The position numbers and the translations under genes are program-made. The notes under the pieces were generated by a model. That model ran no database searches. It worked only from the letters and a program-made list of their open reading frames with translations, and was not told the origin of the DNA. Of a stretch of 64,000 bases of DNA, positions 1-64,000 are shown one piece after another. Source of the DNA: an uncultured Selenomonadales bacterium (lineage in GTDB: Bacteria > Bacillota > Negativicutes > Selenomonadales > Selenomonadaceae). The DNA is taken from positions 1-64,000 of the forward strand of contig CAMZHX010000010.1 in assembly GCA_947307055.1 (NCBI GenBank), given 5' to 3'. The first letter of the stretch is position 1; every line of letters starts with the position of its first letter.

Positions 1-244
1 TGGCTAGCGCATTTCTTAGGAACCCGATTATAACGACGATTCGCACAAAGGAAGTCGTCATCATCAAAATTGCCGGCGCGATTGTCGCGAGTGTCAAGAC
101 GGCGATGACTTGCAAAGTCGCGGAGACTTGTTCTGGATTTTCCGCCGTGCCTACTTCGACGTTCACGCTTGGGATAATCGGAGCTGCTTCGGCGCAATTC
201 GTCAAAAGCACGCCGACCGCGCAGATTAGAAAAAATCTTATCAA
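1..244 (-). CDS. fliP: FliP, flagellar export gate protein (N-terminal part only)
   Basis: Core membrane protein of the flagellar type III export gate. About 81 residues are visible before the window edge. The start is a TTG preceded by an AGAGG ribosome site about eight bases upstream. A signal-like hydrophobic segment ending in CAEAA is followed by the conserved FliP beginning (PIIPSVNVEVG, then the helix VIAVLTLATIAPAILMM and TSFVRIVIIGFLRNALA). It follows fliO by 36 bases in the same operon; fliQ, fliR and others would be expected beyond the window. The family identity is clear; the protein is incomplete only because the window ends. Confidence 0.93.
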   Translation of the reverse strand, partial: MIRFFLICAVGVLLTNCAEAAPIIPSVNVEVGTAENPEQVSATLQVIAVLTLATIAPAILMMTTSFVRIVVIIGFLRNALA

Positions 245-257
245 TTTTTGTTACCTC

Positions 258-277
258 TTTTAAAGCGGGTCGCCGCG
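258..277. repeat. 20-base element shared with 58163-58182
   Basis: The string TTTTAAAGCGGGTCGCCGCG between fliO and fliP occurs again, identically and in the same orientation, between the flagellin gene and the DUF401 gene. Both copies lie in flagellar gene borders. Here it touches the fliP ribosome site. Function unknown. Confidence 0.6.
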
Positions 278-280
278 CCG

Positions 281-787
281 TTATTTTTTATTAAACAAAG
301 GAATTTTTTTCACTAAGCCCGACAAGGTGCCGAACTCTTGCGAAAACATATCGCCTTGATTCATCGATTGCGCGTGCAGGTGCTCGATTAAATCTTTGTC
401 AGTTATCTCGCCCAAAAGATTTATGTTGTGCTCTGTCACGCCTAACAAAAATACTCTGCCGGCCATTTCAACTGTGCAGACAGAGCGATTAGGTCCCAGT
501 GGTAAATTTTCCAGAATTCTGCCGCCGCTTGCCGACATGCGCGCCGCATTAAATCGCCCGCCAATAAACCTTGCGGCGAAATAAGCCATAACCAGCACGA
601 CGGCAAAGACGGCGAATAGACTTAAAAGATAAGCAAGCGTCGACCACCACGAAACGCCGGTAGGTTGAGGGTTAGGCTCTTCGTAGCCCTCCAAGTAACC
701 TCCGGCAGCCTCCGCAACAGAGCCGCAATAAATTAAAATGATAAGCACGAACGCAATCGGGATATATAATTTAAATTTGTCAGACAT
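281..787 (-). CDS. fliO: FliO, flagellar biosynthesis protein
   Basis: Assembly factor for the FliP-FliR export gate, in the inner membrane. The 168-residue protein has a hydrophobic N-terminal signal or anchor (about residues 8-27), a second membrane span (about 50-73) and a small basic cytoplasmic domain with the FliO pattern around GGRILENLPLGPNRSVCTVE and FLLGVTEHNINLLGEI. The start overlaps the cheY stop codon (TAATG), so the two are translationally coupled. Short and poorly conserved outside the core, as is usual for FliO. Position between cheY and fliP supports the call. Confidence 0.9.
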   Translation of the reverse strand: MSDKFKLYIPIAFVLIILIYCGSVAEAAGGYLEGYEEPNPQPTGVSWWSTLAYLLSLFAVFAVVLVMAYFAARFIGGRFNAARMSASGGRILENLPLGPNRSVCTVEMAGRVFLLGVTEHNINLLGEITDKDLIEHLHAQSMNQGDMFSQEFGTLSGLVKKIPLFNKK

Positions 788-1149
788 TAGCCGACGGCTT
801 TACGAACCGCTTCGAGGACGCGATCTGCTTGGAAGGGCTTGACGATGAAATCGCGCGCGCCCGCTTGGATTGCTTCTATGACCATTGCCTGTTGTCCCAT
901 TGCACTGCACATGACGATTTTGGCTTTCGGGTCGATTTTTCTGATTGCCTTGACTGCGGAAATGCCGTCCATTTCGGGCATTGTGATATCCATTGTTACC
1001 AAATCGGGGCGCAGTTCATTGAATTTTTCAACCGCCTTCATTCCGTTTTCGGCCTCGCCGACGACTTCGTAACCATTTTTGGAAAGAATATCCTTGACCA
1101 TCATTCTCATGAAAGCCGCGTCGTCGACGACCAAAACTCGTACTGCCAT
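787..1149 (-). CDS. cheY: CheY, chemotaxis response regulator
   Basis: Single-domain receiver of 120 residues that is phosphorylated by CheA and binds the flagellar switch. The acidic pair D9-D10 (VLVVDDAAFM), the phospho-acceptor D54 (VTMDITMPEMDG), the switch Ser82 (MCSAMGQQ) and Lys104 (FIVKPF) are all present. A GGGAGAG ribosome site precedes the ATG. It lies between fliY and fliO, as in many Firmicutes flagellar operons where FliY acts as the CheY-P phosphatase. A sigma70-like promoter at 1220-1248 may start a sub-operon here. Confidence 0.96.
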   Translation of the reverse strand: MAVRVLVVDDAAFMRMMVKDILSKNGYEVVGEAENGMKAVEKFNELRPDLVTMDITMPEMDGISAVKAIRKIDPKAKIVMCSAMGQQAMVIEAIQAGARDFIVKPFQADRVLEAVRKAVG

Positions 1150-1214
1150 AATCCATCTCTCCCGTTATAAAGTTTTAAAATTTAATTTCAATCGTAACAC
1201 TGCTTATTTTTTGC

Positions 1215-1229
1215 CGGTTATTATAACCG
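1215..1229. promoter_or_regulatory. Palindrome over the cheY promoter -10 box
   Basis: CGGTTAT-T-ATAACCG is a perfect inverted repeat with 7-base arms. It overlaps the predicted TATAAT box of the cheY promoter, the position expected of an operator. Seen directly; the regulatory role is inferred. Confidence 0.45.
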
Positions 1230-1248
1230 ATATTTTGGCAATCGGCAA
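1220..1248 (-). promoter_or_regulatory. Sigma70-type promoter for cheY-fliO-fliP
   Basis: On the minus strand TTGCCG (1243-1248), 17 bases and a perfect TATAAT (1220-1225) lie about 70 bases before the cheY ATG. A housekeeping-type promoter inside a flagellar operon would allow cheY and the export-gate genes to be made apart from fliM-fliY. Confidence 0.55.
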
Positions 1249-1287
1249 GACTTGAATCTTACTTTCTTACTTGCATAAAATTTTCGC

Positions 1288-1312
1288 TTTCCTAACTCCT
1301 AATTGCTTTTAT
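1288..1312 (-). repeat. Short head of repeat family A at the fliY 3' end
   Basis: On the minus strand this reads AAAAGCAATTAGGAGTTAGG, the head shared by the family A copies near surE, sufC, the 7105 gene and the DMT gene. It begins directly at the fliY stop codon. Confidence 0.5.
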
Positions 1313-2499
1313 GCCAAATGTGCGGCACGTTCGGCGGGCGAGGCGATTTCAGTTATCCTCACGCCGAAATTTTCATCGATAACGACGACTTCGCCCTTTG
1401 CCAGATAATGTCCGTTGATTTGAATTTCGACGGGCTCACCCGCCAATTTATCAAGCTCGACGATTGAACCTGTCGCCAAGTCGAGAATTTCTTTGATAGT
1501 TTTCTTCGTCCTGCCGAGTTCGACCGTCACTTGTAACGGCACGTCCAATATCAAATTTATATTGCTCTCGTTGACCTGTACGGGTTCCATTGAAAGCGGC
1601 ATGAATTGCGCGGGCGACACCGGCATATTTGTTACTACGTTTGGTTGCATTGACGAGCCTCCATAGCCGTAACCTGGCGGCGGATAATTTTGTTGTGGTG
1701 GTGGAGCTTGTTTTGGCGGCGGGGGTGGAGCCGTTTTTTGTGGTGCTGGCGCGGCTTTAGGTGGGGGCGGAGGAGCCTCTTCTGGCTCGTCGTTCATGAG
1801 TGCCTCGACCATTTCCTTTGCTACGTTAACCGTCAGCATTTGCATAATTTCGCTATCGATTAGCCCGTCGACTTCCATACGGAATGCTACGCGGACGACC
1901 GGTTCGGTACTCTTCGCCATGTCGGTGACAATTTCTTCCGTGCCGAAGTCGACCAGATTAACTTTGGGCGGCGATATGTCAATTTTCTTTTTGAACATTG
2001 ATGACAGGCTAGTCGCGACCGCGCCCATCATTTGATTCATAGCCTCGCCGACCGCGCTCATATGGAGTTCAGTCAGTTGTTGTTCGGGATTAGTACCGTC
2101 GCCGCCCATCATCAAATCGGCGATAACTGCGGCGTCGGTTGCTTGAATCGCGAAAACGTTATTGCCGTCAATGCCGATTGTGTAAGCGACTTCGACGACC
2201 AGATAAGGCAACGGGTAATGTTGCTGAATGATATTCATCGGGGCTACGGTTACATTTGGCGTCGTGATAGAAACCTTATGACCGAGCAAAGTTGATAAAG
2301 TTGTCGCCGCGCTGCCCATTGAAATATTTCCGATTTCGCCGAGCGCGTCTTTCTCTATAGGCGTCAAAAGGTCATCGGTATCGGGCATATTGGGAGGCGC
2401 GCCGCCGCCCGAAGATGTATCGTCATTTGAATCGCCGCCGCCGGCTCCCGACAGTAAAGCGTCAATTTCTGCTTGTGATAAATCACTCATCATCGCCAT
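1309..2499 (-). CDS. fliY: FliY (FliN-type), flagellar motor switch phosphatase
   Basis: C-ring protein that joins a CheC-like CheY-P phosphatase half to a FliN half. Near residue 55 comes EIGNISMGSAATTL and about 100 residues later EAMNQMMGAVATSL; these are the two CheC-type active-site helices (E-x2-N). A proline-rich linker follows, then a C-terminal FliN/SpoA domain (NLILDVPLQVTVELG to GVRITEI). The start is uncertain. Three in-frame ATGs lie at 2508, 2499 and 2490; the AGGAGAGG site has its best spacing to 2499, while conservation (MSDLSQAEIDALL) favours 2490. It overlaps the fliM 3' end. FliY is characteristic of Firmicutes-type flagella. Confidence 0.95.
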   Translation of the reverse strand: MAMMSDLSQAEIDALLSGAGGGDSNDDTSSGGGAPPNMPDTDDLLTPIEKDALGEIGNISMGSAATTLSTLLGHKVSITTPNVTVAPMNIIQQHYPLPYLVVEVAYTIGIDGNNVFAIQATDAAVIADLMMGGDGTNPEQQLTELHMSAVGEAMNQMMGAVATSLSSMFKKKIDISPPKVNLVDFGTEEIVTDMAKSTEPVVRVAFRMEVDGLIDSEIMQMLTVNVAKEMVEALMNDEPEEAPPPPPKAAPAPQKTAPPPPPKQAPPPQQNYPPPGYGYGGSSMQPNVVTNMPVSPAQFMPLSMEPVQVNESNINLILDVPLQVTVELGRTKKTIKEILDLATGSIVELDKLAGEPVEIQINGHYLAKGEVVVIDENFGVRITEIASPAERAAHLA

Positions 2500-3496
2500 C
2501 AGTCGCATCCTCTCCTTTTTGCACGACCTGCGTTATTTGCACCGCCAATTTTTTTCCGAAGGTACCGGGGCGGCAATAGAATTTCGGATTGGTACCCACC
2601 ATGCAGGGGAAATCTTCTTTAACTTTGGTATTGAGTTGGAGCACGTCGCCGAACCCCAACGTCAGGAATTCGCGAATAGTGATTTGCACGCGCCCGACCT
2701 CGACGACGAACGGAACTTTAGTCCGATTAAGTTTTTTGCGGATAATTTCTGTATGTGCGCTGTCATCGTCTTTAGCGACCGACGCCGCCACCCAGAAAGT
2801 CGTTGTCAACTTCGACATAATCGGTTCAAGCACGAGGTAGGGAATACAAATATTCATAAAGCCTTCGACCTCGCCAAGTTTGGTATGAAGGGTGACGATA
2901 ACGACCATATCATTAGGCGGGACGATTTGCGTAAATTGCGGATTAGATTCGGTCGCCTCCAAAACGGGATTCATTTCGGTAACGTTCGACCAAGATTCTT
3001 TAAAGCGTTCCATAGCGTTATCGACGAAACGGCGCATAACAGCATCTTCGATTTCGGTCAGGACGCGAACTTTCATTGAGGTATTGCCGTCGCCGCCAAA
3101 AACGCGGTCGATATACGCAAAGGCAATCTCGGAGCTTATCTCGAAAATGATATTGCCCTTGAGCGGCGGGACGCCTAGAATTGTTATGACGCTGGGATTT
3201 GCAATCGATTGGACGAACTCTTGATAGGTGAGCTGCTCGACCGAAGCCACATCGACATTTACGAGCGTCCGAAGGTGCGAACTCATATAAGTATTCAGAA
3301 GTCGCGCAAAACTTTCGTGGAGCATATAAAGCGTGCGGATTTGGTCTTTAGAAAATTTATCGGGGCGACGGAAATCGTAGACCTTAATTTTCTTTTTATT
3401 CTCTTCCTGCTTGAGTTCTTCCAGCGAGCCGGAATCTTCGTTAGCGGCATTAAGTAGCGCGTCAATCTGTTCTTGAGTAAGTACATCAACAGCCAA
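2483..3496 (-). CDS. fliM: FliM, flagellar motor switch protein
   Basis: C-ring protein that binds phosphorylated CheY and sets rotation direction. The N-terminus has the CheY-binding motif (VLTQEQIDALLNA); the middle CheC-like domain carries the FliM signature KFSKDQIRTLYMLHESFARL; the C-terminal SpoA domain forms the last 80 residues. Length 337 is normal. The start is TTG, chosen for the GGGGG-containing ribosome site seven bases upstream and the conserved N-terminus. The gene follows fliL by 12 bases and overlaps fliY, so the three are one transcription unit. Confidence 0.96.
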   Translation of the reverse strand: MAVDVLTQEQIDALLNAANEDSGSLEELKQEENKKKIKVYDFRRPDKFSKDQIRTLYMLHESFARLLNTYMSSHLRTLVNVDVASVEQLTYQEFVQSIANPSVITILGVPPLKGNIIFEISSEIAFAYIDRVFGGDGNTSMKVRVLTEIEDAVMRRFVDNAMERFKESWSNVTEMNPVLEATESNPQFTQIVPPNDMVVIVTLHTKLGEVEGFMNICIPYLVLEPIMSKLTTTFWVAASVAKDDDSAHTEIIRKKLNRTKVPFVVEVGRVQITIREFLTLGFGDVLQLNTKVKEDFPCMVGTNPKFYCRPGTFGKKLAVQITQVVQKGEDATDGDDE

Positions 3497-3508
3497 GTTA
3501 ATTCCCCC

Positions 3509-4063
3509 TTACTGCAAGAGGAAACTTGTAATATAAACGTCGTAAACGGAGCCGTTGCCCAAAGCCATATTCAACGCGTCTTTGAGTTGTTTTTTGAATT
3601 CTTCCTGCTTATCGGCGTCGAAGTCTTCGAGGGAAGTGCCGCGCAAAAATTGCGTAGCAACGTCATTAACTTTAATTTCGGCGTCGGGGTAAAGGGTGTT
3701 AGTATCTTCGTTTATGACGGCTTTTTTACCCGGATTGAATTCGATAATGATACTTGCTTTGAGGAATTTACCGCTACGCGGACCGCCGACGTTGACGAGG
3801 ACGCCTTCTTTAGCGTCGCCGAGCTTGACGAAAACTCCTGGATCGTGATAGCGTTGCCCGACGCCATCTTCATCACTCGCGCCGCCGGGTATATCGCCCA
3901 TCATTTTTGTCACGACGAAAAGAGAAATTCCCGCCGCCAATGCCAAACCTACTATCACGAGCGCGACGACCATTATAATTGTCTTGTTCTTAGACTTCGC
4001 AGGGGGAACCGCCGGAGCTGCCGCCGCAACGTCACCTTCCAAACTTTTTTCTTCATCAGGCAT
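3509..4063 (-). CDS. fliL: FliL, flagellar basal body-associated protein
   Basis: Single-pass inner-membrane protein near the stator. An acidic, proline-rich cytoplasmic tail of about 30 residues is followed by one transmembrane helix (TIIMVVALVIVGLALAAGIS) and a periplasmic FliL domain ending in the typical NMALGNGSVYDVYITSFLLQ. Length 184 fits the family. GGAGGG ribosome site eight bases from the ATG. Between flbD and fliM, the standard Firmicutes order. Confidence 0.95.
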   Translation of the reverse strand: MPDEEKSLEGDVAAAAPAVPPAKSKNKTIIMVVALVIVGLALAAGISLFVVTKMMGDIPGGASDEDGVGQRYHDPGVFVKLGDAKEGVLVNVGGPRSGKFLKASIIIEFNPGKKAVINEDTNTLYPDAEIKVNDVATQFLRGTSLEDFDADKQEEFKKQLKDALNMALGNGSVYDVYITSFLLQ

Positions 4064-4081
4064 AATTTTTACCCTCCAAGC

Positions 4082-4282
4082 TTAGAGCTGTTTCAAGGCG
4101 CGGCGATATTTCATTACGCGGCGCACGACTTCATCTGCTGCTTCTTCGACGATAAATTTTTTTTCGTTGACCAGAGTAATAACGGTATCGGGCGTGGTCT
4201 CGATTGTCTGAATCAACTCGGCGTTGAGGATAAACTCGCCTTCCTTCTTCGAGTCCGAATTGAACTTCGTTAGCTTAATCAT
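4082..4282 (-). CDS. flbD: FlbD/SwrD family flagellar protein
   Basis: Small 66-residue protein of the FlbD (SwrD) family, which supports stator power in Bacillus swarming. The family pattern of a start like MIKLTKFN, then FILNAELIQTIE, PDTVITLVNEKKFIVEE and a basic helix is complete. A strong AGGAGG site lies seven bases before the ATG. It is the first gene of the flbD-fliL-fliM-fliY-cheY-fliO-fliP run in this window. Confidence 0.9.
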   Translation of the reverse strand: MIKLTKFNSDSKKEGEFILNAELIQTIETTPDTVITLVNEKKFIVEEAADEVVRRVMKYRRALKQL

Positions 4283-4413
4283 GAGCTGACCTCCTGTTAT
4301 GAGTGCTTTTGGCTAAAAATCTTCGCCGCAAATTTTCAAAACCCTTTTAATATCAATTCAAAAAATTCTGCAGGAACATTTTACACTTATGACGCGCCTT
4401 GTCAATACGCCAC

Positions 4414-4442
4414 TTGATAAATGCGCGATCCTGTTGTACAAT
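4414..4442 (+). promoter_or_regulatory. Sigma70-type promoter for the AAA ATPase gene
   Basis: TTGATA (4414-4419), a 17-base spacer and TACAAT (4437-4442) stand about 28 bases before the proposed ATG, giving a short leader. Confidence 0.6.
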
Positions 4443-4470
4443 CTGAAAAAATTTTTGTGTGGTGAGTTTC

Positions 4471-5580
4471 ATGGAGCAAAATTTTTATTCAGATAAACTT
4501 TCGGAGCTGAAGGGAAATTTTTCGGTCAAAGTAATTTCGGGCTTGCGCGGCGTGGGCAAGTCGACGTTGCTAAAAAATTTCGCGGCGACTTTGGAGGGCG
4601 AGGAAGTAATTTTCATTGACTGCGAAGAGAATCCGCAGCTGAAAACTTTCCAACAGCTTTACGAATTTGTTGACGCGAAGACCGCCGAGCTTGAGAAATT
4701 TTATTTGCTGATTGACGAGATAGACCGCGTCGACGAGTGGGAGAAGGCAATTAACGCATTATTCGTGGGTGCGCCGGCGGAAATTTACGTGACGGGTTCA
4801 AGCTATTCACTTGCCGAAAAAATTTCAGAGCTTCTGCCCGATAATTGCGACGTGTTGAAGATGTATCCGTTGAGCTTTGCCGAATACAAAAAAATTTCAG
4901 AGGCGGCGACGTTGGAGAATTACTTGCACTTCGGAGCGATGCCCACGACCCTCGACGCCGATAAAAATATTTTACGCGGGCTGGCTTACGAGATTCTCTT
5001 TGACATTGTCGAAAAAAATTCCGTGCGAGATGTCGGCTTATTCCGGACGGTGACGAAATTTTTGGCACGCAACGTCGGCAACTCCGTCAGTATTGGCAAT
5101 TTCTTAAAAAGTCTAGGCGAGTACACTTTTTACAGGGCGGATAAATTTCCTAGCATCTTGACGGACTTTGGGCTGTTCAAAAAAATTCCGCGCTTCGACA
5201 TAAAGAACGAGAATTTTTTACAGGGCGGATCAAAATTTTATTGCGCCGATAATGGGCTACTCTCTGGACTTGCACAAGTTGATGAGAAAATTTTCATGGA
5301 GAACGCCGTTTGCAATGAACTTTTGCGGCGCGGCTTTTCAGTCAGTACCGGCAGATTTGGCAAGATGGATATAAATTTCGTGGCGACTCACGAAGACAAA
5401 AAAATTTTTATCCAAGTCCTGCCGCCCGATAAATCAGTTACCGTCCGCCGAATCACAAGACCTTTGCGCACCTTGCCTGACGATTGCGAGAAAATTTTAA
5501 TCAGCATGAACCCCATTAAATCCAAAATTTTAGAAGACGTCAAAAATTTAACCCTGCAAGAATTTTTATCAGAAGATTAA
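4471..5580 (+). CDS. AAA ATPase with DUF4143-like C-terminal region
   Basis: Predicted P-loop ATPase of the AAA_14/DUF4143 kind, a group common in bacteria and archaea and of unsettled function. Walker A is GLRGVGKSTLLKN, Walker B FYLLIDEID, and a sensor-like IYVTGSS follows. The C-terminal half contains a winged-helix-like part and an ending that resembles a nuclease-fold module (MDINFVATHEDKKIFIQVLP). The ATG at 4471 has a GGTGAG site four bases upstream; a GTG at 4459 is the alternative. The gene stands alone with its own promoter between the flagellar operon and accessory genes, suggesting a cargo gene. No partner gene is adjacent. Confidence 0.8.
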   Translation: MEQNFYSDKLSELKGNFSVKVISGLRGVGKSTLLKNFAATLEGEEVIFIDCEENPQLKTFQQLYEFVDAKTAELEKFYLLIDEIDRVDEWEKAINALFVGAPAEIYVTGSSYSLAEKISELLPDNCDVLKMYPLSFAEYKKISEAATLENYLHFGAMPTTLDADKNILRGLAYEILFDIVEKNSVRDVGLFRTVTKFLARNVGNSVSIGNFLKSLGEYTFYRADKFPSILTDFGLFKKIPRFDIKNENFLQGGSKFYCADNGLLSGLAQVDEKIFMENAVCNELLRRGFSVSTGRFGKMDINFVATHEDKKIFIQVLPPDKSVTVRRITRPLRTLPDDCEKILISMNPIKSKILEDVKNLTLQEFLSED

Positions 5581-5921
5581 AAAAATTTTTCTTCCGGAAG
5601 GGCTTGCAGGATTTCTTCATATAATGTAGAATTGCAAAGTAAACTTTAGGAAAATTTTTCACATACATAAGAGGAGGTTGGTTAAGAAGAGGAGATTGAA
5701 AACATTTTTGATTTCGCTGAACCCGCTAAGCAGCGTAAACAAGATAACGCGCGAAGAAACTTTTTGGGGCATGAGAACTATGACAAAAAAGTTTTTGGGG
5801 CATGAAGAGTTATGACAAAAATTTTTTTGGGGCATAAAAAACTATGGCAAAAATTTTTTTCGGTGTTATAATTGCGGGCATTGAAATTTTGATTTGTGAT
5901 TAAAGTCGGAGGTGTCCTTTC
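5581..5921. other. 341-base non-coding stretch with three imperfect direct repeats
   Basis: No convincing gene. From 5760 to 5853 a unit of about 31 bases is repeated three times; each copy has TTTTTGGGGCAT followed by CTATGACAAAAA or a close variant. Two purine-rich GAGGAG strings at 5671-5694 look like ribosome sites but abut TTG codons too closely. The last repeat runs into the promoter of the next gene. Confidence 0.6.
5845..5872 (+). promoter_or_regulatory. Extended -10 promoter for the YopX-like gene
   Basis: TGGCAA (5845-5850), 16 bases and TATAAT (5867-5872) preceded by TG at the extended -10 position. It lies about 50 bases before the ATG at 5922. Confidence 0.5.
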
Positions 5922-6419
5922 ATGGCAGAACGTGAAATCAAATATCGCGGCTTAAAAACTTTTCAAATATTCAGCGGCGAGATGAAGAGCGTTTGGATCT
6001 ACGGTTTCTATCTTAAGCGCGGGACTTACGGCGATCCCGGTCCGCAAGCGCACATTTTCGTTTACGAGAACGGCTACGAGGGCTATCGCGTGGACTCGAA
6101 AACAATCGGGCAGTTCACAGGTCTTTTAGACACCACAGGCAAAGAAATTTACGAGGACGATATTATTTCACTAGAGAACGGAAGAATGGGTGTAATAAAT
6201 TTTCACGACGGGTGCTTTGTGGTCAACTACGGCAGCGGAATGCGACAGGCTCTCTACGATGTGCAGGATTTGAAGATGACTGTTTTAGGCAATCGCTTTG
6301 AAAATCCGGAACTACTCGTCAGTGTCATGCCGCCAAAAAAAAACGAAAACAGCGCGCAAGAACTTCTGCAAAACGAATTTGAAAACGAATTTGAGCGGGA
6401 GTTCATTAAAATGGAGTGA
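5922..6419 (+). CDS. YopX family protein (phage-associated type)
   Basis: Similar to the YopX domain found mostly in prophages and phage-like elements; biochemical role unknown. The family pattern is visible: REIKYRGL near the start, then GQFTGLLDTTGKEIYEDDII and a beta-rich segment (MGVINFHDGCFVVNY). The C-terminal third is an acidic, low-complexity tail. AGGAGGT-like site before the ATG. No other phage gene is nearby, so this is either a remnant or a domesticated copy. The next gene begins eight bases after a GGAG that overlaps this gene's end, so the two are probably co-transcribed. Confidence 0.75.
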   Translation: MAEREIKYRGLKTFQIFSGEMKSVWIYGFYLKRGTYGDPGPQAHIFVYENGYEGYRVDSKTIGQFTGLLDTTGKEIYEDDIISLENGRMGVINFHDGCFVVNYGSGMRQALYDVQDLKMTVLGNRFENPELLVSVMPPKKNENSAQELLQNEFENEFEREFIKME

Positions 6420-6424
6420 GGCAG

Positions 6425-6982
6425 ATGCTCAAAAAATTTTCGGCATTGTTGCTTATGACTTTTCTGCTGTTGGGTAGCGTGGCGCAGGCTTACGACTTGC
6501 CGCAATTAAAGCCCGATAAGAAAATCTCCAGGAATACTCAGCCGGAAAAAAAATCAATGCTCAAAAGCGATTGGCAAGACGCCAAACTTTTCGAGCAAAA
6601 AATAAAAGCGCGTTTGGCTCAAGGCGACGAACTTTCGCCCGCTGATCCTGCGCGTGTGCCGTCAGATCAAAACTATGTGTTCATTGGCTTTTACAATGAC
6701 GCGCCGTATTTCCTTGACAAGTACTCAATCAAAATCAAAGAAAACTCTGATGCCGCGAAAGTCTGGGAGCAAAATATTTTCCCGATAAGTCAGAAATTTT
6801 CTCCGCAAAATGCAACGTCCACTCATCAAAAATTTTGTCTGCGTGAAGGAAAATTTTTCAACTCAACCAAAGCGAAAGACGCAGTAGCAGACTTGACGGA
6901 CGAGGCCGGCAGAATCTTTCTGAAGGAATGTTTTAAAGTCGGATACTACTTTGCCTTTGGAGAAGAGGCGACCGGAAGTTAA
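6425..6982 (+). CDS. Small exported protein, possibly surface-adhesin-E-like
   Basis: Not recognised with confidence. A clear signal peptide (MLKKFSALLLMTFLLLGSVAQA) predicts export. The mature part has the phrase YFLDKYSIKI followed by a Trp-containing strand and two cysteines (KFCLREGKF, LKECFKVGYY). The same style (YYLDKSSVEW) appears in the exported protein at 20874, so both may share a beta-sandwich domain; that link is inference. Start chosen at 6425 for the GGAG eight bases upstream and the signal peptide, rather than a GTG at 6416. Followed directly by a strong terminator. Confidence 0.6.
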   Translation: MLKKFSALLLMTFLLLGSVAQAYDLPQLKPDKKISRNTQPEKKSMLKSDWQDAKLFEQKIKARLAQGDELSPADPARVPSDQNYVFIGFYNDAPYFLDKYSIKIKENSDAAKVWEQNIFPISQKFSPQNATSTHQKFCLREGKFFNSTKAKDAVADLTDEAGRIFLKECFKVGYYFAFGEEATGS

Positions 6983-6991
6983 TAGCGAACT

Positions 6992-7027
6992 AAAAAAATC
7001 CTCGACAATGCGTCGGGGATTTTTTTC
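6992..7027 (+). terminator. Rho-independent terminator, usable from both strands
   Basis: AATCCTCGAC-AATGC-GTCGGGGATT forms a 10-base stem (one G-U pair) flanked by an A-run before and a T-run after. It closes the yopX-like operon and could also stop transcription from the convergent gene. Confidence 0.85.
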
Positions 7028-7107
7028 AATTCGTAATTCGTAATTCGTAATGCGCAATTAAAAAACCATTCTTATCATTACGCATTAGGCATTACGAATT
7101 GCTTTTA
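7027..7107. repeat. Repeat family A, full copy
   Basis: Inverted array of short words built on TAATTCG and TAATGCG on one side and CATTACG and ATTACGAA on the other, around a unique centre that includes CCATTCTTATCATTACGC. The same centre occurs at 10646-10714 in opposite orientation. It sits between convergent genes and begins at the 3' end of the 7105 gene. Confidence 0.8.
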
Positions 7108-8034
7108 AAGCGCGGTTATGACCCAGAGATAATTTTTCGCGGCTACCTCGTTGACCTTCCGAAGCTGTTCGGGCGTGAGTTTCGAGCTGATAAAAAGTTT
7201 GGGCGTTGTCGAGAAGAGCGGAACTTTTTCGGCAACAAGTCCATGCGTCTTCAAAAATTCCATAGCCTCTTTCTCGTCTTGTAGGTAATCGTCGGAAATC
7301 TTATCCTCGAAAACTTTTTCGTACATGGCTTTGGTCTCGGCGTAAATCGTCGGGGCTTGGTCTTGACCGTAGAGAGCAGAGGCAACGTCCATGAAATATT
7401 TTTTCTGCGTGAAGTCGGACGTTATCAAGCAACCGCCGTGTTTCTTGAGGACGTCGCGAATATTTTCAACCGCTTGCGCGAGGACATCTTTAGTCAGGTA
7501 AATCGAAACGCCCTGCTCGATAATGCAAACTGCGCCCTTGAAATTCTTCGCGCTTTCCATCATGCCCTGCTTGTCTTGGAGCCAAAAAGATTTGTACTCA
7601 ACATTTTCAATTGCCTTCTTGCTGCCGAATTCCTCAAGGCACCAGTCGCCGATAAGACAAACCGTCTGCAATTCGCCGACAACAACGCTCCGCCCCTCGT
7701 CGCCTAAAATCATGGCTCGCGGCGACAAACTGCACGCCAAATCGAAAACGTTGTTGTAATTTTTCTGGCGAACGTATTCAATCGCGGCGGCGTAATTCAA
7801 CTCCTGATAAAGGCTGTTCGTCAACTCAATCCGCTCGAAGTCGCCGAGATTATCTTTCGTGAAAAAGACCGGGCGGTTAATGAGCTTTAAAAATTTTTGC
7901 GCCTCCGGAATGCCCGCCGCCGATAGCCATTGCAACTTGACCTGCGCGGAGTACTCGACCATTTCAAATTCCGCTGCTCGCGCCGTCGTCGCTATCATCA
8001 GCGCGAACATCATCACTGCTAAAAATTTTTTCAT
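7105..8034 (-). CDS. Exported methyltransferase-like protein, probably not catalytic
   Basis: A signal peptide (MKKFLAVMMFALMIATTARA) precedes a domain that resembles class I methyltransferases of the leucine-carboxyl-methyltransferase type. FDLACSLSPRAMIL takes the place of the usual glycine-rich SAM loop, and CIIEQGVSIYLTKDVL followed by HGGCLITSDF resembles the EGLLMYL region and the following strand. The loop glycine is replaced by serine, and SAM is not expected outside the cytoplasm, so binding is doubtful. The start at 8034 has AGGAG eight bases upstream and begins the signal peptide; an upstream in-frame extension is not needed. It follows the 8074 membrane protein. Confidence 0.55.
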   Translation of the reverse strand: MKKFLAVMMFALMIATTARAAEFEMVEYSAQVKLQWLSAAGIPEAQKFLKLINRPVFFTKDNLGDFERIELTNSLYQELNYAAAIEYVRQKNYNNVFDLACSLSPRAMILGDEGRSVVVGELQTVCLIGDWCLEEFGSKKAIENVEYKSFWLQDKQGMMESAKNFKGAVCIIEQGVSIYLTKDVLAQAVENIRDVLKKHGGCLITSDFTQKKYFMDVASALYGQDQAPTIYAETKAMYEKVFEDKISDDYLQDEKEAMEFLKTHGLVAEKVPLFSTTPKLFISSKLTPEQLRKVNEVAAKNYLWVITAL

Positions 8035-8073
8035 ACATAAAACTCCTTTGTAAAATAACTGAAGCAAGAACAC

Positions 8074-9249
8074 TTATGGCAACTCCGGCAAGTTCCGTGC
8101 AACCGCCGAGTTGTGAACTATTTCTTCTATGCGCTGGTCGAATACGAGTTCCTGTTTGTGCAAGCTCGCTGCCGTATCCAAATCCGCCGCGCTGTTCTCC
8201 GTTATCCCTTTGATGTACGATTGCCACGCCAAAATTGTTATGCGCGTCGATTCTTGCCGGAGGCTCGCTAAAAATTGCGCGCCCTGCGGTACCGGTACTT
8301 GGTCTAGTTCCGCTTGCCGCTCCTCTAGCGACGGAATTATCGTATTCGTGATGTAGTTCGAGACCTCGACGCGCTGATTTGTCGTCATGATTCCGTAGGG
8401 CGACCGCTGCAAAGTTATAAATACGTCCTGTTCCGCCTCGAAGGTTCGGTTATATCTGTAAACGATTTCGGCTGTGTTGTCAATGTACTGCGCCAAATTC
8501 TGTCGCAAAATCGGCGAGACGGCGTCGAGGTAGCCGCGATAATTATCGACGCTGACAATTTTCCAATCGCTCCCGCCGAAATTGAAACTCAAGCCAGGAA
8601 ATTTTATCGTGCGCCCGAAAATCTCGAAGTCCTTGCCGCCAATGTTAATGCTGTCGTTAGCCAAATCTTTCAGCGTGACTTTTAGGGTGTAGGGCACTTG
8701 CGAATAATCTTCGACGATATTAAAAGTTGCGGTCGCTTCCTCGTCCTGAATCTCGACGGCTTCAAGGTCGATAAATGACGTGTGACGAATCAAACTGCGG
8801 TCAAGCAAAATGTCGTAGTCAATGCCGAGCTGCCGCCCCTTTAAAATTCCGCCAGGCAAAATCCATTCGCCGGTGTCAAGGTAGGTGTTGATAACTTTGA
8901 CTGCGCCATTACACATTTGCCGCCGAATCAGCACGTAAAAATTTTCAAAGAGACTTCGTTCGCGGTCAGTCAGTTGCGTATCGTATTTGAAAAGGTCGCT
9001 CGTCAAGTCGTCGTAAGCTGCAAGCGTTACGGAATTCAAATCGACGTGGCGGCGGAAGGTATTTGCATCGCCCGCCTTGTACGCCGTAACCATTTCGCGC
9101 ATAGCGTATTCGGGCGTTTTGGTGTAAATCGCGAAATAGAAAAATATCCCGCCGAATATCAGCAAGAGAATCCCCAATGCAAATAATCTTTCGCGCTCAC
9201 GACGCCTGCGTCTTTCGGCAAGTCGCCGCCTCCAAGTATAATCGTCCAT
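8074..9249 (-). CDS. Single-pass membrane protein of unknown function
   Basis: I do not recognise a family. The first 22 residues are very arginine-rich (RRRLAERRRRRERER), then comes one membrane helix (about residues 23-42), then a large domain of some 340 residues predicted outside the membrane. In that domain the opening resembles stress- or lipoprotein-associated DUF2939-type repeats (TPEYAMREMVTAYKAGD, then a second YSQVPYTLKV module). The end is helical (about residues 290-390). It lies two bases from surE and upstream of the exported methyltransferase-like gene on the same strand, so the three may form one operon. Confidence 0.6.
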   Translation of the reverse strand: MDDYTWRRRLAERRRRRERERLFALGILLLIFGGIFFYFAIYTKTPEYAMREMVTAYKAGDANTFRRHVDLNSVTLAAYDDLTSDLFKYDTQLTDRERSLFENFYVLIRRQMCNGAVKVINTYLDTGEWILPGGILKGRQLGIDYDILLDRSLIRHTSFIDLEAVEIQDEEATATFNIVEDYSQVPYTLKVTLKDLANDSINIGGKDFEIFGRTIKFPGLSFNFGGSDWKIVSVDNYRGYLDAVSPILRQNLAQYIDNTAEIVYRYNRTFEAEQDVFITLQRSPYGIMTTNQRVEVSNYITNTIIPSLEERQAELDQVPVPQGAQFLASLRQESTRITILAWQSYIKGITENSAADLDTAASLHKQELVFDQRIEEIVHNSAVARNLPELP

Positions 9250-9251
9250 AC

Positions 9252-10004
9252 CTAACCCCTAAAAACTTTGCGAAGCTCAACAAGCTCATCATAATTGGCT
9301 GTGTCGAAATTTAGCGGCGTCACCGAGACAAAGCCCAAATTTGTCGCGTAAATGTCGGTGCCCTCGCTCGAATCAATGTCGCGAATCGTCCCGCCGATAC
9401 GGAAATAGGCGCGGCCCTCGTCATCAGTGCGGCTCGCGAAGGCGTTAATATAATCGCGCTGACCAAGTCGCGTGCTCATAAATTCGACCTTATCTGCGCG
9501 GAATTTTTTAGGAAAATTGAGGTTGTGCAGTAAAGGCTCGTGCTTGATGCTCAAAATTTTTTCTAAGTAGTCAACGGTTGCGCTTGCCGCCGCGTCGAAG
9601 GGAATCACCGAATTTTTATCGCGAGAGACTGCCAGCGACGGAATTTCATGCAGGAAACCTTCGAGAGCCGCACCGACCGTCCCGGAGTAGAGAACATCAG
9701 TCGCGAGGTTCGCGCCGTCATTTATCCCGGAAATCACCGCGTCGAAATTTTTATCGCTCATGCCCTCCAGATAAATTTTCACGCAATCAGTTGGCGTGCC
9801 GTCGAAAGTCCAGGCCTCGCAGTCGGGATTGTCAAAGCGTTTGTACTCAACCTCGCGCATGAAGGTTAGCGCGTGAGCCATACCGCTTTGCTGATTGAGT
9901 GGCGCGGCGATTGTCGCCTCGTGACCGCGAGACTTCAAAGCGTCGACTAAAGACCAAAGCCCCGCGCCTTTTATCCCGTCGTCATTCGTTAATAATATTT
10001 TCAA
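9252..10004 (-). CDS. surE: SurE, 5'/3'-nucleotidase
   Basis: Metal-dependent phosphatase acting on nucleoside monophosphates and short polyphosphate. The diagnostic KILLTNDDGIKGAGLWSL places the DD and the following Asn/Ser ligands at the N-terminus; QQSGMAHALTF, TPTDCVKIYL and SGINDGANLATDVLYSGTVG complete the family motifs. The start is taken as TTG at 10004, which gives the standard MKILLTNDDG and has GAGGA eight bases upstream; an ATG at 10019 has no usable spacing. The ribosome site lies inside a family A repeat head. About 250 residues, normal length. Confidence 0.93.
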   Translation of the reverse strand: MKILLTNDDGIKGAGLWSLVDALKSRGHEATIAAPLNQQSGMAHALTFMREVEYKRFDNPDCEAWTFDGTPTDCVKIYLEGMSDKNFDAVISGINDGANLATDVLYSGTVGAALEGFLHEIPSLAVSRDKNSVIPFDAAASATVDYLEKILSIKHEPLLHNLNFPKKFRADKVEFMSTRLGQRDYINAFASRTDDEGRAYFRIGGTIRDIDSSEGTDIYATNLGFVSVTPLNFDTANYDELVELRKVFRG

Positions 10005-10036
10005 ATTATCAATCCTCATTCCTAATTGCTTTTAAA
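10004..10036 (-). repeat. Family A repeat head supplying the surE ribosome site
   Basis: Minus strand: AAAAGCAATTAGGAATGAGG followed by ATTGATAATTTG. The same AAAGCAATTAGGAATGAGGA precedes kdsC at 39564-39598. Here the GAGGA is the likely surE ribosome site. Confidence 0.55.
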
Positions 10037-10082
10037 TTTCGTTGTGATAAACTGTGGAAAAATTTCTAGGGGGCAGCGACTT

Positions 10083-10646
10083 ATGAAAAAATTTTTATCA
10101 GTGGTTGCGATTCTGTTTATGTCAATGAATGTCGCGAGTGCCGAAGAAAATTTCGAGAACGCCAACGAGATTCAATTTGAGTACCTTGACGGCAGCGCGT
10201 TCAGTCAACGCAACGTCGATAATTACAACGTTCATTATTTCGAGAAGGTCACCGATAATGGCGTTATAAGTTACTGGCGCGGACTGACGTTCACGCGAGC
10301 TTTAGGCTACACCAATCCGCGCAAAGATGGCGGCGTCCATCATGACAGTCAAGGCGTCGGGTTGGGGGCGGCGTTCATGTTGCGTTACGATAAAAAAGTT
10401 TCGGGCAAATTTCATGCCGGCGCGGATTTCACTGGCAGTTTCATGCTTTACAACAAGGCTCATCCTTATGACGGTCGCGCTTACGGATTTTTATGGCGAT
10501 TGGGACCGCGCTTGACTTGGCAATTTCGCGACACCGATTCTTTTAGCGTCGGCTACTCGATTAGTCATTTTTCAAACGGTCTCCGCAAACATAATCCGGG
10601 TTATAACACGTTGGGATTTTCCGTCGGCTACACCCACAGCTTTTGA
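10083..10646 (+). CDS. pagL: PagL-like lipid A 3-O-deacylase (outer membrane)
   Basis: Predicted outer-membrane beta-barrel esterase that removes a 3-O-linked acyl chain from lipid A. A signal peptide ends at VASA. The barrel strands alternate aromatic residues, and the active-site stretch SISHFSNGLRKHNPGYN gives the His and Ser of the PagL HxSN motif; the barrel ends with GYTHSF, a terminal Phe typical of Bam-assembled proteins. The start at 10083 has AGGGGG upstream. Lipid A modification fits the LPS genes elsewhere in the window. Family membership is fairly sure; the exact site of deacylation is not. Confidence 0.75.
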   Translation: MKKFLSVVAILFMSMNVASAEENFENANEIQFEYLDGSAFSQRNVDNYNVHYFEKVTDNGVISYWRGLTFTRALGYTNPRKDGGVHHDSQGVGLGAAFMLRYDKKVSGKFHAGADFTGSFMLYNKAHPYDGRAYGFLWRLGPRLTWQFRDTDSFSVGYSISHFSNGLRKHNPGYNTLGFSVGYTHSF

Positions 10647-10714
10647 TAATGCGTAATGCGTAGTGCGTAATGCGTAATGATAAGAATGGCTTTTTAATTA
10701 CGAATTACGAATTG
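10646..10714. repeat. Repeat family A, second full copy
   Basis: Tandem words TAATGCG/TAGTGCG lead into the centre TAATGATAAGAATGGC and then ATTACGAATTACGAATTG. This is the reverse-oriented partner of 7027-7107. It lies between two convergent genes and its outer end supplies the last codons and the TAA stop of ftsY. Confidence 0.8.
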
Positions 10715-11616
10715 AACAAAGCGTCGGCAAATTCTTTAGCATTGAACGGGCGCAAATCGTCGAGCCGCTCGCCGACTCCAACCCATTTGACCGGAATATT
10801 TAACTGCTCCTTTATCCCGATAATCATTCCGCCCTTAGCCGTGCCGTCGAGTTTCGTCAGCACAATGCCTGTTATGCCCGCCGTCTGCGAAAACAATTCG
10901 GCTTGCCGCAGAGCATTTTGACCGGTCGTGGCGTCGAGCACTAATAAAACTTCGTGCGGTGCGCCCGGAATCCCTTTGCCGAGTATCCGATTTATTTTCT
11001 TGAGCTCCTCCATAAGGTTGAATTTATTTTGGAGGCGGCCGGCGGTATCGACAAGGAGCACGTCCATTTTCTGCGCGACGGCACTCCTTGCGGCATCGAG
11101 CGCGACGCTTGACGGGTTAGAGCCTTCGGAGTGTTTGACGAATGCCGCGCCGGTTCTTTGGGCCCAAATCTCCAACTGGTCAATCGCGCCCGCACGGAAG
11201 GTATCAGCCGCCGCCATCATAACTTTTTTACCTTGCGCCTTGTAGTACGCGCCGAGCTTGCCAATCGTCGTAGTTTTGCCCGCGCCGTTGACGCCTATCA
11301 TCAAAATCACTCGCGGTGGCTCCACGTAATCGGAAGTGCCTTCCTCGCCCGTGAGTATCTCGCGAATCTGATTCGATAGAAAATTTTTGACATCGGCGGG
11401 CGAATTTATTTCAGCCTTGCGCACGCCCTTACGAAGTCCGGCAATCAATTTCTCGGTCGTCGCCATTCCGACATCCGAAGTTATCAAAGTTTCCTCCAGC
11501 TCGTCTAAAAGTTCGTCGTCAATCTTCGTCGAGCCGTGAAGAAGTTCGTCAATCTTGTCAATAAATTTTTCGCGAGTCTTAGTCAAGCCCGCTTTCAATC
11601 TGTCAAAAAATCCCAT
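10705..11616 (-). CDS. ftsY: FtsY, signal recognition particle receptor
   Basis: SRP GTPase at the membrane that receives ribosome-nascent chain complexes. N domain (about residues 1-90) and G domain with P-loop GVNGAGKTTTIGK, the G2 region DTFRAGAIDQLE, DTAGRLQNK, TKLDGTAKGG and the closing GVGERLDDLRPF are all in order. The acidic A domain is absent, as in many Firmicutes. The start at 11616 (MGFFDRL) has AGGAGG seven bases upstream. The stop codon lies inside a family A repeat. Confidence 0.96.
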   Translation of the reverse strand: MGFFDRLKAGLTKTREKFIDKIDELLHGSTKIDDELLDELEETLITSDVGMATTEKLIAGLRKGVRKAEINSPADVKNFLSNQIREILTGEEGTSDYVEPPRVILMIGVNGAGKTTTIGKLGAYYKAQGKKVMMAAADTFRAGAIDQLEIWAQRTGAAFVKHSEGSNPSSVALDAARSAVAQKMDVLLVDTAGRLQNKFNLMEELKKINRILGKGIPGAPHEVLLVLDATTGQNALRQAELFSQTAGITGIVLTKLDGTAKGGMIIGIKEQLNIPVKWVGVGERLDDLRPFNAKEFADALFNS

Positions 11617-11656
11617 GCTAAAACCTCCTCGCAAATATTTTAGCAGAATGTCAATT

Positions 11657-11748
11657 TAGGGACAAGGGAAAAGGGAGATGGGAAAAGGGGGAAAAATACT
11701 TTTCCCTTTCAAACTTGCTTTTCCCATTTCCCTTACCCCATTTCCCTA
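11657..11748. repeat. Repeat family B between radA and ftsY
   Basis: Inverted repeat made of GGGAAAAGGGAGATGGGAAA on one side and TTCCCATTTCCCTTACCCC on the other. The TAG stop of radA is formed at its edge. Other copies: 32071, 40330, 43290 and a single arm at 63682. Confidence 0.8.
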
Positions 11749-13119
11749 GTCGCGGGGCATTGAAAGTTTCAGGGTGTCGCGAAGATTTTCGACGGGGAAA
11801 AAATTTGCCTTCGTCGCTGCGCTCAGCTTTGAAACTTCAGCAAAATTTTTTTTAGGCAGAACAATATTAGTAAAGCCCATGCGGATTGATTCGTCGACGC
11901 GCTGACGAGCTTTACTGACTGCTCTGACCTCGCCGCTCAAACCGACCTCGCCAAAGATTACGCTTTGCGGCAAAAGTTTTCTATTAGCGAAACTCGACGC
12001 CAAAGCAATCGCAATCGGCAAATCGGTCGCAGGTTCGTCGATTTTTATCCCGCCCGCCGTCTTGACGTAAACGTCACAAGCCCCTATGCTCAAATGCAAT
12101 CGCTTTTCCAAAACCGCTAGCAAAAGTTGAATCCGTTTCACGTCGACCGAATCGGAAGTTCTGCGCGGCGGCATAAAGGGCGTCGGCGCAACGAGAGCTT
12201 GCACCTCGACAAGTAGCGGGCGCGTCCCCTCGACCGTCGGGACGATGACGCTACCTATATCATCGGCTCGTTCGGGCAAAAATAATTTTGACGCGTCGGG
12301 TACATCTGCCAAGCCCGTGTCGCGCATTTCAAACAAACCAATTTCGCTCGTCGCACCGAACCGATTTTTTATCGCCCGCAATACTCGGAAGTCGGCATTG
12401 CGTTCGCCCTCGAAAAATAAAACCGTGTCGACGATATGTTCAAGCACTCGCGGCCCCGCTAAACTCCCGTCTTTCGTCACGTGCCCGATTATAAATGTCG
12501 TGACGCCCGAACTTTTCGACAGCCTCATCAATCCCGCTGAACATTCCCGAACTTGCGAGACACTACCCGGCGCACTCTCGATGTCCGATTTGTAAATTGT
12601 CTGAATCGAATCGACTATCAAAAGTTCCGGCTTCACTTTCTCGACGTGGTGACTTATCCGCTCAAAATTATTCTCCGCGCAGATGAAAAGTTCATCAGCT
12701 AAGGCGTTCAGACGTTCAGCGCGCATTCTTATTTGCCGCGAACTTTCTTCGCCCGTCACGTATAAAACCCTTTTGCCACTCCGCGCCACGTTAGCACAGA
12801 CTGCCAAAGTTAAACTCGACTTGCCGACGCCAGGATCGCCCGCAATTAGAATTATCGAACCTGGAATCAAGCCGCCGCCTAATACCCTATCCAATTCGCC
12901 CGAACCCGTCATGAAGCGCGGCAGCTCTTCCATATCGACTTCAGCAATCCGGCGCGGCGTCTCGAAAGCAGTCGTCAAAGCGTGAGGACTTTTAATCTCG
13001 GTAGGAATTTCTTCCTCTACAAACGTATTCCAATTTCCACAAGTCGGACATTTGCCGAGCCACTTAACCGACTCCGCGCCGCATTCTTGACAGACATATT
13101 TAACTTTCTTCTTAGCCAT
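11746..13119 (-). CDS. radA: RadA (Sms), DNA repair ATPase
   Basis: RecA-like, hexameric branch-migration ATPase for recombination. An N-terminal zinc finger (CQECG...CPTCGNW) is followed by the RecA core with Walker A GDPGVGKSSL, the RadA-specific KNRFG motif (AIKNRFGATSEIG) and a C-terminal Lon-like domain (GGIKIDEPATDLPIAIALAS). Start at 13119 (MAKKKVKYVCQECG) with GGAGGG upstream, giving 457 residues, the usual length; the longer reading frame upstream has no support. The stop codon falls in a family B repeat. Confidence 0.97.
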   Translation of the reverse strand: MAKKKVKYVCQECGAESVKWLGKCPTCGNWNTFVEEEIPTEIKSPHALTTAFETPRRIAEVDMEELPRFMTGSGELDRVLGGGLIPGSIILIAGDPGVGKSSLTLAVCANVARSGKRVLYVTGEESSRQIRMRAERLNALADELFICAENNFERISHHVEKVKPELLIVDSIQTIYKSDIESAPGSVSQVRECSAGLMRLSKSSGVTTFIIGHVTKDGSLAGPRVLEHIVDTVLFFEGERNADFRVLRAIKNRFGATSEIGLFEMRDTGLADVPDASKLFLPERADDIGSVIVPTVEGTRPLLVEVQALVAPTPFMPPRRTSDSVDVKRIQLLLAVLEKRLHLSIGACDVYVKTAGGIKIDEPATDLPIAIALASSFANRKLLPQSVIFGEVGLSGEVRAVSKARQRVDESIRMGFTNIVLPKKNFAEVSKLSAATKANFFPVENLRDTLKLSMPRD

Positions 13120-13165
13120 AACCTTTTGCCCTCCACCCGCAATAATTTTAAAGGAGTAAATTTTT

Positions 13166-14398
13166 ATGATAAAGAAAATCGCCGCGCTATTGACGGCGGG
13201 AATATTTTTTATAATGCCGAACTTCGCCTTTGCAGAAGAAATCCCAACGGAAACAGAAATAGTCGACGAACCCTTCAACGAGCCGACTAAAGAAAATCCA
13301 CAGCCCGAAGAAAAAATTCCGACGCTCGACCCGTCCTATCACGACTTGCCGACGTACGAGGAGGGCGAGGAACCTCCTAAGCCCGCCGAAGAATTGCCGC
13401 CCGTCGAAGAGGTCGAGGGCTTAGAATTTTTAGTTTATCATCAAGATGGCGTCATGGCCTTCGCGATAATCGCCGACCACGAGAAATATAAATTGCAACC
13501 GGTCATAGCTCGCGGACAAATTCCAGGTCGCGCAACCGTCTCGCAAATGAATGCTCCAGACGCTATCGCCACGATTAACGCAAGTTATTTCGACAAAAGC
13601 GGCGTCATCTACGGCAACACCAAAATTGACGGGGTCACGGTGAGCACGACATACTTTGTCCGCTCGGCTATTGGAATCAACGCGGACGGCTCAACGATTT
13701 TCGGGCGGCAACTTTATCGCGGCGTTTTGCAATTCAATGGCAATGAAGTCGTAATCGGCGGCGTCAACTGCGAGCGCGGTAAAGATAATGTCATTGTCTA
13801 CAACGCTTGGAATGGCGCGACGACCGGCACAAATAATTCGGGCGTCGAACTGATTGTCCGCAATGGCACCGTCGAAAACATTTTGTGGGGCAAGGGCAGT
13901 AACACCATTCCGCCCGACGGCTACGTTGTCAGCGCGCACGGTACCGCCGCCGAAATTTTCAAGAGCGTTTACGATGGCGACCTTATGAACTTCGAGGAGG
14001 ATTATATAAACGTCGAGCACGGCGCGGATTTTAACGAGGCGATTCATATTTTGAGCGCAGGACCGACTTTGGTTAAGAATGGCGAAATTTACGTGACGGC
14101 TGAGGCTGAGCAATTCCCCGCAGATATAAAAAACGGACGGGCTCCGCGCTCTGCAGTCGGCATAACCGAATACGGCGATTATATTTTCGCGGTGGTCGAC
14201 GGTCGGCAAGCTCACAGCAAAGGTTGCACTTTGACGGAGTGGGCGCAAATTCTAAGAAATAATTTCGGCGCGGTTCAAGCGATAAATTTGGACGGTGGCG
14301 GCTCGACCGAACTATTTTTCAAGGGGAGCTTGATAAACAGTCCCAGCGACGGTCGCGAACGACTTATCGGCGACGCCCTGACAATTCTGAGGAAATAA
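13166..14398 (+). CDS. Exported phosphodiester glycosidase-like protein (NAGPA domain)
   Basis: Secreted protein with the domain of N-acetylglucosamine-1-phosphodiester alpha-N-acetylglucosaminidase. A signal peptide (to FAFA) is followed by an acidic, proline-rich spacer of about 65 residues. The domain shows ATINASYFD, SAIGINADG, a long middle region, PRSAVGITEYGDYIFAVVDG and the hallmark INLDGGGSTEL near the end. The bacterial substrate is not known; wall or capsule phosphodiesters are likely. It is divergent from radA with only 46 bases between, and its last 35 bases overlap the convergent heptosyltransferase gene. Confidence 0.85.
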   Translation: MIKKIAALLTAGIFFIMPNFAFAEEIPTETEIVDEPFNEPTKENPQPEEKIPTLDPSYHDLPTYEEGEEPPKPAEELPPVEEVEGLEFLVYHQDGVMAFAIIADHEKYKLQPVIARGQIPGRATVSQMNAPDAIATINASYFDKSGVIYGNTKIDGVTVSTTYFVRSAIGINADGSTIFGRQLYRGVLQFNGNEVVIGGVNCERGKDNVIVYNAWNGATTGTNNSGVELIVRNGTVENILWGKGSNTIPPDGYVVSAHGTAAEIFKSVYDGDLMNFEEDYINVEHGADFNEAIHILSAGPTLVKNGEIYVTAEAEQFPADIKNGRAPRSAVGITEYGDYIFAVVDGRQAHSKGCTLTEWAQILRNNFGAVQAINLDGGGSTELFFKGSLINSPSDGRERLIGDALTILRK

Positions 14399-15704
14399 TC
14401 GGCGGCGTTAAGTTCTCGTTGATAATCAAACGGTTAATGGCGTCGATAACCTGCGCGGGATAAATTTTCTTTTGGCATTCCAACTCGCGAGCCGTGCCCT
14501 TGTGACGTGGGCAAGTGTCATACATAAAATTGACGTGAACATCATTGAAACAGCCGTTACAAACAATCCGATTAGCTACGCGATACGGCGTGTAAAACTC
14601 GTGCCAATCGTGAGTAAAGCCGGCAATCATCACGACCGGACAATTCATCAAATTTGCAAGCCAAGCTAAGCCACTCGACAACCCGATAAAAAATTCGGCG
14701 TAGTAAAGCATATTGGCGCGCTCCATGATTGAAAAGTCGCCGGTAAAATCTTCGGCGTTATCGGGCGTTGCTACAGTGTAAGTGCCTTCGCGCTGAAATT
14801 TTTCTTTGTCAATGCAGAAGACCCGATAGCCCAAGCTTTTCAGATAGTCGACGATAATTTTCCAGCCGTTCGGGTAGAGCCAACCTTTGCGCGGCGTAGT
14901 GGATTGAATTCCTATGCAGACATAAGGCGCACTCGTGACGGGCGCGGCAGTCGGTTTGAAATTCGGCTTAGCGGGCAAAGCATCAAGCCCGACGATATGA
15001 TTTGCCATTCGCGCTAAAGATTCGTTTCTGAAATCGACCGTGCAAAATGGAAAGTCGCCGCCGTACATTTTATAAAAGTAGGTCGCGTAGCTGTCAAAAG
15101 TCATTTCGGCTTGAGGGATTTCGGGATAAATATTCGCGGCGAACTCGCGCAGGTATTCGGGCAGGACAATCGAGACCGCGCAATTAAATTTCCGCTTGAA
15201 CTCACCGACCGACGGCAAGAAGGCTAAGGTATCGCCGAGTCCGCAACGCCTATCGAAGTTCAAAAGAACTTTCTGCCCGTCAAGATTCAACGTGTGCTCA
15301 AAAATTTTTTTATCATCGCGGCTGACTTGAACTTTCCAACGGATAAAATATTTCTCGACCGAAATCAATCGGACGGCGGAAATATCCCTGTCGAAAAAAA
15401 ATTGCCCGCAATCGTCGCCAATCGTGACATGAAAATTTCCTTCGGGCACATCGAGCCGCAAGCCAAAATTAAAATCAAGTCGCAAGCCGTCAATACCCGT
15501 CTCGCCAACAATCGGAGCGTCGCAACCAACTTCGCGCTGTTCGTAAATTTTCATCACGTCGAATAGAAAATTCTGGATAGCGGGCGCGTCAGTCAAAGCC
15601 GGGAAGTTCGGTTTAAAGTCGGGCGTCTTGTCCAAGTCTCGCGTATTCATCACGCCGCGCAGATAATCGCGAATATCTCGCGCACAAAAATATAACTTCC
15701 TCAT
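14364..15704 (-). CDS. O-heptosyltransferase-like glycosyltransferase (BAHT type), copy 1
   Basis: Resembles the bacterial autotransporter heptosyltransferases (TibC/AAH), which attach heptose from ADP-heptose to serines of strand-loop-strand passengers. The N-terminal half is beta-rich (VGETGIDGLRLDFNFGLRLD); the C-terminal half is a GT9-like fold with PYVCIGIQSTTPRKGWLYP and a nucleotide-sugar region (GLSSGLAWLANLMNCPVVMI). An iron-finger-like set CNGC, then CP and ECQ, matches the four cysteines of that family. It starts one base after copy 2 ends. No autotransporter passenger is in the window, so the substrate is open. Confidence 0.75.
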   Translation of the reverse strand: MRKLYFCARDIRDYLRGVMNTRDLDKTPDFKPNFPALTDAPAIQNFLFDVMKIYEQREVGCDAPIVGETGIDGLRLDFNFGLRLDVPEGNFHVTIGDDCGQFFFDRDISAVRLISVEKYFIRWKVQVSRDDKKIFEHTLNLDGQKVLLNFDRRCGLGDTLAFLPSVGEFKRKFNCAVSIVLPEYLREFAANIYPEIPQAEMTFDSYATYFYKMYGGDFPFCTVDFRNESLARMANHIVGLDALPAKPNFKPTAAPVTSAPYVCIGIQSTTPRKGWLYPNGWKIIVDYLKSLGYRVFCIDKEKFQREGTYTVATPDNAEDFTGDFSIMERANMLYYAEFFIGLSSGLAWLANLMNCPVVMIAGFTHDWHEFYTPYRVANRIVCNGCFNDVHVNFMYDTCPRHKGTARELECQKKIYPAQVIDAINRLIINENLTPPIISSELSGRRR

Positions 15705-15705
15705 G

Positions 15706-17013
15706 TCAACCCCTCATAACGGGCGGCGTCAAATTTTTGTCGACAATCAAACGATTAATAGCGTCAATAACCTGCGCGGGATAAATTTTCTTCTGGCACT
15801 CCAACTCGCGAGCTGTGCCGCCATGATATGGACAAAATTTTTTTCCGATAAAGCTAACGCGAATATCATTAAAGCAACCATTGCAGACAAGCCGATTGGC
15901 GACGCGATACGGCGTGTAAAACTCGAACCAACTTTGAGAGAACCCACAAATCATAACGACCGGACAATTCACCGCGTTTGCAATCCAAGCTAAGCCGCTC
16001 GACAAGCCAATAAAAAATTCCGCGTGATAAAGCATGTTCGCCCGCTCCATGATTGAGAAGTCACCGGTAAAATCTTCGGCATTATCGGGCTTGCAAACAG
16101 TCATTGAGTCCGAAGTCTCCACGGCATTTTTATCAATGCAAAAGACACGATAGCCTAAACTTTTCAAATAGTCGACAACAATATCCCAGCCGCCAGGATA
16201 AAGCCAACTTTTTCTGGTCGCAGAAGCTTGCACGCCTATGCAAACGTAAGGATTGCTCGTGACAGGCGGCTCGGTCGGTTTAAAAGTTGGTTTGACCGGC
16301 AGAGTCTCTAAACCTAAAATCGCACCGCCCGCGCGCTCCAAAGGTAAATTGCGAACATCAACCGGCACGGTTAGACAATTAGCCACAACCATTAAAGGAT
16401 AGTAGGTCGCATAGGTCTTGAAATTTATTTCGTCAGTTTGAGGAATTTCGGGATAAAGATGCGCAGCGAACTCACAAATGTAATCGGGCAGACAAATCGA
16501 CAGCTCGCAACCGTGCCGCTTTTGGAATTCTTTTGCAAAAGGCAACAGCGCAATCAAATCGCCCATAGCACTCTGTCTGAAAGCAAGCGAAACTTTTTGC
16601 CCTTTCAAGTTCAGCGTGTGACTGAAAACTTTTTTGTCGTCGCGATAAACTTCAACATGCCAGCGAATAAAATACTGCTCGACCGAAAGCAACCTGCCGC
16701 CCGAAATGTATTTGTCGAAAAATTTTTCTCCGGTGTCAGCGTCGCCAATTACCACGCGGAAATTTCCTTCGGGCACGTCAAGTCGCAAACCGAAATTAAA
16801 ATCTAGTCGCAAACCCTCAATGCCAGTCTCGCCGAAAATCCTTGAATCCAAAACTTTTTGCGGCAAATTGAACAAAGTTTTTATGTGCTCCAAAAAAAAT
16901 CTTTGGTCAAAATCTTCTTGAGTCTCACCGGGTAATTTTCCCTTCGCTGCAAGGTCGCGGTAAATTTTCCTGTAATCGTCAATGTTCTTCGCGCTGAAAA
17001 AATGTTTCCTCAT
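15706..17013 (-). CDS. O-heptosyltransferase-like glycosyltransferase (BAHT type), copy 2
   Basis: Paralogue of the 14364 gene, colinear over the full length (FGETGIEGLRLDFNFGLRLD, PYVCIGVQASATRKSWLYPG, GLSSGLAWIANAVNCPVVMI). The four-cysteine cluster (CNGC, CP, ECQ) is retained. The N-terminal 60 residues differ most. An AGGGGG site lies seven bases before the ATG. Eleven bases separate it from queE upstream, so queD-queE-copy 2-copy 1 look like one transcript. Two diverged copies suggest different acceptors or sugars, or that one is a helper. Confidence 0.75.
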   Translation of the reverse strand: MRKHFFSAKNIDDYRKIYRDLAAKGKLPGETQEDFDQRFFLEHIKTLFNLPQKVLDSRIFGETGIEGLRLDFNFGLRLDVPEGNFRVVIGDADTGEKFFDKYISGGRLLSVEQYFIRWHVEVYRDDKKVFSHTLNLKGQKVSLAFRQSAMGDLIALLPFAKEFQKRHGCELSICLPDYICEFAAHLYPEIPQTDEINFKTYATYYPLMVVANCLTVPVDVRNLPLERAGGAILGLETLPVKPTFKPTEPPVTSNPYVCIGVQASATRKSWLYPGGWDIVVDYLKSLGYRVFCIDKNAVETSDSMTVCKPDNAEDFTGDFSIMERANMLYHAEFFIGLSSGLAWIANAVNCPVVMICGFSQSWFEFYTPYRVANRLVCNGCFNDIRVSFIGKKFCPYHGGTARELECQKKIYPAQVIDAINRLIVDKNLTPPVMRG

Positions 17014-17024
17014 AAAAAAATCCC

Positions 17025-17756
17025 CTAGGGTACGTCGATAAATTTATGCGTCTGAGGTATCACTCGGACATTTTTTAATTTCCGGAGCGCGGCGGCTTGG
17101 AGCGATAAAATTTCCTCTGCTGAAGTCGCGCTGATTTTCCTGACGGGCGTCACAGGTTGCAGGATTAAAGGAATTTCCTCGTTGACGCTCGCAAGCAAAT
17201 TGATTGCCGTTGAAAATTCTTCCGAAGTTGTCTTGCCTGTCACCACGATTTTAACATATAAATCTTTTCCCTGCGCGGCTAGTAAAAATTTTCTGTGCAA
17301 CTCGAAAAGATTTTTCCCGACGACGCTCGGCAATTTTATATCCATGCTCACGATGTCGACCGCTTCCGAAATTTTTTTAAACTCGTTGCAAAGTGTGCCG
17401 TTGGTCTCTAAAAAAATTTTCGTGTCATTTATCGCGCTCGCAACGTCGCCAATAAATTCCCAATTCAAAAGCGGCTCGCCGCCAGTAAAACTCACAGCTT
17501 GCGTCGAGACTTCGCTAGCAAAAATTTTTATAATCTCCGCGACTTGCGCGGCGTCGAGGGGATTTTTTATTTCGCGGAAAGTCATTGAACCCGCCGAAGT
17601 TTCGACCTTACAAAAATCTGCGCGGACAAAATTCGTGTCACAGTAGGCGCAGTTCAAATTGCAATCGGCAAGCCGTACGAAAATTTGTCGGTAACCTAAA
17701 TATTTCCCCTCGCCCTGCACCGACGAAAAAATTTCTATGACGTTCGCGCTACTCAT
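17025..17756 (-). CDS. queE: QueE, 7-carboxy-7-deazaguanine synthase
   Basis: Radical SAM enzyme that converts 6-carboxytetrahydropterin to 7-carboxy-7-deazaguanine on the way to queuosine. The N-terminus has the substrate motif FSSVQGEGKYLGYRQIFVRL and the radical SAM cluster CNLNCAYCDT (C-x3-C-x2-C); GGEPLL follows, and ETNG, KLPS lie further on. It overlaps queD by eight bases (ATGAGTAG), so the two are coupled. Queuosine insertion genes queA and tgt are in a separate cluster at 51351-53626. Length 243 is normal. Confidence 0.95.
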   Translation of the reverse strand: MSSANVIEIFSSVQGEGKYLGYRQIFVRLADCNLNCAYCDTNFVRADFCKVETSAGSMTFREIKNPLDAAQVAEIIKIFASEVSTQAVSFTGGEPLLNWEFIGDVASAINDTKIFLETNGTLCNEFKKISEAVDIVSMDIKLPSVVGKNLFELHRKFLLAAQGKDLYVKIVVTGKTTSEEFSTAINLLASVNEEIPLILQPVTPVRKISATSAEEILSLQAAALRKLKNVRVIPQTHKFIDVP

Positions 17757-18120
17757 AATACGTCACACAGGAATTTGGACTCTCGAAAACTTTCACCGCG
17801 TAAAGCTTCGTCGAGCCGCTGAAAATTTCCGACACCGCAAGCTTTTGGAAAACTTGCCGCGCAAGATTTTCCGCCGTAGGATTTTCCGCCGAAAAATTTC
17901 CCAATTCGTTCAAAAAGCGGTGGTCGAACTCGTCAAGAATTTTGTTCAACTCCGCTTTGATAATTTTAAAGTCAATCAGCATTCCAAGATTGTCCAACGC
18001 CTCGCCGCGCACAACCGCTTCAATTATCCAATTATGCCCGTGCAGTCGCGAACATTTGCCGTCGTAACCATCAATGAAATGCGCCGCCTCAAATGCCGAC
18101 CGAACCGTCAACTCATACAA
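17749..18120 (-). CDS. queD: QueD, 6-carboxytetrahydropterin synthase
   Basis: Makes 6-carboxy-5,6,7,8-tetrahydropterin from dihydroneopterin triphosphate. The zinc-binding histidines are in FEAAHFIDG and the pair LHGHNW; the catalytic Cys is in CSRLHGHN, and the Asp-His in DEFDHRFLNE. A start at TTG 18120 gives the common MYELTV-type N-terminus with AGGAG eight bases upstream; the GTG at 18129 overlaps that AGGAG and is less likely. About 123 residues. First gene of the queDE-heptosyltransferase run. Confidence 0.94.
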   Translation of the reverse strand: MYELTVRSAFEAAHFIDGYDGKCSRLHGHNWIIEAVVRGEALDNLGMLIDFKIIKAELNKILDEFDHRFLNELGNFSAENPTAENLARQVFQKLAVSEIFSGSTKLYAVKVFESPNSCVTYYE

Positions 18121-18223
18121 AATTTTCACTCCTCATGTTATGTCGCTAGAATTTTAAATTTCAATCGCACATGCAAGAATGCTCTTATCATTTGCAATAT
18201 CAGTTGTAACACCCTTATAAAAT

Positions 18224-18252
18224 TTTATATCTAATTTTCCTATCAAATGCAA
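18224..18252 (-). promoter_or_regulatory. Sigma70-type promoter for queDE
   Basis: On the minus strand TTGCAT (18247-18252), 17 bases and TATAAA (18224-18229). The leader of about 95 bases shows no recognisable preQ1 aptamer. Confidence 0.5.
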
Positions 18253-18331
18253 TCGTCTCAATGCTTTTTGGATATTATATCATTGAAAATTTTTATTTTC
18301 AACCTGTAGGATTACAATAGTAACTCGTGCA

Positions 18332-18360
18332 TTGACTTACAAACAGCATTTTAATATACT
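18332..18360 (+). promoter_or_regulatory. Near-consensus sigma70 promoter for the thiamine-linked operon
   Basis: TTGACT (18332-18337), 17 bases, TATACT (18355-18360). The leader is only about 15-20 bases long, which leaves no room for a TPP riboswitch, and it excludes the longer upstream reading frame as the real start. Confidence 0.7.
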
Positions 18361-18382
18361 CGTTACAAAAGGAGTGGTTGGA

Positions 18383-18763
18383 ATGAACACGTTGATAGCG
18401 TTATCGATTGCGCCGGTGGGCGTGGGCGAAGAGCTTAGCAAACACGTTGCCGAGGTCGTGAAAGTTATTCGCGAATCGGGCTTGCCCAATAAAACTTACT
18501 CAATGTTCACGGAGATTGAAGGCGACTGGGATAAAGTTATGGAAGTCGTCAAGCGTGCGACATTCGTATTGGCGGAGAAGGGCATTCGCACAGAAGTCGT
18601 CTTGAAGGCGGACATAAGACCGGGCGTGTCGAACATGATGGAAGGGAAAATCGACCGGCTAAACGAGGCGTTGGAGGAAAAGCCGCAACCCGCAGAACAA
18701 AAGCCGGCTTCGGTCGAAGATAGAATACGGGCGACATTGGGACGCATCGGGGGCAGGAAATGA
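18383..18763 (+). CDS. MTH1187/YqgV family thiamine-binding protein
   Basis: Small cytoplasmic protein of the DUF77 family, whose members bind thiamine or its hydroxymethylpyrimidine part. The family pattern is clear: MNTLIALSIAPVGVGEELS, SGLPNKTYSMFTEIEGDWD, then VLKADIRPG. A C-terminal tail of about 30 residues after the domain is basic and proline-containing and is not usual. The start has AAGGAG eight bases upstream. The stop overlaps the thiE start (ATGA), so the two are coupled, which fits a thiamine role. Confidence 0.85.
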   Translation: MNTLIALSIAPVGVGEELSKHVAEVVKVIRESGLPNKTYSMFTEIEGDWDKVMEVVKRATFVLAEKGIRTEVVLKADIRPGVSNMMEGKIDRLNEALEEKPQPAEQKPASVEDRIRATLGRIGGRK

Positions 18764-19428
18764 GCATTCGCGATAGATTAGACATTTCAGCTTATTTGGT
18801 TATCGGGCAGGAAAATTGCACGCGGCCTGTTGAAGAGGTCGTAAGGGCGGCGGTCAGTGAAGGCTTTACTTGCGTGCAAATTCGCTCGAAAGTCGCGACT
18901 GCGCGGGAAATGATTTCTACGTTGGAAAAGTCAGCGGCGGTAATTCGCGAACTGGGCAAAAGTGATTCGGTTGCGTTGTTGGTCGACGATAGGCTTGACG
19001 TAGTCTTAGCGGCGCGGGAGTTCGGGATAAAAGTTGACGGCGTGCACGTCGGGCAAAGCGATATTCCGGTCGAGGTCTGCAGGAAATTTTTGGGCGCGGA
19101 TTCGATTATCGGCTTGAGCGCGAACACCGAAGAGATTATCACCGCCGCAGATGTGTCGCAGATTGATTATTTTGGCGTCGGAGCTTTACACGCCACGTCG
19201 ACTAAAACTGATGCTGAAAAAACTTTGAGCTTCGCTGAGATTGCCGAGCTTGTCAAAGTCAGTGCGCGTCCGATTGTAGTTGGCGGCGGCGTGAAGTTGA
19301 AAGACATTCCTGCCCTTGCCGCGACGAAGGTTGGAGGATTTTTTGTAGTATCGGCGGTAGCGGGCGCGGATAATCCGAAGCTTGCGGCGCGGGAATTGGT
19401 GACGGCTTGGCATGATTCTTTACGATGA
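18760..19428 (+). CDS. thiE: ThiE, thiamine phosphate synthase
   Basis: Joins HMP pyrophosphate and thiazole phosphate to form thiamine phosphate. TIM-barrel with the family motifs CVQIRSK, LLVDDRLDVVLA, GVHVGQSDIP, GLSANTEEI, DYFGVGALHATSTKTDA (pyrophosphate loop) and PIVVGGGVKL. Some positions differ from the standard (GQSD for GQ-D-ED), so specificity could be shifted. 222 residues, normal. It sits between the thiamine-binding protein and a small ferredoxin-like gene. Confidence 0.9.
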   Translation: MSIRDRLDISAYLVIGQENCTRPVEEVVRAAVSEGFTCVQIRSKVATAREMISTLEKSAAVIRELGKSDSVALLVDDRLDVVLAAREFGIKVDGVHVGQSDIPVEVCRKFLGADSIIGLSANTEEIITAADVSQIDYFGVGALHATSTKTDAEKTLSFAEIAELVKVSARPIVVGGGVKLKDIPALAATKVGGFFVVSAVAGADNPKLAARELVTAWHDSLR

Positions 19429-19618
19429 AAAAATTTGTGTGAGATGTTTGGCTTGCGTGAGCGAGTCGGAATTCGGCGGCGTGACTTACAAGCGCGGTCG
19501 AATTTTTTTTGATGAGACCTGCGCGGAGGATTGGGAGAACATAATTTCAATTTGTCCGGTCGGCGCAATAAAAAAGGCCGCCGTAGCGACCGATAAAAAT
19601 TCACAACTTCCGGATTAA
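19412..19618 (+). CDS. Small ferredoxin-like protein, one 4Fe-4S site
   Basis: 68 residues with C-V-R-C-L-A-C at positions 9-15, an additional Cys in the middle and CPVGAI near the C-terminus: the pattern of a single [4Fe-4S] ferredoxin half. The gap between the cysteine groups is longer than in standard ferredoxins. It overlaps the thiE end by 17 bases and the convergent CNNM gene by 18. A GGTGAC site precedes the ATG. Redox partner unknown; a link to thiazole chemistry is only suggested by position. Confidence 0.7.
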   Translation: MILYDEKICVRCLACVSESEFGGVTYKRGRIFFDETCAEDWENIISICPVGAIKKAAVATDKNSQLPD

Positions 19619-20860
19619 AATTTTCCCAATGCGCACGCCGTCCATTTCCTTGACCTTGAAGCGGAAGCCGTTCCACTCGTAAACCTCGCCGACTTTGGGA
19701 ATGTAGCCGAAGCACGCCGTCAAGAAACCGCCCATAGTTTGAAAATGGTCGTGCTCTTCGTCGGGCAAAGTCTCAATGTCGAAACGCTCTTTGAACTCGT
19801 CAATGTCGCAAAGCCCGTCGACCGTCCACGAGTTGTCCTTATTGCGTTTGAATTGCTGTTCGTCGTCGTCGGTGATGTCAACGATTTCGCCCAAAATGTC
19901 ATCGAGGGTAATGAAACCGATAACGCCGCCGTATTCGTCATTGACCATAGCTTCAGTAATCTGCCCTGCGCGGAACTTCTCAACAATTCGGAACGCCTCC
20001 ATAGTTCGCGGGACGTAGCTGGGCTTTTTTATCAGACTTTCCAAATTTATCTCGCGACCATTTTTGAGCACGGCGTCGAGTAAATCTTTGGCATAAATCA
20101 ACCCGCGACAATCGTCTAAGCTGCCGTAGCCGACCGGGAAAATTGTATAAGGACTGTCCTGAACGATTTCCAAATTTTTCTCCAAGTCGTCAGCCAAATC
20201 AAGCCAAATGAGTTTAACTCGCGGCGTCATAAGGGAATAGGCGGTTTCGTCGCCCACGTCGAAAATCCTGCCGACCATTTCCTGTTCAGATTTCTCAATC
20301 GTGCCGTCTTCGGTGCCCTGCTCGATTAGGTCTTTAACCTCGTCTTCGGTGACGGCGTCATTTTGCGAAGAGTTCATGCCGAAAATAAATCCTATGCCGC
20401 CCGCAATTGTCGACAACATCAGCACAAACGGATTCATTATCGCGACTATCACCCGAAATAATTTGTGATTGTTCAGCAATAAATTTTCGGGATTGTGCTT
20501 GGCGATTTGCTTTGGCAAAAATTCTCCGAACAACAAAAATATAAAAGTCGTGACGACCAGCGCGAGTACTGCCGCCGGAAGTAGCGACGAATTTATTAGT
20601 TCGGCGATTGTCGGGCAAGTTAGGATTGCGCAGAAGCCCGCCAATATTCCCGTGAATGTTATTCCGATTTGCGCGACGCTAAGTGATGCGGGCGATTCTA
20701 TGATTTTTAGAACTGCCGCCGCATTTTTATCGCCGTCCTCAGATAATTTTTCCAGCCGCCCGCGATGACATTCTATTAACGCCGTTTCGATTAGCGAGAA
20801 ATAGCCGCTCACCGCCGCCAATATGATTATCAGCGCAGGCGGGATTAGTCCTGTTTCCAA
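19601..20860 (-). CDS. CNNM/CorC-type membrane protein (DUF21, CBS pair, CorC_HlyC)
   Basis: Hemolysin-C/CNNM family, proposed magnesium or divalent-metal transporters or regulators. An N-terminal DUF21 domain with about four membrane spans (residues 5-150, including SGYFSLIETALIECHRGRL) is followed by two CBS domains (YSLMTPRVKLIWLD, and VNDEYGGVIGFITLDDILGE) and a CorC_HlyC tail (FQTMGGFLTACFGYIPKVGE). TTG start with a GGGGTG site upstream. 419 residues, normal. It is 13 bases downstream of the repeat-rich exported protein. Confidence 0.9.
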   Translation of the reverse strand: METGLIPPALIIILAAVSGYFSLIETALIECHRGRLEKLSEDGDKNAAAVLKIIESPASLSVAQIGITFTGILAGFCAILTCPTIAELINSSLLPAAVLALVVTTFIFLLFGEFLPKQIAKHNPENLLLNNHKLFRVIVAIMNPFVLMLSTIAGGIGFIFGMNSSQNDAVTEDEVKDLIEQGTEDGTIEKSEQEMVGRIFDVGDETAYSLMTPRVKLIWLDLADDLEKNLEIVQDSPYTIFPVGYGSLDDCRGLIYAKDLLDAVLKNGREINLESLIKKPSYVPRTMEAFRIVEKFRAGQITEAMVNDEYGGVIGFITLDDILGEIVDITDDDEQQFKRNKDNSWTVDGLCDIDEFKERFDIETLPDEEHDHFQTMGGFLTACFGYIPKVGEVYEWNGFRFKVKEMDGVRIGKILIRKL

Positions 20861-20873
20861 ACTTCACACCCCA

Positions 20874-22049
20874 TCAATTTAAAGCAATTCTTGCATACTC
20901 ATCAAGCATATCAATAAAAGTCATATGCCCGCGCTCGCTCGCCTTCGACTTGCCGATAATTTTAATCGTCGCGTCGTAAATTGTGGCCTCGACGCTGCCG
21001 GGCACTAAGCTTTCCCAATTCTGATAATCGTAAGCGCGTTCGTTAATCGTATTCTGCGGACGCCCGAAAACTTCCAGCTCGCACAGAAATTGTATTTGCT
21101 TTGTCTTGGGTCGCAAATAGTAATGCTCCAAAACGTAATTTTGTTGACGCAAAACTTTTATATCTTCGGGCGGATATTGATAGCCCTGCTCGCGAGCTAA
21201 AGCAATTTGCGCCCTGAAGTTGTCCGCGCCATATGCCGCCATATCATCATCAAGCGTTTTAGGTTCGCGCTCAATCATGCGAACCCACACGTCCGCCATA
21301 TACTCGCTTGACGAATAGGGCAACCTTTTCCACTCGACCGAACTTTTATCCAAGTAGTAAGTGTACATGTCATCGACCGCCAATTTTATAAAGCGCGGGC
21401 TTAACGTCTTCAAATTTTGTTGCGGCGTCGAATATCTTGGCGCGGGCGTCGGTGCAGGTTCTTCGACGCGCTCTTGCCATTCATTTGAAATTTCGGTCGG
21501 CGGCTCGAAGGGTTGCTTAACTTCCAGCGGCTCAACTTGAACGGGCGGTTCAATTTCTTGTGGTTCAACTTGAACGGGCGATTCGATTTCCTTTGGCTCA
21601 ACTTGAACGGGCGGTTCGATTTCCTTTGGCTCAACTTGAACGGGCGATTCGATTTCCTTTGGCTCGACTTGAACGGGTGGTTCGACTTCTTGTGGCTCGA
21701 TTTGAACTGGTGGTTCAATTTCTTGTGGCTCAACTTGAACGGGCGATTCGATTTCCTTTGGCTCAACTTGAACGGGCGGTTTAATTTCCTTTGGCTCAAC
21801 TTGAATAGGTGGTTCAATTTCCTTTGGCTCAATCTGAATTGGCGGTTCAACTTCTTGTGGCACAACCTGCGCGGGTGGTTCGATTTCTTTAGGTTCGAGC
21901 GGCTTAGGTTCTTCGACTTTGGGCGCGGGTTTAGCTGCCTCGTCCTCGAACTCGCCGCCGAATATAACGATTTCATCTTCCGCGCTGACTTGCGGCGAAT
22001 TCATCAGCAACGCAAGAATCGCCGCGCCCGCTATAAATTTTTTTCTCAC
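20874..22049 (-). CDS. Exported protein with 12 proline-rich 11-residue repeats
   Basis: Signal peptide (to QVSA), then about twelve copies of an 11-residue unit such as EPKEIEPPVQV (residues about 53-185), then a folded C-terminal domain of about 190 residues. That domain starts with FIKLAVDDMYTYYLDKSSVEW and resembles the protein at 6425, perhaps a surface-adhesin-E-like fold. Extended Pro/Glu repeats of this kind often span the periplasm or wall (compare TonB spacers). GTG start with a GGGGG-containing site. Lies between rsmG and the CNNM gene. Function unknown. Confidence 0.65.
   Translation of the reverse strand: MRKKFIAGAAILALLMNSPQVSAEDEIVIFGGEFEDEAAKPAPKVEEPKPLEPKEIEPPAQVVPQEVEPPIQIEPKEIEPPIQVEPKEIKPPVQVEPKEIESPVQVEPQEIEPPVQIEPQEVEPPVQVEPKEIESPVQVEPKEIEPPVQVEPKEIESPVQVEPQEIEPPVQVEPLEVKQPFEPPTEISNEWQERVEEPAPTPAPRYSTPQQNLKTLSPRFIKLAVDDMYTYYLDKSSVEWKRLPYSSSEYMADVWVRMIEREPKTLDDDMAAYGADNFRAQIALAREQGYQYPPEDIKVLRQQNYVLEHYYLRPKTKQIQFLCELEVFGRPQNTINERAYDYQNWESLVPGSVEATIYDATIKIIGKSKASERGHMTFIDMLDEYARIALN
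21494..21893. repeat. 33-base tandem repeat encoding the PVQVEPKEIE units
   Basis: About twelve units of 33 bases, differing mainly at third positions and at two variable residues. It stays in frame in the 20874 gene. The same stretch produces long open frames on the other strand, which are artefacts of the repeat. Confidence 0.85.
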
Positions 22050-22050
22050 G

Positions 22051-22755
22051 TCAACCTACCCCCAATGATACTTTCCTAATCAGACTTTCGCGACGCGGAT
22101 ATTTTTCGAGCGTCGGGAATTTTTTATCGATGTAGATTACGGCTCGCGAATCGTCAAGCGCGGGCAATTTCACTTCCCGAATCAAAATTTCTCCGCCGCC
22201 TAGAATTTTGATTGCGGCTCGTGCCTCGTCGAGTTCTTCGCGGAAATTTTTACCTTTGAGCGCGATGAATTTCCCGCCGACCTTCACGAATGGCAAGCAA
22301 TATTCCGCCAAAATGTTCAGACGCGCTACGGCTCGCGAAGTCACAACGTCGAACTGTTCGCGGAAATTTTTTTGCCTTGCTAGTTCCTCTGCGCGCCCGT
22401 GAAATATTTCTACGCCGTCGAGTTCCAACGCCGCGACAACTCTTTTTAAAAATTCCGTGCGTTTTGCCAGCGAATCAATCAGGCAAAGTTTCAAATGCGG
22501 TCGGAAAATTTTCAGCGGGATTGCGGGGAATCCTGCGCCCGTCCCGATGTCGGCTAGTGTCTCGACGCCTTGTAAAATTTTGTCGTCCCACGCGCTCAAC
22601 GAATCGATTATGTGTTTGATTGCGAATTCTTGCGGCTCGGTTATCGCGGTCAAATTCATTACGCGATTTTGTTCGACGACCAGCCGATAAAATTTTTCGC
22701 AAAGGTCAATCTGCGCGGTGTCGAGTCCGAATTCTGCCAATGCGCCCCGAAACAT
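22051..22755 (-). CDS. rsmG: RsmG, 16S rRNA (guanine-527-N7) methyltransferase
   Basis: SAM-dependent methyltransferase acting on the 530 loop of 16S rRNA. Family motifs: NLTAI near residue 35, LADIGTGAGFPAIPLKIF (SAM loop), LCLIDSLAKRTEFLK, DVVTSRAVARL and GKFIALKGK. Start at 22755 (MFRGAL) because GGAG lies nine bases upstream; an ATG three codons earlier is the alternative. It follows mnmG by 22 bases, the familiar gidA-gidB order. Confidence 0.95.
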   Translation of the reverse strand: MFRGALAEFGLDTAQIDLCEKFYRLVVEQNRVMNLTAITEPQEFAIKHIIDSLSAWDDKILQGVETLADIGTGAGFPAIPLKIFRPHLKLCLIDSLAKRTEFLKRVVAALELDGVEIFHGRAEELARQKNFREQFDVVTSRAVARLNILAEYCLPFVKVGGKFIALKGKNFREELDEARAAIKILGGGEILIREVKLPALDDSRAVIYIDKKFPTLEKYPRRESLIRKVSLGVG

Positions 22756-22777
22756 TTTTATCATCTCCGCGAATATT

Positions 22778-24649
22778 TTAGCTTAACTTAGGAAGACTTT
22801 CAAGCCAAACTAACAGAACGGAAATATCAGCCGGAGACACGCCAGAAATCCTCGACGCTTGCCCGATTGAGCGCGGACGAATCGCCGATAATTTTTCGCG
22901 AGCCTCGACGCGCAAATTTTTTAGGGCGTTGTAGTCGACGTTGGCGGGAATGATTTTATTTTCGAGGCGGTCAAGTTTCTCGGCGAGTTCAGATTGCTTT
23001 TTGATGTAGCCCTCGTAGAAAATGGAAATTTCGACTTGCGCGGCGGCCTGTGCAGAAATTTTAGGCAAGTCAAAAGCCGTGCGCAATTTTTCATACGTGA
23101 CATTCGGGCGGCGCAAAAGTTCGGCGAGCGGCATAGCGTTATGAACTTCGCCGATGTCTAAGCTTGCAAGTTTCTGATTGATTTCGTTGCTCGGCGTCAA
23201 CTTGATTTCGTTGAGGCGTTGCGTCGCCGATAAAATTTCTGCGCGTTTCGTCTCGAAAATTTTCTGACGTTCGGGCGAAGCTAATCCGATTTTGATAGCG
23301 TGCGGCGTCAAGCGCAAGTCAGCATTATCCTGCCGCAAAAGCAATCTGTATTCGGCGCGGGAAGTCATCATGCGATATGGTTCGTTGGTGCCCTTCGTGA
23401 CGAGGTCATCAATCAACACGCCAATATAACTTTCCGAGCGTTTCAAAATCAGCGGCTCGAAATTTTTCACGAAAGCCGCCGCGTTTATCCCCGCGATTAA
23501 ACCTTGAGCGGCCGCCTCCTCGTAACCGCTTGTGCCGTTCGATTGTCCCGCCGAAAAAAATCCCGCTATCGTTTTGAATTCTAACGTCGGCTTGAGTTGC
23601 AAAGGGTCAATGCAATCGTATTCAATCGCGTAGCCCGCCCGCATAATTTTGGCGCGTTCAAGTCCGGGTATCGTGTGCAGAAACTCAATTTGAACGTCCA
23701 TTGGCATTGAAGTAGACATACCTTGCACGTAATATTCTTGCGTGTTCAAACCTTCCGGCTCAAGGAAAAGTTGATGGCGTTCTTTGTCGGGGAAGCGGAT
23801 AATTTTCGACTCAATCGACGGACAATAGCGCGGGCCAATTCCCTCAATGATTCCGTTTGCCATAGGTGCGCGGTGAAGATTTTTCCTCAAGATTTCGTGC
23901 GTGCGCTCGTTGGTGTAAGTCAGGTAGCAGTTGACGAGATTTTTGACGGGCGTCTTTGTCATGAACGAAAAATTTTGCGGGGGCTCGTCGCCGCGCTGAA
24001 TTTCCATTTTGTCGAAGTCCAAAGTTCTCGCGTCGACCCGCGCAGGCGTGCCCGTCTTGAATCTCATCAGCTCGACGCCCAAATTTTTCAGCGCGTCGGA
24101 AAGTTTGAGCGCGGCGCGTTGACCATTGGGGCCGCCGTCGAAAATACTTTCGCCGATAATGATTCGCCCACTTAGGTAAGTTCCGCTCGCCAAAATCACC
24201 GCGCTTGCCAGAAAAGTTTCACCGGTCTCCGCCTCGACGCCAATAATTTTATTCCTCTCGACCAAAATATTTTCAATCAGCAACTGCTTGAGGTCTAGCC
24301 CGTCGACGTTTTCGCAAAAATTTTTCATGACGGCTTGATAAATTTTCTTATCAGCTTGAGCACGCAACGCTTGAACCGCGAAACCTTTGCCAGTATTGAG
24401 CGTGCGAAATTGAATGCAAGTTTGGTCGGCCGCGATTCCCATTTGCCCGCCCAGCGCGTCAATCTCCCGCACTAAATGCCCTTTAGCAGGGCCGCCTATC
24501 GACGGGTTGCAAGGCATCATCGCTAAGTTCTCCAATGATAAAGTCGTCAGCAAAGTTTTGCAACCAAGCCGCGCAGAAGCTAAAGCCGCCTCAATTCCGG
24601 CGTGCCCCGCGCCTATTACTATCACGTCGTATTTGTCCGCGATAAACAA
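22778..24649 (-). CDS. mnmG: MnmG (GidA), tRNA uridine-5-carboxymethylaminomethyl enzyme
   Basis: FAD- and NADH-dependent partner of MnmE that modifies wobble uridine 34. The dinucleotide fold [52 protein letters not shown] and YDCIDP are in order, and the C-terminal helical domain ends with [21 protein letters not shown] start seven bases after GGAGG. 623 residues, normal. mnmE is not adjacent here. Divergent from the DNA methyltransferase gene. Confidence 0.97.
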
Positions 24650-24679
24650 AATCTTTCCTCCTTAAATATAACTAAAGTG

Positions 24680-24708
24680 TTGACGTATCACTACCTTAAT
24701 GATAGCAT
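24680..24708 (+). promoter_or_regulatory. Promoter for the DNA methyltransferase gene
   Basis: TTGACG (24680-24685), 17 bases, TAGCAT (24703-24708). Between divergent mnmG and the methyltransferase. Confidence 0.45.
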
Positions 24709-24745
24709 TTTACTGTTCATATAAATCCTAACGAGGAGATTAAGA

Positions 24746-25696
24746 ATGATAGCATATAATTTAATCAATGCCGATTGTTTTTCTTGGATGGCAGAGCAAC
24801 CAGAAAATAGCATAACTGCCATTGTCACCGACCCGCCTTATGGTGTCAAAGAGTATACAGATAAAGAGATTGAAAAGCAACGAGCAGGCAAAGGTGGAAT
24901 ATGGAGAATCCCTCCGGCTTTCGACGGACATAAAAGGAAAGCTCTGCCGCGATTCTCAGTTATAAACGATGACCCGAAAGAACGAAAAAACGTTTATGAC
25001 TTTTTTTCAAAGTGGGCGACATTGGCTCTGCGTGTAATTGTGCCAGGCGGACATGTTTTCATAGCTTCAACGCCTTTACTTTCTGATATATTAAGTTTAG
25101 CAATGAGAAATGCTGGATTTGAACGGAGAGGCGAAATAATAAGAACGATTTCAACTCTGCGCGGCGGCGACCGCCCTAAGGGTGCAGAAATCGAATTTTC
25201 CGAAATATCAGTTATCCCAAAAGGAATGTGGGAACCTTGGGGACTTTATAGAAAACCACTATCCGAAAAAACTGTTGCCGAAAATTTGCGCCGTTGGAAT
25301 GCGGGCGCACTTCGTCGCGAAGATAAAGATTCACCATTTTGTGATTTAATTCAAAGCAGTAAAACTCCGCAGATTGAACGAGAAATTTCTCCGCATCCGA
25401 ATTTAAAGCCGCAAAGTTTTATGAGGAAAATAGTTTATGCCTCTCTTCCGACTGGAAAAGGAATTATCTTAGATCCATTCAGCGGAGGAGGTTCTACACT
25501 TGCCGCCGCAATTCATTTCGGTTATGAATGCATTGGTCTTGAAAGAGATAAGGTGTTTTATGAAATGAGCCAAAGTGCTGTTCCGAAATTAGCTGCTCTT
25601 TACCCCAATTTCTTTACGCAAAAGGCGAATAATTCGGTATTGGCAAAAAGGAAGAAAGTTTCTCGCGATTTCGTTTCAGCTGAGGCGTTATTTTAA
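24746..25696 (+). CDS. Site-specific DNA methyltransferase (beta class, Type II R-M)
   Basis: Exocyclic amino methyltransferase (N6-adenine or N4-cytosine). The catalytic DPPY motif (VTDPPYGVKEYTD) comes early and the SAM-binding motif DPFSGGGSTLAAA late, which is the beta-class order; the region between holds the target recognition part. The upstream AGGAG site fits the ATG. The last 83 bases overlap the convergent restriction gene, and the extra C-terminal tail lies in that overlap. AAAATTTT words, frequent elsewhere, are nearly absent here, which suggests acquisition by transfer. Confidence 0.88.
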   Translation: MIAYNLINADCFSWMAEQPENSITAIVTDPPYGVKEYTDKEIEKQRAGKGGIWRIPPAFDGHKRKALPRFSVINDDPKERKNVYDFFSKWATLALRVIVPGGHVFIASTPLLSDILSLAMRNAGFERRGEIIRTISTLRGGDRPKGAEIEFSEISVIPKGMWEPWGLYRKPLSEKTVAENLRRWNAGALRREDKDSPFCDLIQSSKTPQIEREISPHPNLKPQSFMRKIVYASLPTGKGIILDPFSGGGSTLAAAIHFGYECIGLERDKVFYEMSQSAVPKLAALYPNFFTQKANNSVLAKRKKVSRDFVSAEALF

Positions 25697-26249
25697 TCTT
25701 GTCAAAATTTAGATATACTGTGCCGTCGCGCAATTTTGCAGTGCCGATATTGTTTGTAATGTAGGTTTCTGTGCGCTGTGAATTGTTGTCATTTCTTTGA
25801 CTACCCAAATATTTCCAATCCGAATTTGTACATTCGTAACCTGACAAATTGGCGATTTCGACTTGAATAAATTCTATGTCGCCATTTTCAAATATTTGGT
25901 AACAAATGACAATATGCCAGCCGCTGTGTCCGTTATGTCCTTCTCCGCCTTTGAAGGGCTTTTTTGTAGCCTTAACTTCAAGCCCTATTGATTTGGTTTC
26001 ATGTATGAGGTCAGGATAAGCTCTTTCAGAATTATTGCGATAAACACTGAGCTCACTTAATTTTTTTGTGAAAACATTGGACACCATTCCGCTAAAATTA
26101 TTTGCTTGAATAATGTTGCTTAAATTTATTCCGGTATTTTCGCGAATCATTTTGAAAAATTTTTGGGTATTCTGCAGAGCATGAAAAATATTTTCGCTAC
26201 TCAAGTCTTCAGGCAAAAGTACTTTTCTCAAATATTTCGTAGATAACAT
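25614..26249 (-). CDS. Type II restriction endonuclease-like protein (PD-(D/E)XK)
   Basis: Predicted partner of the 24746 methyltransferase. A PD-(D/E)XK active site is visible: YPDLIHETKSIGLEVKATKK supplies PD, then E-V-K. The rest does not match a family I can name. 211 residues. Ribosome site GAAGGA before the ATG. It is tail-to-tail with the methyltransferase and overlaps it by 83 bases. Its promoter shares a palindrome with that of flhF. Recognition sequence cannot be read from the sequence. Confidence 0.75.
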   Translation of the reverse strand: MLSTKYLRKVLLPEDLSSENIFHALQNTQKFFKMIRENTGINLSNIIQANNFSGMVSNVFTKKLSELSVYRNNSERAYPDLIHETKSIGLEVKATKKPFKGGEGHNGHSGWHIVICYQIFENGDIEFIQVEIANLSGYECTNSDWKYLGSQRNDNNSQRTETYITNNIGTAKLRDGTVYLNFDKIKITPQLKRNREKLSSFLPIPNYSPFA

Positions 26250-26276
26250 TTTTTATCCTTCTCCCAAATTTTTTTG

Positions 26277-26305
26277 AGTGTAAACCCCATAAAAAAAACC
26301 GTCAA
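26277..26305 (-). promoter_or_regulatory. Promoter of the restriction endonuclease gene
   Basis: Minus strand TTGACG (26300-26305), 17 bases, TACACT (26277-26282). The -35 box is the left arm of the palindrome at 26299-26313. Confidence 0.5.
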
Positions 26306-26313
26306 GTTGACGG
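26299..26313. promoter_or_regulatory. Palindrome carrying both divergent -35 boxes
   Basis: CCGTCAA-G-TTGACGG, perfect 7-base arms. Each strand reads TTGACG at the right distance from a -10 box, so one element may serve as -35 for both the restriction gene and flhF, or as an operator for both. A weak terminator reading is possible (A-run on one side) but is a poorer fit. Confidence 0.55.
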
Positions 26314-26336
26314 CGGAAAATTTTTTCTGATATAAT
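26307..26336 (+). promoter_or_regulatory. Near-consensus promoter for flhF-flhG
   Basis: TTGACG (26307-26312), 18 bases, perfect TATAAT (26331-26336), about 37 bases before the flhF start. Confidence 0.65.
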
Positions 26337-26373
26337 TCAGCGAGATAAAATTAGAAATTGGCGGTGATTTTGT

Positions 26374-28167
26374 TTGCAGATAAAAGTTTTTAAAGCCGGC
26401 AATATGAAAGACGCAATGGCCGCAATGAAAGCCGAACTCGGCGAAGAGGCCGTCATATTGCACAGCAAAAAATATAAGGAAGGCGGGATTTTGGGAATCG
26501 GCAGTCGCGAAGTCGTCGAGATAACTGCGGCGGTCGAAGAAAATTCCCTGCCCAAAAAATCAGAGCCGACGCGCCTTAAACACCCGACCGTTTTGAATCG
26601 CTACAAGACTGACGGAACTGCCGAAGGCGTCGCCGGAGCTGAACAAGCTATCGAAAATCTTTCTGCCGAGCCTAAGGAAGAAAGCCCGCGCTCAATGCAA
26701 CTCGAAGAACTCGCAGAAAAAGTTTCAGAGCAAAAAAAATTAGCCGAATTACCTAAAACTTTTGAAGACACGCTCGGAGAAGAAATTAAGCCAGAAGTTG
26801 AAGTCCCACCCGTCGAAGAATCTAAGCCTGAAGTCGAAGCCCCGCACGTAGAAGAACCTAAGCCTGAAGTCGAAGCCCAGCACGTAGAAGAACCTAAGCC
26901 CGAAGTCAAAGCCCCGCACGTAGAAGAACCTAAGCCTGAAGTCAAGCCTCCGCTCGTAGAAGAATCTAAGCCCGAAGTCAAACCTCCGCTCGTAGAAAAA
27001 ACTAAGCCAGAAGTCAAAGCGCCACCCGCAAAAAAATCTGCGCCCGAAGTTAAACCTAAGCCCGTTGAAAAACCTAAGCCCGCAGTCAAACCTCAACAGC
27101 AAACCGCAACGTTCACGCAAGAACAAATCGCGCAGACACAAGCAATGATTATGGCGCAATTCAATCAAATGCAGATGATGCAACAGGCCGCAATCGCTCA
27201 AGCACAAGCGCAGGCCGCCGAACAAATTCGACTTCAACAAGCCGCACAAGCTCAACAAGCCGCAATCGCGCAGGCGCAACCGTCAAGTCAGAGCGATGAA
27301 AAAATTAAGCGGCTCGAAGAAGAAATCGCGCAAATGAAAGCATTGCTCGCAGAGGTTTTGGGTCGCGAATCAAAACAAAATGGCGTGTCACTCCACGAGG
27401 CTTTAAAGCGTCAAGAGGTCGACGAGGATATTTTAAAGGAAATGGCCGCGCAGGCAAATCCAGGCGATACGCTCGTTGAAATGCATACGCCCGCCGCTAA
27501 AACTACGCTCAACAATTACCTAAGCGAGCACGTCAGATTTTCCGACGGCGTTAAACTCAATCGGCACGGCGTCAGGATAGTCGCTCTGCTCGGCACGACC
27601 GGTGTTGGCAAAACTACGACGCTTGCCAAAATCGCTGCCAAATTCGTTTTGGAGCAAAGAGCCGACGTCGCACTGATAACCGCCGACACCTACAGAATTT
27701 CCGCCGTCGAACAGCTCAAAACTTATTCCGACATTTTGGAGTTGCCGCTCGAAATAGTTTACAATCCGCCCGAACTCTCCGCCGCTATCGAACGCCACCG
27801 CAATAAAGAACTTATCCTAATCGACACCGCCGGACGCAGTCAGCATAACGAATATCAAATGCGCGAGCTCGAAGAATTTTTGCGCGTCAATCCCAGAATC
27901 GAAAAGCACTTAGTCATAAGCGCGACCACGAAATACACCGACGCTAAGCAGATTATGAATAAATTTTCGCAAGTCAATCCCGACAGAATTATTTTCACTA
28001 AAATCGACGAGACCGGCAGCTTGGGTATGATTGTCAACCTGCTGAACGATAACAGATATTCGCTGTCATACATAACGACCGGTCAGAGCGTCCCGGATGA
28101 CATTGAACGCGCAAGTTCGGAAGTGCTTAGCAATCTTCTGCTCGAAAAGGTCGAGGAGAGTAATTAA
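26374..28167 (+). CDS. flhF: FlhF, flagellar SRP-type GTPase
   Basis: Places flagella and promotes FliF assembly. The N-terminal B domain (QIKVFKAGNMKDAMAAMKAELG) is intact. Then comes a long insert: about ten proline-rich 10-residue repeats such as KPEVEAPHVEEP (residues 139-240) and a Gln/Ala-rich coiled stretch (about 245-330). The NG domain has P-loop GTTGVGKTTTLAK (about residue 407), TADTYRISAVEQL, DTAGRS and TKIDETGSLG. At 597 residues it is longer than the usual 350-450 because of the insert. TTG start. Confidence 0.94.
   Translation: MQIKVFKAGNMKDAMAAMKAELGEEAVILHSKKYKEGGILGIGSREVVEITAAVEENSLPKKSEPTRLKHPTVLNRYKTDGTAEGVAGAEQAIENLSAEPKEESPRSMQLEELAEKVSEQKKLAELPKTFEDTLGEEIKPEVEVPPVEESKPEVEAPHVEEPKPEVEAQHVEEPKPEVKAPHVEEPKPEVKPPLVEESKPEVKPPLVEKTKPEVKAPPAKKSAPEVKPKPVEKPKPAVKPQQQTATFTQEQIAQTQAMIMAQFNQMQMMQQAAIAQAQAQAAEQIRLQQAAQAQQAAIAQAQPSSQSDEKIKRLEEEIAQMKALLAEVLGRESKQNGVSLHEALKRQEVDEDILKEMAAQANPGDTLVEMHTPAAKTTLNNYLSEHVRFSDGVKLNRHGVRIVALLGTTGVGKTTTLAKIAAKFVLEQRADVALITADTYRISAVEQLKTYSDILELPLEIVYNPPELSAAIERHRNKELILIDTAGRSQHNEYQMRELEEFLRVNPRIEKHLVISATTKYTDAKQIMNKFSQVNPDRIIFTKIDETGSLGMIVNLLNDNRYSLSYITTGQSVPDDIERASSEVLSNLLLEKVEESN
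26788..27093. repeat. 30-base tandem repeat in flhF
   Basis: About ten in-frame units of 30 bases encoding KPEV-x2-P-x-VEE-type decamers. Units differ at few positions, so copy number could vary between strains. Confidence 0.75.
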
Positions 28168-28179
28168 GAGGTAGGAAAA

Positions 28180-29079
28180 ATGTCTGACCAAGCATCAAGG
28201 CTGAGAAATTTGGTTGAAGAGCGCGCCCAAGAGGATGCGTTGGCGCGAGAGATAGGAGAACTTTATTTCGATGTCGCGGAAAATACACGTGTCATAGCGA
28301 TAACGAGCGGCAAGGGCGGTACGGGAAAAACTTCGCTGGCCGTCAACCTCGCAATCGGTTTGCAATCGGCCGGACAAAAAGTCTTGCTGATTGACGCCGA
28401 TATTGGCATGGCCAATGTGAATCTTTTAATGGGCTCCGTGACTAATCGAAGTTTGATTGACCTTTTGAATGACGACGTGGAACTTGAGGACGTTGTGGAA
28501 GCGGGCGTCGGGGGCGTGAAATATATTTCGGGCGTGGCGGCGATTGAAGCGACGTTGAATTTAAATCGCGCCGAGCAAAGGAAGTTGCATAAAAAACTGG
28601 GTCGTTGCTCCGATTTGGCGAATGTCATAATAATTGATACGGGCGCGGGACTTAATCGCAATGTCATTGAATTTATTTTGGCGGCGGAAGAAGTTTTGCT
28701 CGTGACGACGCCCGAACCTACCGCCCTTGCCGATGCCTACGCCGTCATAAAAGCTTACACGACTTACACCGAGCGGCGCAATATTAAGTTAGTCGTTAAT
28801 CGCGTCCGCGAGGAGGAAGATTGCGACGACGTAACAGAAAAAATCAACCAGACCACGAAAAAATTTTTAGGCGTGGAGGTTGAGTGCCTTGGTTACATTT
28901 ACGAGGATAAAGCCGTTTCGGAGGCGGTGCATAAGCAGGAACCGTTTATAATTGGCAACCCGAAATCATCTGCGGCGCGTTGTGTTCAAGAACTCGTCAA
29001 AAGTTTGTTGAGTGGCGAGAGAATGGGTTCTGTGTCGCGAGGCTGGCGCGGCTTTTTGGACAGGTTATTTGGCTATTGA
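28180..29079 (+). CDS. flhG: FlhG (FleN/YlxH), MinD-type ATPase controlling flagellar number
   Basis: ParA/MinD family regulator that stimulates FlhF GTPase. An N-terminal basic helix (SRLRNLVEERAQED) corresponds to the FlhF-activating peptide. The deviant Walker A is TSGKGGTGKTSLAVN, the A' box VLLIDADIGMANVNLLMG and the switch IIIDTGAGLNRNVIEF. A C-terminal amphipathic helix (WRGFLDRLFGY) may bind membrane. 299 residues. Twelve bases after flhF. Confidence 0.94.
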   Translation: MSDQASRLRNLVEERAQEDALAREIGELYFDVAENTRVIAITSGKGGTGKTSLAVNLAIGLQSAGQKVLLIDADIGMANVNLLMGSVTNRSLIDLLNDDVELEDVVEAGVGGVKYISGVAAIEATLNLNRAEQRKLHKKLGRCSDLANVIIIDTGAGLNRNVIEFILAAEEVLLVTTPEPTALADAYAVIKAYTTYTERRNIKLVVNRVREEEDCDDVTEKINQTTKKFLGVEVECLGYIYEDKAVSEAVHKQEPFIIGNPKSSAARCVQELVKSLLSGERMGSVSRGWRGFLDRLFGY

Positions 29080-29105
29080 CAAGAGGGAGATAATTTTTAC
29101 TTAAG

Positions 29106-30203
29106 TTAGACGTTGAAGCGGAAATAGGTAACGTCGCCGTCCTGCATGACATAATCTTTGCCCTCAAGGCGGACAAGTCCCTTATCGCGGGCGGCATTGA
29201 TTGAGCCGAGCCGAATCAAATCATCGTAGTTGACAATCTCGGCGCGAATAAAACCGCGTTCAATGTCGCTGTGAATTTTGCCCGCCGCCTTGACTGCCAC
29301 CGTACCTTTTTTAATCGTCCAGGCGCGGCACTCGTCAGGACCCGCCGTCAAGAACGTCATCAAGCCCAGCAAGTCAAACGCCGCGTGAATCAATCTATCC
29401 AACCCCGAACTGTTTAAGCCCAAGTCAATCAAAAATTCTTTAGCCTCGTCGGCGTCTAGCTCTGCAATTTCCGATTCAACCTTCGCGCAGATGACGACTA
29501 CTTGAGCACCCTCCGTCGCGGCGAGCTCCCGAACTTTTTTGACGTGGGCATTTTCTTTAGTCAATTCCTCTTCCGCGACGTTCGCAATGTACAGCGTTGG
29601 CTTGAGCGTCAAAAGATTTGCGTCGCGAATCGCGTAAAGTTCATCGTCATTGAGATTCAAACTCCGCGCAGGTTTTGCATTGTCCAGAGAATCTTTGACG
29701 CGCTCCAAAATTTCAGCTTCAAACTTAGCCTCTTTGCTCCCAGATTTCAAAAGCTTGGCGACTTTAGCGAGCCGCTTTTCTACAATGTCCAAATCAGCAA
29801 GGCAAAGTTCGGTTTGAATCGTATCAATATCGCGGAGTGGGTCAATCGTATCGGCGACGTGAGTAATATTTTCATCCTCGAAGCAGCGCACGACGTGAGC
29901 AATCGCATCGACTTGGCGAATGTGTTCGAGAAATTTATTGCCGAGCCCCTCGCCCTTCGACGCGCCCTTGACCAATCCCGCAATGTCGACAAATCGGACG
30001 CTCGCGGGGGTTGTTTTCTTAGAGCTGTAAAGTTTCGTCAGAACGTCAAGGCGCGGGTCGGGCACGGCAACTACTCCGACATTCGGTTCAATCGTGCAGA
30101 AAGGATAATTTGCCGCCTCCGCGCCGGCTTTGGTTATCGCATTAAAAAGCGTCGACTTGCCGACATTTGGCAAACCGACGATACCAACTTCAAGACTGCT
30201 CAT
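29106..30203 (-). CDS. ychF: YchF/OLA1-type ATPase
   Basis: Obg-family P-loop protein that prefers ATP, bound to ribosomes and linked to stress and translation start. Motifs: [53 protein letters not shown]; the NxxE (NVAEEEL) replaces NKxD as in the family; a TGS domain ends with [13 protein letters not shown]. 365 residues, exactly typical. GGAGG site lies within the rnhB 3' end; the two genes abut. Confidence 0.97.
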
Positions 30204-30863
30204 TTAAATTTTTCCTCCAGTGTTTAATAGACTTTTGACGGGATTAAAAGATTTCCTGTGAATCGGACTGCCGCCGAGCTTTTCGATAGCGGCGATATGT
30301 TCTTTAGTGCCGTAGCCGCGATTGTGTTCAAAGCCGTAGCCGGGATAAGTCAAAGCCCATTGGTCGGCGAGACGGTCGCGAGTAACTTTGGCGATAATCG
30401 ACGCGGCAGCAATCGAAGCACTTAGGGCGTCGCCGTGAACAATCGAGCGCGATTTAATTTCGCCGAAGTCGACTTTCATAGCGTCGGTAAGGACGAAATC
30501 GGGCTGAACGTCTAAACCTTCGACGGCGCGTTTCATTCCCGCGAGCGTCGCTTGGTAAATGTTCAGCGTGTCAATTTCATCAATCTCGACGCTTACGACA
30601 TTCCAACTTATCGCGGCTGAAGTGATTTTGTCGTAGAGGTCTTCGCGGATTTTGGCGGAAAGTTTTTTAGAATCGTCGAGGCGTTCAAGGTATAAATTTT
30701 CGGGCAGAATAACCGCCGCGACCATAACCGCTCCGACTAGCGAACCGCGCCCCGCTTCGTCCACGCCCGCTATCAATTTGAATCCATCTGCGCGGGCTTG
30801 AGTTTCAAACTTGTAAAGATTTTCGACGCGCTCCCTATCCAAATCAGCTAAAAATTTTTTCAT
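30204..30863 (-). CDS. rnhB: RNase HII
   Basis: Removes ribonucleotides and RNA primers from DNA hybrids. Active-site motif AGVDEAGRGSLVGAVMVAAV gives the D-E pair, followed by LDDSKKLSAKIREDLYD, VLTDAMKVDF and the second Asp region (ASIIAKVTRDRLADQW, YPGYGFEHNRGYGTKEH). 219 residues, normal. Separated from lptF by a family C repeat. Confidence 0.96.
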   Translation of the reverse strand: MKKFLADLDRERVENLYKFETQARADGFKLIAGVDEAGRGSLVGAVMVAAVILPENLYLERLDDSKKLSAKIREDLYDKITSAAISWNVVSVEIDEIDTLNIYQATLAGMKRAVEGLDVQPDFVLTDAMKVDFGEIKSRSIVHGDALSASIAAASIIAKVTRDRLADQWALTYPGYGFEHNRGYGTKEHIAAIEKLGGSPIHRKSFNPVKSLLNTGGKI

Positions 30864-30882
30864 AAGCTCGCCCCCGATGAAG

Positions 30883-30957
30883 GTTATTAGGTGGGCAGGT
30901 GGATAGGTGGATAGTAATTAGCTAACAACCTAACCACCTAACAACCTATCCACCTAA
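30883..30957. repeat. Repeat family C between lptF and rnhB
   Basis: Inverted array of AGGTGGATAGGTGG on one side and ACCTAACCACCTAACAACCT on the other. It begins just after the lptF stop. A second copy is at 52366-52421. Confidence 0.75.
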
Positions 30958-30959
30958 AA

Positions 30960-32054
30960 TCACTTCGACGCCCGATAAATTAACACGAAGCCCGAAAGCA
31001 ATCCGATTATGTTCGGTATCCAGACGGCGTACATTGGCGCGATTGCTCCAGAACGCCCGATTGCATTCGCCAAAGTCATTATCGCGTAGTACAGAAAGAT
31101 TATCACGACGCTAAGCGCGAATCCGACTGATGACGGCGTTCTTGTCGGCTGAAGTCCCAACGGCACCCCGATTAGTGCGAAAATTAAACTCGCCATTGGC
31201 ACCGTCACGCGCTGATAAAGTTCGGTCTCTAATTTGTTCGTGTTGACGTATTGCGACTTCATGATTGCGATTTGCGCTTTGAGTTCGCTCATTGTCAATT
31301 CTTCGGGCTTTTTCTGCTCGCGAACGATTTGGCGTGGGCTGGCGTTGACCGGTAAAATTTGTTGGTCGAATTTCATCGTATGCGTTCTTTGGTCGTCCGA
31401 CAAGTCATAAATCATGCCGTCATGCATAATCCATTTAGCGTCGCGCCACTCGGCATAAGAAGCGTTTTCGACGTGCGTAACTTTGCCGTCTTCGTTGAGC
31501 ACTTGCATAGTCACGCCCTCTAAAATTTCTTCCTGCGCCTTGTACTCGCGAGCGTAAATCAATCGCTCCATGCGCTCGCCGGCGAATTCCTTAACGATAA
31601 TGTGGTCTTGCGACTTCAGCTCGGTATTGCCTTGAATCTCGTAGTAGACGACGTTGTTATAAGCGGTATTCGCCCACGGCACGACGTGTTCATTAAAAAG
31701 AATCGCGGTTATTGTGACTATCATTCCCAAAATAATGGCGGGCGCGGCAATTCGGCTGAAACTTATCCCGCAAGATTTCATAGCGGTAATTTCGCTCGAA
31801 CTCGATAGCCGCCCGAATGTCAAAAGCGTCGCTAGTAGCATTGACATTGGGAAAGTCCACATGATTATTGCGGGCAAGCCGTAGACGAAAATTTTCACGA
31901 CGGACGTAAGGCTTGCGCCGTAATCGGTGATGTAGCGCGCGATTTTAAACAGCGTGCCCGAACCTATGAAAACCGCCGTGAAGGCGCATATCGCGAACAG
32001 AAACGCGAATATGACTTCTTGAAAAATATATCTGTCAAGTATCCTAACGCGCAT
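30960..32054 (-). CDS. lptF: LptF/LptG family LPS export permease
   Basis: Inner-membrane half of the LptB2FG transporter that lifts LPS onto the Lpt bridge. N-terminal membrane spans (RILDRYIFQEVIFAFLFAICAFTAVF), a periplasmic beta-jellyroll domain (about residues 130-270) and three C-terminal spans (SLIFALIGVPLGLQ, GFALSVVIIFLYYAIM). Only one permease is encoded here; its partner may be elsewhere or it may work as a homodimer. Start at the ATG seven bases after GGAGG. Downstream of lptB. Confidence 0.92.
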   Translation of the reverse strand: MRVRILDRYIFQEVIFAFLFAICAFTAVFIGSGTLFKIARYITDYGASLTSVVKIFVYGLPAIIMWTFPMSMLLATLLTFGRLSSSSEITAMKSCGISFSRIAAPAIILGMIVTITAILFNEHVVPWANTAYNNVVYYEIQGNTELKSQDHIIVKEFAGERMERLIYAREYKAQEEILEGVTMQVLNEDGKVTHVENASYAEWRDAKWIMHDGMIYDLSDDQRTHTMKFDQQILPVNASPRQIVREQKKPEELTMSELKAQIAIMKSQYVNTNKLETELYQRVTVPMASLIFALIGVPLGLQPTRTPSSVGFALSVVIIFLYYAIMTLANAIGRSGAIAPMYAVWIPNIIGLLSGFVLIYRASK

Positions 32055-32070
32055 CAAATGACCTCCGTTT

Positions 32071-32165
32071 AAGGGGAATGGGAAAAGGGAAATGGGAAAA
32101 GGGAAATGGGAAAAGTCTTTTTCTTATCCTCCCCTTTTCCCTTCTCCCATCTCCCTTTTCCCTTA
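32071..32165. repeat. Repeat family B between lptB and lptF
   Basis: GGGAATGGGAAAAGGGAAAT words facing CCCTTCTCCCATCTCCC words. The TAA stop of lptB is formed at its edge (TTGTAAGGGAAAAGG on the minus strand). Confidence 0.8.
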
Positions 32166-32882
32166 CAAAGTAAAATTGCTGCCGAGATAAAATTTCTTAG
32201 CAATGTCGCTGTTAGCAATCTCTTCCGCGTTGCCCTCAAGTAAAATTTTCCCCTCGTTGAGAATATAGGCGCGGTCGACAATGTGCAGAGTTTCGCGGAC
32301 ATTGTGGTCGGTGATTAGAATTCCCATGCCGCGTTTCTTGAGATATTTTATAATTTCCTGAATGTCGGCAACCGCTAACGGGTCGACGCCCGCAAATGGT
32401 TCGTCCAACAAAATAAATTTCGGCTCAAGTGCAAGGCATCGCGCAATTTCTACTCGTCGCCGCTCGCCGCCTGAAAGTTCTGTGCCCTTGCGCTTCTCTA
32501 CGTGACGAATGCTGAATTCCCGCAAAAGTTCATTCAGACGTTTTCGCCGCGCTTGCTTATCCAAATTGAGCGTTTCAAGTATCGCCATTATATTTTCCTC
32601 GACCGTCAGCTTGCGGAAAATCGACGCCTCTTGGGTTAGGTAACTTATCCCCAACTCGGCGCGGCGATACATTGGCAATTTGGAAATATTTACGTCGGAG
32701 ATAAACACTTCGCCCGAATCCGGTCGTTCAAGCCCGACCATCATATAAAAGGAAGTCGTTTTGCCCGCGCCGTTCGGTCCCAATAACCCGACAACTTCGC
32801 CCGTCTCTACCTTGAGCGAAACTTTATTTACTACTGTGCGCTTCTTGAAAGATTTAACTAAATCCTTCGCTTCAAGATTCAT
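32163..32882 (-). CDS. lptB: LptB, LPS export ATPase
   Basis: ABC ATPase powering LPS extraction. Walker [15 protein letters not shown]-loop [17 protein letters not shown], signature [16 protein letters not shown], Walker [14 protein letters not shown] and H-loop [10 protein letters not shown] are all LptB-like, including the FAGVDP and TDHNVRETL phrases that mark the family. 239 residues. It lies 76 bases downstream of lptA, with a terminator-like hairpin between them. Confidence 0.97.
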
Positions 32883-32918
32883 ACTTTGTCGCCTCTGAAT
32901 AGTTTTCTACATGATAGC

Positions 32919-32958
32919 AAAAAAAATCCCCTATCGCAATTTCGACAGGGAAATTTTT
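32919..32958 (-). terminator. Hairpin with T-runs between lptA and lptB
   Basis: Minus strand: CCCTGTCG-AAATTG-CGATAGGG followed by GATTTTTTTT; an 8-base stem with one G-U pair. On the plus strand a T-run also follows. It would end or attenuate lptA transcripts before lptB. Confidence 0.7.
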
Positions 32959-33795
32959 TTACTCGGCTTTAGATTCTTCAGGGTCAATTACAACTGTCTC
33001 ATCGGAAGATTTTTTATCTGGTTCGGCCTGCGCGGAAGGTTCTTTATCGGTCGTCGGCATAGGCGGCATTTCAAATTTCGGCGCGGCTTTCAAGTTGCCG
33101 TCGTCAGCAAGGTAAACCGTCAAGCGATTGCCGCGAATCGTATTGTTATCTTGAATCGCCCACGCGTTGCCGCTCAAAACGGCTTTACCGGCATCCTTGC
33201 CGTTATAGTCGACATTATCGCCGCCCGCCTCCATATTCCGCGCAGGACTCACGAGGTGCGCATTGCCCCGCCCGATATAAAGTTCGTCGTCAATCCAACC
33301 TTCCATTTTGTCGGCGGTGAATGTTCCTTCAACGCGACTTTCGGCCAATCCGCCCGTCGGTATCACGAAATGTTTTCTGTCGTCGGGGTAATAGTCAATG
33401 TGCTCGCTTGTGAAAGTGCGCGTGTCGCCTTCGGGATATTTTTCGTTGGGCGCAAGATTTTGCGTGGCTATGACGTTGCCGTCCGCCATCATATGTCCTT
33501 GCCCGTTGCTAGCCAAAGCGTTGCAAGTTATGCGCATATCCTCGCGCACGACGATTACATTGCCCAAAAGCCGCGCTTCCTTAGTGTTGACGTTGAACAG
33601 CGCGTGAAGTCCGGTCGCCTTAGTCGCGCCGTGCTTCAATAGGACGTTGCCTTCCGCCGTGACAATCCCGCTATTCATGTCGTACTCAATAGCGTCGGCA
33701 TTAACTTCGGACGGCTCATCATTTTGCGGAGCCGCTATTGCTATAGAACTAACAAGCATTGTCGCCGCCAACGCCGCTAAAATTTTTTTCTTCAT
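32959..33795 (-). CDS. lptA: LptA/OstA-type periplasmic LPS transport protein
   Basis: Periplasmic beta-jellyroll that bridges inner and outer membrane for LPS. Signal peptide (to AIAAP), then repeats of OstA-like strands: VNADAIEYDMNSGIVTAEGN, LLKHGATKATG, LLGNVIVV, MMADGNVIATQ. At 278 residues it is longer than E. coli LptA (185) and appears to hold two OstA domains, followed by a disordered acidic tail (PPMPTTDKEPSAQAEP). Ten bases after lptC. Confidence 0.9.
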   Translation of the reverse strand: MKKKILAALAATMLVSSIAIAAPQNDEPSEVNADAIEYDMNSGIVTAEGNVLLKHGATKATGLHALFNVNTKEARLLGNVIVVREDMRITCNALASNGQGHMMADGNVIATQNLAPNEKYPEGDTRTFTSEHIDYYPDDRKHFVIPTGGLAESRVEGTFTADKMEGWIDDELYIGRGNAHLVSPARNMEAGGDNVDYNGKDAGKAVLSGNAWAIQDNNTIRGNRLTVYLADDGNLKAAPKFEMPPMPTTDKEPSAQAEPDKKSSDETVVIDPEESKAE

Positions 33796-33804
33796 GATAA
33801 AACC

Positions 33805-34458
33805 TCACTGTTCATCTTTGACGCCCTTTAGGACTTTAGCGTTGCCCATAAGCCCGAAATGTTTAAAGTCGTTGTCGGCATAAGCCATATCGCCGAAAGC
33901 GCGCATATCGTCTTTGGAAATTTTAACATTACCGGTCGCGATGATTTTATTTTCTGCGACTATCCAATCAAGCTTATCGCTCAAAAGTTTCGCGCCGTCA
34001 TGGGCAGTCACTTTGATATTATCGCTCGCGGTCAAAGTTTCCTGTTCGATACGCCATTCCAAGTGGTCGCATAAAAGTTCGTCTTCGTCGGTATTGGTGA
34101 CGCTGACTTCGCCTTCGGCATGAATAAATTTTTCAATCTGGTAGTAGGTGCCCTTCTTAGCTTTGAGCTCCCAAACTTTTTCCTTATCGTCGTCGCGCTG
34201 ATGAAATTTCCAAACTACGTCGTCCATCTCGAAAATTTGCGTTATACTGTCGATTCTCATTTTCGAGCAGGTCAGCTCCCAAATTACTAGCCCGTCTTTT
34301 TCCTCGACGATTGTATTTCCTTCGTACTCCATAAGCTTTGGCGGGTCGACTTTTTCAATCGGCGGCGGCGCGGAAGGTGTCGTTCTGATTGCCCACACCA
34401 CGACGCACACAACGAAAATTATCACCGTCGCCATTAAAATTTTTCCTCGTGTGCTCAT
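33805..34458 (-). CDS. lptC: LptC, LPS transport bitopic protein
   Basis: Inner-membrane anchored Lpt component that takes LPS from LptFG to LptA. One N-terminal membrane helix (KILMATVIIFVVCVVVWAI), then an LptC/OstA beta domain (VWELTCSKMRIDSITQIFEM, KKGTYYQIEKFIHAEGEVSV, NKIIATGNVKISKDDMRAFG). 217 residues, normal. The ATG overlaps the lpxL stop (ATGA). Confidence 0.92.
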   Translation of the reverse strand: MSTRGKILMATVIIFVVCVVVWAIRTTPSAPPPIEKVDPPKLMEYEGNTIVEEKDGLVIWELTCSKMRIDSITQIFEMDDVVWKFHQRDDDKEKVWELKAKKGTYYQIEKFIHAEGEVSVTNTDEDELLCDHLEWRIEQETLTASDNIKVTAHDGAKLLSDKLDWIVAENKIIATGNVKISKDDMRAFGDMAYADNDFKHFGLMGNAKVLKGVKDEQ

Positions 34459-35381
34459 GATTGCTCCTCTTTAGACTTTCTGCGAACCTTAACCGTATGA
34501 TGCTTATTAGTCTTTTGCATTTCGGGCGGCGTATTCCATCGCTTTTGAAACCAAAGCCATTGCGTCGGATTCTCGCGAATAACTTTTTCCAAAATTTTAG
34601 TCATTTTCTCCGTAAAGCGCAAGAGGTCTGCGTCGGTGTCGCCGGTGTCCTCGAAGCGCATAATTTCCCCTATTTTAACGACGTGCCGCCCATTTTCCTT
34701 GCGAAGTATGAATGCGGGCAAAACCGGCGCATTGAATCGCCTTGCGAAAACGGCGGGGCCTAGTGGCGTCGAAGCGGTCTTGCCTAAAAATTCTATGAAC
34801 GCTCCGCCGGGCCCTGCGTCTTGGTCGGCGAGGAAGCCCAAAATTTTTCCTTCCTTGAGGGCGCGTCCTGCTGCTCGCAATTCGTTTGTGCCGCGATTGA
34901 AAATTTCTACATGAATCGTCGCCCGCAAATCGTCCAAAGCTCGCGAGTATTCGGCATTTGGTTGCAATTTGGCTATCGCGGTGACCGGCATTCCGTTAAG
35001 AGAAAATGCCGCGCTCAACCACTCCCATGTTCCTACATGCCCCGTTAAAACTACCACGCCTTGTCCGCCTAATAACGCCGTGCGCATTCTCTCCAAATTT
35101 TCTATCTCCATGTACTCCGACAAATTTTTTTCGTTGAGGTTGGGCATATAGAGTATGTCGAGCATATTGCGCGCCAAGTTCACGAACGACGCCCGAACGA
35201 GTTTTCGCGCTTGAGCCTCCGAAATTTTTAGCGCAGGCATCATTTGTGCGACTGCTCGTTCCCGCTGCTTTTTGACGAGCAAGTAATATAAATTCCCGAA
35301 CACCCGCCCCAAAAATAAAAGTACGTCGTAGGGCAGGAGCCGTATCAATCTGCTCATCAACATCAGCGTTTTGTATAGCAT
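34455..35381 (-). CDS. lpxL: LpxL/HtrB-type lipid A acyltransferase
   Basis: Adds a secondary acyl chain to lipid A. Lysophospholipid acyltransferase fold with the catalytic H-x4-D-type motif seen as LTGHVGTWEWLSA (HVGTWE, as in LpxL), followed by GILGFLADQDAG and FIEFLGKTASTPLGPAVFARR. An N-terminal hydrophobic helix anchors it (LIRLLPYDVLLFLGRVFGNL). Start at 35381 with GGAGG six bases upstream; an upstream frame overlaps the previous gene and is not needed. The tail is basic. Co-transcribed with lptC. Confidence 0.92.
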   Translation of the reverse strand: MLYKTLMLMSRLIRLLPYDVLLFLGRVFGNLYYLLVKKQRERAVAQMMPALKISEAQARKLVRASFVNLARNMLDILYMPNLNEKNLSEYMEIENLERMRTALLGGQGVVVLTGHVGTWEWLSAAFSLNGMPVTAIAKLQPNAEYSRALDDLRATIHVEIFNRGTNELRAAGRALKEGKILGFLADQDAGPGGAFIEFLGKTASTPLGPAVFARRFNAPVLPAFILRKENGRHVVKIGEIMRFEDTGDTDADLLRFTEKMTKILEKVIRENPTQWLWFQKRWNTPPEMQKTNKHHTVKVRRKSKEEQS

Positions 35382-35398
35382 TTTGTCCTCCAAAAATT

Positions 35399-36592
35399 TT
35401 ATTCGCCTAAGAGAATTGCGACGTTCTTGTCGAGAATGTAGCAATCATGACGTTTCGGCATAGGGTAATTATATTCCTGTGCCAGCTCGAAAAGTTCGTT
35501 GTAAAAAACATAATTATCGGCGTTCGCGACGACTTTGGCTTTATACTCAAAAGATTTTTCATTGTAAGTCTTGAGGTCGAAGACTTGTGAAAAATTTTCC
35601 AGCTTGCCTAAAATCTCCAGTGCCAACAAAGTCCGCAAACACTTATCACAAAAACTACAATTCCCTGTAGAATTGCTGCCCACGAAGTGAACTCGGCAGA
35701 CGTTCAAATATTTTTGCGCGATATGCCAATCAGCAAGATTTTTAATTTTGTCGACGCGGCGATATTGGCAACCGTCAATAATTAACTCGGTGCGCTCGGT
35801 TCCTATCAACGGTACAAAGTACGGCTCGCAAAACTCCGCAAGGTCGAAGAGTTTATATTTGGTGCCGCTATTTTTCATGCCTTTGTAATTGCAAGCACTC
35901 CCGATATAATATCGGCGGATTGCGTTTTGCATAGCCAACACACATGAATAATGCGCTAAAAAAAGCGGGGTGTCGCCGTGTTCTGCGAGGAAAAATTCTT
36001 GGAAATTGGTATCAATCGGGCAAAGCGGCAAGCCCAATTCCCCAGCAAGCGCAATCCCTCTTTCGACGCGACTTTGAGCAATGTATTGCGTTATGGAATC
36101 TTCGACTTTGCCATTCGAGCCGCAGTTAAAAAAGAACATCGCGTTAATTTTGTAATCGGGGTCGGTCTCGTTAATGAATCGGTCGTAAAGTGTGGAAAGG
36201 GAATCGACACCACAGGAAATGCCCGTGCCGATTAAAATCCCTTGCGCTTGAGTGGGCGCGAAACCGTCAACTATAATCTTGACCGGCGAGAGTTTAGGCA
36301 AGAAGTCGCAGAGAATTTTTTGCCCATACCATATCAAATTTTTATAGAGCCGCTTTGAAACGTTGCCGCAAATCCTAAAGTCGGTTTTGTAAGTCATCGC
36401 CAAATATAGCGGGACGAGTAAGAACGGGTCGAAAGTATCATTGACTAAAAGGCGGTCGTAATTCGCGTCAATTTCAAACCACATAGTCTCGGCGGGGGCG
36501 GCGACGTTTATATCGGTGAATTTTATATCGACTTCGAGACGCGCCCTCTTCCCACCCGAATGATATTTGCGCAAATTGGAAATTTCTATCAC
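35399..36592 (-). CDS. QueC-like PP-loop protein, tandem paralogue 1
   Basis: Unassigned protein with two QueC-like marks: a PP-loop (GTGISCGVDSLSTLYD; SxGxDS) for ATP binding, and a cysteine set C-x11-C-x2-C-x2-C-L-R (ending NCSFCDKCLRTL) as in the QueC zinc site. The N-terminal 110 residues form a separate conserved module (VIEISNLRK, FRICGNVSKRLYKN). Start is GTG at 36592, seven bases after GGAGG. With its two neighbours it lies inside the LPS block just before lpxL. Function unknown: nucleoside-type amidation or nitrile synthesis, and sugar amidation as in WbpG, are both possible. Confidence 0.65.
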   Translation of the reverse strand: MIEISNLRKYHSGGKRARLEVDIKFTDINVAAPAETMWFEIDANYDRLLVNDTFDPFLLVPLYLAMTYKTDFRICGNVSKRLYKNLIWYGQKILCDFLPKLSPVKIIVDGFAPTQAQGILIGTGISCGVDSLSTLYDRFINETDPDYKINAMFFFNCGSNGKVEDSITQYIAQSRVERGIALAGELGLPLCPIDTNFQEFFLAEHGDTPLFLAHYSCVLAMQNAIRRYYIGSACNYKGMKNSGTKYKLFDLAEFCEPYFVPLIGTERTELIIDGCQYRRVDKIKNLADWHIAQKYLNVCRVHFVGSNSTGNCSFCDKCLRTLLALEILGKLENFSQVFDLKTYNEKSFEYKAKVVANADNYVFYNELFELAQEYNYPMPKRHDCYILDKNVAILLGE

Positions 36593-36605
36593 GATAAATC
36601 CTCCG

Positions 36606-37727
36606 TCACGGCATAGGGAAATTATTTTCCTTAGCGAATTCAAAATTCTCTGTAGCGAAAACTCTTCTACCATTTTTCGCGACGCAATGCGCTTTATAAT
36701 CTTCCGCCACTTCGCGATACTTTGCTAGGTCGAAAACTTTGGCGAAGGCGTCGAGCTTACCCATTACCTCCAAAGGAAACATTGTCATCAAGCATTTATC
36801 GCAAAGTCCGCAATTTGAAGCGTCTTCGCTGTAGTTGTTGCAGACGTTGAGATATTTTTGCGCAATGCTCCAGTCGGCGATATTTTTAACCTTGTCGACG
36901 CGCCGATATTGCCCGCCGTCAATAATCAACTCGGTGCGCTCGTTCTGAATCAGCGGAACCAAATACAAATCGCAAAAAGCCGACATATCATCGCGCCGCG
37001 AAAATTTTTTTATCTGCTCATAGTTTAGCGCGTTCGGAACGTAGTACCTTGAAACGGCGCGGCTCACACTTAAAACGCAAGAATAAATCGCCAGGTAAAG
37101 AAATTTCGTCCAGTCCTTAGCCTTCCTGAAGGCGTGCAGATTTGTATTTAAAAAATAGCACGGCAAGCCCAAATCTTTTGCGGCGAGCTTGCAGAACTCT
37201 GCACGCTTCAAAATAAGTCCTTGCCATTTCGGGTCGTCGAAGTCGCCATTTGCCGCGCAGTTGAAATAGAATAGCGCATTGATTTTATAATCTTGGTCGG
37301 TCTCGTTAATAAAGTGGTCGTGAATGGTCGCGAGCGAGTCGACGCCACAAGAAATCCCCGTCGCTACGATTTTGCCGCGCTTTTTAGGCGGCTCGGTGAA
37401 ACCGTCGACAATGAACTTGACCGGCGACAACGCATTATAAAAGTCGCACAAAATTTTTGGAACGTACCACTTGATATTTTGATAAAGCTTTTTGGAGACG
37501 TTCCCGCAAATGTGCAAGTCTTGCTTGTGGAGCATCGCCAACCAAAGCGGCACTAAAACAAAAGCGTCATAGCTATCATCGGCGAACAGGTGCCCATATT
37601 TTTTATCAAGCTCGAAGTAAAGCGTTTTCTCCTTGTAAGGCGATGTCATATCGAGAAATTTTATATCGGCCTCAAGGCGCGTCACGTCTCCCGAAGTGCG
37701 CTTACGTAAATTTGAAATTTCTATCAA
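36606..37727 (-). CDS. QueC-like PP-loop protein, tandem paralogue 2
   Basis: Paralogue of the 35399 and 37780 genes over the whole length. PP-loop TGISCGVDSLATIHDHF, cysteine set ending NCGLCDKCLMTM, N-terminal module MIEISNLRKRTSGDVTRLEA and LHICGNVSKKLYQN. TTG start about eight bases after AGGGA. 373 residues. Fourteen bases from paralogue 1. The basic-aromatic middle (YFNCAANGDF, RRDDMSAFCDLYLVPLI) varies most between copies, as expected of a substrate region. Function unknown. Confidence 0.65.
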   Translation of the reverse strand: MIEISNLRKRTSGDVTRLEADIKFLDMTSPYKEKTLYFELDKKYGHLFADDSYDAFVLVPLWLAMLHKQDLHICGNVSKKLYQNIKWYVPKILCDFYNALSPVKFIVDGFTEPPKKRGKIVATGISCGVDSLATIHDHFINETDQDYKINALFYFNCAANGDFDDPKWQGLILKRAEFCKLAAKDLGLPCYFLNTNLHAFRKAKDWTKFLYLAIYSCVLSVSRAVSRYYVPNALNYEQIKKFSRRDDMSAFCDLYLVPLIQNERTELIIDGGQYRRVDKVKNIADWSIAQKYLNVCNNYSEDASNCGLCDKCLMTMFPLEVMGKLDAFAKVFDLAKYREVAEDYKAHCVAKNGRRVFATENFEFAKENNFPMP

Positions 37728-37779
37728 GGTAAATCCCTCACTGATTAAGGTTATCAGAATTATTATTGCAACCGAGATT

Positions 37780-38980
37780 CTATTTTTTCTTAACGACCGC
37801 GACAGGCTTTTTCTTGACCGCAGTGGCAGGTTTATTCAATGCCGGCATCGGGAAATTGTTTTCTTTGGCAAAGTCCACGCTCTCCGTCTCAAAAGGCTCT
37901 TTGCCGTAATTTTTCAGGCAACGAAGTTTGTATTTGTCAGAAATCGTTTTATATTTTTCAATATCGAAGACCCCGGAGAAATTATCCAGCTTACCAAGAA
38001 TCTCCAAGGGCAACAAGGTTCGCAGACACTTAGGACAAACACTGCAATTCAAACCATTGGAAGTATATGTATTGCAAGGATGTAAGTATTTTTGACTAAT
38101 TTCCCAGTTGACAATATTCTTAACTTTATCCGTGCGACGATATTGACAACCATCGGGGATAAGCTCCAAATTCTCCGTTTGAATCAGAGGAATAAGATAT
38201 GATTCCGAAAATTCCGCAATATCCTTGTGCGCAAATTTGTTAAATACTTTTGCCTGTTGATAATCAAAAGTAGCGGGCATGTAGTAGCGACAAATTGCAT
38301 TGCTCAAACTCAAAACACAAGATGATAATGAAAGATGCGCAATGGAAAAATATTTGCCTCGTAGATCCTTCATTTTTGTGTTGAAGGCATATAGATTTGT
38401 TTCCAATGAATACATAGGCAAATTCATGCTGTCAGCAGCAAGTCGATTCCCTTCGAATGATTTATCGAAAAAGTCTTGATTGTCTAAGATTTTCTTATGT
38501 GTGCGCATTTCGTGATTGAAATGAAATAACGCATTGATTCGATAATTGGGATCATCTTCCCTTATGAAGTGATCGTAAATTGTTGAAAATGAATCTACAC
38601 CGCAAGAAAGACTCGCGCCTGTCAAAGTGCCCTTGGGTTTTGTCGAAGTAAAACCGTCGACGGTAAGATTAATGAGCGTAAGGGCTTTCGAGAAATCGCA
38701 AAAAATTCGCGGAATATACCACTTGATATTTTGGTAGAGTTTCCTAGAAATATTACCGCAAATGTGCAAGTCCTGCTTATGGTACATCGCCACAAACAAC
38801 GGCACGAGAACGAAAGCGTCATAAGAATCATCAGCGAGCATGTCGGCATTTTCATCGGCAATTTCAAAGTACAACGTTTTCTCCTTGTAAGGTGACTCCA
38901 TGCCGATAAAATCTATATCAGCTTCAAGACGTGTTAGCCCCCCCCCCACTGATTTTACGTAAATTGGAAATTTTAATCAT
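37780..38980 (-). CDS. QueC-like PP-loop protein, paralogue 3, out of frame at a poly-G tract (phase-variable form)
   Basis: Same family as the two downstream genes (GASLSCGVDSFSTIYDHF; NCSVCPKCLRTLLPLEILG), plus a basic tail with two VKKKP-like units. The natural start is the ATG at 38980, seven bases after GGAGG, and reads MIKISNLRKISGGG as in the paralogues. A run of ten G (38938-38947) then shifts the frame and a TGA follows at once. Nine or twelve G would restore a full-length protein. In this state only a GTG at 38949, without a ribosome site, could start the rest. Either a phase-off switch or a sequencing slip. Confidence 0.7.
38938..38947 (-). repeat. Homopolymer of ten G in the 5' coding region
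   Basis: Ten C on the plus strand, the only such tract noticed in the window, located at codons 12-15 of paralogue 3. Tracts of this kind mutate by slipped-strand mispairing. Confidence 0.9.
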
Positions 38981-38993
38981 GGCAAAACCTCCG

Positions 38994-39563
38994 TTATTGG
39001 TTAAGTGATTTTGATTTGTCATCGAGTTCGGGCGTAGTGTAGCGTTCGATAATCTCCTGCCAAAATCCTTGCGCCTTCAAAATAAATTCGATAATCTCAC
39101 GAGCAGCTCCGCGACCGCCGAAATTATTCGAGACGTAATGCGCCTGCTCAACGACTTCGGGCGAAGCGTCTGCAACTGCCGCTCTGAAGCCGACTTGCAC
39201 AAAGACCGGCAAATCAATCACATCATCAGCAATGTAACAAATTTGCTCGTCCGTCAAGTTAAAGTGCGCCTTGATTTTCTTATAAGCGTCGCGCTTATTC
39301 ATCTGCCCTTGCAGGACGAAATTTATTTTCAACTCGGCGGCGCGATGGCTCGTTATGCCCGAAGTCCTGCCCGTAATTATCGCGGTTTTGATTCCGCACG
39401 ATTGCGCAAGGGTTATGCCAAAACCGTCGCGGCTGTGAAACGATTTGAAAATTTCGCCGTGCTCGCCGATTTGCAATCTGCCGTCGGTTAGCACGCCGTC
39501 CACGTCGAATATTATTAGCTTAACTTGCCGCGCTCTGTCAAGTGCCTCTGCTGAAATTTTCAT
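38994..39563 (-). CDS. kdsC: KdsC, Kdo 8-phosphate phosphatase
   Basis: HAD phosphatase giving free Kdo for the LPS inner core. Motif I IFDVDGVLTDG, motif II IITGRTS, motif III with ICYIADDVIDLPV and the short cap-less fold; KSFHSRDGFGI and NNFGGRGAAREI are KdsC phrases. Start at 39563 (MKISAEAL) with GAGGA eight bases upstream, again inside a family A repeat head. 189 residues, typical. The other kds genes are not in the window. Followed by the three PP-loop genes. Confidence 0.94.
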   Translation of the reverse strand: MKISAEALDRARQVKLIIFDVDGVLTDGRLQIGEHGEIFKSFHSRDGFGITLAQSCGIKTAIITGRTSGITSHRAAELKINFVLQGQMNKRDAYKKIKAHFNLTDEQICYIADDVIDLPVFVQVGFRAAVADASPEVVEQAHYVSNNFGGRGAAREIIEFILKAQGFWQEIIERYTTPELDDKSKSLNQ

Positions 39564-39598
39564 TTTTAATTCCTCATTCCTAATTGCTTTCAAAAGGC
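39564..39598 (-). repeat. Family A repeat head between sufC and kdsC
   Basis: Minus strand AAAGCAATTAGGAATGAGGA then ATTAAAA. It supplies both the TAG stop of sufC and the ribosome site of kdsC. Confidence 0.6.
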
Positions 39599-40311
39599 GC
39601 GTAGCCGTGCTCGGAAACTTCGCTGACGAGTTCCGCGCCGCCACTCTTGACGATTTGCCCGTTCAAAAAGATATGAGCGCGATTAACCGGCAAGTGCTTT
39701 AAAATTTGCGCGTTGTGAGTGATGATAATGCAGGAATTATTTTCGTTATGGAATTTGGCGACGCCTTTTGAAACGATTTCTACGGCGTCAACGTCAAGAC
39801 CGCTATCGGTTTCGTCGAGGAGCGCGAGTTTAGGATTGAGGACGAGCAGTTGAAGAATCTCGTTGCGTTTTTTTTCGCCGCCGCTGAACCCGACGTTCAT
39901 ATATCGGCTAGCGTATTCGGGATTGATTTGCAAATCGTTCATGATAGCGCGCAAGTCTTTGCGGAATTGGAGAATTTTAATTTTCGCGCCGGTTACGGAT
40001 TGCTTAGCGGTGCGGAGCATATTTTCTACAGTGATGCCGGGGATTTCCTCTGGGTTTTGGAACGATAAAAAAATCCCGCGCCGTGCTCGCTCGAAAGTTT
40101 TCAGCGCGGATAAGTTTTCGCCCTCGAAGTAGATTTCGCCGCTCGTGATTTCGTATTTGGGGTGGCCTAAGATAACATTCATAAGCGTTGACTTGCCGGA
40201 GCCGTTCGCGCCTAAAATTACGTGAACTTCGCCGGTGCCGACGCGCAAATTTACTCCGCGCAAAATTTCTTTGTCGCCGGCTTTGACGTGTAGATTTTTT
40301 ATATCAAGCAA
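39580..40311 (-). CDS. sufC: SufC, Fe-S assembly ATPase
   Basis: ABC-type ATPase of the SUF complex. GANGSGKSTLMNVILGHP (Walker A with the SufC phrase), FLSFQNPEEIPGI (Q-loop), VGFSGGEKKRNEILQ (signature), LALLDETDSGLDVDA (Walker B) and IITHNAQIL are diagnostic. Start probably the TTG at 40311, eight bases after AGGAG; a GTG at 40320 overlaps the AGGAG. SufB and SufD are not adjacent, unlike most suf operons. The stop is inside a family A repeat head. Confidence 0.92.
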   Translation of the reverse strand: MLDIKNLHVKAGDKEILRGVNLRVGTGEVHVILGANGSGKSTLMNVILGHPKYEITSGEIYFEGENLSALKTFERARRGIFLSFQNPEEIPGITVENMLRTAKQSVTGAKIKILQFRKDLRAIMNDLQINPEYASRYMNVGFSGGEKKRNEILQLLVLNPKLALLDETDSGLDVDAVEIVSKGVAKFHNENNSCIIITHNAQILKHLPVNRAHIFLNGQIVKSGGAELVSEVSEHGYAPFESN

Positions 40312-40326
40312 AAGAATCACTCCTTA

Positions 40327-41103
40327 CTAAGGGAAAAGGGGTAAGGGAAATGGGAAAAGCGAGTTTGAAAGGGAAAAGTTTTCTCCATACTTCTCCCTAC
40401 TTCTCCCTTCTCCCATCTCCCTTTTCCCTATTAAATCTTTAACGACTTCGCCCGCGATAATCAAACCTGCAACACTCGGAACAAAAGCCGCACTGCCAAT
40501 AAAATTTTGAACGGGGCGCGGCATTTCATCGGAGTAAACGACCTTGAGATTTTTAATCCCGCGCTCCTTGAGCTTCTTGCGCAAAATTTTCGCTACAGGG
40601 TCGACTGCTGTCTGAAAAATATCCGCCACTTTGAATCGCGTTGGGTCAAGCTTATTGCCCGCGCCCATGCTCGAAATAATTTTTACTTCGCGCCTTGTGC
40701 ACTCCTCGACCAAAAAAATTTTCGCGGTGATATTGTCAATCGCGTCGACAACGTAATCATAATCGCAAATAAAAAAATCCTCAACGGGTTCGGCGGGCAA
40801 TAAAAATTTCTGAATCGCATCGACCTGCGCGGAAGGATTTATATCGAGGACACGTTCGCGCATGACTTCGACCTTAGACCTGCCGACCGTCGAGTTAAGC
40901 GCGTGAATCTGCCTGTTGATATTCGTTTCGTCGATGTTGTCCTTGTCAATCAAAATCAAATGACCAATGCCCGACCGCGCTAAGGCCTCTACGGTAAACG
41001 AGCCGACCCCGCCCACTCCGAATACTGCGACCGTTGCCCCGCTTAGCTTTGTGAAATTTTCTTCGCCGATTAGAAGTTTCAACCGATTAAAGCTGTCCGT
41101 CAT
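40327..41103 (-). CDS. tcdA: TcdA (CsdL), tRNA t6A dehydratase, with a repeat-encoded tail
   Basis: E1-like enzyme that cyclises t6A to ct6A. Adenylation fold: VAVFGVGGVGSFTVEALARSG, LIDKDNIDETNINRQ, DYVVDAIDNITAKIFL and SSMGAGNKLDPTRFKV are conserved. The core ends at EVVKDLI; the last 30 or so residues (GKREMGEGRSREKYG and beyond, ending PFPLPLFP) are coded by the family B repeat, which here has no in-frame stop. The ATG overlaps the ftsZ stop. Fits the tsaB and tsaE genes nearby. Confidence 0.92.
   Translation of the reverse strand: MTDSFNRLKLLIGEENFTKLSGATVAVFGVGGVGSFTVEALARSGIGHLILIDKDNIDETNINRQIHALNSTVGRSKVEVMRERVLDINPSAQVDAIQKFLLPAEPVEDFFICDYDYVVDAIDNITAKIFLVEECTRREVKIISSMGAGNKLDPTRFKVADIFQTAVDPVAKILRKKLKERGIKNLKVVYSDEMPRPVQNFIGSAAFVPSVAGLIIAGEVVKDLIGKREMGEGRSREKYGENFSLSNSLFPFPLPLFP
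40330..40430. repeat. Repeat family B inside the tcdA 3' end
   Basis: GGGAAAAGGGGTAAGGGAAA words facing TTCTCCCATCTCCC words. It codes the tail of TcdA and almost reaches sufC. Confidence 0.8.
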
Positions 41104-42284
41104 TTGTTATCCCTCGGACGGAAGATAAATTGCGGCAGTTGGAATTTATTTTCGGGCGGCGGCTCAGGCGACTTGGGCGGGTCGAGCGTAAAACCTTTGG
41201 AGACCGTGACGCTTGATTTCGGGACTTCAATCGTCGGGGACTTTAGCGCGAGGCTGTCAACAAAATCCGTCGCGATAATCGTCGCTTGAATCGTGCCGTT
41301 CATGCTCTTATCAATGACCGTGCCGAGAATAATATTAACGTCGTCTTCGGTCTGGTCGAAAATGTAACTGGCGGCGGCGTTCACGTCGTGTATCGGCAAA
41401 GTCTCATCGCCGGTAATGTTCAGAATAATTCCGCGCGCGCCCTTTAACGACTTGTCAATCAGCGGACTTTGAATCGCCTCTTGCACAGCTTTAACCGCGC
41501 TGATATTACTGCGCCCAATTCCTAGCAATGCATCGCTCGATTCGCTCTGGCGGAAAATCGTAGTCATGTCGGCAAAGTCTACGTTGATAACTCCGGTCGT
41601 CAAAATCAATTCGGCAACGCATCGAATAGCCTGCCGCAAAACCGAATCCGCCGCGTTAAAAGCAGTGACTATATTTAAATCTTTATTTTCGGGGAGCTTC
41701 ATTAGGTTATCATTTTTAACGGTAATCAGCGCGTCCATGTACGATTGCATACGGACGATGCCTTCATTAGCGATACGTTGTTTGCGTCTGCCCTCAAAAG
41801 TAAAAGGCAAAGTCACGACACCAACAGTCAACATGCCCAATTCCTTAGCGAGCCTAGCAACAACAGGAGCCGCGCCGGTACCAGTTCCGCCGCCCATGCC
41901 AGCTGTTATGAAAATCATATCTGCGCCGAGCATCATTTCCTTGAGGCGTTCGGAATCATTTTTCGCGGCAAGTTCGCCGAGTTCAACCCTTCCGCCAGTG
42001 CCGCGCCCTTTCGTCACCGACTCGCCTATTTGCACTGCGCGGATTGTACCTAAATTGGAAAGGCCCAGCACGTGCGAATCGGTATTGACCGCGACCAAAT
42101 CAATTTCCAAAAAATCGCTCTCGGCAATTCGTTTCAAGACGCTATTGCCGCCGCCGCCCACGCCGAAAACTTTTATCGTGACAAGGGCTTTTTTAATCGC
42201 CGCGTTGTCAGCCGCCTTTTGTTTATCTCTGTTCAGGCGAAGTTTATTCAACGCCTCCTGGATTGCCGCATCATTAGCCCCCAT
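41100..42284 (-). CDS. ftsZ: FtsZ-like tubulin GTPase with an N-terminal extension
   Basis: Cell-division GTPase family. Tubulin signature AGMGGGTGTGAAPVVA, nucleotide loop VFGVGGGGNSVLKRI, T7 loop NVDFADMTTIF and a C-terminal peptide (QLPQFIFRPRDNK) like the FtsA/ZipA-binding tail. About 34 residues precede the fold, longer than usual, with two similar helices (AIQEALNKL, AIKKALVTI). GGGGNSV replaces the common GGGGNNAV. ftsA and the dcw genes are not adjacent, so this may be a second FtsZ. Start at 42284 after AAGGAAAG. Confidence 0.88.
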   Translation of the reverse strand: MGANDAAIQEALNKLRLNRDKQKAADNAAIKKALVTIKVFGVGGGGNSVLKRIAESDFLEIDLVAVNTDSHVLGLSNLGTIRAVQIGESVTKGRGTGGRVELGELAAKNDSERLKEMMLGADMIFITAGMGGGTGTGAAPVVARLAKELGMLTVGVVTLPFTFEGRRKQRIANEGIVRMQSYMDALITVKNDNLMKLPENKDLNIVTAFNAADSVLRQAIRCVAELILTTGVINVDFADMTTIFRQSESSDALLGIGRSNISAVKAVQEAIQSPLIDKSLKGARGIILNITGDETLPIHDVNAAASYIFDQTEDDVNIILGTVIDKSMNGTIQATIIATDFVDSLALKSPTIEVPKSSVTVSKGFTLDPPKSPEPPPENKFQLPQFIFRPRDNK

Positions 42285-42345
42285 AACTTTCTTTCCTTTC
42301 AAAAATATTTCTAGCAAATTTCGACGCGCAGTTTTAATTTCCTTC

Positions 42346-42374
42346 AGTTACTTTTAAAAAGTAACCAAACAGCG
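42346..42374. repeat. Palindrome family D, copy 1
   Basis: GTTACTTTT-A-AAAAGTAAC followed by CAAACAGCG. Copies at 50505-50534 (reverse) and 58110-58136. Confidence 0.7.
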
Positions 42375-42377
42375 TTT

Positions 42378-42414
42378 CATTACGCATTACGCATTACGAA
42401 TTACGCATTGCTTT
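42378..42414. repeat. Repeat family A, partial copy
   Basis: CATTACGCATTACGCATTACG followed by AATTACGCATTGCTTTTT; it carries the stop codon of the DMT transporter gene. Confidence 0.75.
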
Positions 42415-43279
42415 TTATCAGCGTCCATTGAGTAGCGAGCATTCCTAACAACATCAGCACGCAACCGAAAATTTCCCGCGAGCTCATAACTTCATTGAGA
42501 AAGAGCCAACCCGCTAATGCTCCGAAGATTGCCTCGAAACTCATAATTATTGCGGCGGTTGAGGGGTCTGCATATCGTTGCCCGTAAAGTTGCAGGGTGA
42601 ATGCTACGCCCGCGCTCATGACGCCGCCATAAAGTATCGCGAACCATGCATTAAACATTGCCGACAAGCTCGGAGTTTCTAGCGCGAACATTGCCGCGAA
42701 ACTCAAAACCATTACGATAAAAACCTGCGCGGTTGACATCTCGATTAGGTCGACTTTGCTGGCGAATCGGTCAACCAATAAAATTTGCAACGTCCAGATA
42801 AATGCGCTGACAAAAAGTATCGCGTCGCCGAGTTGGATTGAAAAGCCCTCGCCGATTGCCAACAAATACAAGCCGACTATCGCGAGCCCCGCGCCTAACC
42901 AATTTTCCCGCCGAATGATTTTGCCTAAGAACTTCGCGCCGAGCGGTACGAACACTATGTAAAGGCACGTTATAAAAGCCGCTTTGCCCGCCGTCGAAAA
43001 TTGCAGGGCGATTTGTTGCATGGAACTCGCGACGAATAACACCACGCCGATTATCAATCCGATTGCAAAGCCGCGCTGATAATTTTTTTGTTGCCGCTCC
43101 CTAGCTCGACTTCGCCGCGTGTAAAACAAAACTATTAGTAGCGATAAAAAGCCCGTCAAATATCTTGGTGCCGCGTAGGAGAAGGGACCGAGCCCGTCCA
43201 TGCCTTCCAACTGCGCGACAAATGTCGTTCCCCAAAAAAACGCCGCGCCTAATAGCATCAGCGTCCCTTTCAACTGCAT
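42401..43279 (-). CDS. DMT/EamA family transporter
   Basis: Predicted ten-helix exporter of the drug/metabolite superfamily with two EamA repeats; substrate unknown. Opening helix LMLLGAAFFWGTTFVAQLEG and second-half SFEAIFGALAGWLFLNEVMS with the conserved Glu are typical. 292 residues. The start is uncertain because no clear ribosome site precedes the ATG at 43279; a downstream ATG (M8) after AAGGGA is possible. Flanked on both sides by repeats (A and B). Confidence 0.88.
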   Translation of the reverse strand: MQLKGTLMLLGAAFFWGTTFVAQLEGMDGLGPFSYAAPRYLTGFLSLLIVLFYTRRSRARERQQKNYQRGFAIGLIIGVVLFVASSMQQIALQFSTAGKAAFITCLYIVFVPLGAKFLGKIIRRENWLGAGLAIVGLYLLAIGEGFSIQLGDAILFVSAFIWTLQILLVDRFASKVDLIEMSTAQVFIVMVLSFAAMFALETPSLSAMFNAWFAILYGGVMSAGVAFTLQLYGQRYADPSTAAIIMSFEAIFGALAGWLFLNEVMSSREIFGCVLMLLGMLATQWTLIKSNA

Positions 43280-43289
43280 AGAAATTTAC

Positions 43290-43373
43290 TAAGGGAAAAG
43301 GGAAATGGGAAATGGGAAAAGTCTAAAACCTTATTCCTACCCTTCTCCCTTTTCCCATCTCCCTTCTCCCTAA
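43290..43373. repeat. Repeat family B between the DMT gene and rimI
   Basis: AAGGGAAAAGGGAAATGGGA words facing TCTCCCTTTTCCCATCTCCC words. The TAG stop of rimI is formed at its edge. Confidence 0.8.
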
Positions 43374-43810
43374 AGTTTCGTATTCCACATAATCAAGGCG
43401 TCCTCGTCGTTGTCGCGGTAATAATTCTTCCGGCGTCCGACGCTCCGCAAGCCGAAGTTCTCATAAAGTTTAATAGCCGCTGTGTTGCTCGGTCTGACTT
43501 CCAATGTTATCGACTTCGCGCCGCGCTCCTTGACTGCCTTAATCAGCTCGCCGAATAAAATCGTCCCGACGCCTTGCCCGCGAAGTTCTGGAGTAACTGC
43601 CACATGCATTACTTCCGCTTGGTCGAACGAGACCCACGCCCCCGCATACGCCACGATTTTTTTATCGAGCACGCCGACCACATATTCGGCCAATTCGTTT
43701 TTGACTTCGCGGAAAAAATCTGCGCGGCTCCAAGGCATCGCGAAACATTTCAATTCGAGGTCGGCGACTGCGTCCGCGTCATCCTTTGTCATTCTTCTGA
43801 ATTTAATCAT
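43370..43810 (-). CDS. rimI: RimI-type ribosomal protein alanine N-acetyltransferase
   Basis: GNAT that acetylates the N-terminus of ribosomal protein S18. Acetyl-CoA loop VTPELRGQGVGTILF, then KSITLEVRPSNTAAIKLYENFGLRSVGRRKNYY and DALIMWN are the RimI pattern. Start at 43810 with GGGAG five bases upstream; it overlaps the second GNAT by four bases. 146 residues. Downstream of tsaE-tsaB, the usual context. Confidence 0.93.
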   Translation of the reverse strand: MIKFRRMTKDDADAVADLELKCFAMPWSRADFFREVKNELAEYVVGVLDKKIVAYAGAWVSFDQAEVMHVAVTPELRGQGVGTILFGELIKAVKERGAKSITLEVRPSNTAAIKLYENFGLRSVGRRKNYYRDNDEDALIMWNTKL

Positions 43811-44262
43811 GAAAACTCCCGCGCCATAATCCAAGCGTCCTCGTCCCAATAATAATCTTCTTCGCGCTCGACAATCTGAAAGCCAAAATTTTTATAAAGT
43901 TCAATCGCCGCCGTGTTACTCAGTCTGACTTCCAAGACGACAAAATTTGCGCCGCGCCTCACGATAGCTCTCAACAACTTTGTCAGAAGAATAGTCGCAA
44001 CGCCTTGCCGCCTGTAGTCTGGGTCAACAGCTAAGCTTCCAATCTCGGCCGTGTCGTTATCAATCTCGGCTATCGCGCAGGCAATGACTTTCCCGTCATG
44101 CTCGGCAACCAAACATTCCCAATTACTCGACTGCGCCACATTGAAAAAATATTTGCTACTGCAAGCATCAAACTCGCCGAAACATTTCAAATCCAAATCG
44201 GAGGCAACTTCCGCGTCATCGGTCGTCAACTTCCTGACGATAAGCCGTGCCTTTTTTCCCAT
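43807..44262 (-). CDS. Second RimI-like GNAT acetyltransferase
   Basis: Paralogue of the adjacent rimI: VDPDYRRQGVATILL (acetyl-CoA loop), VLEVRLSNTAAIELYKNFGFQIVEREEDYYWDEDAWIM. The N-terminal half is less similar. Starts with ATG at 44262, inside the tsaB 3' end (37-base overlap). 151 residues. Either copy could be the S18 acetyltransferase; the other may act on a different N-terminus. Confidence 0.88.
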   Translation of the reverse strand: MGKKARLIVRKLTTDDAEVASDLDLKCFGEFDACSSKYFFNVAQSSNWECLVAEHDGKVIACAIAEIDNDTAEIGSLAVDPDYRRQGVATILLTKLLRAIVRRGANFVVLEVRLSNTAAIELYKNFGFQIVEREEDYYWDEDAWIMAREFS

Positions 44263-44900
44263 AACTCTTCCGCCTCCGCTCGGCGAATGTATAGCGGCTC
44301 CAAGTTCATCACGTTATCGACCCTGCCTAAATCTTCCGCGCAGATTGCGACGCTTGACGCTCGCGGCATTCTCAAATTCGGCGGAGCAATTTTGACATTC
44401 GGCGGCAACGCGATTTTAATTTTGTGCAGGACATCGCCACATAAAAAAATTTCGCCGTCAAGTCGACCCGCCTCTAAAATCGCCTCATCGACCGGTTTGA
44501 CTTCCAATTTTGACAGCGGCAAATTTTTTTCGAACAGCTGACAATACGCACGATTTTTTTGCGCGTCTATCATTGGCAAAACTTTCGCCGACGGGAAGTT
44601 ATAAGCGAGGGCTTGCAAGGTCGGCACGCCGATTATTTTTATCCCCCAAGCATAAGCCAGAGCTTTCGCCGTCGCCAAGCCGATTCGTAAGCCCGTAAAC
44701 GAACCAGGCCCTATGCTTACCGCGACCGCGTCCAAATTTTCAAACGCGCCCGAAATTTTTATAACTTCCTCGACTTGCGGCATTAACGTTTCTGAAAAAC
44801 TTTGCGGCGATTCGCGCAGACTTTCCGCCAAAATTTTCCCGTTAAAAATTACCGCGACACTTGCCGCCCGCGTCGCAGTCTCTATTCCCAATATCCGCAA
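44226..44900 (-). CDS. tsaB: TsaB, t6A biosynthesis protein
   Basis: ASKHA-fold partner of TsaD and TsaE for threonylcarbamoyladenosine in tRNA. Motifs LGIETATRAASVAV, SIGPGSFTGLRIGLATAKALAY, IIGVPTLQALAYN. The C-terminal part is diverged as usual. TTG start eight bases after AAGGA, which lies in the tsaE end; the genes are two bases apart. 224 residues. tsaD and tsaC are not in the window. Confidence 0.95.
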   Translation of the reverse strand: MRILGIETATRAASVAVIFNGKILAESLRESPQSFSETLMPQVEEVIKISGAFENLDAVAVSIGPGSFTGLRIGLATAKALAYAWGIKIIGVPTLQALAYNFPSAKVLPMIDAQKNRAYCQLFEKNLPLSKLEVKPVDEAILEAGRLDGEIFLCGDVLHKIKIALPPNVKIAPPNLRMPRASSVAICAEDLGRVDNVMNLEPLYIRRAEAEELWEKRHGLSSGS

Positions 44901-44902
44901 GT

Positions 44903-45397
44903 TTATTCATCCTTAGTAACAAAGTCTTCAAGTTCTTTGATAAAATCTTCGTGCTCGTCGCCCACGCAATCAAATGTAATCCGGCGCATGTTCCGCGAAT
45001 CCTTTATCCGCTCGATTTTTATCACGACGTAATTTTCCGGCAAAGCCTCCGGGAATTTCTCCGCCCACTCGATAAATACAATCCCTTCCGGAAAGTCCGT
45101 GTACTCGTAAAAGCCAATCTCCTCCAACTCGTCCTCATTGCGCAGCCGATATAAATCGAAATGGACAATCGGACAAAAACCCTCGTAAACACTCATAAGA
45201 TTAAACGTCGGGCTCGTGACTTCTCCTTGAACTCCCAAAGTTCGCGCCATGCTCTGTACAAAAAGAGTTTTGCCCGCGCCCAAGCCGCCTTCCAAACATA
45301 TTACCGTGCCCTCGCGCACTCGCTGAGCAACTTTCGCCGCCAATTTTACCGTCCCGTATGGGGACTGGGTTATGTGCGTAAACAAAATTTTTTTCAC
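44903..45397 (-). CDS. tsaE: TsaE, t6A biosynthesis ATPase
   Basis: P-loop ATPase that drives the TsaBD complex. ICLEGGLGAGKTLFVQSMAR (Walker A), VTSPTFNLMSVYEG, IVHFDLYRL and IVFIEWAEKFPEALPE are the family motifs. 164 residues. The start is ambiguous: GTG at 45397 overlaps the AAGGAG, and a TTG at 45385 has spacing of 11. First gene of the tsaE-tsaB-GNAT-rimI unit. Confidence 0.95.
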   Translation of the reverse strand: MKKILFTHITQSPYGTVKLAAKVAQRVREGTVICLEGGLGAGKTLFVQSMARTLGVQGEVTSPTFNLMSVYEGFCPIVHFDLYRLRNEDELEEIGFYEYTDFPEGIVFIEWAEKFPEALPENYVVIKIERIKDSRNMRRITFDCVGDEHEDFIKELEDFVTKDE

Positions 45398-45421
45398 TCC
45401 TTGTTTTGATACCGTTCGCCG

Positions 45422-45449
45422 ATTATAGGCGCAGTTTATCAGACGCGAA
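45422..45449 (-). promoter_or_regulatory. Promoter for tsaE-tsaB-rimI
   Basis: Minus strand TTCGCG (45444-45449), 16 bases, perfect TATAAT (45422-45427). The -35 box is weak. Confidence 0.45.
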
Positions 45450-45510
45450 AAATTTTTTCAACAAGCAATCGCGAATTGTGGTAAAATCCTTCCGAAGGAG
45501 ATGACATGCT

Positions 45511-46146
45511 TTGAAAGTTGAAGAAATATTTTTCCGCGACATGTACAAGCAAATTTGCCTGCTGACATCTGCGCGGCTGGTCAAGAAAATAAATCTGCGC
45601 GACGTGTTCGACAATCCGCCCGATGAAAATCTCGACGGGTTCCTGACTTATGCCTACATTGACGGCGAGACTTTTATTTTTGAGATTATGGCGGGCGCGA
45701 AGACTTTAGGCGGGCGATTGAAAATTTTCCCGGCGAGTTATAAAAAATCTGTCAAGCTCAAGCGGGCTGAGGTCGACGACGTTGAGTTGAAAATTTTGAC
45801 GGCGGAATATTCCGTAGCCTTCCGCGACCGCGTCCAGATGATTAGCGATAAAATTTCCGACGCCGCTAAGGAACAAACTCGCCTTATTAAAAATCTCGAC
45901 GCTTTCCGCCACCCGCATTACCCTGATGATGTTGTCGTCTACTTTTTCAGCGCGGACGATAAACCCGAACTTTTATGGGTGCGTTGCTTATCGGTCGATG
46001 AAAATATTTTGACGGGCGAACTTCTCAACGAGCCGACTAAAAATTTTGGTTGTCATGCGGGCGACAAGATTTTATTTGGCGTCGCGCAACTCGGCGAGCA
46101 AAATATTTTGATTCACCTGCCAGCTAAGGAGGCGTCCCTTGCATAA
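45511..46146 (+). CDS. Cytoplasmic protein of unknown function
   Basis: Not recognised. 211 residues with no signal or membrane span. The last part (WVRCLSVDENILTGELLNEP, then FGCHAGDKILFGV) has the look of a DUF2314-type module, in which a Trp, a Leu-x-Asn/Glu-x-Pro and a Gly-Asp-x-Val repeat. TTG start, ten bases after AAGGAG. A short palindrome (CCTTCCGAAGG) covers that ribosome site. It overlaps the next gene by eight bases and heads the plus-strand run to yajC. Confidence 0.5.
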   Translation: MKVEEIFFRDMYKQICLLTSARLVKKINLRDVFDNPPDENLDGFLTYAYIDGETFIFEIMAGAKTLGGRLKIFPASYKKSVKLKRAEVDDVELKILTAEYSVAFRDRVQMISDKISDAAKEQTRLIKNLDAFRHPHYPDDVVVYFFSADDKPELLWVRCLSVDENILTGELLNEPTKNFGCHAGDKILFGVAQLGEQNILIHLPAKEASLA

Positions 46147-47695
46147 GAAAAACGCAATCATAATCGGCGCGGGGCCTGCAGGTTTGACGGCCGCCTATTA
46201 CCTGCTGAAAAATACCGACATTAGGCCGATTGTCCTTGAGAAGGAAAATTTTGTCGGCGGCATATCGCGCACGATGAATTTCAATGGCAATCGCATGGAC
46301 ATTGGCGGTCACAGATTTTTCAGCAAGAATGAGGAAATTGTTTCGTTGTGGCAAAGTCTTCTGCCCGCGCAAGGTGCTCCCGCGCTCGACGATAAAATTT
46401 TGAATCGCGAATCGGTTTTAGTCGAGGGCGGCGCGAATCCCGAAGAAGTCGACGAAGTTTTTTTGAATCGCAATCGCGTATCGAGGATTTTTTATCGGCG
46501 CAAATTTTTCTCGTACCCCGTCGCGCTCAATCTCGACACGATTAAAAATCTCGGACTCGGCGAAATGTTTTCTATTGGCTTGAGCTTCCTCAAAACTAAA
46601 TTCAGTCAGCGCGAGGAAAATACCCTTGAAGACTTCATGATTAACCGCTTCGGGCAAAAGCTCTACGAAACTTTTTTCCGCGATTATACTACAAAAGTTT
46701 GGGGCAGGACGCCTCAACAAATCGGCGCGGATTGGGGCAGTCAACGTATCAAAGGTTTATCGCTCGGCAAAACTCTGCTAGACTTCGTAAAGAAAACTTT
46801 CGGCTCGAAGAGCGGCGCGGGCGAAACTTCGCTGATTGAAAGATTTTACTACCCGAAGTTCGGACCCGGTCAACTCTGGGAGAAATTCGCGGCGGAGATT
46901 AAAAAGCTCGGCGGTGAAGTCTTGCTCGGTTCCAACGTCAAAAATTTTCACGTCGACAAAAACCAAATTAAATCTGTCAAGGTCGAGACGGCCGCTGGAC
47001 TTTTGACTTTTCCCGCCAATTATTTTTTGTCGAGTATGCCGCTTGCCGAACTCGCTGAGGCTCTCGACGACGGCTTGAACCTTAGACAGCTCCAAATTGC
47101 TCGCGGCCTGCCCTATCGCGACTTCATAACGGTCGGGCTACTCGTCGATAAGCTCCTGCTCAAAAACCTAACCAAAATCAAAACACTTGGCGACATTGTT
47201 CCAGATTGCTGGATTTACATTCAGGAGCCGTCGGTTAAACTCGGTCGCCTGCAGATTTTCAATAACTGGTCGCCGTACATGGTTGCCGACCCGCAAAATA
47301 CTGTTTGGCTCGGACTGGAATATTTTTGCGACGAGGGCGACGAACTTTGGCAAATGGATAAGGACGCCTTTATAAATTTCGCGGCTCAGGAGCTCGCCTC
47401 GATTGGGATTATCGACAAGGCGGACGTCCGCGCAGGCACTCAAATAAAAGTCCCAAAGGCTTACCCCGCTTACTTTGACACCTACGAAAATATTTCCGAA
47501 CTGCGCGGCGCGCTCGATGAAATTCAAAATCTCTACTGCATCGGGCGCAATGGTCAGCACCGTTATAACAATATGGATCACAGCATGTTGACGGCGATTG
47601 CGGCTGTCGATGCGATTGTCGGCAAGTTCCCAAAGGCTGACGTTTGGAACATCAATGCGGAGAAAACGTACCATGAATACAAAACTACTAAATAA
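46139..47695 (+). CDS. FAD-dependent oxidoreductase (UDP-galactopyranose mutase/protoporphyrinogen-oxidase-like)
   Basis: Flavoprotein with the Rossmann motif AIIIGAGPAGLTAAYYLL and the second FAD phrase GGHRFFSKNEE, as in the Glf/amine-oxidase superfamily. The middle has DFMINRFGQKLYETFFRDYTTKVWG and the end NLYCIGRNGQHRYNNMDHSM, which are typical of a subgroup often found in polysaccharide loci. 518 residues. TTG start with AAGGAGG upstream. Placed before the GT-C-like protein, so a role with a sugar nucleotide or lipid-linked sugar is likely but not shown. Confidence 0.8.
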   Translation: MHKKNAIIIGAGPAGLTAAYYLLKNTDIRPIVLEKENFVGGISRTMNFNGNRMDIGGHRFFSKNEEIVSLWQSLLPAQGAPALDDKILNRESVLVEGGANPEEVDEVFLNRNRVSRIFYRRKFFSYPVALNLDTIKNLGLGEMFSIGLSFLKTKFSQREENTLEDFMINRFGQKLYETFFRDYTTKVWGRTPQQIGADWGSQRIKGLSLGKTLLDFVKKTFGSKSGAGETSLIERFYYPKFGPGQLWEKFAAEIKKLGGEVLLGSNVKNFHVDKNQIKSVKVETAAGLLTFPANYFLSSMPLAELAEALDDGLNLRQLQIARGLPYRDFITVGLLVDKLLLKNLTKIKTLGDIVPDCWIYIQEPSVKLGRLQIFNNWSPYMVADPQNTVWLGLEYFCDEGDELWQMDKDAFINFAAQELASIGIIDKADVRAGTQIKVPKAYPAYFDTYENISELRGALDEIQNLYCIGRNGQHRYNNMDHSMLTAIAAVDAIVGKFPKADVWNINAEKTYHEYKTTK

Positions 47696-49349
47696 AATCT
47701 TTTCATTGCGCATTACGCATTACGCATTAAGCATTGCCTTTCTATCGGTTTGCGTCGTGTTTTTTACTATGTCGTTCAAAATAGTTGAGAAGGCCGACAC
47801 GTATTTTGTCATGAACTTGGGACGCTACATTGAGGAAAACGGCATTCCCTATATCGACCCGTTCACGATTCACGAAAATTTACAGCTTGTCGCGCAACAA
47901 TGGCTTAGCGGAATTTTTTTTTGGGAGGCGTATAAATTCGGGGGCGTAGACGGGTTGCGCTGGGCTGATTGCATTGTTGGAATAATTTTAGTTGTGATAT
48001 ATTGGCGGCTGTGTTTATTCGTGAGCGGCGAGAATAAATCTTTGTCGTTGGTGTTGAGCTTCTTAGTTGGCTTAGTCGTTTTGCCGGCGATAGTCCCGCG
48101 CCCACATATCATTTCGATGACGCTTCTTTTATGCGAAGTATTTTTCCTGGAGAAATTCACGCGCACGAAGGATTTCAAATTCCTATTGCCATTGCCGATT
48201 TTGTCGACGTTACTAATAAATTTTCATGCGGCGATGTGGGTAATGCTGTTCGTGATAAGCTTGCCGTTTTTCTTCGTGAAAGATGTTCGCCACATAAAAT
48301 TTTTGCTAGCGGCTCTGGCGGCGACATTTTTATTTGGGCTGATAAATCCTTACGGGCTCGGCGCAATGACTTACGTTTTCCACTCCTACGGCATAGACTT
48401 AATTAACAAGGGCGTAGTCGAGATGATGACGCCGACGGCGCACGACCTGCGCGGGAAAATATTTTACTTCAGCGCGGCACTGATGATTTTTTCGCTGACG
48501 AAGTTCAAAACCCCATGGCGATATATTTTTTTGAGCGGCGGGCTAATGTTCATGGCGGTAATGCACGGGCGGAATATGTTACTATTCTTTTTCCTAGCGA
48601 CATTCCCGCTGGCTTACGTCTGGAAAGATTTCAGCTTTGATAAAATTTTCGGCAAGCGCGACGCTCAATATCAAAATCGCGGCATCATGACTTTAACATT
48701 TTTCCTGCTCCTGGCAATCATCGTATTTTTCATCGCGGAAATTTTTAAGTACGGTTTCTTGAAACTCGTTTTGCCGATGAAAATTTTATTCGTCAGCGAG
48801 CTTTTATTCCTAGCGTATAACTTGCTGATTGCCAAAGTCGACGGCAGAGTTATTCACCCGAAAATACTTCTGAAAAAAAATTTGTCGATGTTCCTGATTG
48901 CTGTGATACTCGGCGGGATTTTTTACACGACGCTCGACACCAACAAAAAAGAAGTCGACGGGCCTTATGCCGCCGCGATGAAATTTTTAATCAAGAGCGA
49001 ACGCCCCGAAAATATTTCGCTGTATGTCAATCAAGGTTACGGCGGGCTTGCGGGCAACTTCGGCATTAAATATTATATTGATTCGCGCTCGGAAGTTTTC
49101 ATTCCAGCTAACAACGGGCAGGAGAAAAATATTTTGGAGGAATACCTCGACTTCAGAACCGGCAAAATTTATTACGCGGACTTTTTCGCCCGCTACAATT
49201 TCACGCACATAATCACCAATAGCAAAGATTATCATCTTTACGGCGAGTTGAGCCGCGATAAAAATTTCCGCGTGATTTACGAGAGCGAGCGCGTCGAGGG
49301 CTATGAAGTTATTCGTTGCAGAATTTTCGCGCCAAAGAATGGTGGTTGA
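47673..49349 (+). CDS. Polytopic membrane protein, GT-C glycosyltransferase-like
   Basis: About ten to twelve predicted membrane helices. After the first helix comes DTYFVMNLGRYIEENGIPYIDPF and then LVAQQWLSGIFFWEAYKFGG; the D-x-Y/W...WLS pattern is common in GT-C enzymes that use lipid-linked sugars. A C-terminal soluble part of about 120 residues follows. Start at 47673 overlaps the previous stop by 23 bases. The first helix (residues about 10-25, SLRITHYALSIAF) is coded by a family A repeat. Substrate unknown. Confidence 0.65.
   Translation: MNTKLLNKIFSLRITHYALSIAFLSVCVVFFTMSFKIVEKADTYFVMNLGRYIEENGIPYIDPFTIHENLQLVAQQWLSGIFFWEAYKFGGVDGLRWADCIVGIILVVIYWRLCLFVSGENKSLSLVLSFLVGLVVLPAIVPRPHIISMTLLLCEVFFLEKFTRTKDFKFLLPLPILSTLLINFHAAMWVMLFVISLPFFFVKDVRHIKFLLAALAATFLFGLINPYGLGAMTYVFHSYGIDLINKGVVEMMTPTAHDLRGKIFYFSAALMIFSLTKFKTPWRYIFLSGGLMFMAVMHGRNMLLFFFLATFPLAYVWKDFSFDKIFGKRDAQYQNRGIMTLTFFLLLAIIVFFIAEIFKYGFLKLVLPMKILFVSELLFLAYNLLIAKVDGRVIHPKILLKKNLSMFLIAVILGGIFYTTLDTNKKEVDGPYAAAMKFLIKSERPENISLYVNQGYGGLAGNFGIKYYIDSRSEVFIPANNGQEKNILEEYLDFRTGKIYYADFFARYNFTHIITNSKDYHLYGELSRDKNFRVIYESERVEGYEVIRCRIFAPKNGG
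47705..47741. repeat. Family A repeat inside a coding region
   Basis: GCGCATTACGCATTACGCAT followed by TAAGCATTGCC. It codes part of the first membrane helix of the 47673 protein. Confidence 0.75.
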
Positions 49350-49350
49350 C

Positions 49351-50454
49351 ATGAAAAAAATTTTAGTGCTGATAATCTTTTTGATAATGGGACGGGCGGA
49401 GGCGGCAGGTTGGTCGCCCGAATTGCGAATCGGACTTTTAAGCGAGGTCGAAGAAATTTCCTTGCAAGTTTCCGCGCCGTGCATTATGATTGACGCGGCG
49501 TCGAAAAAAACGCTCAAGAAATTCCCCGCCGATAAAAAATTCACCGTCAAAGCAAAGGAAATCAAAACCGATGCCGTAGAGATTCGCCCCGAAAAAATTT
49601 CGATAAAAGATTTGCGCTCGACGATTGGCGAAAAAGAATATTTCGGCGGCGTGCGACTTAACAAGGTCAATAAAAAATTCGTCGTGATAAATCTCGTGCC
49701 AATAGAAGAATATTTGCGCGGAGTGTTGCCAGATGAAATGTCGCCGTCATACCCATTGGAGGCTCTGAAGGCTCAAGCGGTAGCGGCTCGGTCATTCGCC
49801 CTTAAAAATCGCGAAAAACATAAAAAGGAAGGCTTCGACTTGTGCGATAAAACTCATTGCCAAGTTTATGCCGGAGCTAAAATTTTCGAGTCGACTGACA
49901 AGGCGGTTGAGGAAACGCGCGGCGAAATTCTGACTTACAAAGATAAACTCATCGAGACGAGTTTTCACGCCGATTCGGGCGGCATGACTGAAAATGTCAG
50001 CGACGTTTGGGGACGGGCTATGCCGTATCTCGTGGCGGTCAAGGAAGTTTTTAAGCAGGTCGAGCCGTGGACTGTCAAAGTCAGCGTGAAAGATTTTTCG
50101 TCGCGATTCGGTGACAATTTCGGCACGCTCAAGGAAATTAAGCTTAGCGACTTGCGAATTGGCAAGAGCGCGAACGATAGAACTTCTTCGGGGCGTGTGA
50201 ACTTCGCGCAGATTGTCGGCACCAAAAAAACTTTGAAACTCGAAGGCACCGAATTGCGTAGAAAATTTTCTTTGCCCAGTACGCTTTTTGATATGAAGAT
50301 TGTCGACAACGAAGTAATTTTCACGGGCTACGGGAGCGGGCACGGCGTCGGCATGAGCCAAAAGGGCGCAAGGTCTTACGCGCTCGACGGCTGGTCTTAT
50401 AAAAAAATTTTGGAGCACTACTACCACGATTCCAAACTTAAAAGGCTTTACTAA
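49351..50454 (+). CDS. Exported SpoIID/LytB domain protein
   Basis: SpoIID family, whose founding member is a peptidoglycan lytic transglycosylase of sporulation. Signal peptide (to AEAA); domain core GVRLNKVNKKFVVINLVPIE, EYLRGVLPDEMSPSYPLEALKAQAVAARSFAL, FHADSGGMTENVSDVWG and the ending FTGYGSGHGVGMSQKGARSYA are all conserved. 367 residues. Begins two bases after the previous gene. Probably remodels wall glycan; whether the organism sporulates cannot be told. Confidence 0.93.
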   Translation: MKKILVLIIFLIMGRAEAAGWSPELRIGLLSEVEEISLQVSAPCIMIDAASKKTLKKFPADKKFTVKAKEIKTDAVEIRPEKISIKDLRSTIGEKEYFGGVRLNKVNKKFVVINLVPIEEYLRGVLPDEMSPSYPLEALKAQAVAARSFALKNREKHKKEGFDLCDKTHCQVYAGAKIFESTDKAVEETRGEILTYKDKLIETSFHADSGGMTENVSDVWGRAMPYLVAVKEVFKQVEPWTVKVSVKDFSSRFGDNFGTLKEIKLSDLRIGKSANDRTSSGRVNFAQIVGTKKTLKLEGTELRRKFSLPSTLFDMKIVDNEVIFTGYGSGHGVGMSQKGARSYALDGWSYKKILEHYYHDSKLKRLY

Positions 50455-50504
50455 AATGTTCAAACGCGGCAATAACGTCCGAATTGTCGCAACGTTGGGC
50501 GCGT

Positions 50505-50534
50505 CCGCTGTTTGGTTACTTTTTAAAAGTAACC
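50505..50534. repeat. Palindrome family D, copy 2 (reverse orientation)
   Basis: CGCTGTTT then GGTTACTTTT-T-AAAAGTAACC, a perfect 10-base inverted repeat. In the gap between the SpoIID gene and the solute-binding protein. Confidence 0.7.
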
Positions 50535-50563
50535 TTAAAAGACTTTATTAAGGAGTGGCTGAC

Positions 50564-51370
50564 ATGAAAAAATTTTGCATTATGATTGTCGCCGTAATTT
50601 TGCTCGTGACGTTCGCAAAGGTTGAGGCGGGGCATTTGGAAGACATTGCGGCTCGCGGCACAATCCGAATCGGCACGACCGGCGATTATATTCCGATGTC
50701 ATACTTGAACCCCGCGACCGGCGAATACGAAGGCATTGACGCGGAACTTTCTAAAATTATTGCTGACTCGCTCGGCGTCACGATTGAATATGTGCCGACG
50801 ACTTGGCCGACGCTCGCCGCTGATATGCAGGCAGGGAAATTCGACATTGCACTTTGCGGAATCTCCAGAAATTTTGCGCGGGCAAAGTCTATGGCGATGA
50901 GCGATGCTTATGGCGAAGGGCTTTTCGGCAAAACGATTCTCTGTCGCAAGTCCGACGCCAAAAAATTTAAAAGCGTCGCCGACCTCAACCGCTCCGACGT
51001 TCGCATAATGATTAACCCCGGCGGCACGAATGAAAAATTTGCTCGCGCCAATCTGCCGAACGCAAAACTTATCGTCCACGAGGACAACGCCGACATTCCG
51101 ATTCAAATCGCTGACGGTAAAGCCGACATCATGATAACAGAGACGGTCGAAGCGGTCAGCTGGTGTAAGCGCGAACCGAGATTAGCCGCGCCGCTCGTCG
51201 ATAAACCTTTCGAGGGCACGCGCCATTCTTGCGGCATTCTCTTGCAGAAGGGCGACCAGGAATTTTTAAACTATGTGAATTTTGTACTGGCGGAACTGCG
51301 CATGGACGGCAGACTTGAGCAGCTGGAGATAAAATATTTGGGGAGGAAGAATGCTTCTAAGCGAATTTGA
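50564..51370 (+). CDS. Amino-acid-type ABC transporter solute-binding protein
   Basis: Type II periplasmic binding protein (SBP_bac_3). Signal peptide (to VEA), then [34 protein letters not shown] and [16 protein letters not shown] with a binding-site arginine before. Resembles cyclohexadienyl dehydratase-like and polar amino-acid binders. No permease or ATPase gene is adjacent. Start at 50564, eight bases after AAGGAG. The 3' end overlaps queA by 20 bases. Confidence 0.9.
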
Positions 51371-52385
51371 TTACGAATTGCCCGAAGAACTCATCGCGCA
51401 AAGACCACTTGAGCCGCGAAATTTTTCAAGGCTGATGGTGCTAGACCCTGCGCGGCGGACAATCTGTCACGAACACTTTTACGATTTGCAAAAATTTTTA
51501 ACGGCGGGCGATACGCTCATTTTCAATGACACAAGAGTTATACCGGCGCGACTAATCGGGCGCAAATCTACCGGAGCACGCGTCGAAATTTTTTTGCTCC
51601 GGCGGCTCGACGCTACGACTTGGGAAACTTTAGCTAAGCCCGGCAGGAAAATCGCGGAAGGCGCAGAAATTTCTTTCGGCAGTGAATTGAGTTGCGAGGT
51701 TATCGGGCGCACCGATTTTGGCGGGCGCGTCGTGAAATTTAAATTCAACGGGATATTCGAGGAAATTTTGGACAGGCTCGGCGAAACTCCTTTGCCACCC
51801 TACATTCACGAGAAACTCACCGACGCCGAACGCTATCAAACGGTTTACAATCGCGAACGAGGTTCGGCCGCCGCTCCGACTGCAGGACTTCACTTCACGA
51901 CGGAGCAAATGGCAGAGCTTAAAAATTTCGGCGTCAACTTAGGCTTTGTGACTTTGCATGTCGGACTGGGAACTTTTCGTCCCGTGCAAGTCGAAAACAT
52001 TGAGCAACACAACATGCACGAAGAATTTTTTTCGATACCGCAAGCGACCGCCGATTTGATTCACGATACGAAATTGCGCGGCGGTCGAGTTATCGCGGTC
52101 GGCACGACTTCAATCAGAACTTTGGAGGCGGCCGCCCTCGATGAAAATTCCGTAGCAGTCGGGAGCAGTTCGACGAAAATTTTCATCTATCCGGGCTACA
52201 AATTTAAAATCGTCGACGCGTTGATTACAAATTTCCACCTGCCTAAGTCGACGCTACTAATGTTAGTCAGCGCGTTCGCCGGTCGAGATTTTATCCTGCA
52301 AGCCTATCGCGAGGCAGTCAGGGAGCGTTACCGATTCTTTTCCTTCGGCGACGCGATGTTCATTACTAGGTTAATAGGTGGATAG
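51351..52385 (+). CDS. queA: QueA, epoxyqueuosine precursor synthase
   Basis: S-adenosylmethionine:tRNA ribosyltransferase-isomerase. [63 protein letters not shown] and TSIRTLE are typical, ending near GDAMFI. The last five or so residues are coded by a family C repeat, which supplies the stop. 344 residues. Heads queA-tgt-yajC. Confidence 0.97.
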
Positions 52386-52421
52386 GTTAATAGAACTAAC
52401 CACCTAACCACCTAACAACTA
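52366..52421. repeat. Repeat family C at the queA 3' end
   Basis: AGGTTAATAGGTGGATAGG facing ACCACCTAACCACCTAACAA. It forms the last codons and TAG stop of queA. Confidence 0.75.
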
Positions 52422-52462
52422 TAACGGACTGAAATTTAAGGCGGGATGCTTTGAAAAAATGA

Positions 52463-53894
<1,432 letters not shown>

Positions 53895-53896
53895 CA

Positions 53897-53940
53897 TAAA
53901 AAAATCCTCGCGGAGAAGTTCTGCGGGGATTATTTTTTTG
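53897..53940. terminator. Bidirectional terminator between yajC and the ABC gene
   Basis: AATCCTCGC-GGAGAAGTTCT-GCGGGGATT: stem of about nine bases with an A-run before and T-run after, so it works for both convergent genes. Confidence 0.85.
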
Positions 53941-54655
53941 TGAAGACTTCGCGCATTTCGTCCGATTGGAAGACTTCTTGCGCCGCGCCGATTTTCAAAA
54001 CTTTTTTGTTGAGCAGAATGACTTTGTCGGCGAATCGCTCAACCATTTCCAAATCGTGCGAGATTAGGAGAATTGCCATATCCTCTGCGGCTTTGAGTTC
54101 GGCGACCAGTTCGTAAAAAATTCTCATGCCGATTTTGTCGACGCCGCTGATTGGTTCGTCCAAAAGTAGCAGGTCTGGGAGCGGGTCGAGTGCCAACGCT
54201 AACAAAACCCGTTGCAATTCGCCGCCCGATAACGCGCCCAATCTCCTGTCGATTAGGTATTCTACTTTGACGCGCCGAAGATTTTTTATCACGCGCTCGC
54301 GAATGAATTTGGAACTGCAAAGCCAAACCGGTCGCCACGTCAAACACGCCATGAATAAATCCAAAACGGTCGTCGGGCTGGTCGCGTCGAATTTCAAAGT
54401 TTGCGGGACGTAGCCTATAACCGGCCGGAGATGTTCGCCCTTTGCGTCGAAGTAATTCAGCTTGCCCGAATGTTTGACTTCGCCGAGAATCGATTTTAGC
54501 AGCGTCGACTTGCCCGCGCCATTCGGACCAATTAGAGCAGTCAGCTCGCCGCAATGAACCGTAAAGTTCACGTCCTCGAAAATTATCAGCTCGCCGACCT
54601 TGACCGAAAAATTTTCTATCTGCGTCGTGCAGAGTTTCGATTGATTGTGTTTCAT
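53930..54655 (-). CDS. ABC transporter ATPase, metal (Zn/Mn) type
   Basis: ZnuC/MntB-like ATPase. IGPNGAGKSTLLKSILGEVKHSG, GYVPQTLKFDATSPTTVLD, LSGGELQRVLLALALDPLPDLLLLDEPISGVD and LLISHDLEMVERFADKVILL. 241 residues. The membrane and solute-binding partners are not adjacent. Own promoter at 54682-54711. Confidence 0.9.
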   Translation of the reverse strand: MKHNQSKLCTTQIENFSVKVGELIIFEDVNFTVHCGELTALIGPNGAGKSTLLKSILGEVKHSGKLNYFDAKGEHLRPVIGYVPQTLKFDATSPTTVLDLFMACLTWRPVWLCSSKFIRERVIKNLRRVKVEYLIDRRLGALSGGELQRVLLALALDPLPDLLLLDEPISGVDKIGMRIFYELVAELKAAEDMAILLISHDLEMVERFADKVILLNKKVLKIGAAQEVFQSDEMREVFTKK

Positions 54656-54681
54656 CGCATCGCCTAGCTTATTTTTTTCAG

Positions 54682-54711
54682 ATTATATCACGCGAACAAA
54701 AATTTTTCCAA
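54682..54711 (-). promoter_or_regulatory. Promoter of the ABC ATPase gene
   Basis: Minus strand TTGGAA (54706-54711), 18 bases, TATAAT (54682-54687). Confidence 0.5.
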
Positions 54712-54714
54712 CGG

Positions 54715-54745
54715 TTGACTTCGAGCGGCTCAAAGTTGTTATAAT
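54715..54745 (+). promoter_or_regulatory. Promoter of the aldo/keto reductase gene
   Basis: TTGACT (54715-54720), 19 bases, TATAAT (54740-54745) with a TG at the extended -10 position. Back to back with the ABC promoter. Confidence 0.5.
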
Positions 54746-54763
54746 CTGCGCGGAGGTGTTAAT

Positions 54764-55771
54764 ATGAAAACTCGGAAGTTGAGAGGCTTAACGGTCTCGG
54801 CGATTGGTATGGGTTGCATGGGATTCAGTCACGGCTACGGAGCTTGCCCGCCCGAAAGTGAATCGATTCGGCTGATGCGTTCGGCCTACGAGGATTACGG
54901 CTGCACATTTTTTGATACGGCGGAAGTTTATGCGGCTTACGAAAATGAAATTCTGGTCGGCAAAGCTCTCAAGCCCATTCGCGACAAAATTATTCTCGCG
55001 ACAAAATTTATGCCCGAAGTCTTTTTGCCCGGTCAAGAGATTCCGGAAGGTAAAACTTCGCGGCGCGGTCTCCGTAATGCCGTCGAGAATTCTTTAAAGC
55101 GATTGCAGACAGATTATATCGATTTGTATTATGAACATCGCGTGCCGCCGAATCGCGACGTGGCAGAGGTCGCTGAGTGGATGGGCGAACTCATTAAGGA
55201 AGGGAAAATTTTAGCGTGGGGCGTTTCTGAGGCGACGCCCGAACAAATTAAACGCGCTCATTCTGTCACGCCGCTAACCGCTATTCAAAGCGAATATTCA
55301 ATCATGGAGCGCAAAGTTGAAGCGGAAGTCCTGCCGCTGTGCAAAGAATTAAATATTGGCTTCGTAGCGTATTCGCCTATGGCGGGCGGCTTTTTGAGCG
55401 GAAAATATTCCAGTCAAAGCAAGTTCGAGGGCGACGACTTGCGCAGAGTTATCACGCGCTTTGACCCAAAAAATATGGAAGCCAATCAGAGTTTGCTCGA
55501 CCTGATTAAAAAGTTCGCCGCAAATAAAAATACCACGCCCGCGCAGATTTCGTTAGCGTGGATGATGTGCAAAAATGATTTCGTCGTCCCGATACCTGGT
55601 ATGCGTCGCGACGAACGGCTTAAAGAAAATTTCGGCGCGGCTGAAGTTGAACTTAGCGCAAAAGAACTCGCCGAACTCGAAGAGGCTTTATCGAAGATTA
55701 CAATTCACGGCGACAGAAAAGATTCCGACATTCAAAAGCTCGGCACCGTTAAGACTGTCGCCACGCATTAA
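54764..55771 (+). CDS. Aldo/keto reductase
   Basis: NADPH-dependent carbonyl reductase of the AKR13/YakC-like group. GMGCMGFSHGYG, FFDTAEVYAAYENEILVGKAL (catalytic Asp and Tyr), the Lys in ILATKF, DLYYEHRVPP (catalytic His), AIQSEYSIMER and PIPGMRRDERLKENFGA (NADPH). 335 residues. GGAGG site lies just after the -10 box. Natural substrate unknown. Confidence 0.93.
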   Translation: MKTRKLRGLTVSAIGMGCMGFSHGYGACPPESESIRLMRSAYEDYGCTFFDTAEVYAAYENEILVGKALKPIRDKIILATKFMPEVFLPGQEIPEGKTSRRGLRNAVENSLKRLQTDYIDLYYEHRVPPNRDVAEVAEWMGELIKEGKILAWGVSEATPEQIKRAHSVTPLTAIQSEYSIMERKVEAEVLPLCKELNIGFVAYSPMAGGFLSGKYSSQSKFEGDDLRRVITRFDPKNMEANQSLLDLIKKFAANKNTTPAQISLAWMMCKNDFVVPIPGMRRDERLKENFGAAEVELSAKELAELEEALSKITIHGDRKDSDIQKLGTVKTVATH

Positions 55772-55772
55772 A

Positions 55773-56504
55773 TTAAATTGATAACCGCTTGAACATTTTC
55801 GTAGCGAGCCACAATAAGCAAATCGCGTAGCCCGCCAAAATTAAAATCGACGGCAAATTGAATCCGTCGCGCAAAAGTTGGCTCGTATGAGTCAGCGGCA
55901 AAAATTCTATCACGAATCGGACGACCGGCGGTAATTCCGCTGTGCTGAAAAACGTTCCGCATAAAAAACTCATCGGCATTAAAAGATACGTGTTGACTTG
56001 CGCGAGTTCTTCATAAGTTTGGACTTTCAACGCCGCGCAGAAACATACGCTCGCGAAAATTATCGAGTTCAGCACGACGACGCATAAAAAATTTGCGGGG
56101 CTTGCGAAAAATTTCAAGCTCGCGCCAAAAATCATTGCGACGCCCAAAATTAACGCCGTCGAAATTAACGCCCTCACGACCGCCGATAAAATTTTCCCGA
56201 TGACATACGCCGCCGGCTCAATAGGCGCGCTCAAATATTCCTCAAGGCTCTTGTGATAAACGCGCTCGGCGTGGACGGTCGTAATGCTCATGTAGCTGAC
56301 GTTCATTGTGTTAAGCGCGATAATGCCTGGCACGAGGAAATCGAGATAGCTACCCGACGCCAGGTTGATATTTTTGCCTAAGCCCCAACCAAACGCGACC
56401 AGATACAAAACGGGCGTCACGAGGCGCGACAGGATAAATTTTTTCAGCCGCCGCCGCAAAACTATCCAATCGCGCCACATAATAGTTATAACGTCTTCAA
56501 TCAT
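55773..56504 (-). CDS. ABC-2 type transporter permease
   Basis: Six-helix permease of the ABC-2 family (drug, lipid or polysaccharide export). LVTPVLYLVAFGWGLG, FLVPGIIALNTMNVSY, ERVYHKSLEEYLSAPIEPAAYVIGKIL and MPMSFLCGTFFS with ELPPVVRFVIEFLPLTH mark it. 243 residues. No ATPase is adjacent; the ATPase at 53930 is of a different class. Overlaps the upstream small gene by eight bases. Confidence 0.88.
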   Translation of the reverse strand: MIEDVITIMWRDWIVLRRRLKKFILSRLVTPVLYLVAFGWGLGKNINLASGSYLDFLVPGIIALNTMNVSYMSITTVHAERVYHKSLEEYLSAPIEPAAYVIGKILSAVVRALISTALILGVAMIFGASLKFFASPANFLCVVVLNSIIFASVCFCAALKVQTYEELAQVNTYLLMPMSFLCGTFFSTAELPPVVRFVIEFLPLTHTSQLLRDGFNLPSILILAGYAICLLWLATKMFKRLSI

Positions 56505-56859
56505 TTTTCAAACATTCGAGCCTAGCAATTTCTTTTTTGTGAGCTTCGAGCGCGTAGCCGATTCTGATATGCTCTTCCTCCGTGAAGTCGGGATTTTCAT
56601 ACGCCGCCGAAATTTTTTCCAATCGCGCTCTGACTTCGGCGAGTTCGTCCTCCAAAATAAATTTGTCTTTGAACACCAGCCCATACGTCGCTAAAATTTG
56701 TTCGCGGGTCGTTTGATAGTAAGAATCTTCGCCGGAAATTTCGCCGAGCAATTTTGCCAGCTCCAAAACGATTTCGAGTGGCTCTTTGCCAGCAAGTATC
56801 AAGTCATTTAGTTTGACGCGAACTTCCTGTGCCGCGCCGTAAAATTTTCTGTCAGCCAT
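56497..56859 (-). CDS. Small helical protein of unknown function
   Basis: 120 residues, predicted mostly helical, charged and without a signal peptide; the last half looks like a coiled coil (LEDELAEVRARLEKISAAYE). I recognise no family. It is tightly coupled to the ABC-2 permease (ATGATTGA overlap) and four bases from the DUF401 gene, so it may assist one of them. Confidence 0.6.
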   Translation of the reverse strand: MADRKFYGAAQEVRVKLNDLILAGKEPLEIVLELAKLLGEISGEDSYYQTTREQILATYGLVFKDKFILEDELAEVRARLEKISAAYENPDFTEEEHIRIGYALEAHKKEIARLECLKND

Positions 56860-56863
56860 TTCA

Positions 56864-58081
56864 TCACCACGTTATATAAGTATAAACGCTAAAAATTGTC
56901 AGCAATAAAATTTCTCCCAGCAAAATCGGTTGCAGAGTTTTGAGCAAGTCGGCTTTGAAGTAATCGACCGTCACGATTAAGCAAACATGAGTTGGCGTCA
57001 ACATTTGCCCCGCTACTCCGAACGCCATCGCCACGCCCGCTAAATTTAAATCGCCAGTGCCCATCGCCGCCACTATCGGCATAACTATCGCGACGTGCCC
57101 TTGACTCATGCCCGTCAATATCCCGATTATCAGCGACACGCAAGCGATTATCACGGGCACCGGCAACGGCGACGCTTGGAACGCCGCGACGATTTCTCCT
57201 AAAACTTCCGTCACGCTCAAGACTTGTATAAAGTACAGTATGCAACAGATGTTCAGCGACATTTTCCAATCGAACGCGCCTAAGAAAATTTTCCCGACAC
57301 CGACCTTTCGACCGACCGCCGCCAGTACGAAAACCCACGCCACGACAACTGCGCCCGTTGCTATTGACGCGTTGAGCTTGAAGAAAACTACGACCATAAA
57401 CACCGCCGCGACCGGTAACAGCGCAAGTAATAGCCCGTTGCGCTCGTGACGAATCTCCGCGGCCGTCTCCGAAATTTTGACTTCGTGCGGAACTTTTATC
57501 GGGCGAATCAAAATCAGCCAGCCGACCGCGATTGCCAACACCGTCACCCAACATAAATGGCTTATGAATTCGCCGAATGTCACGCCCGCGATTGAGCACG
57601 CCATTATCATTCCAGGTATTATCGGGCTTGAGAACTCGAACAGGTGCCGGAACCAAAAATTTATCGCGGCTTTATGTTCGGGCGTGAGGTTTATTTTTTC
57701 GCTGAGCTCCTCGACAATCGGCGCGGAAAATCTCGCTCCGCCCACGCTCGGCAATAATCCTAAGAACGCCGGCATTGCCGCCAACAAAATTTTCACGTCA
57801 GAAAAAGTTCGCCGCAATGATTTTACCATATCGGTTAATGCGCCGCTCAAGCGCAACTCTATTTCCAAACACATCACGAAGTACAGCGCGAAAATTATAT
57901 CGTAAGTGCGCGACAATGTGAATGTTTCGTAAAACGCTTGCAACAATGAAATCGGGCTTGCCGACCTCATCAGCCAAATAAAAATTCCGCTCGCCAACAT
58001 GCATACGCCGATTGGGATTTTGAATCGCAATAGCACGATGATTATCAACAGCGCGATTGCTAAAAGTAAAAAGATATTCAA
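56864..58081 (-). CDS. DUF401 family membrane protein
   Basis: Polytopic protein of the DUF401 group, in the ion-transporter-like superfamily; function unknown. About ten membrane spans; GLLPSVGGARFSAPIVEELS, NFWFRHLFEFSSPIIPGMIM and GMSQGHVAIVMPIVAAMGTG are the conserved re-entrant-type segments. TTG start after AGGGAAG. 405 residues. Downstream of flagellin on the same strand but separated by repeats. Confidence 0.82.
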   Translation of the reverse strand: MNIFLLLAIALLIIIVLLRFKIPIGVCMLASGIFIWLMRSASPISLLQAFYETFTLSRTYDIIFALYFVMCLEIELRLSGALTDMVKSLRRTFSDVKILLAAMPAFLGLLPSVGGARFSAPIVEELSEKINLTPEHKAAINFWFRHLFEFSSPIIPGMIMACSIAGVTFGEFISHLCWVTVLAIAVGWLILIRPIKVPHEVKISETAAEIRHERNGLLLALLPVAAVFMVVVFFKLNASIATGAVVVAWVFVLAAVGRKVGVGKIFLGAFDWKMSLNICCILYFIQVLSVTEVLGEIVAAFQASPLPVPVIIACVSLIIGILTGMSQGHVAIVMPIVAAMGTGDLNLAGVAMAFGVAGQMLTPTHVCLIVTVDYFKADLLKTLQPILLGEILLLTIFSVYTYITW

Positions 58082-58109
58082 AGCACAACTTCCCTAAAAA
58101 AAAATCGCA

Positions 58110-58136
58110 GGTTACTTTTAAAAAGTAATCAAACAG
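58110..58136. repeat. Palindrome family D, copy 3
   Basis: GGTTACTTTT-A-AAAAGTAATC followed by AAACAG; one mismatch to the other copies. Confidence 0.65.
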
Positions 58137-58162
58137 AATACGCGACCTAATTGTTCTCCCGT

Positions 58163-58182
58163 TTTTAAAGCGGGTCGCCGCG
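58163..58182. repeat. 20-base element shared with 258-277
   Basis: Identical TTTTAAAGCGGGTCGCCGCG, here between flagellin and the DUF401 gene. Confidence 0.6.
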
Positions 58183-58229
58183 ACTTGAGTTTATCAAAAA
58201 AATTGCCGACGACGCCTAAAAAATTTTTC

Positions 58230-59540
58230 TTAAGCTGCCGTTTCGTTGTTGAGCAAAGCCATAACGTCCAGAGGTTCTTGATTAGCTTGCGCGAGCATTG
58301 CCTGCGAAGATTGAACCGGCAAATTATTTTTCATGTAGTTGGTCATTTCCTTAGCCATATCGGCATCGCGAATCGCCGACTCGGAGGCTTGGTCGTTCGT
58401 CACCATTGTCGTTAAGTTCGAGGCGGTATGTTCGAGGCGGGCGAGAAATGCGCCAATCGAAGTCTGCTGATTTAGGACTTTGGTAACAATTCTGTCCAAA
58501 ACATCAATAGCTAAGTTAGCGTCTTCCTTTGTGGAAATGCTTAGGTAGTTGCCGTTGAAATAATGCTTTAAACCGACCGTGCTCGCCCGAAGGTCGCCCA
58601 TAGCGAATTTCGTTGCAAAGTTTGTCTCCGCGCCGACTTGAAAAGATAACGCCCTGTCGCCCTTTGTAGTTTCCATTCCGACAACTTCAGTGAAGGCATT
58701 GAGATTGGCATTTGCGAAATTATTGACGTTGCCTTGACTGTCAGTAACGTTCAAAGTAAGTCCAGCCATCAACATATAATCATACACTCTGAGATTGAGA
58801 ATTCCGTCATCGTCATAAGACTTACCAAATTTATCAATATAGGATCCTAAATTCGATCCAATAAAAGAGATAAAAGCATACATTTGTTCTGTATTTAATG
58901 CTCTGTGCAAATCAAAAAATGTGTTACTCCCTTTAAGTTCACCGTGACGAGAGCCGTCGTCGTCGACAATAGACCAATGAATTGTATCACCGTCTTTAAT
59001 ACCGAGACTTTCTCCCAAACGATTTGTAAGTTGCGAGAAGGTAGTTTCACGCGAATTTATATTTTCGACAAGATTATAATTTTTAAAGACGGCGTACGGA
59101 ATCTCCATTGCGTTGTTTCTGGAGTTGTCGATAAGGCGCATACCGTTAAAAGTGATGTGAACTTCGTCGTCAATTTGTTCGATTAGCTGATTGAATTCCT
59201 TTTGCATGATGCGGCGGTCTTCGTCGGTGTTCGAGTCGTTGGCGGAATCGATAGCCTTTGTTTTTAGCGTCTTGACGAGTTCGAGAATATTATTTGCGGC
59301 ACCTTCAGCGGTTTTAATCATGCTTGAGGCGTTCTGGGTGTTGCTGTAGGCTTGGTCGAGCGCACGAATTCTCACGCGCATTTTTTCCGAAATGGCGTAG
59401 GCGGAAGAATTATCTTGCGCGCTATTGATTTTCATGCCCGTCGCGACGTTCGTCAAACTTTTTTCCAACTGCGAGTGATTTGAATTCATCAAATTATAAG
59501 TTCGCAGGGCGTCTAAGTTACTTCTTATCACCATGGACAT
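58230..59540 (-). CDS. fliC: Flagellin
   Basis: Filament protein. The N-terminal D0/D1 helices (IRSNLDALRTYNLMNSNHSQ, LATGMKINSA-like SLTNVATGMKINSAQD, YAISEKMRVRIRALDQA) and C-terminal helices (ASNLTTMVTNDQASESAIRD, NNLPVQSSQAMLAQANQEPL) are conserved; the variable middle is about 220 residues. 436 residues. GGGAGG site eight bases from the ATG. Unlike the rest of the flagellar genes it stands alone, with its own promoter. The leader has four GGA triplets. Confidence 0.96.
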   Translation of the reverse strand: MSMVIRSNLDALRTYNLMNSNHSQLEKSLTNVATGMKINSAQDNSSAYAISEKMRVRIRALDQAYSNTQNASSMIKTAEGAANNILELVKTLKTKAIDSANDSNTDEDRRIMQKEFNQLIEQIDDEVHITFNGMRLIDNSRNNAMEIPYAVFKNYNLVENINSRETTFSQLTNRLGESLGIKDGDTIHWSIVDDDGSRHGELKGSNTFFDLHRALNTEQMYAFISFIGSNLGSYIDKFGKSYDDDGILNLRVYDYMLMAGLTLNVTDSQGNVNNFANANLNAFTEVVGMETTKGDRALSFQVGAETNFATKFAMGDLRASTVGLKHYFNGNYLSISTKEDANLAIDVLDRIVTKVLNQQTSIGAFLARLEHTASNLTTMVTNDQASESAIRDADMAKEMTNYMKNNLPVQSSQAMLAQANQEPLDVMALLNNETAA

Positions 59541-59590
59541 TTTTTATTCCTCCCTGAATTAAATTCCTTTATTACCTCCGATTATTCTTG
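59541..59590 (-). promoter_or_regulatory. Flagellin leader with repeated GGA motifs
   Basis: GGA triplets lie at 59548-59550, 59551-59553, 59565-59567 and 59577-59579 (minus strand), two of them over the ribosome site. This is the arrangement CsrA uses to repress flagellin in Bacillus. Inference from pattern only. Confidence 0.4.
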
Positions 59591-59596
59591 CCAAAC

Positions 59597-59624
59597 ATTT
59601 TATCAGAAAATTATTTTTTTGCAA
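59597..59624 (-). promoter_or_regulatory. Promoter of the flagellin gene
   Basis: Minus strand TTGCAA (59619-59624), 16 bases, TAAAAT (59597-59602). No good sigma28 motif was found here. Confidence 0.45.
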
Positions 59625-59625
59625 C

Positions 59626-59653
59626 GAAAAAACGCCGCCCATATTGAACGACG
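59626..59653 (-). terminator. Weak terminator after the carbonic anhydrase gene
   Basis: Minus strand CGTCGTT-CAATAT-GGGCGGCG, a stem with three G-U pairs, followed by six or seven T. Confidence 0.45.
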
Positions 59654-59676
59654 CCATAAAATTTATTTTCCTGTGG

Positions 59677-60246
59677 TTAATCTTCTTTGTCGAGCAATTC
59701 GAGTTTGCCGCTTCTGGGGTGGAACATCAGCCCGTGAACTTTAACGTCTTTGGGGATAAGCGGATTTGCGCGAAGCTCCTTAACGACCTTCATGACGTTT
59801 TCTTCGGGGCGTTGGAAACTGTCAGTCCACTCAATCAATTCTTTCTCGACCATTTTAATTGCGTCGGGCGAAATGCCGCGTTCCAACATGCCAGTCGTCA
59901 AGCTCTTGGACGTTGTCTTAGCCATGCCGCATTCATGATGACCGATAATCGCGACTTCCTGCACGCCGAGTTCGTAAATGCAAACAAGCAAGCTGCGAAC
60001 CGTCGTATCAAAAACGCCGTTCAAGCAGTTGCCGACCGTCTTAATGATTTTAGCGTCGCCGCGTTTGATTCCGAGGCACGGCTCAAGGAAATTGACAAGG
60101 CGCGTATCCATGCAGGTGACGATTGCCAAATGCTTTTTAGGCAACTTGCTATCGTGATGATCTTCGTGCTCGTAGGCTTTGTACTCTTCGGGCAGATTCG
60201 CGCAAAACTTTTCATTTGTCTGAAGCATTTCGTCGATAACGGACAT
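59677..60246 (-). CDS. Beta-class carbonic anhydrase
   Basis: Hydrates CO2. The zinc ligands are in IVTCMDTRLVNFL (Cys, with the Asp-Arg dyad) and GHHECGMAK (His, Cys). NTVGNCLN and the helix-rich ends fit the small prokaryotic beta type. 189 residues. Start at 60246, seven bases after GGGAGG. Strong own promoter. Confidence 0.92.
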   Translation of the reverse strand: MSVIDEMLQTNEKFCANLPEEYKAYEHEDHHDSKLPKKHLAIVTCMDTRLVNFLEPCLGIKRGDAKIIKTVGNCLNGVFDTTVRSLLVCIYELGVQEVAIIGHHECGMAKTTSKSLTTGMLERGISPDAIKMVEKELIEWTDSFQRPEENVMKVVKELRANPLIPKDVKVHGLMFHPRSGKLELLDKED

Positions 60247-60276
60247 TTGATAACCTCCCAAAAATTTTTCAAAGAT

Positions 60277-60305
60277 ATTGTATACTTAGCGCGCCTTAAA
60301 GTCAA
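60277..60305 (-). promoter_or_regulatory. Strong promoter for the carbonic anhydrase gene
   Basis: Minus strand TTGACT (60300-60305), 17 bases, TACAAT (60277-60282). Confidence 0.65.
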
Positions 60306-60315
60306 CGTGTCAGAG

Positions 60316-60531
60316 CTACCTAAGCAGAAACATTTTGTCCAATTCGTCGAGCTTATCCTCAAGGTCAAAGTCAACGTCGTCCTCGTAATACTGCCAAAAA
60401 TCGTCGTCGGTTTTGGTATTGATGTAAAGATAGCGGTCATCGTCCTCATCGACGGCAATGCCGTAGCTTGTAATTTCTTCGGCGTTTAGGCGGTCGTCGC
60501 CGATTTGGATAAATTTTTGAAAATCGTTCAT
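60316..60531 (-). CDS. Small acidic protein of unknown function
   Basis: 71 residues, rich in Asp and Glu, with no signal or membrane span; the phrase YLYINTKTDDDFWQYYEDDV is distinctive but matches no family I know. Start at 60531 with AGGAG eight bases upstream. A promoter with TTGACA and TATAAA and a 15-base spacer lies at 60555-60581. It ends just before the carbonic anhydrase promoter, so it is probably a single-gene unit. Confidence 0.6.
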   Translation of the reverse strand: MNDFQKFIQIGDDRLNAEEITSYGIAVDEDDDRYLYINTKTDDDFWQYYEDDVDFDLEDKLDELDKMFLLR

Positions 60532-60554
60532 GACAATCACTCCTTTTTTAAAAG

Positions 60555-60581
60555 TTTATAATCTTTCCGCGCGAGTGTCAA
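60555..60581 (-). promoter_or_regulatory. Possible promoter of the small acidic protein
   Basis: Minus strand TTGACA (60576-60581) and TATAAA (60555-60560), with a short 15-base spacer. Confidence 0.35.
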
Positions 60582-60591
60582 TGGCAGAAAT

Positions 60592-61719
60592 TTAAGGCTC
60601 AAACCAATGAGAAAAATTTTGTTCGTTGCCAAATGTTATAAGCTCACCGATTCGCGGCGTCAACAACTTGTAATTTTTGTCCGCGCTGTTGGCGAGCAAA
60701 TCTTTATACGGCTCGTTCCAGAGGTGTCGCGCAAGGGCAAACTTCCCGGAATGAATCGGCACAACTTTTTTAGCGCGAATGTCTTCCGAAGCCTGCGCGG
60801 TCTCGTCGGGCAAAAGGTGGATTGCGTGCCACGCCAAATTATATTGCCCGTTCTCCATGAATGCCAAATCGAAGCCGCCGAATTTTTTACCAATGTCCTT
60901 GAAGTGATTTGAGTAGCCGCCGTCGCCCGAACAAAAAATTTTCCGCGCAGGCGTCACGAATGCAAAGGCGCACCACTCGGTAGGATTTTGCGTTAACATG
61001 CGACCGGAAAAATGTTGGCTCGGCAAAATATGCGCCGTCAAACCCCGCCCAAAGTCAATCTCCGCGTCCCAATCGTCCTCAATGATTTTATCGGCGTCGA
61101 AGCCCCATTGCTCAAAATATTCGCCCACTCCCAAAGGACATAGGACAGTTTTAATTTTGGGCTTGAGCGCGCTAATCGTCGGGTAGTCGAGGTGGTCCCA
61201 ATGGTCGTGAGTTATCGCCAAAATGTCGAGCGTTGGGAAATCGTCAGCGGAATAAATGTTGGTGCCGTCGAAAGCGCGATTGACGAAGAAAATCGGCGAG
61301 GCGTACGGCGAGAAGACTGGGTCGAGTAAAATTTTCCGTCCGGCGAGTTGCAAATAAATCGTCGAATGCCCCAGCCAAATTGCGCAATCATCATCGCCGA
61401 GCGCGTTCAAATTTGTTTTGACGGTCGGGATTGGAGTTGGCGGTACAAGTCCGGTCTTGTCGCCGAATAAAAATTTCCACGTCGCCACGATTCGATTTTC
61501 TTTCTCCTTAACATTGTCGCTCATGACTTTGACGGGCGTCAAGCACTCGAAATGGTCTTTGAAGTAGTGCGGCGAGGACAAAATTTTTTCGAGTCGCGAA
61601 CCCGTCGGCAATCTGCCAAACTCCGGACGGTTTATGTAATAAAAAATTCCTCCGCCCGACGCCAATGTCAAACCCGCGCCGCCGATTAGAAAATTCCTGA
61701 TAAAGTTCCTGCGATTCAT
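60592..61719 (-). CDS. Tat-exported metallo-beta-lactamase-fold hydrolase (NAPE-PLD/UlaG-like)
   Basis: Metallohydrolase of the group that includes N-acyl-phosphatidylethanolamine phospholipase D. The N-terminus has a twin-arginine signal (NRRNFIRNF then GGAGLTLASGGGIFYY). The zinc motif ITHDHWDHLD, then GVGEYFEQWGFDAD, LPSQHFSGR and GDGGYSNHFKDIG with the final His (HSGKF) complete the fold. 375 residues. Probably periplasmic and folded before export; lipid substrate is a guess. Confidence 0.85.
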   Translation of the reverse strand: MNRRNFIRNFLIGGAGLTLASGGGIFYYINRPEFGRLPTGSRLEKILSSPHYFKDHFECLTPVKVMSDNVKEKENRIVATWKFLFGDKTGLVPPTPIPTVKTNLNALGDDDCAIWLGHSTIYLQLAGRKILLDPVFSPYASPIFFVNRAFDGTNIYSADDFPTLDILAITHDHWDHLDYPTISALKPKIKTVLCPLGVGEYFEQWGFDADKIIEDDWDAEIDFGRGLTAHILPSQHFSGRMLTQNPTEWCAFAFVTPARKIFCSGDGGYSNHFKDIGKKFGGFDLAFMENGQYNLAWHAIHLLPDETAQASEDIRAKKVVPIHSGKFALARHLWNEPYKDLLANSADKNYKLLTPRIGELITFGNEQNFSHWFEP

Positions 61720-61745
61720 CTGACACCCCTAAAAATTTTTGCCAA

Positions 61746-62558
61746 TTATATCATCAATCGCCTTCGAATAAAATCCTGCGCCGCCTCGTGAATCACCACT
61801 TGATTTATAAAGTCGCTCAAGTATTCGTCGAAAATTTCCTCGCGCTCTCGTAAATCTATCAATCGCCCGAAATTTTCTTCAACGTCGATGCCGTATTCAA
61901 TTCTGTGCAAAATTCTTGATAATTCTGCGCGGACTTCGGGCGTAAAAAGTTCTTTGAGCGCGGCGACTTCCGCAGTACACTTGCAAGCCTTCACAAACCA
62001 AATTTTTGTCGTCAAGTCGTCGCTAAAGTTTTCAAATCCAAAATCTTCCCAAGTCGTTGCAGAAACTTTTTCATTATTGGCGGGCAGAAAGTGAATTTCT
62101 TTATAAGTTGCGTCGTCCAAAAGCTTCACAACGTCCGCTTTTGCCCAAAATCGCCGCTCATTGTTCAAAAATCTCCCGCGCCGCAAATTTTCCAACACTT
62201 TCACGAACCGCACGTTATAAAATTGCGTCAACAATGCTCCAGAATCTTTCAAAAGCCGTTTCATCGTCAATAACGTCGCGTAAAAGTTTTTTCCAAAAGT
62301 CAGAACGTCTTTTGCTACGATTAACTCAAAAATTTTCTCCGCGCTCGGCAATTCGTCTATCAAATCCGCTCTGAACTCGTCGCAGAGCTTTTTTACTTCG
62401 GGTGATGCTTCTTCCGTCATAAATGCAATCTGCGCGGCAGGTAAAAGTTCGCGCAAGCCCGATAAATAGCCTGCGCCTTCAATCAAAAGGACTTTCACCG
62501 GCAAAAAATTAGGCGGCACGAACTTTAATAGCCCGCGCCGCTCAAAATCATTTTTCAT
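61746..62558 (-). CDS. Methyltransferase-like protein, function unknown
   Basis: A Rossmann-type start (VKVLLIEGAGYLSGLRELLP) and the later LLTMKRLLKDSGALLTQFYN with the following strand suggest a SAM-dependent methyltransferase fold, but the glycine-rich loop is abnormal and no acidic SAM ribose ligand is certain. The C-terminal 100 residues are helical. 271 residues. Start at 62558 follows GGGGAT, right after the Uma2 stop. Together with the GT41-like gene such proteins often form glycosylation loci; here that is inference. Confidence 0.5.
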   Translation of the reverse strand: MKNDFERRGLLKFVPPNFLPVKVLLIEGAGYLSGLRELLPAAQIAFMTEEASPEVKKLCDEFRADLIDELPSAEKIFELIVAKDVLTFGKNFYATLLTMKRLLKDSGALLTQFYNVRFVKVLENLRRGRFLNNERRFWAKADVVKLLDDATYKEIHFLPANNEKVSATTWEDFGFENFSDDLTTKIWFVKACKCTAEVAALKELFTPEVRAELSRILHRIEYGIDVEENFGRLIDLREREEIFDEYLSDFINQVVIHEAAQDFIRRRLMI

Positions 62559-62559
62559 T

Positions 62560-63147
62560 TCAATATCCCCAACTAAAAACAAATTCAATCGGAATCTCCA
62601 GCCCCTCCAAAATCGAAACGGGCACCTTATACTTGACCGTAGCCTTTTCGTCTTCGTCAAGTAATTTTAAATCGTCTTCGTCCAACAAAGTGTAAACCTC
62701 GTCGAGAAAATATTTGCCGTCGCGCAGAAGATAAACTGTAACGCTTTTGGCTCGCGGGTCGATAATCCAATACTCTTTGACGCCCTGCGCCTCGTATGTG
62801 TCTTTTTTTACGGTCAAATCTTTTTTGCGCGTGGAATGGGACAAGACTTCAACGACCATATCGGGCGCGCCGAAAATATTTTTTTGTCCGGCGAGAATTT
62901 TTTCGTTCGACTTCAAGACGACAAACAAATCAGGTTTATAAATACTGCCGTCAGAAAAGTGAACGTCAACATCGTCTGGATAAACGTAACCGCTTTTATT
63001 CGCCATTAAATGATTTCCAATGAAAAGATACAAACGCCCGATAATGTTGCTATGGGTAAGACTTGCCGCAGGTGATATAAATTTTTCGCCTCCAATGATT
63101 TCATAAGACGGATAGAGCAAACGCTCGTTAAGAATCTCGGTTGCCAT
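62560..63147 (-). CDS. Uma2 family PD-(D/E)XK nuclease-fold protein
   Basis: DUF820/Uma2 protein with a restriction-like fold, very abundant in cyanobacteria and of unknown role. Pattern SYEIIGGEKFISPAASLTHSNI, then KPDLFVVLKSNEK with the Asp, GAPDMVVEVLSHSTRKKDL and VKEYWIIDPRAKSVTVY. 195 residues. The GGAGG site lies in the end of the GT41 gene. Its neighbours suggest a mobile or accessory origin. Confidence 0.85.
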   Translation of the reverse strand: MATEILNERLLYPSYEIIGGEKFISPAASLTHSNIIGRLYLFIGNHLMANKSGYVYPDDVDVHFSDGSIYKPDLFVVLKSNEKILAGQKNIFGAPDMVVEVLSHSTRKKDLTVKKDTYEAQGVKEYWIIDPRAKSVTVYLLRDGKYFLDEVYTLLDEDDLKLLDEDEKATVKYKVPVSILEGLEIPIEFVFSWGY

Positions 63148-64000
63148 TCAAATCGCCTCCAATCTGCTGTAAAAATCGTCGACAAAACTTTTCGTGTCGG
63201 TAAGTTTATCAATAGAAATTTTTCCTGTCAACGCCGCCAATTTTGCCCGATTGCTCGCCAAGTCGACGGCTTTTTTGATGTAAGCGTCCAAATTCGTTAC
63301 AATCAGCTCTTCGACGCCCGAAATCCTCAAAATATCTGCTCCCGTCCGCGTATGTGGCAAATTTCCGCACAAACTTAGAACCGGCACGCCCATATACAAC
63401 GCCAGAGCCGTCATCATGCCGCCCGGATACGGGAAGGCGTCCAAAATCAAATCAATTTCGCTGTAATCCGTAAAAAAATCATCTGAACCGCGCCTAACGT
63501 CAAAATTTTTTATCCCAAATGAATTTAAACGCTCAATCAACGCAACTTGCCGACTTTTTAGCGGCGTCGTGTCTCGGAAAATGATTTTTGCGTCGAAAAC
63601 GTCTAAAATCTCTTTTACCGCTGATAAATAGTCGTCGCTGAGCTTCATGAAGTTATTCAAAGAACCAAAAGTAAAAGGAAAACTTTTCCCATTTCCCTTT
63701 TCCCTTTTCCCTTGTACCATTTTTTCATTCGGGCGGAAGGCAAAGGCATTTTCGAGCCGCAAAATTTTTTCGGTGAAAATTTCGTCGTGAGCCGTCAAAA
63801 ATTCGTCGCCGATAAAATAATCTATAAAATTTGCGCCCGTCGAGTCAAAATAGCCAATGCCTGTCATTTGAACCCGCGCAGGTCTGTAAGATAAAATTTG
63901 CAACGTCGCGCCGCCTTCGGTATGCCCGCCCAAGTCAATCAAAATATCCGTGCCCGCGTCGCGAATTTTAATCGCCGCCTCCTCGAAACTCATCTCCGCA
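63148..64000 (-). CDS. GT41 (SPINDLY/OGT-like) glycosyltransferase, C-terminal part
   Basis: O-linked GlcNAc transferase-type enzyme; the catalytic C-terminal half is visible and the TPR half would be outside the window. ILIDLGGHTEGGATLQILSYRPARVQMTGIGYFDSTG (UDP-binding region), TFGSLNNFMKLS, IFRDTTPLKSRQVALIERL and DAFPYPGGMMTALALYMGVPVLSL are conserved. A 10-12-residue insert (REKGNGK and neighbours) right before the FGSLNN motif is coded by a family B repeat arm. In flagellated bacteria such enzymes often modify flagellin; substrate here unknown. Frame stays open past 64000. Confidence 0.88.
   Translation of the reverse strand, partial: AEMSFEEAAIKIRDAGTDILIDLGGHTEGGATLQILSYRPARVQMTGIGYFDSTGANFIDYFIGDEFLTAHDEIFTEKILRLENAFAFRPNEKMVQGKREKGNGKSFPFTFGSLNNFMKLSDDYLSAVKEILDVFDAKIIFRDTTPLKSRQVALIERLNSFGIKNFDVRRGSDDFFTDYSEIDLILDAFPYPGGMMTALALYMGVPVLSLCGNLPHTRTGADILRISGVEELIVTNLDAYIKKAVDLASNRAKLAALTGKISIDKLTDTKSFVDDFYSRLEAI
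63682..63714. repeat. Family B repeat arm inside the GT41 gene
   Basis: TTTTCCCATTTCCCTTTTCC then CTTTTCCCTTG, a single arm kept in frame in the coding sequence. It adds a basic-glycine linker to the protein. Confidence 0.75.

Follow-up and report, generated by a model that had tools for sequence, protein, structure and literature searches.

Is a gene whose start codon is separated from its body by a run of ten G broken, misassembled or switchable? The question arises in the 64-kb stretch of DNA analysed here (the window), where three tandem paralogues on the minus strand lie among genes of lipid A and lipopolysaccharide (LPS) export. A HAD-family hydrolase gene (38994..39644, minus strand; Pfam Hydrolase_3), which from its context we take to be KdsC, stands directly upstream of copy 1. 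Downstream of copy 3 comes a lipid A acyltransferase gene (34455..35444, minus strand; PF03279, E 2.4e-47), followed by LPS export genes with Pfam matches (30960..34458, minus strand): LptC, an LptA-like gene, an ABC ATPase that by context would be LptB, and LptF/LptG. Copy 2 (36606..37727, minus strand), which has a TTG start, and copy 3 (35399..36592, minus strand; the mechanically called ORF starts at 36673, with homology from about 36592) are both in frame and carry no tract.

Copy 1 is built differently. Its ATG (38980-38978, minus strand) is preceded by a GGAGG ribosome-binding site (38988..38992, minus strand) located just past the stop codon of the preceding gene, and the 11 codons that follow encode MIKISNLRKIS. 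There the frame enters a run of exactly ten G (38938..38947, minus strand; codons 12-15) and, as assembled, it ends after 18 codons at a TGA (38926-38924; start frame 38924..38980, minus strand). In a different frame from the ATG, the sequence stays open between a GTG at 38949 and a stop at 37780 (37780..38949, minus strand; 389 aa), with about 385 codons after the tract free of any further stop, and it encodes a protein with a PP-loop and four C-terminal cysteines (PP-loop/Cys4) that aligns lengthwise with copies 2 and 3. The tract thus separates the start codon from the gene's conserved portion, and its length at this position sets the frame of one relative to the other and decides expression. 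An earlier note on this DNA had described an ATG with a ribosome site, a frame broken by ten G with an early stop, the sole long G tract of the window and a position as the first of three tandem paralogues, and direct reading and alignment bear out all of these.

The run is far longer than expected by chance. No G or C run elsewhere in the window is longer than 5, and a first-order model of the window's composition predicts 0.014 runs of at least ten per window and 0.53 per genome, against seven found in the host genome. A dinucleotide shuffle for G8 gives weaker evidence (three overlapping matches against a mean of 0.49, with three reached in 2 of 100 shuffles), and the reversed-pattern search control is uninformative for a homopolymer. 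The host genome, a draft assembly of 2.46 Mb that is 88% complete and that we take to belong to the uncultured rumen genus Quinella, holds ten tracts of at least nine G (three of 9, five of 10, one of 11 and one of 13), as well as three of exactly eight. Eight of the ten are coding. Five of these are out of frame, in copy 1, a DUF1919 protein, a radical-SAM protein, a citrate-lyase-ligase-like gene and one unknown gene; three are in frame, in two family 8 glycosyltransferase genes (C strand; one assigned by Pfam, one by resemblance) and in a large protein with a marginal RTX match. The same genome encodes two large FDLQRF-motif proteins with nearly identical starts (L026/L031; G000:C17, C23), which carry tracts of different length, C9 and C8, in flanks that are 89-93% alike. 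It also has a G10 flanked by ATGTATA/TATACAT ahead of a tyrosine recombinase gene (L028:3029-3038, that is G000:C27:6328-6337), which looks intergenic.

To place copy 1 among its relatives, we compared it with assemblies from one genome per species. A pattern-based scan of the species-genome collection returned 117 stretches, from which 100 relatives were drawn and 80 kept. Tracts of G8 or longer occur within the gene or at its start in 13 of these 80 loci; one further locus, from Selenomonas ruminantium (L081), has G8 at the 3' end of the gene, additional Synergistaceae copies carry tracts beyond the 80-locus count, and copies with only G7 (L084, L089, L104) fall below the G8 line. Among 66 genomes of the genus, 27 contain a match to copy 1, and in several other Quinella loci the homologue again stands behind a frame that by resemblance is HAD-like. 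One Quinella genome (G001; L006/L071/L281) has G9 at the same N-terminal site with the frame open through it, and another (G148; L265) has G10 behind the same upstream gene end, with the frame broken as in the window. The other Quinella copies with a visible start have short loops of different sequence at the tract site. Outside Quinella, tract-bearing homologues are hosted by Synergistaceae, Oscillospiraceae, a Eubacterium and Candidatus Helicobacter avicola. Across the family the tracts range from G8 to G14 and occupy three places. The first, near residue 11, is used in the window, G001, G148 and the Eubacterium; the second, near residues 25-30, in Synergistaceae; the third, directly ahead of the PP-loop motif, in Oscillospiraceae, Helicobacter and divergent copies from Quinella and Synergistaceae. 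In IMG/VR, 16 stretches fit the search pattern and none encodes a relative. An uncultured Clostridia bacterium carries a G10 tract twice at a distance of 782 bases, with flanks that match (L083:14-23 and L083:796-805).

Of 28 close Quinella rows in the protein tree, the three with a tract do not group together; gain or loss of the tract has therefore happened on more than one occasion. The tree requires eight changes of tract state, six of them forced by well-supported branches, a count that is soft because tract-free rows such as L281_0, L267_23 and L236_3 begin at a locus edge with their upstream part unseen; in L281_0, one neighbour of the window's copy on the tree, the start is cut off.

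If the tracts switch, homologues should be found in both states. We judged by eye the coding frames on either side of 24 tracts, of which 22 were scoreable (L239 and L246 were dropped, their upstream coding frame not being clearly readable). Frame offsets of 0, +1 and +2 occur 6, 7 and 9 times (chi-square p 0.73 against equal thirds, a descriptive value for tracts partly related by descent), so that 6 copies are ON and 16 OFF, near the neutral proportions. The downstream frame is open in all 22, over 259-401 codons. Ten pairs were chosen by hand for dN/dS, and the five in which both copies are OFF give about 0.11-0.21, with dS above 1, the Synergistaceae pairs included: OFF copies are intact and, in the pairs compared, conserved. 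Even offsets combined with a conserved open downstream part are what reversible switching predicts.

The same counts bear on the accuracy of the assembly. The tract could be real but its assembled length wrong, in which case copy 1 would simply read through in every cell; in a draft such as this genome homopolymer lengths are error-prone and may be off by one. Yet the 16 out-of-frame homologues come from unrelated assemblies, five of the eight coding tracts of the host genome itself are out of frame, and so long an uninterrupted run of G, placed where it determines the frame, would stay a slippage hot spot whatever its exact length. We regard a simple length error as very unlikely.

Decay of copy 1 into a pseudogene, with the tract as one lesion, fits poorly because a decaying protein would not stay conserved. 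Two adjacent intact paralogues could relieve selection on it, and its branch on the tree is long (0.56), but no further stop has accumulated in 385 codons, the residues invariant in 58 aligned homologues (copy 1 itself among them) are kept, and same-site tracts recur in other species. Divergence from G001 (pN 0.27, pS 0.76, with synonymous sites saturated) is also like that between the intact copies 2 and 3 (0.30 and 0.76). The absent stops and kept motifs suggest that copy 1 is under selection, and we give decay almost no credence. Just as improbable is programmed slippage, in which the ribosome or RNA polymerase would slip at a set rate and yield protein from an out-of-frame gene. Long homopolymers can cause polymerase slippage in general, and a little full-length protein might be made in any case while the gene is OFF; such a mechanism would nevertheless keep one offset, and it fits poorly because all three are found in similar numbers, over lengths of 8 to 14.

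We therefore return to phase variation, and consider it very likely, judging from sequence, that the copy 1 tract is a contingency switch. The earlier note had proposed as much, and its reading is strengthened by the same-site tracts, the repeated gain or loss, the even frame offsets, the open downstream part and the richness of the genus in tracts. Tracts of at least nine G number 3-88 per genome in 37 genomes of the genus (median 15) versus 0-6 in 23 genomes of other Negativicutes families (median 1; Mann-Whitney on tracts per Mb, p 2.6e-10). Long tracts are also frequent in Candidatus Helicobacter avicola (G066; 89 of at least nine G in 1.8 Mb) and in the six Synergistaceae genomes searched (G060-G065; 14-59 each).

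The richest Quinella genome, G003, has 88 tracts; the lengths of the 85 examined (three near contig ends were left out) peak at 12. For each tract we took as the adjacent piece the longest open frame beyond it on either strand, which is not always the true target gene, and searched 81 such pieces against Pfam. They matched 79 families. Among the 25 families listed are glycosyltransferase 2 (6), DUF4422 (4), TonB receptors (4), radical SAM (4), WcbI (3) and flagellin (2), together with non-surface families such as the PTS IIB domain (2). In the 83 tracts with enough flank for a promoter test, -35/-10-like boxes lie on both sides of 16, against 4.5 in shuffled flanks, under a loose test that admits spacings of 14-29 and places just 4 of the 16 at 15-18. 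Individual cases in G003 (L143-L227, for example L143, L207, L213 and L219) show G9-G16 between TTGACA-like and TATAAT-like boxes, and the spacer length between such boxes might vary with the tract.

Abundance of this kind could also reflect a mutational bias of the lineage, with tract length changing but without a selected role. The genus is G-tract-rich overall, the host genome also has A/T runs of at least nine, and some host tracts, such as L028, look intergenic. One host tract (L027), upstream of an RTX-repeat gene, is flanked by TTGACA and TATAAT boxes at a spacing of 20 bases, but promoter-flanked tracts are no more frequent in this genome than in shuffled flanks (1 of 13 versus a mean of 1.12). 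Against a bias stand the presence of MutS, the glycosyltransferases, WcbI, TonB receptors and flagellin among the 79 families beside G003 tracts, and the excess of boxed tracts in that genome. Loss of MutS as a cause of the tracts is not supported: 33 of the 37 Quinella genomes have MutS_I, and the four misses fall in drafts of 59-84% completeness. The gene classes in G003, taken as raw counts, lower the case for bias, and we consider an unselected origin unlikely.

What would the switch control? In 58 homologues G128, D130, C296, C306, C309 and C312 are invariant and S126 is kept in at least 90%, which gives a PP-loop motif followed by a C-terminal Cys4, the arrangement of QueC (PF06508). Copy 1 had earlier been called QueC-like, a label that holds for these two motifs only; none of the three window copies reaches the curated cut-off of PF06508, and among the 58 homologues one appears in the matches listed, at E 0.025. 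The motif reads SCGVDS in the window family and SGGxDS in QueC, and unlike QueC the family has about 120 residues ahead of the PP-loop. The three copies are without a match above cut-off in Pfam, NCBIfam and PADLOC, and hhalign against QueC gives a probability of 6% (6.4% and 5.8%, P 0.0057 and 0.0065), aligning the PP-loop in one comparison and the cysteines in the other. A search of PDB sequences returned nothing up to E 1 in one run (A1), and in the other (A2) one unconvincing match at E 1.7 to MnmA, a PP-loop enzyme. The likeness to QueC thus extends no further than the two motifs, and the host genome encodes a separate PF06508 QueC elsewhere (C18, E 3.9e-55). A role in defence found no support, PADLOC having matched none of the three copies.

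Gene neighbourhoods offer a different lead. Around distant homologues, a biased sample of 59 hand-picked ORFs from 18 of 31 loci includes polysaccharide pyruvyl transferases (8), Wzx-type proteins (7), ThDP enzymes (5) and 4Fe-4S proteins (5), along with glycosyltransferases and epimerases. With the position of the paralogues in the window, between the HAD hydrolase and the lipid A acyltransferase, this suggests that the PP-loop/Cys4 protein is an enzyme that modifies a surface polysaccharide. By analogy with PP-loop chemistry, we would guess at ATP-dependent activation of a surface-sugar carboxyl. In two other Quinella species, an extra gene lies between frames that by resemblance are LptC-like and LptA-like, and it carries a tract at the same place in both, G9 (L065:8079-8087) and G13 (L069:8060-8072), in frame in each case; this is a second tract within the same gene cluster.

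We propose that replication slippage would alter the number of G in the copy 1 tract and so join the ATG and ribosome site to the frame of the roughly 385 codons downstream, or cut them off from it. As assembled, the gene would be OFF and yield an 18-codon peptide. Switching would add or remove one of three tandem PP-loop/Cys4 paralogues set among lipid A and LPS-export genes, so that a surface-polysaccharide modification would be expected to vary from cell to cell within a clone. We infer that slippage is the cause and that the change is reversible in living cells; phages, protozoa or host antibodies may be the selective agent.

The mechanism of such switches is already known; what is new here is a PP-loop family as a target shared by several phyla, together with how large the repertoire of a rumen genus is. 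We think it fairly likely that this unnamed family, whose tracts fall at three positions, is a recurrent target of phase variation in Quinella, Synergistaceae, Clostridia and Helicobacter, and that Quinella carries switch sets up to the size of those of Campylobacter and Neisseria. One PP-loop family chosen repeatedly in distant lineages would itself point to a surface-modifying enzyme. Switch-rich genomes are mostly known from pathogens, and to our knowledge Quinella does not cause disease; if its tracts switch, large switch sets would be no mark of pathogens, and the matter could be tested in existing rumen read sets.

Quinella is more abundant in some low-methane sheep, and a Quinella sample contained granular and smooth cells, and also cells with and without an electron-dense layer, for which the authors suggest growth stage, different species or preparation artefacts (PMC9585023). 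If our reading is right, a Quinella population would be a patchwork of surface types, and the granular and smooth cells that electron microscopy shows side by side could be accounted for in this way. The terms "phase-variable" and "homopolymer" are absent from that genome paper. Among open-licence PMC papers our searches recovered nothing on phase variation in Quinella, on poly-G phase variation in Negativicutes, on slipped-strand mispairing in Selenomonas, or on the PP-loop/Cys4 family as a target of phase variation. In the same collection, no relevant report of homopolymeric phase variation in rumen bacteria appeared by title and start of abstract, and none of poly-G phase variation in Synergistaceae by title; QueC-like proteins in a polysaccharide context returned, by title, just phage papers.

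Known systems offer two points of comparison. The poly-G tract of Neisseria meningitidis porA is positioned between the -35 and -10 elements. L027 and part of the 16 boxed G003 tracts may, like this tract within a promoter (PMC3639595), be promoter tracts, whereas that of copy 1 is translational and lies outside any promoter. Phase-variable repertoires are described in Neisseria, with 115 phase-variable genes counting all repeat kinds (PMC5084427), and in Campylobacter, with 5-81 per strain under cut-offs that include at least 7 G/C (PMC6321876). Compared with Campylobacter the host differs, ours being an uncultured rumen genus of a different phylum, and the PP-loop family is not named in the excerpts of PMC6321876 available. 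The likeness to the Campylobacter loci lies in the design itself: a G tract within the coding frame whose length sets ON or OFF, mostly at 9-10 G, and which recurs dozens of times per genome.
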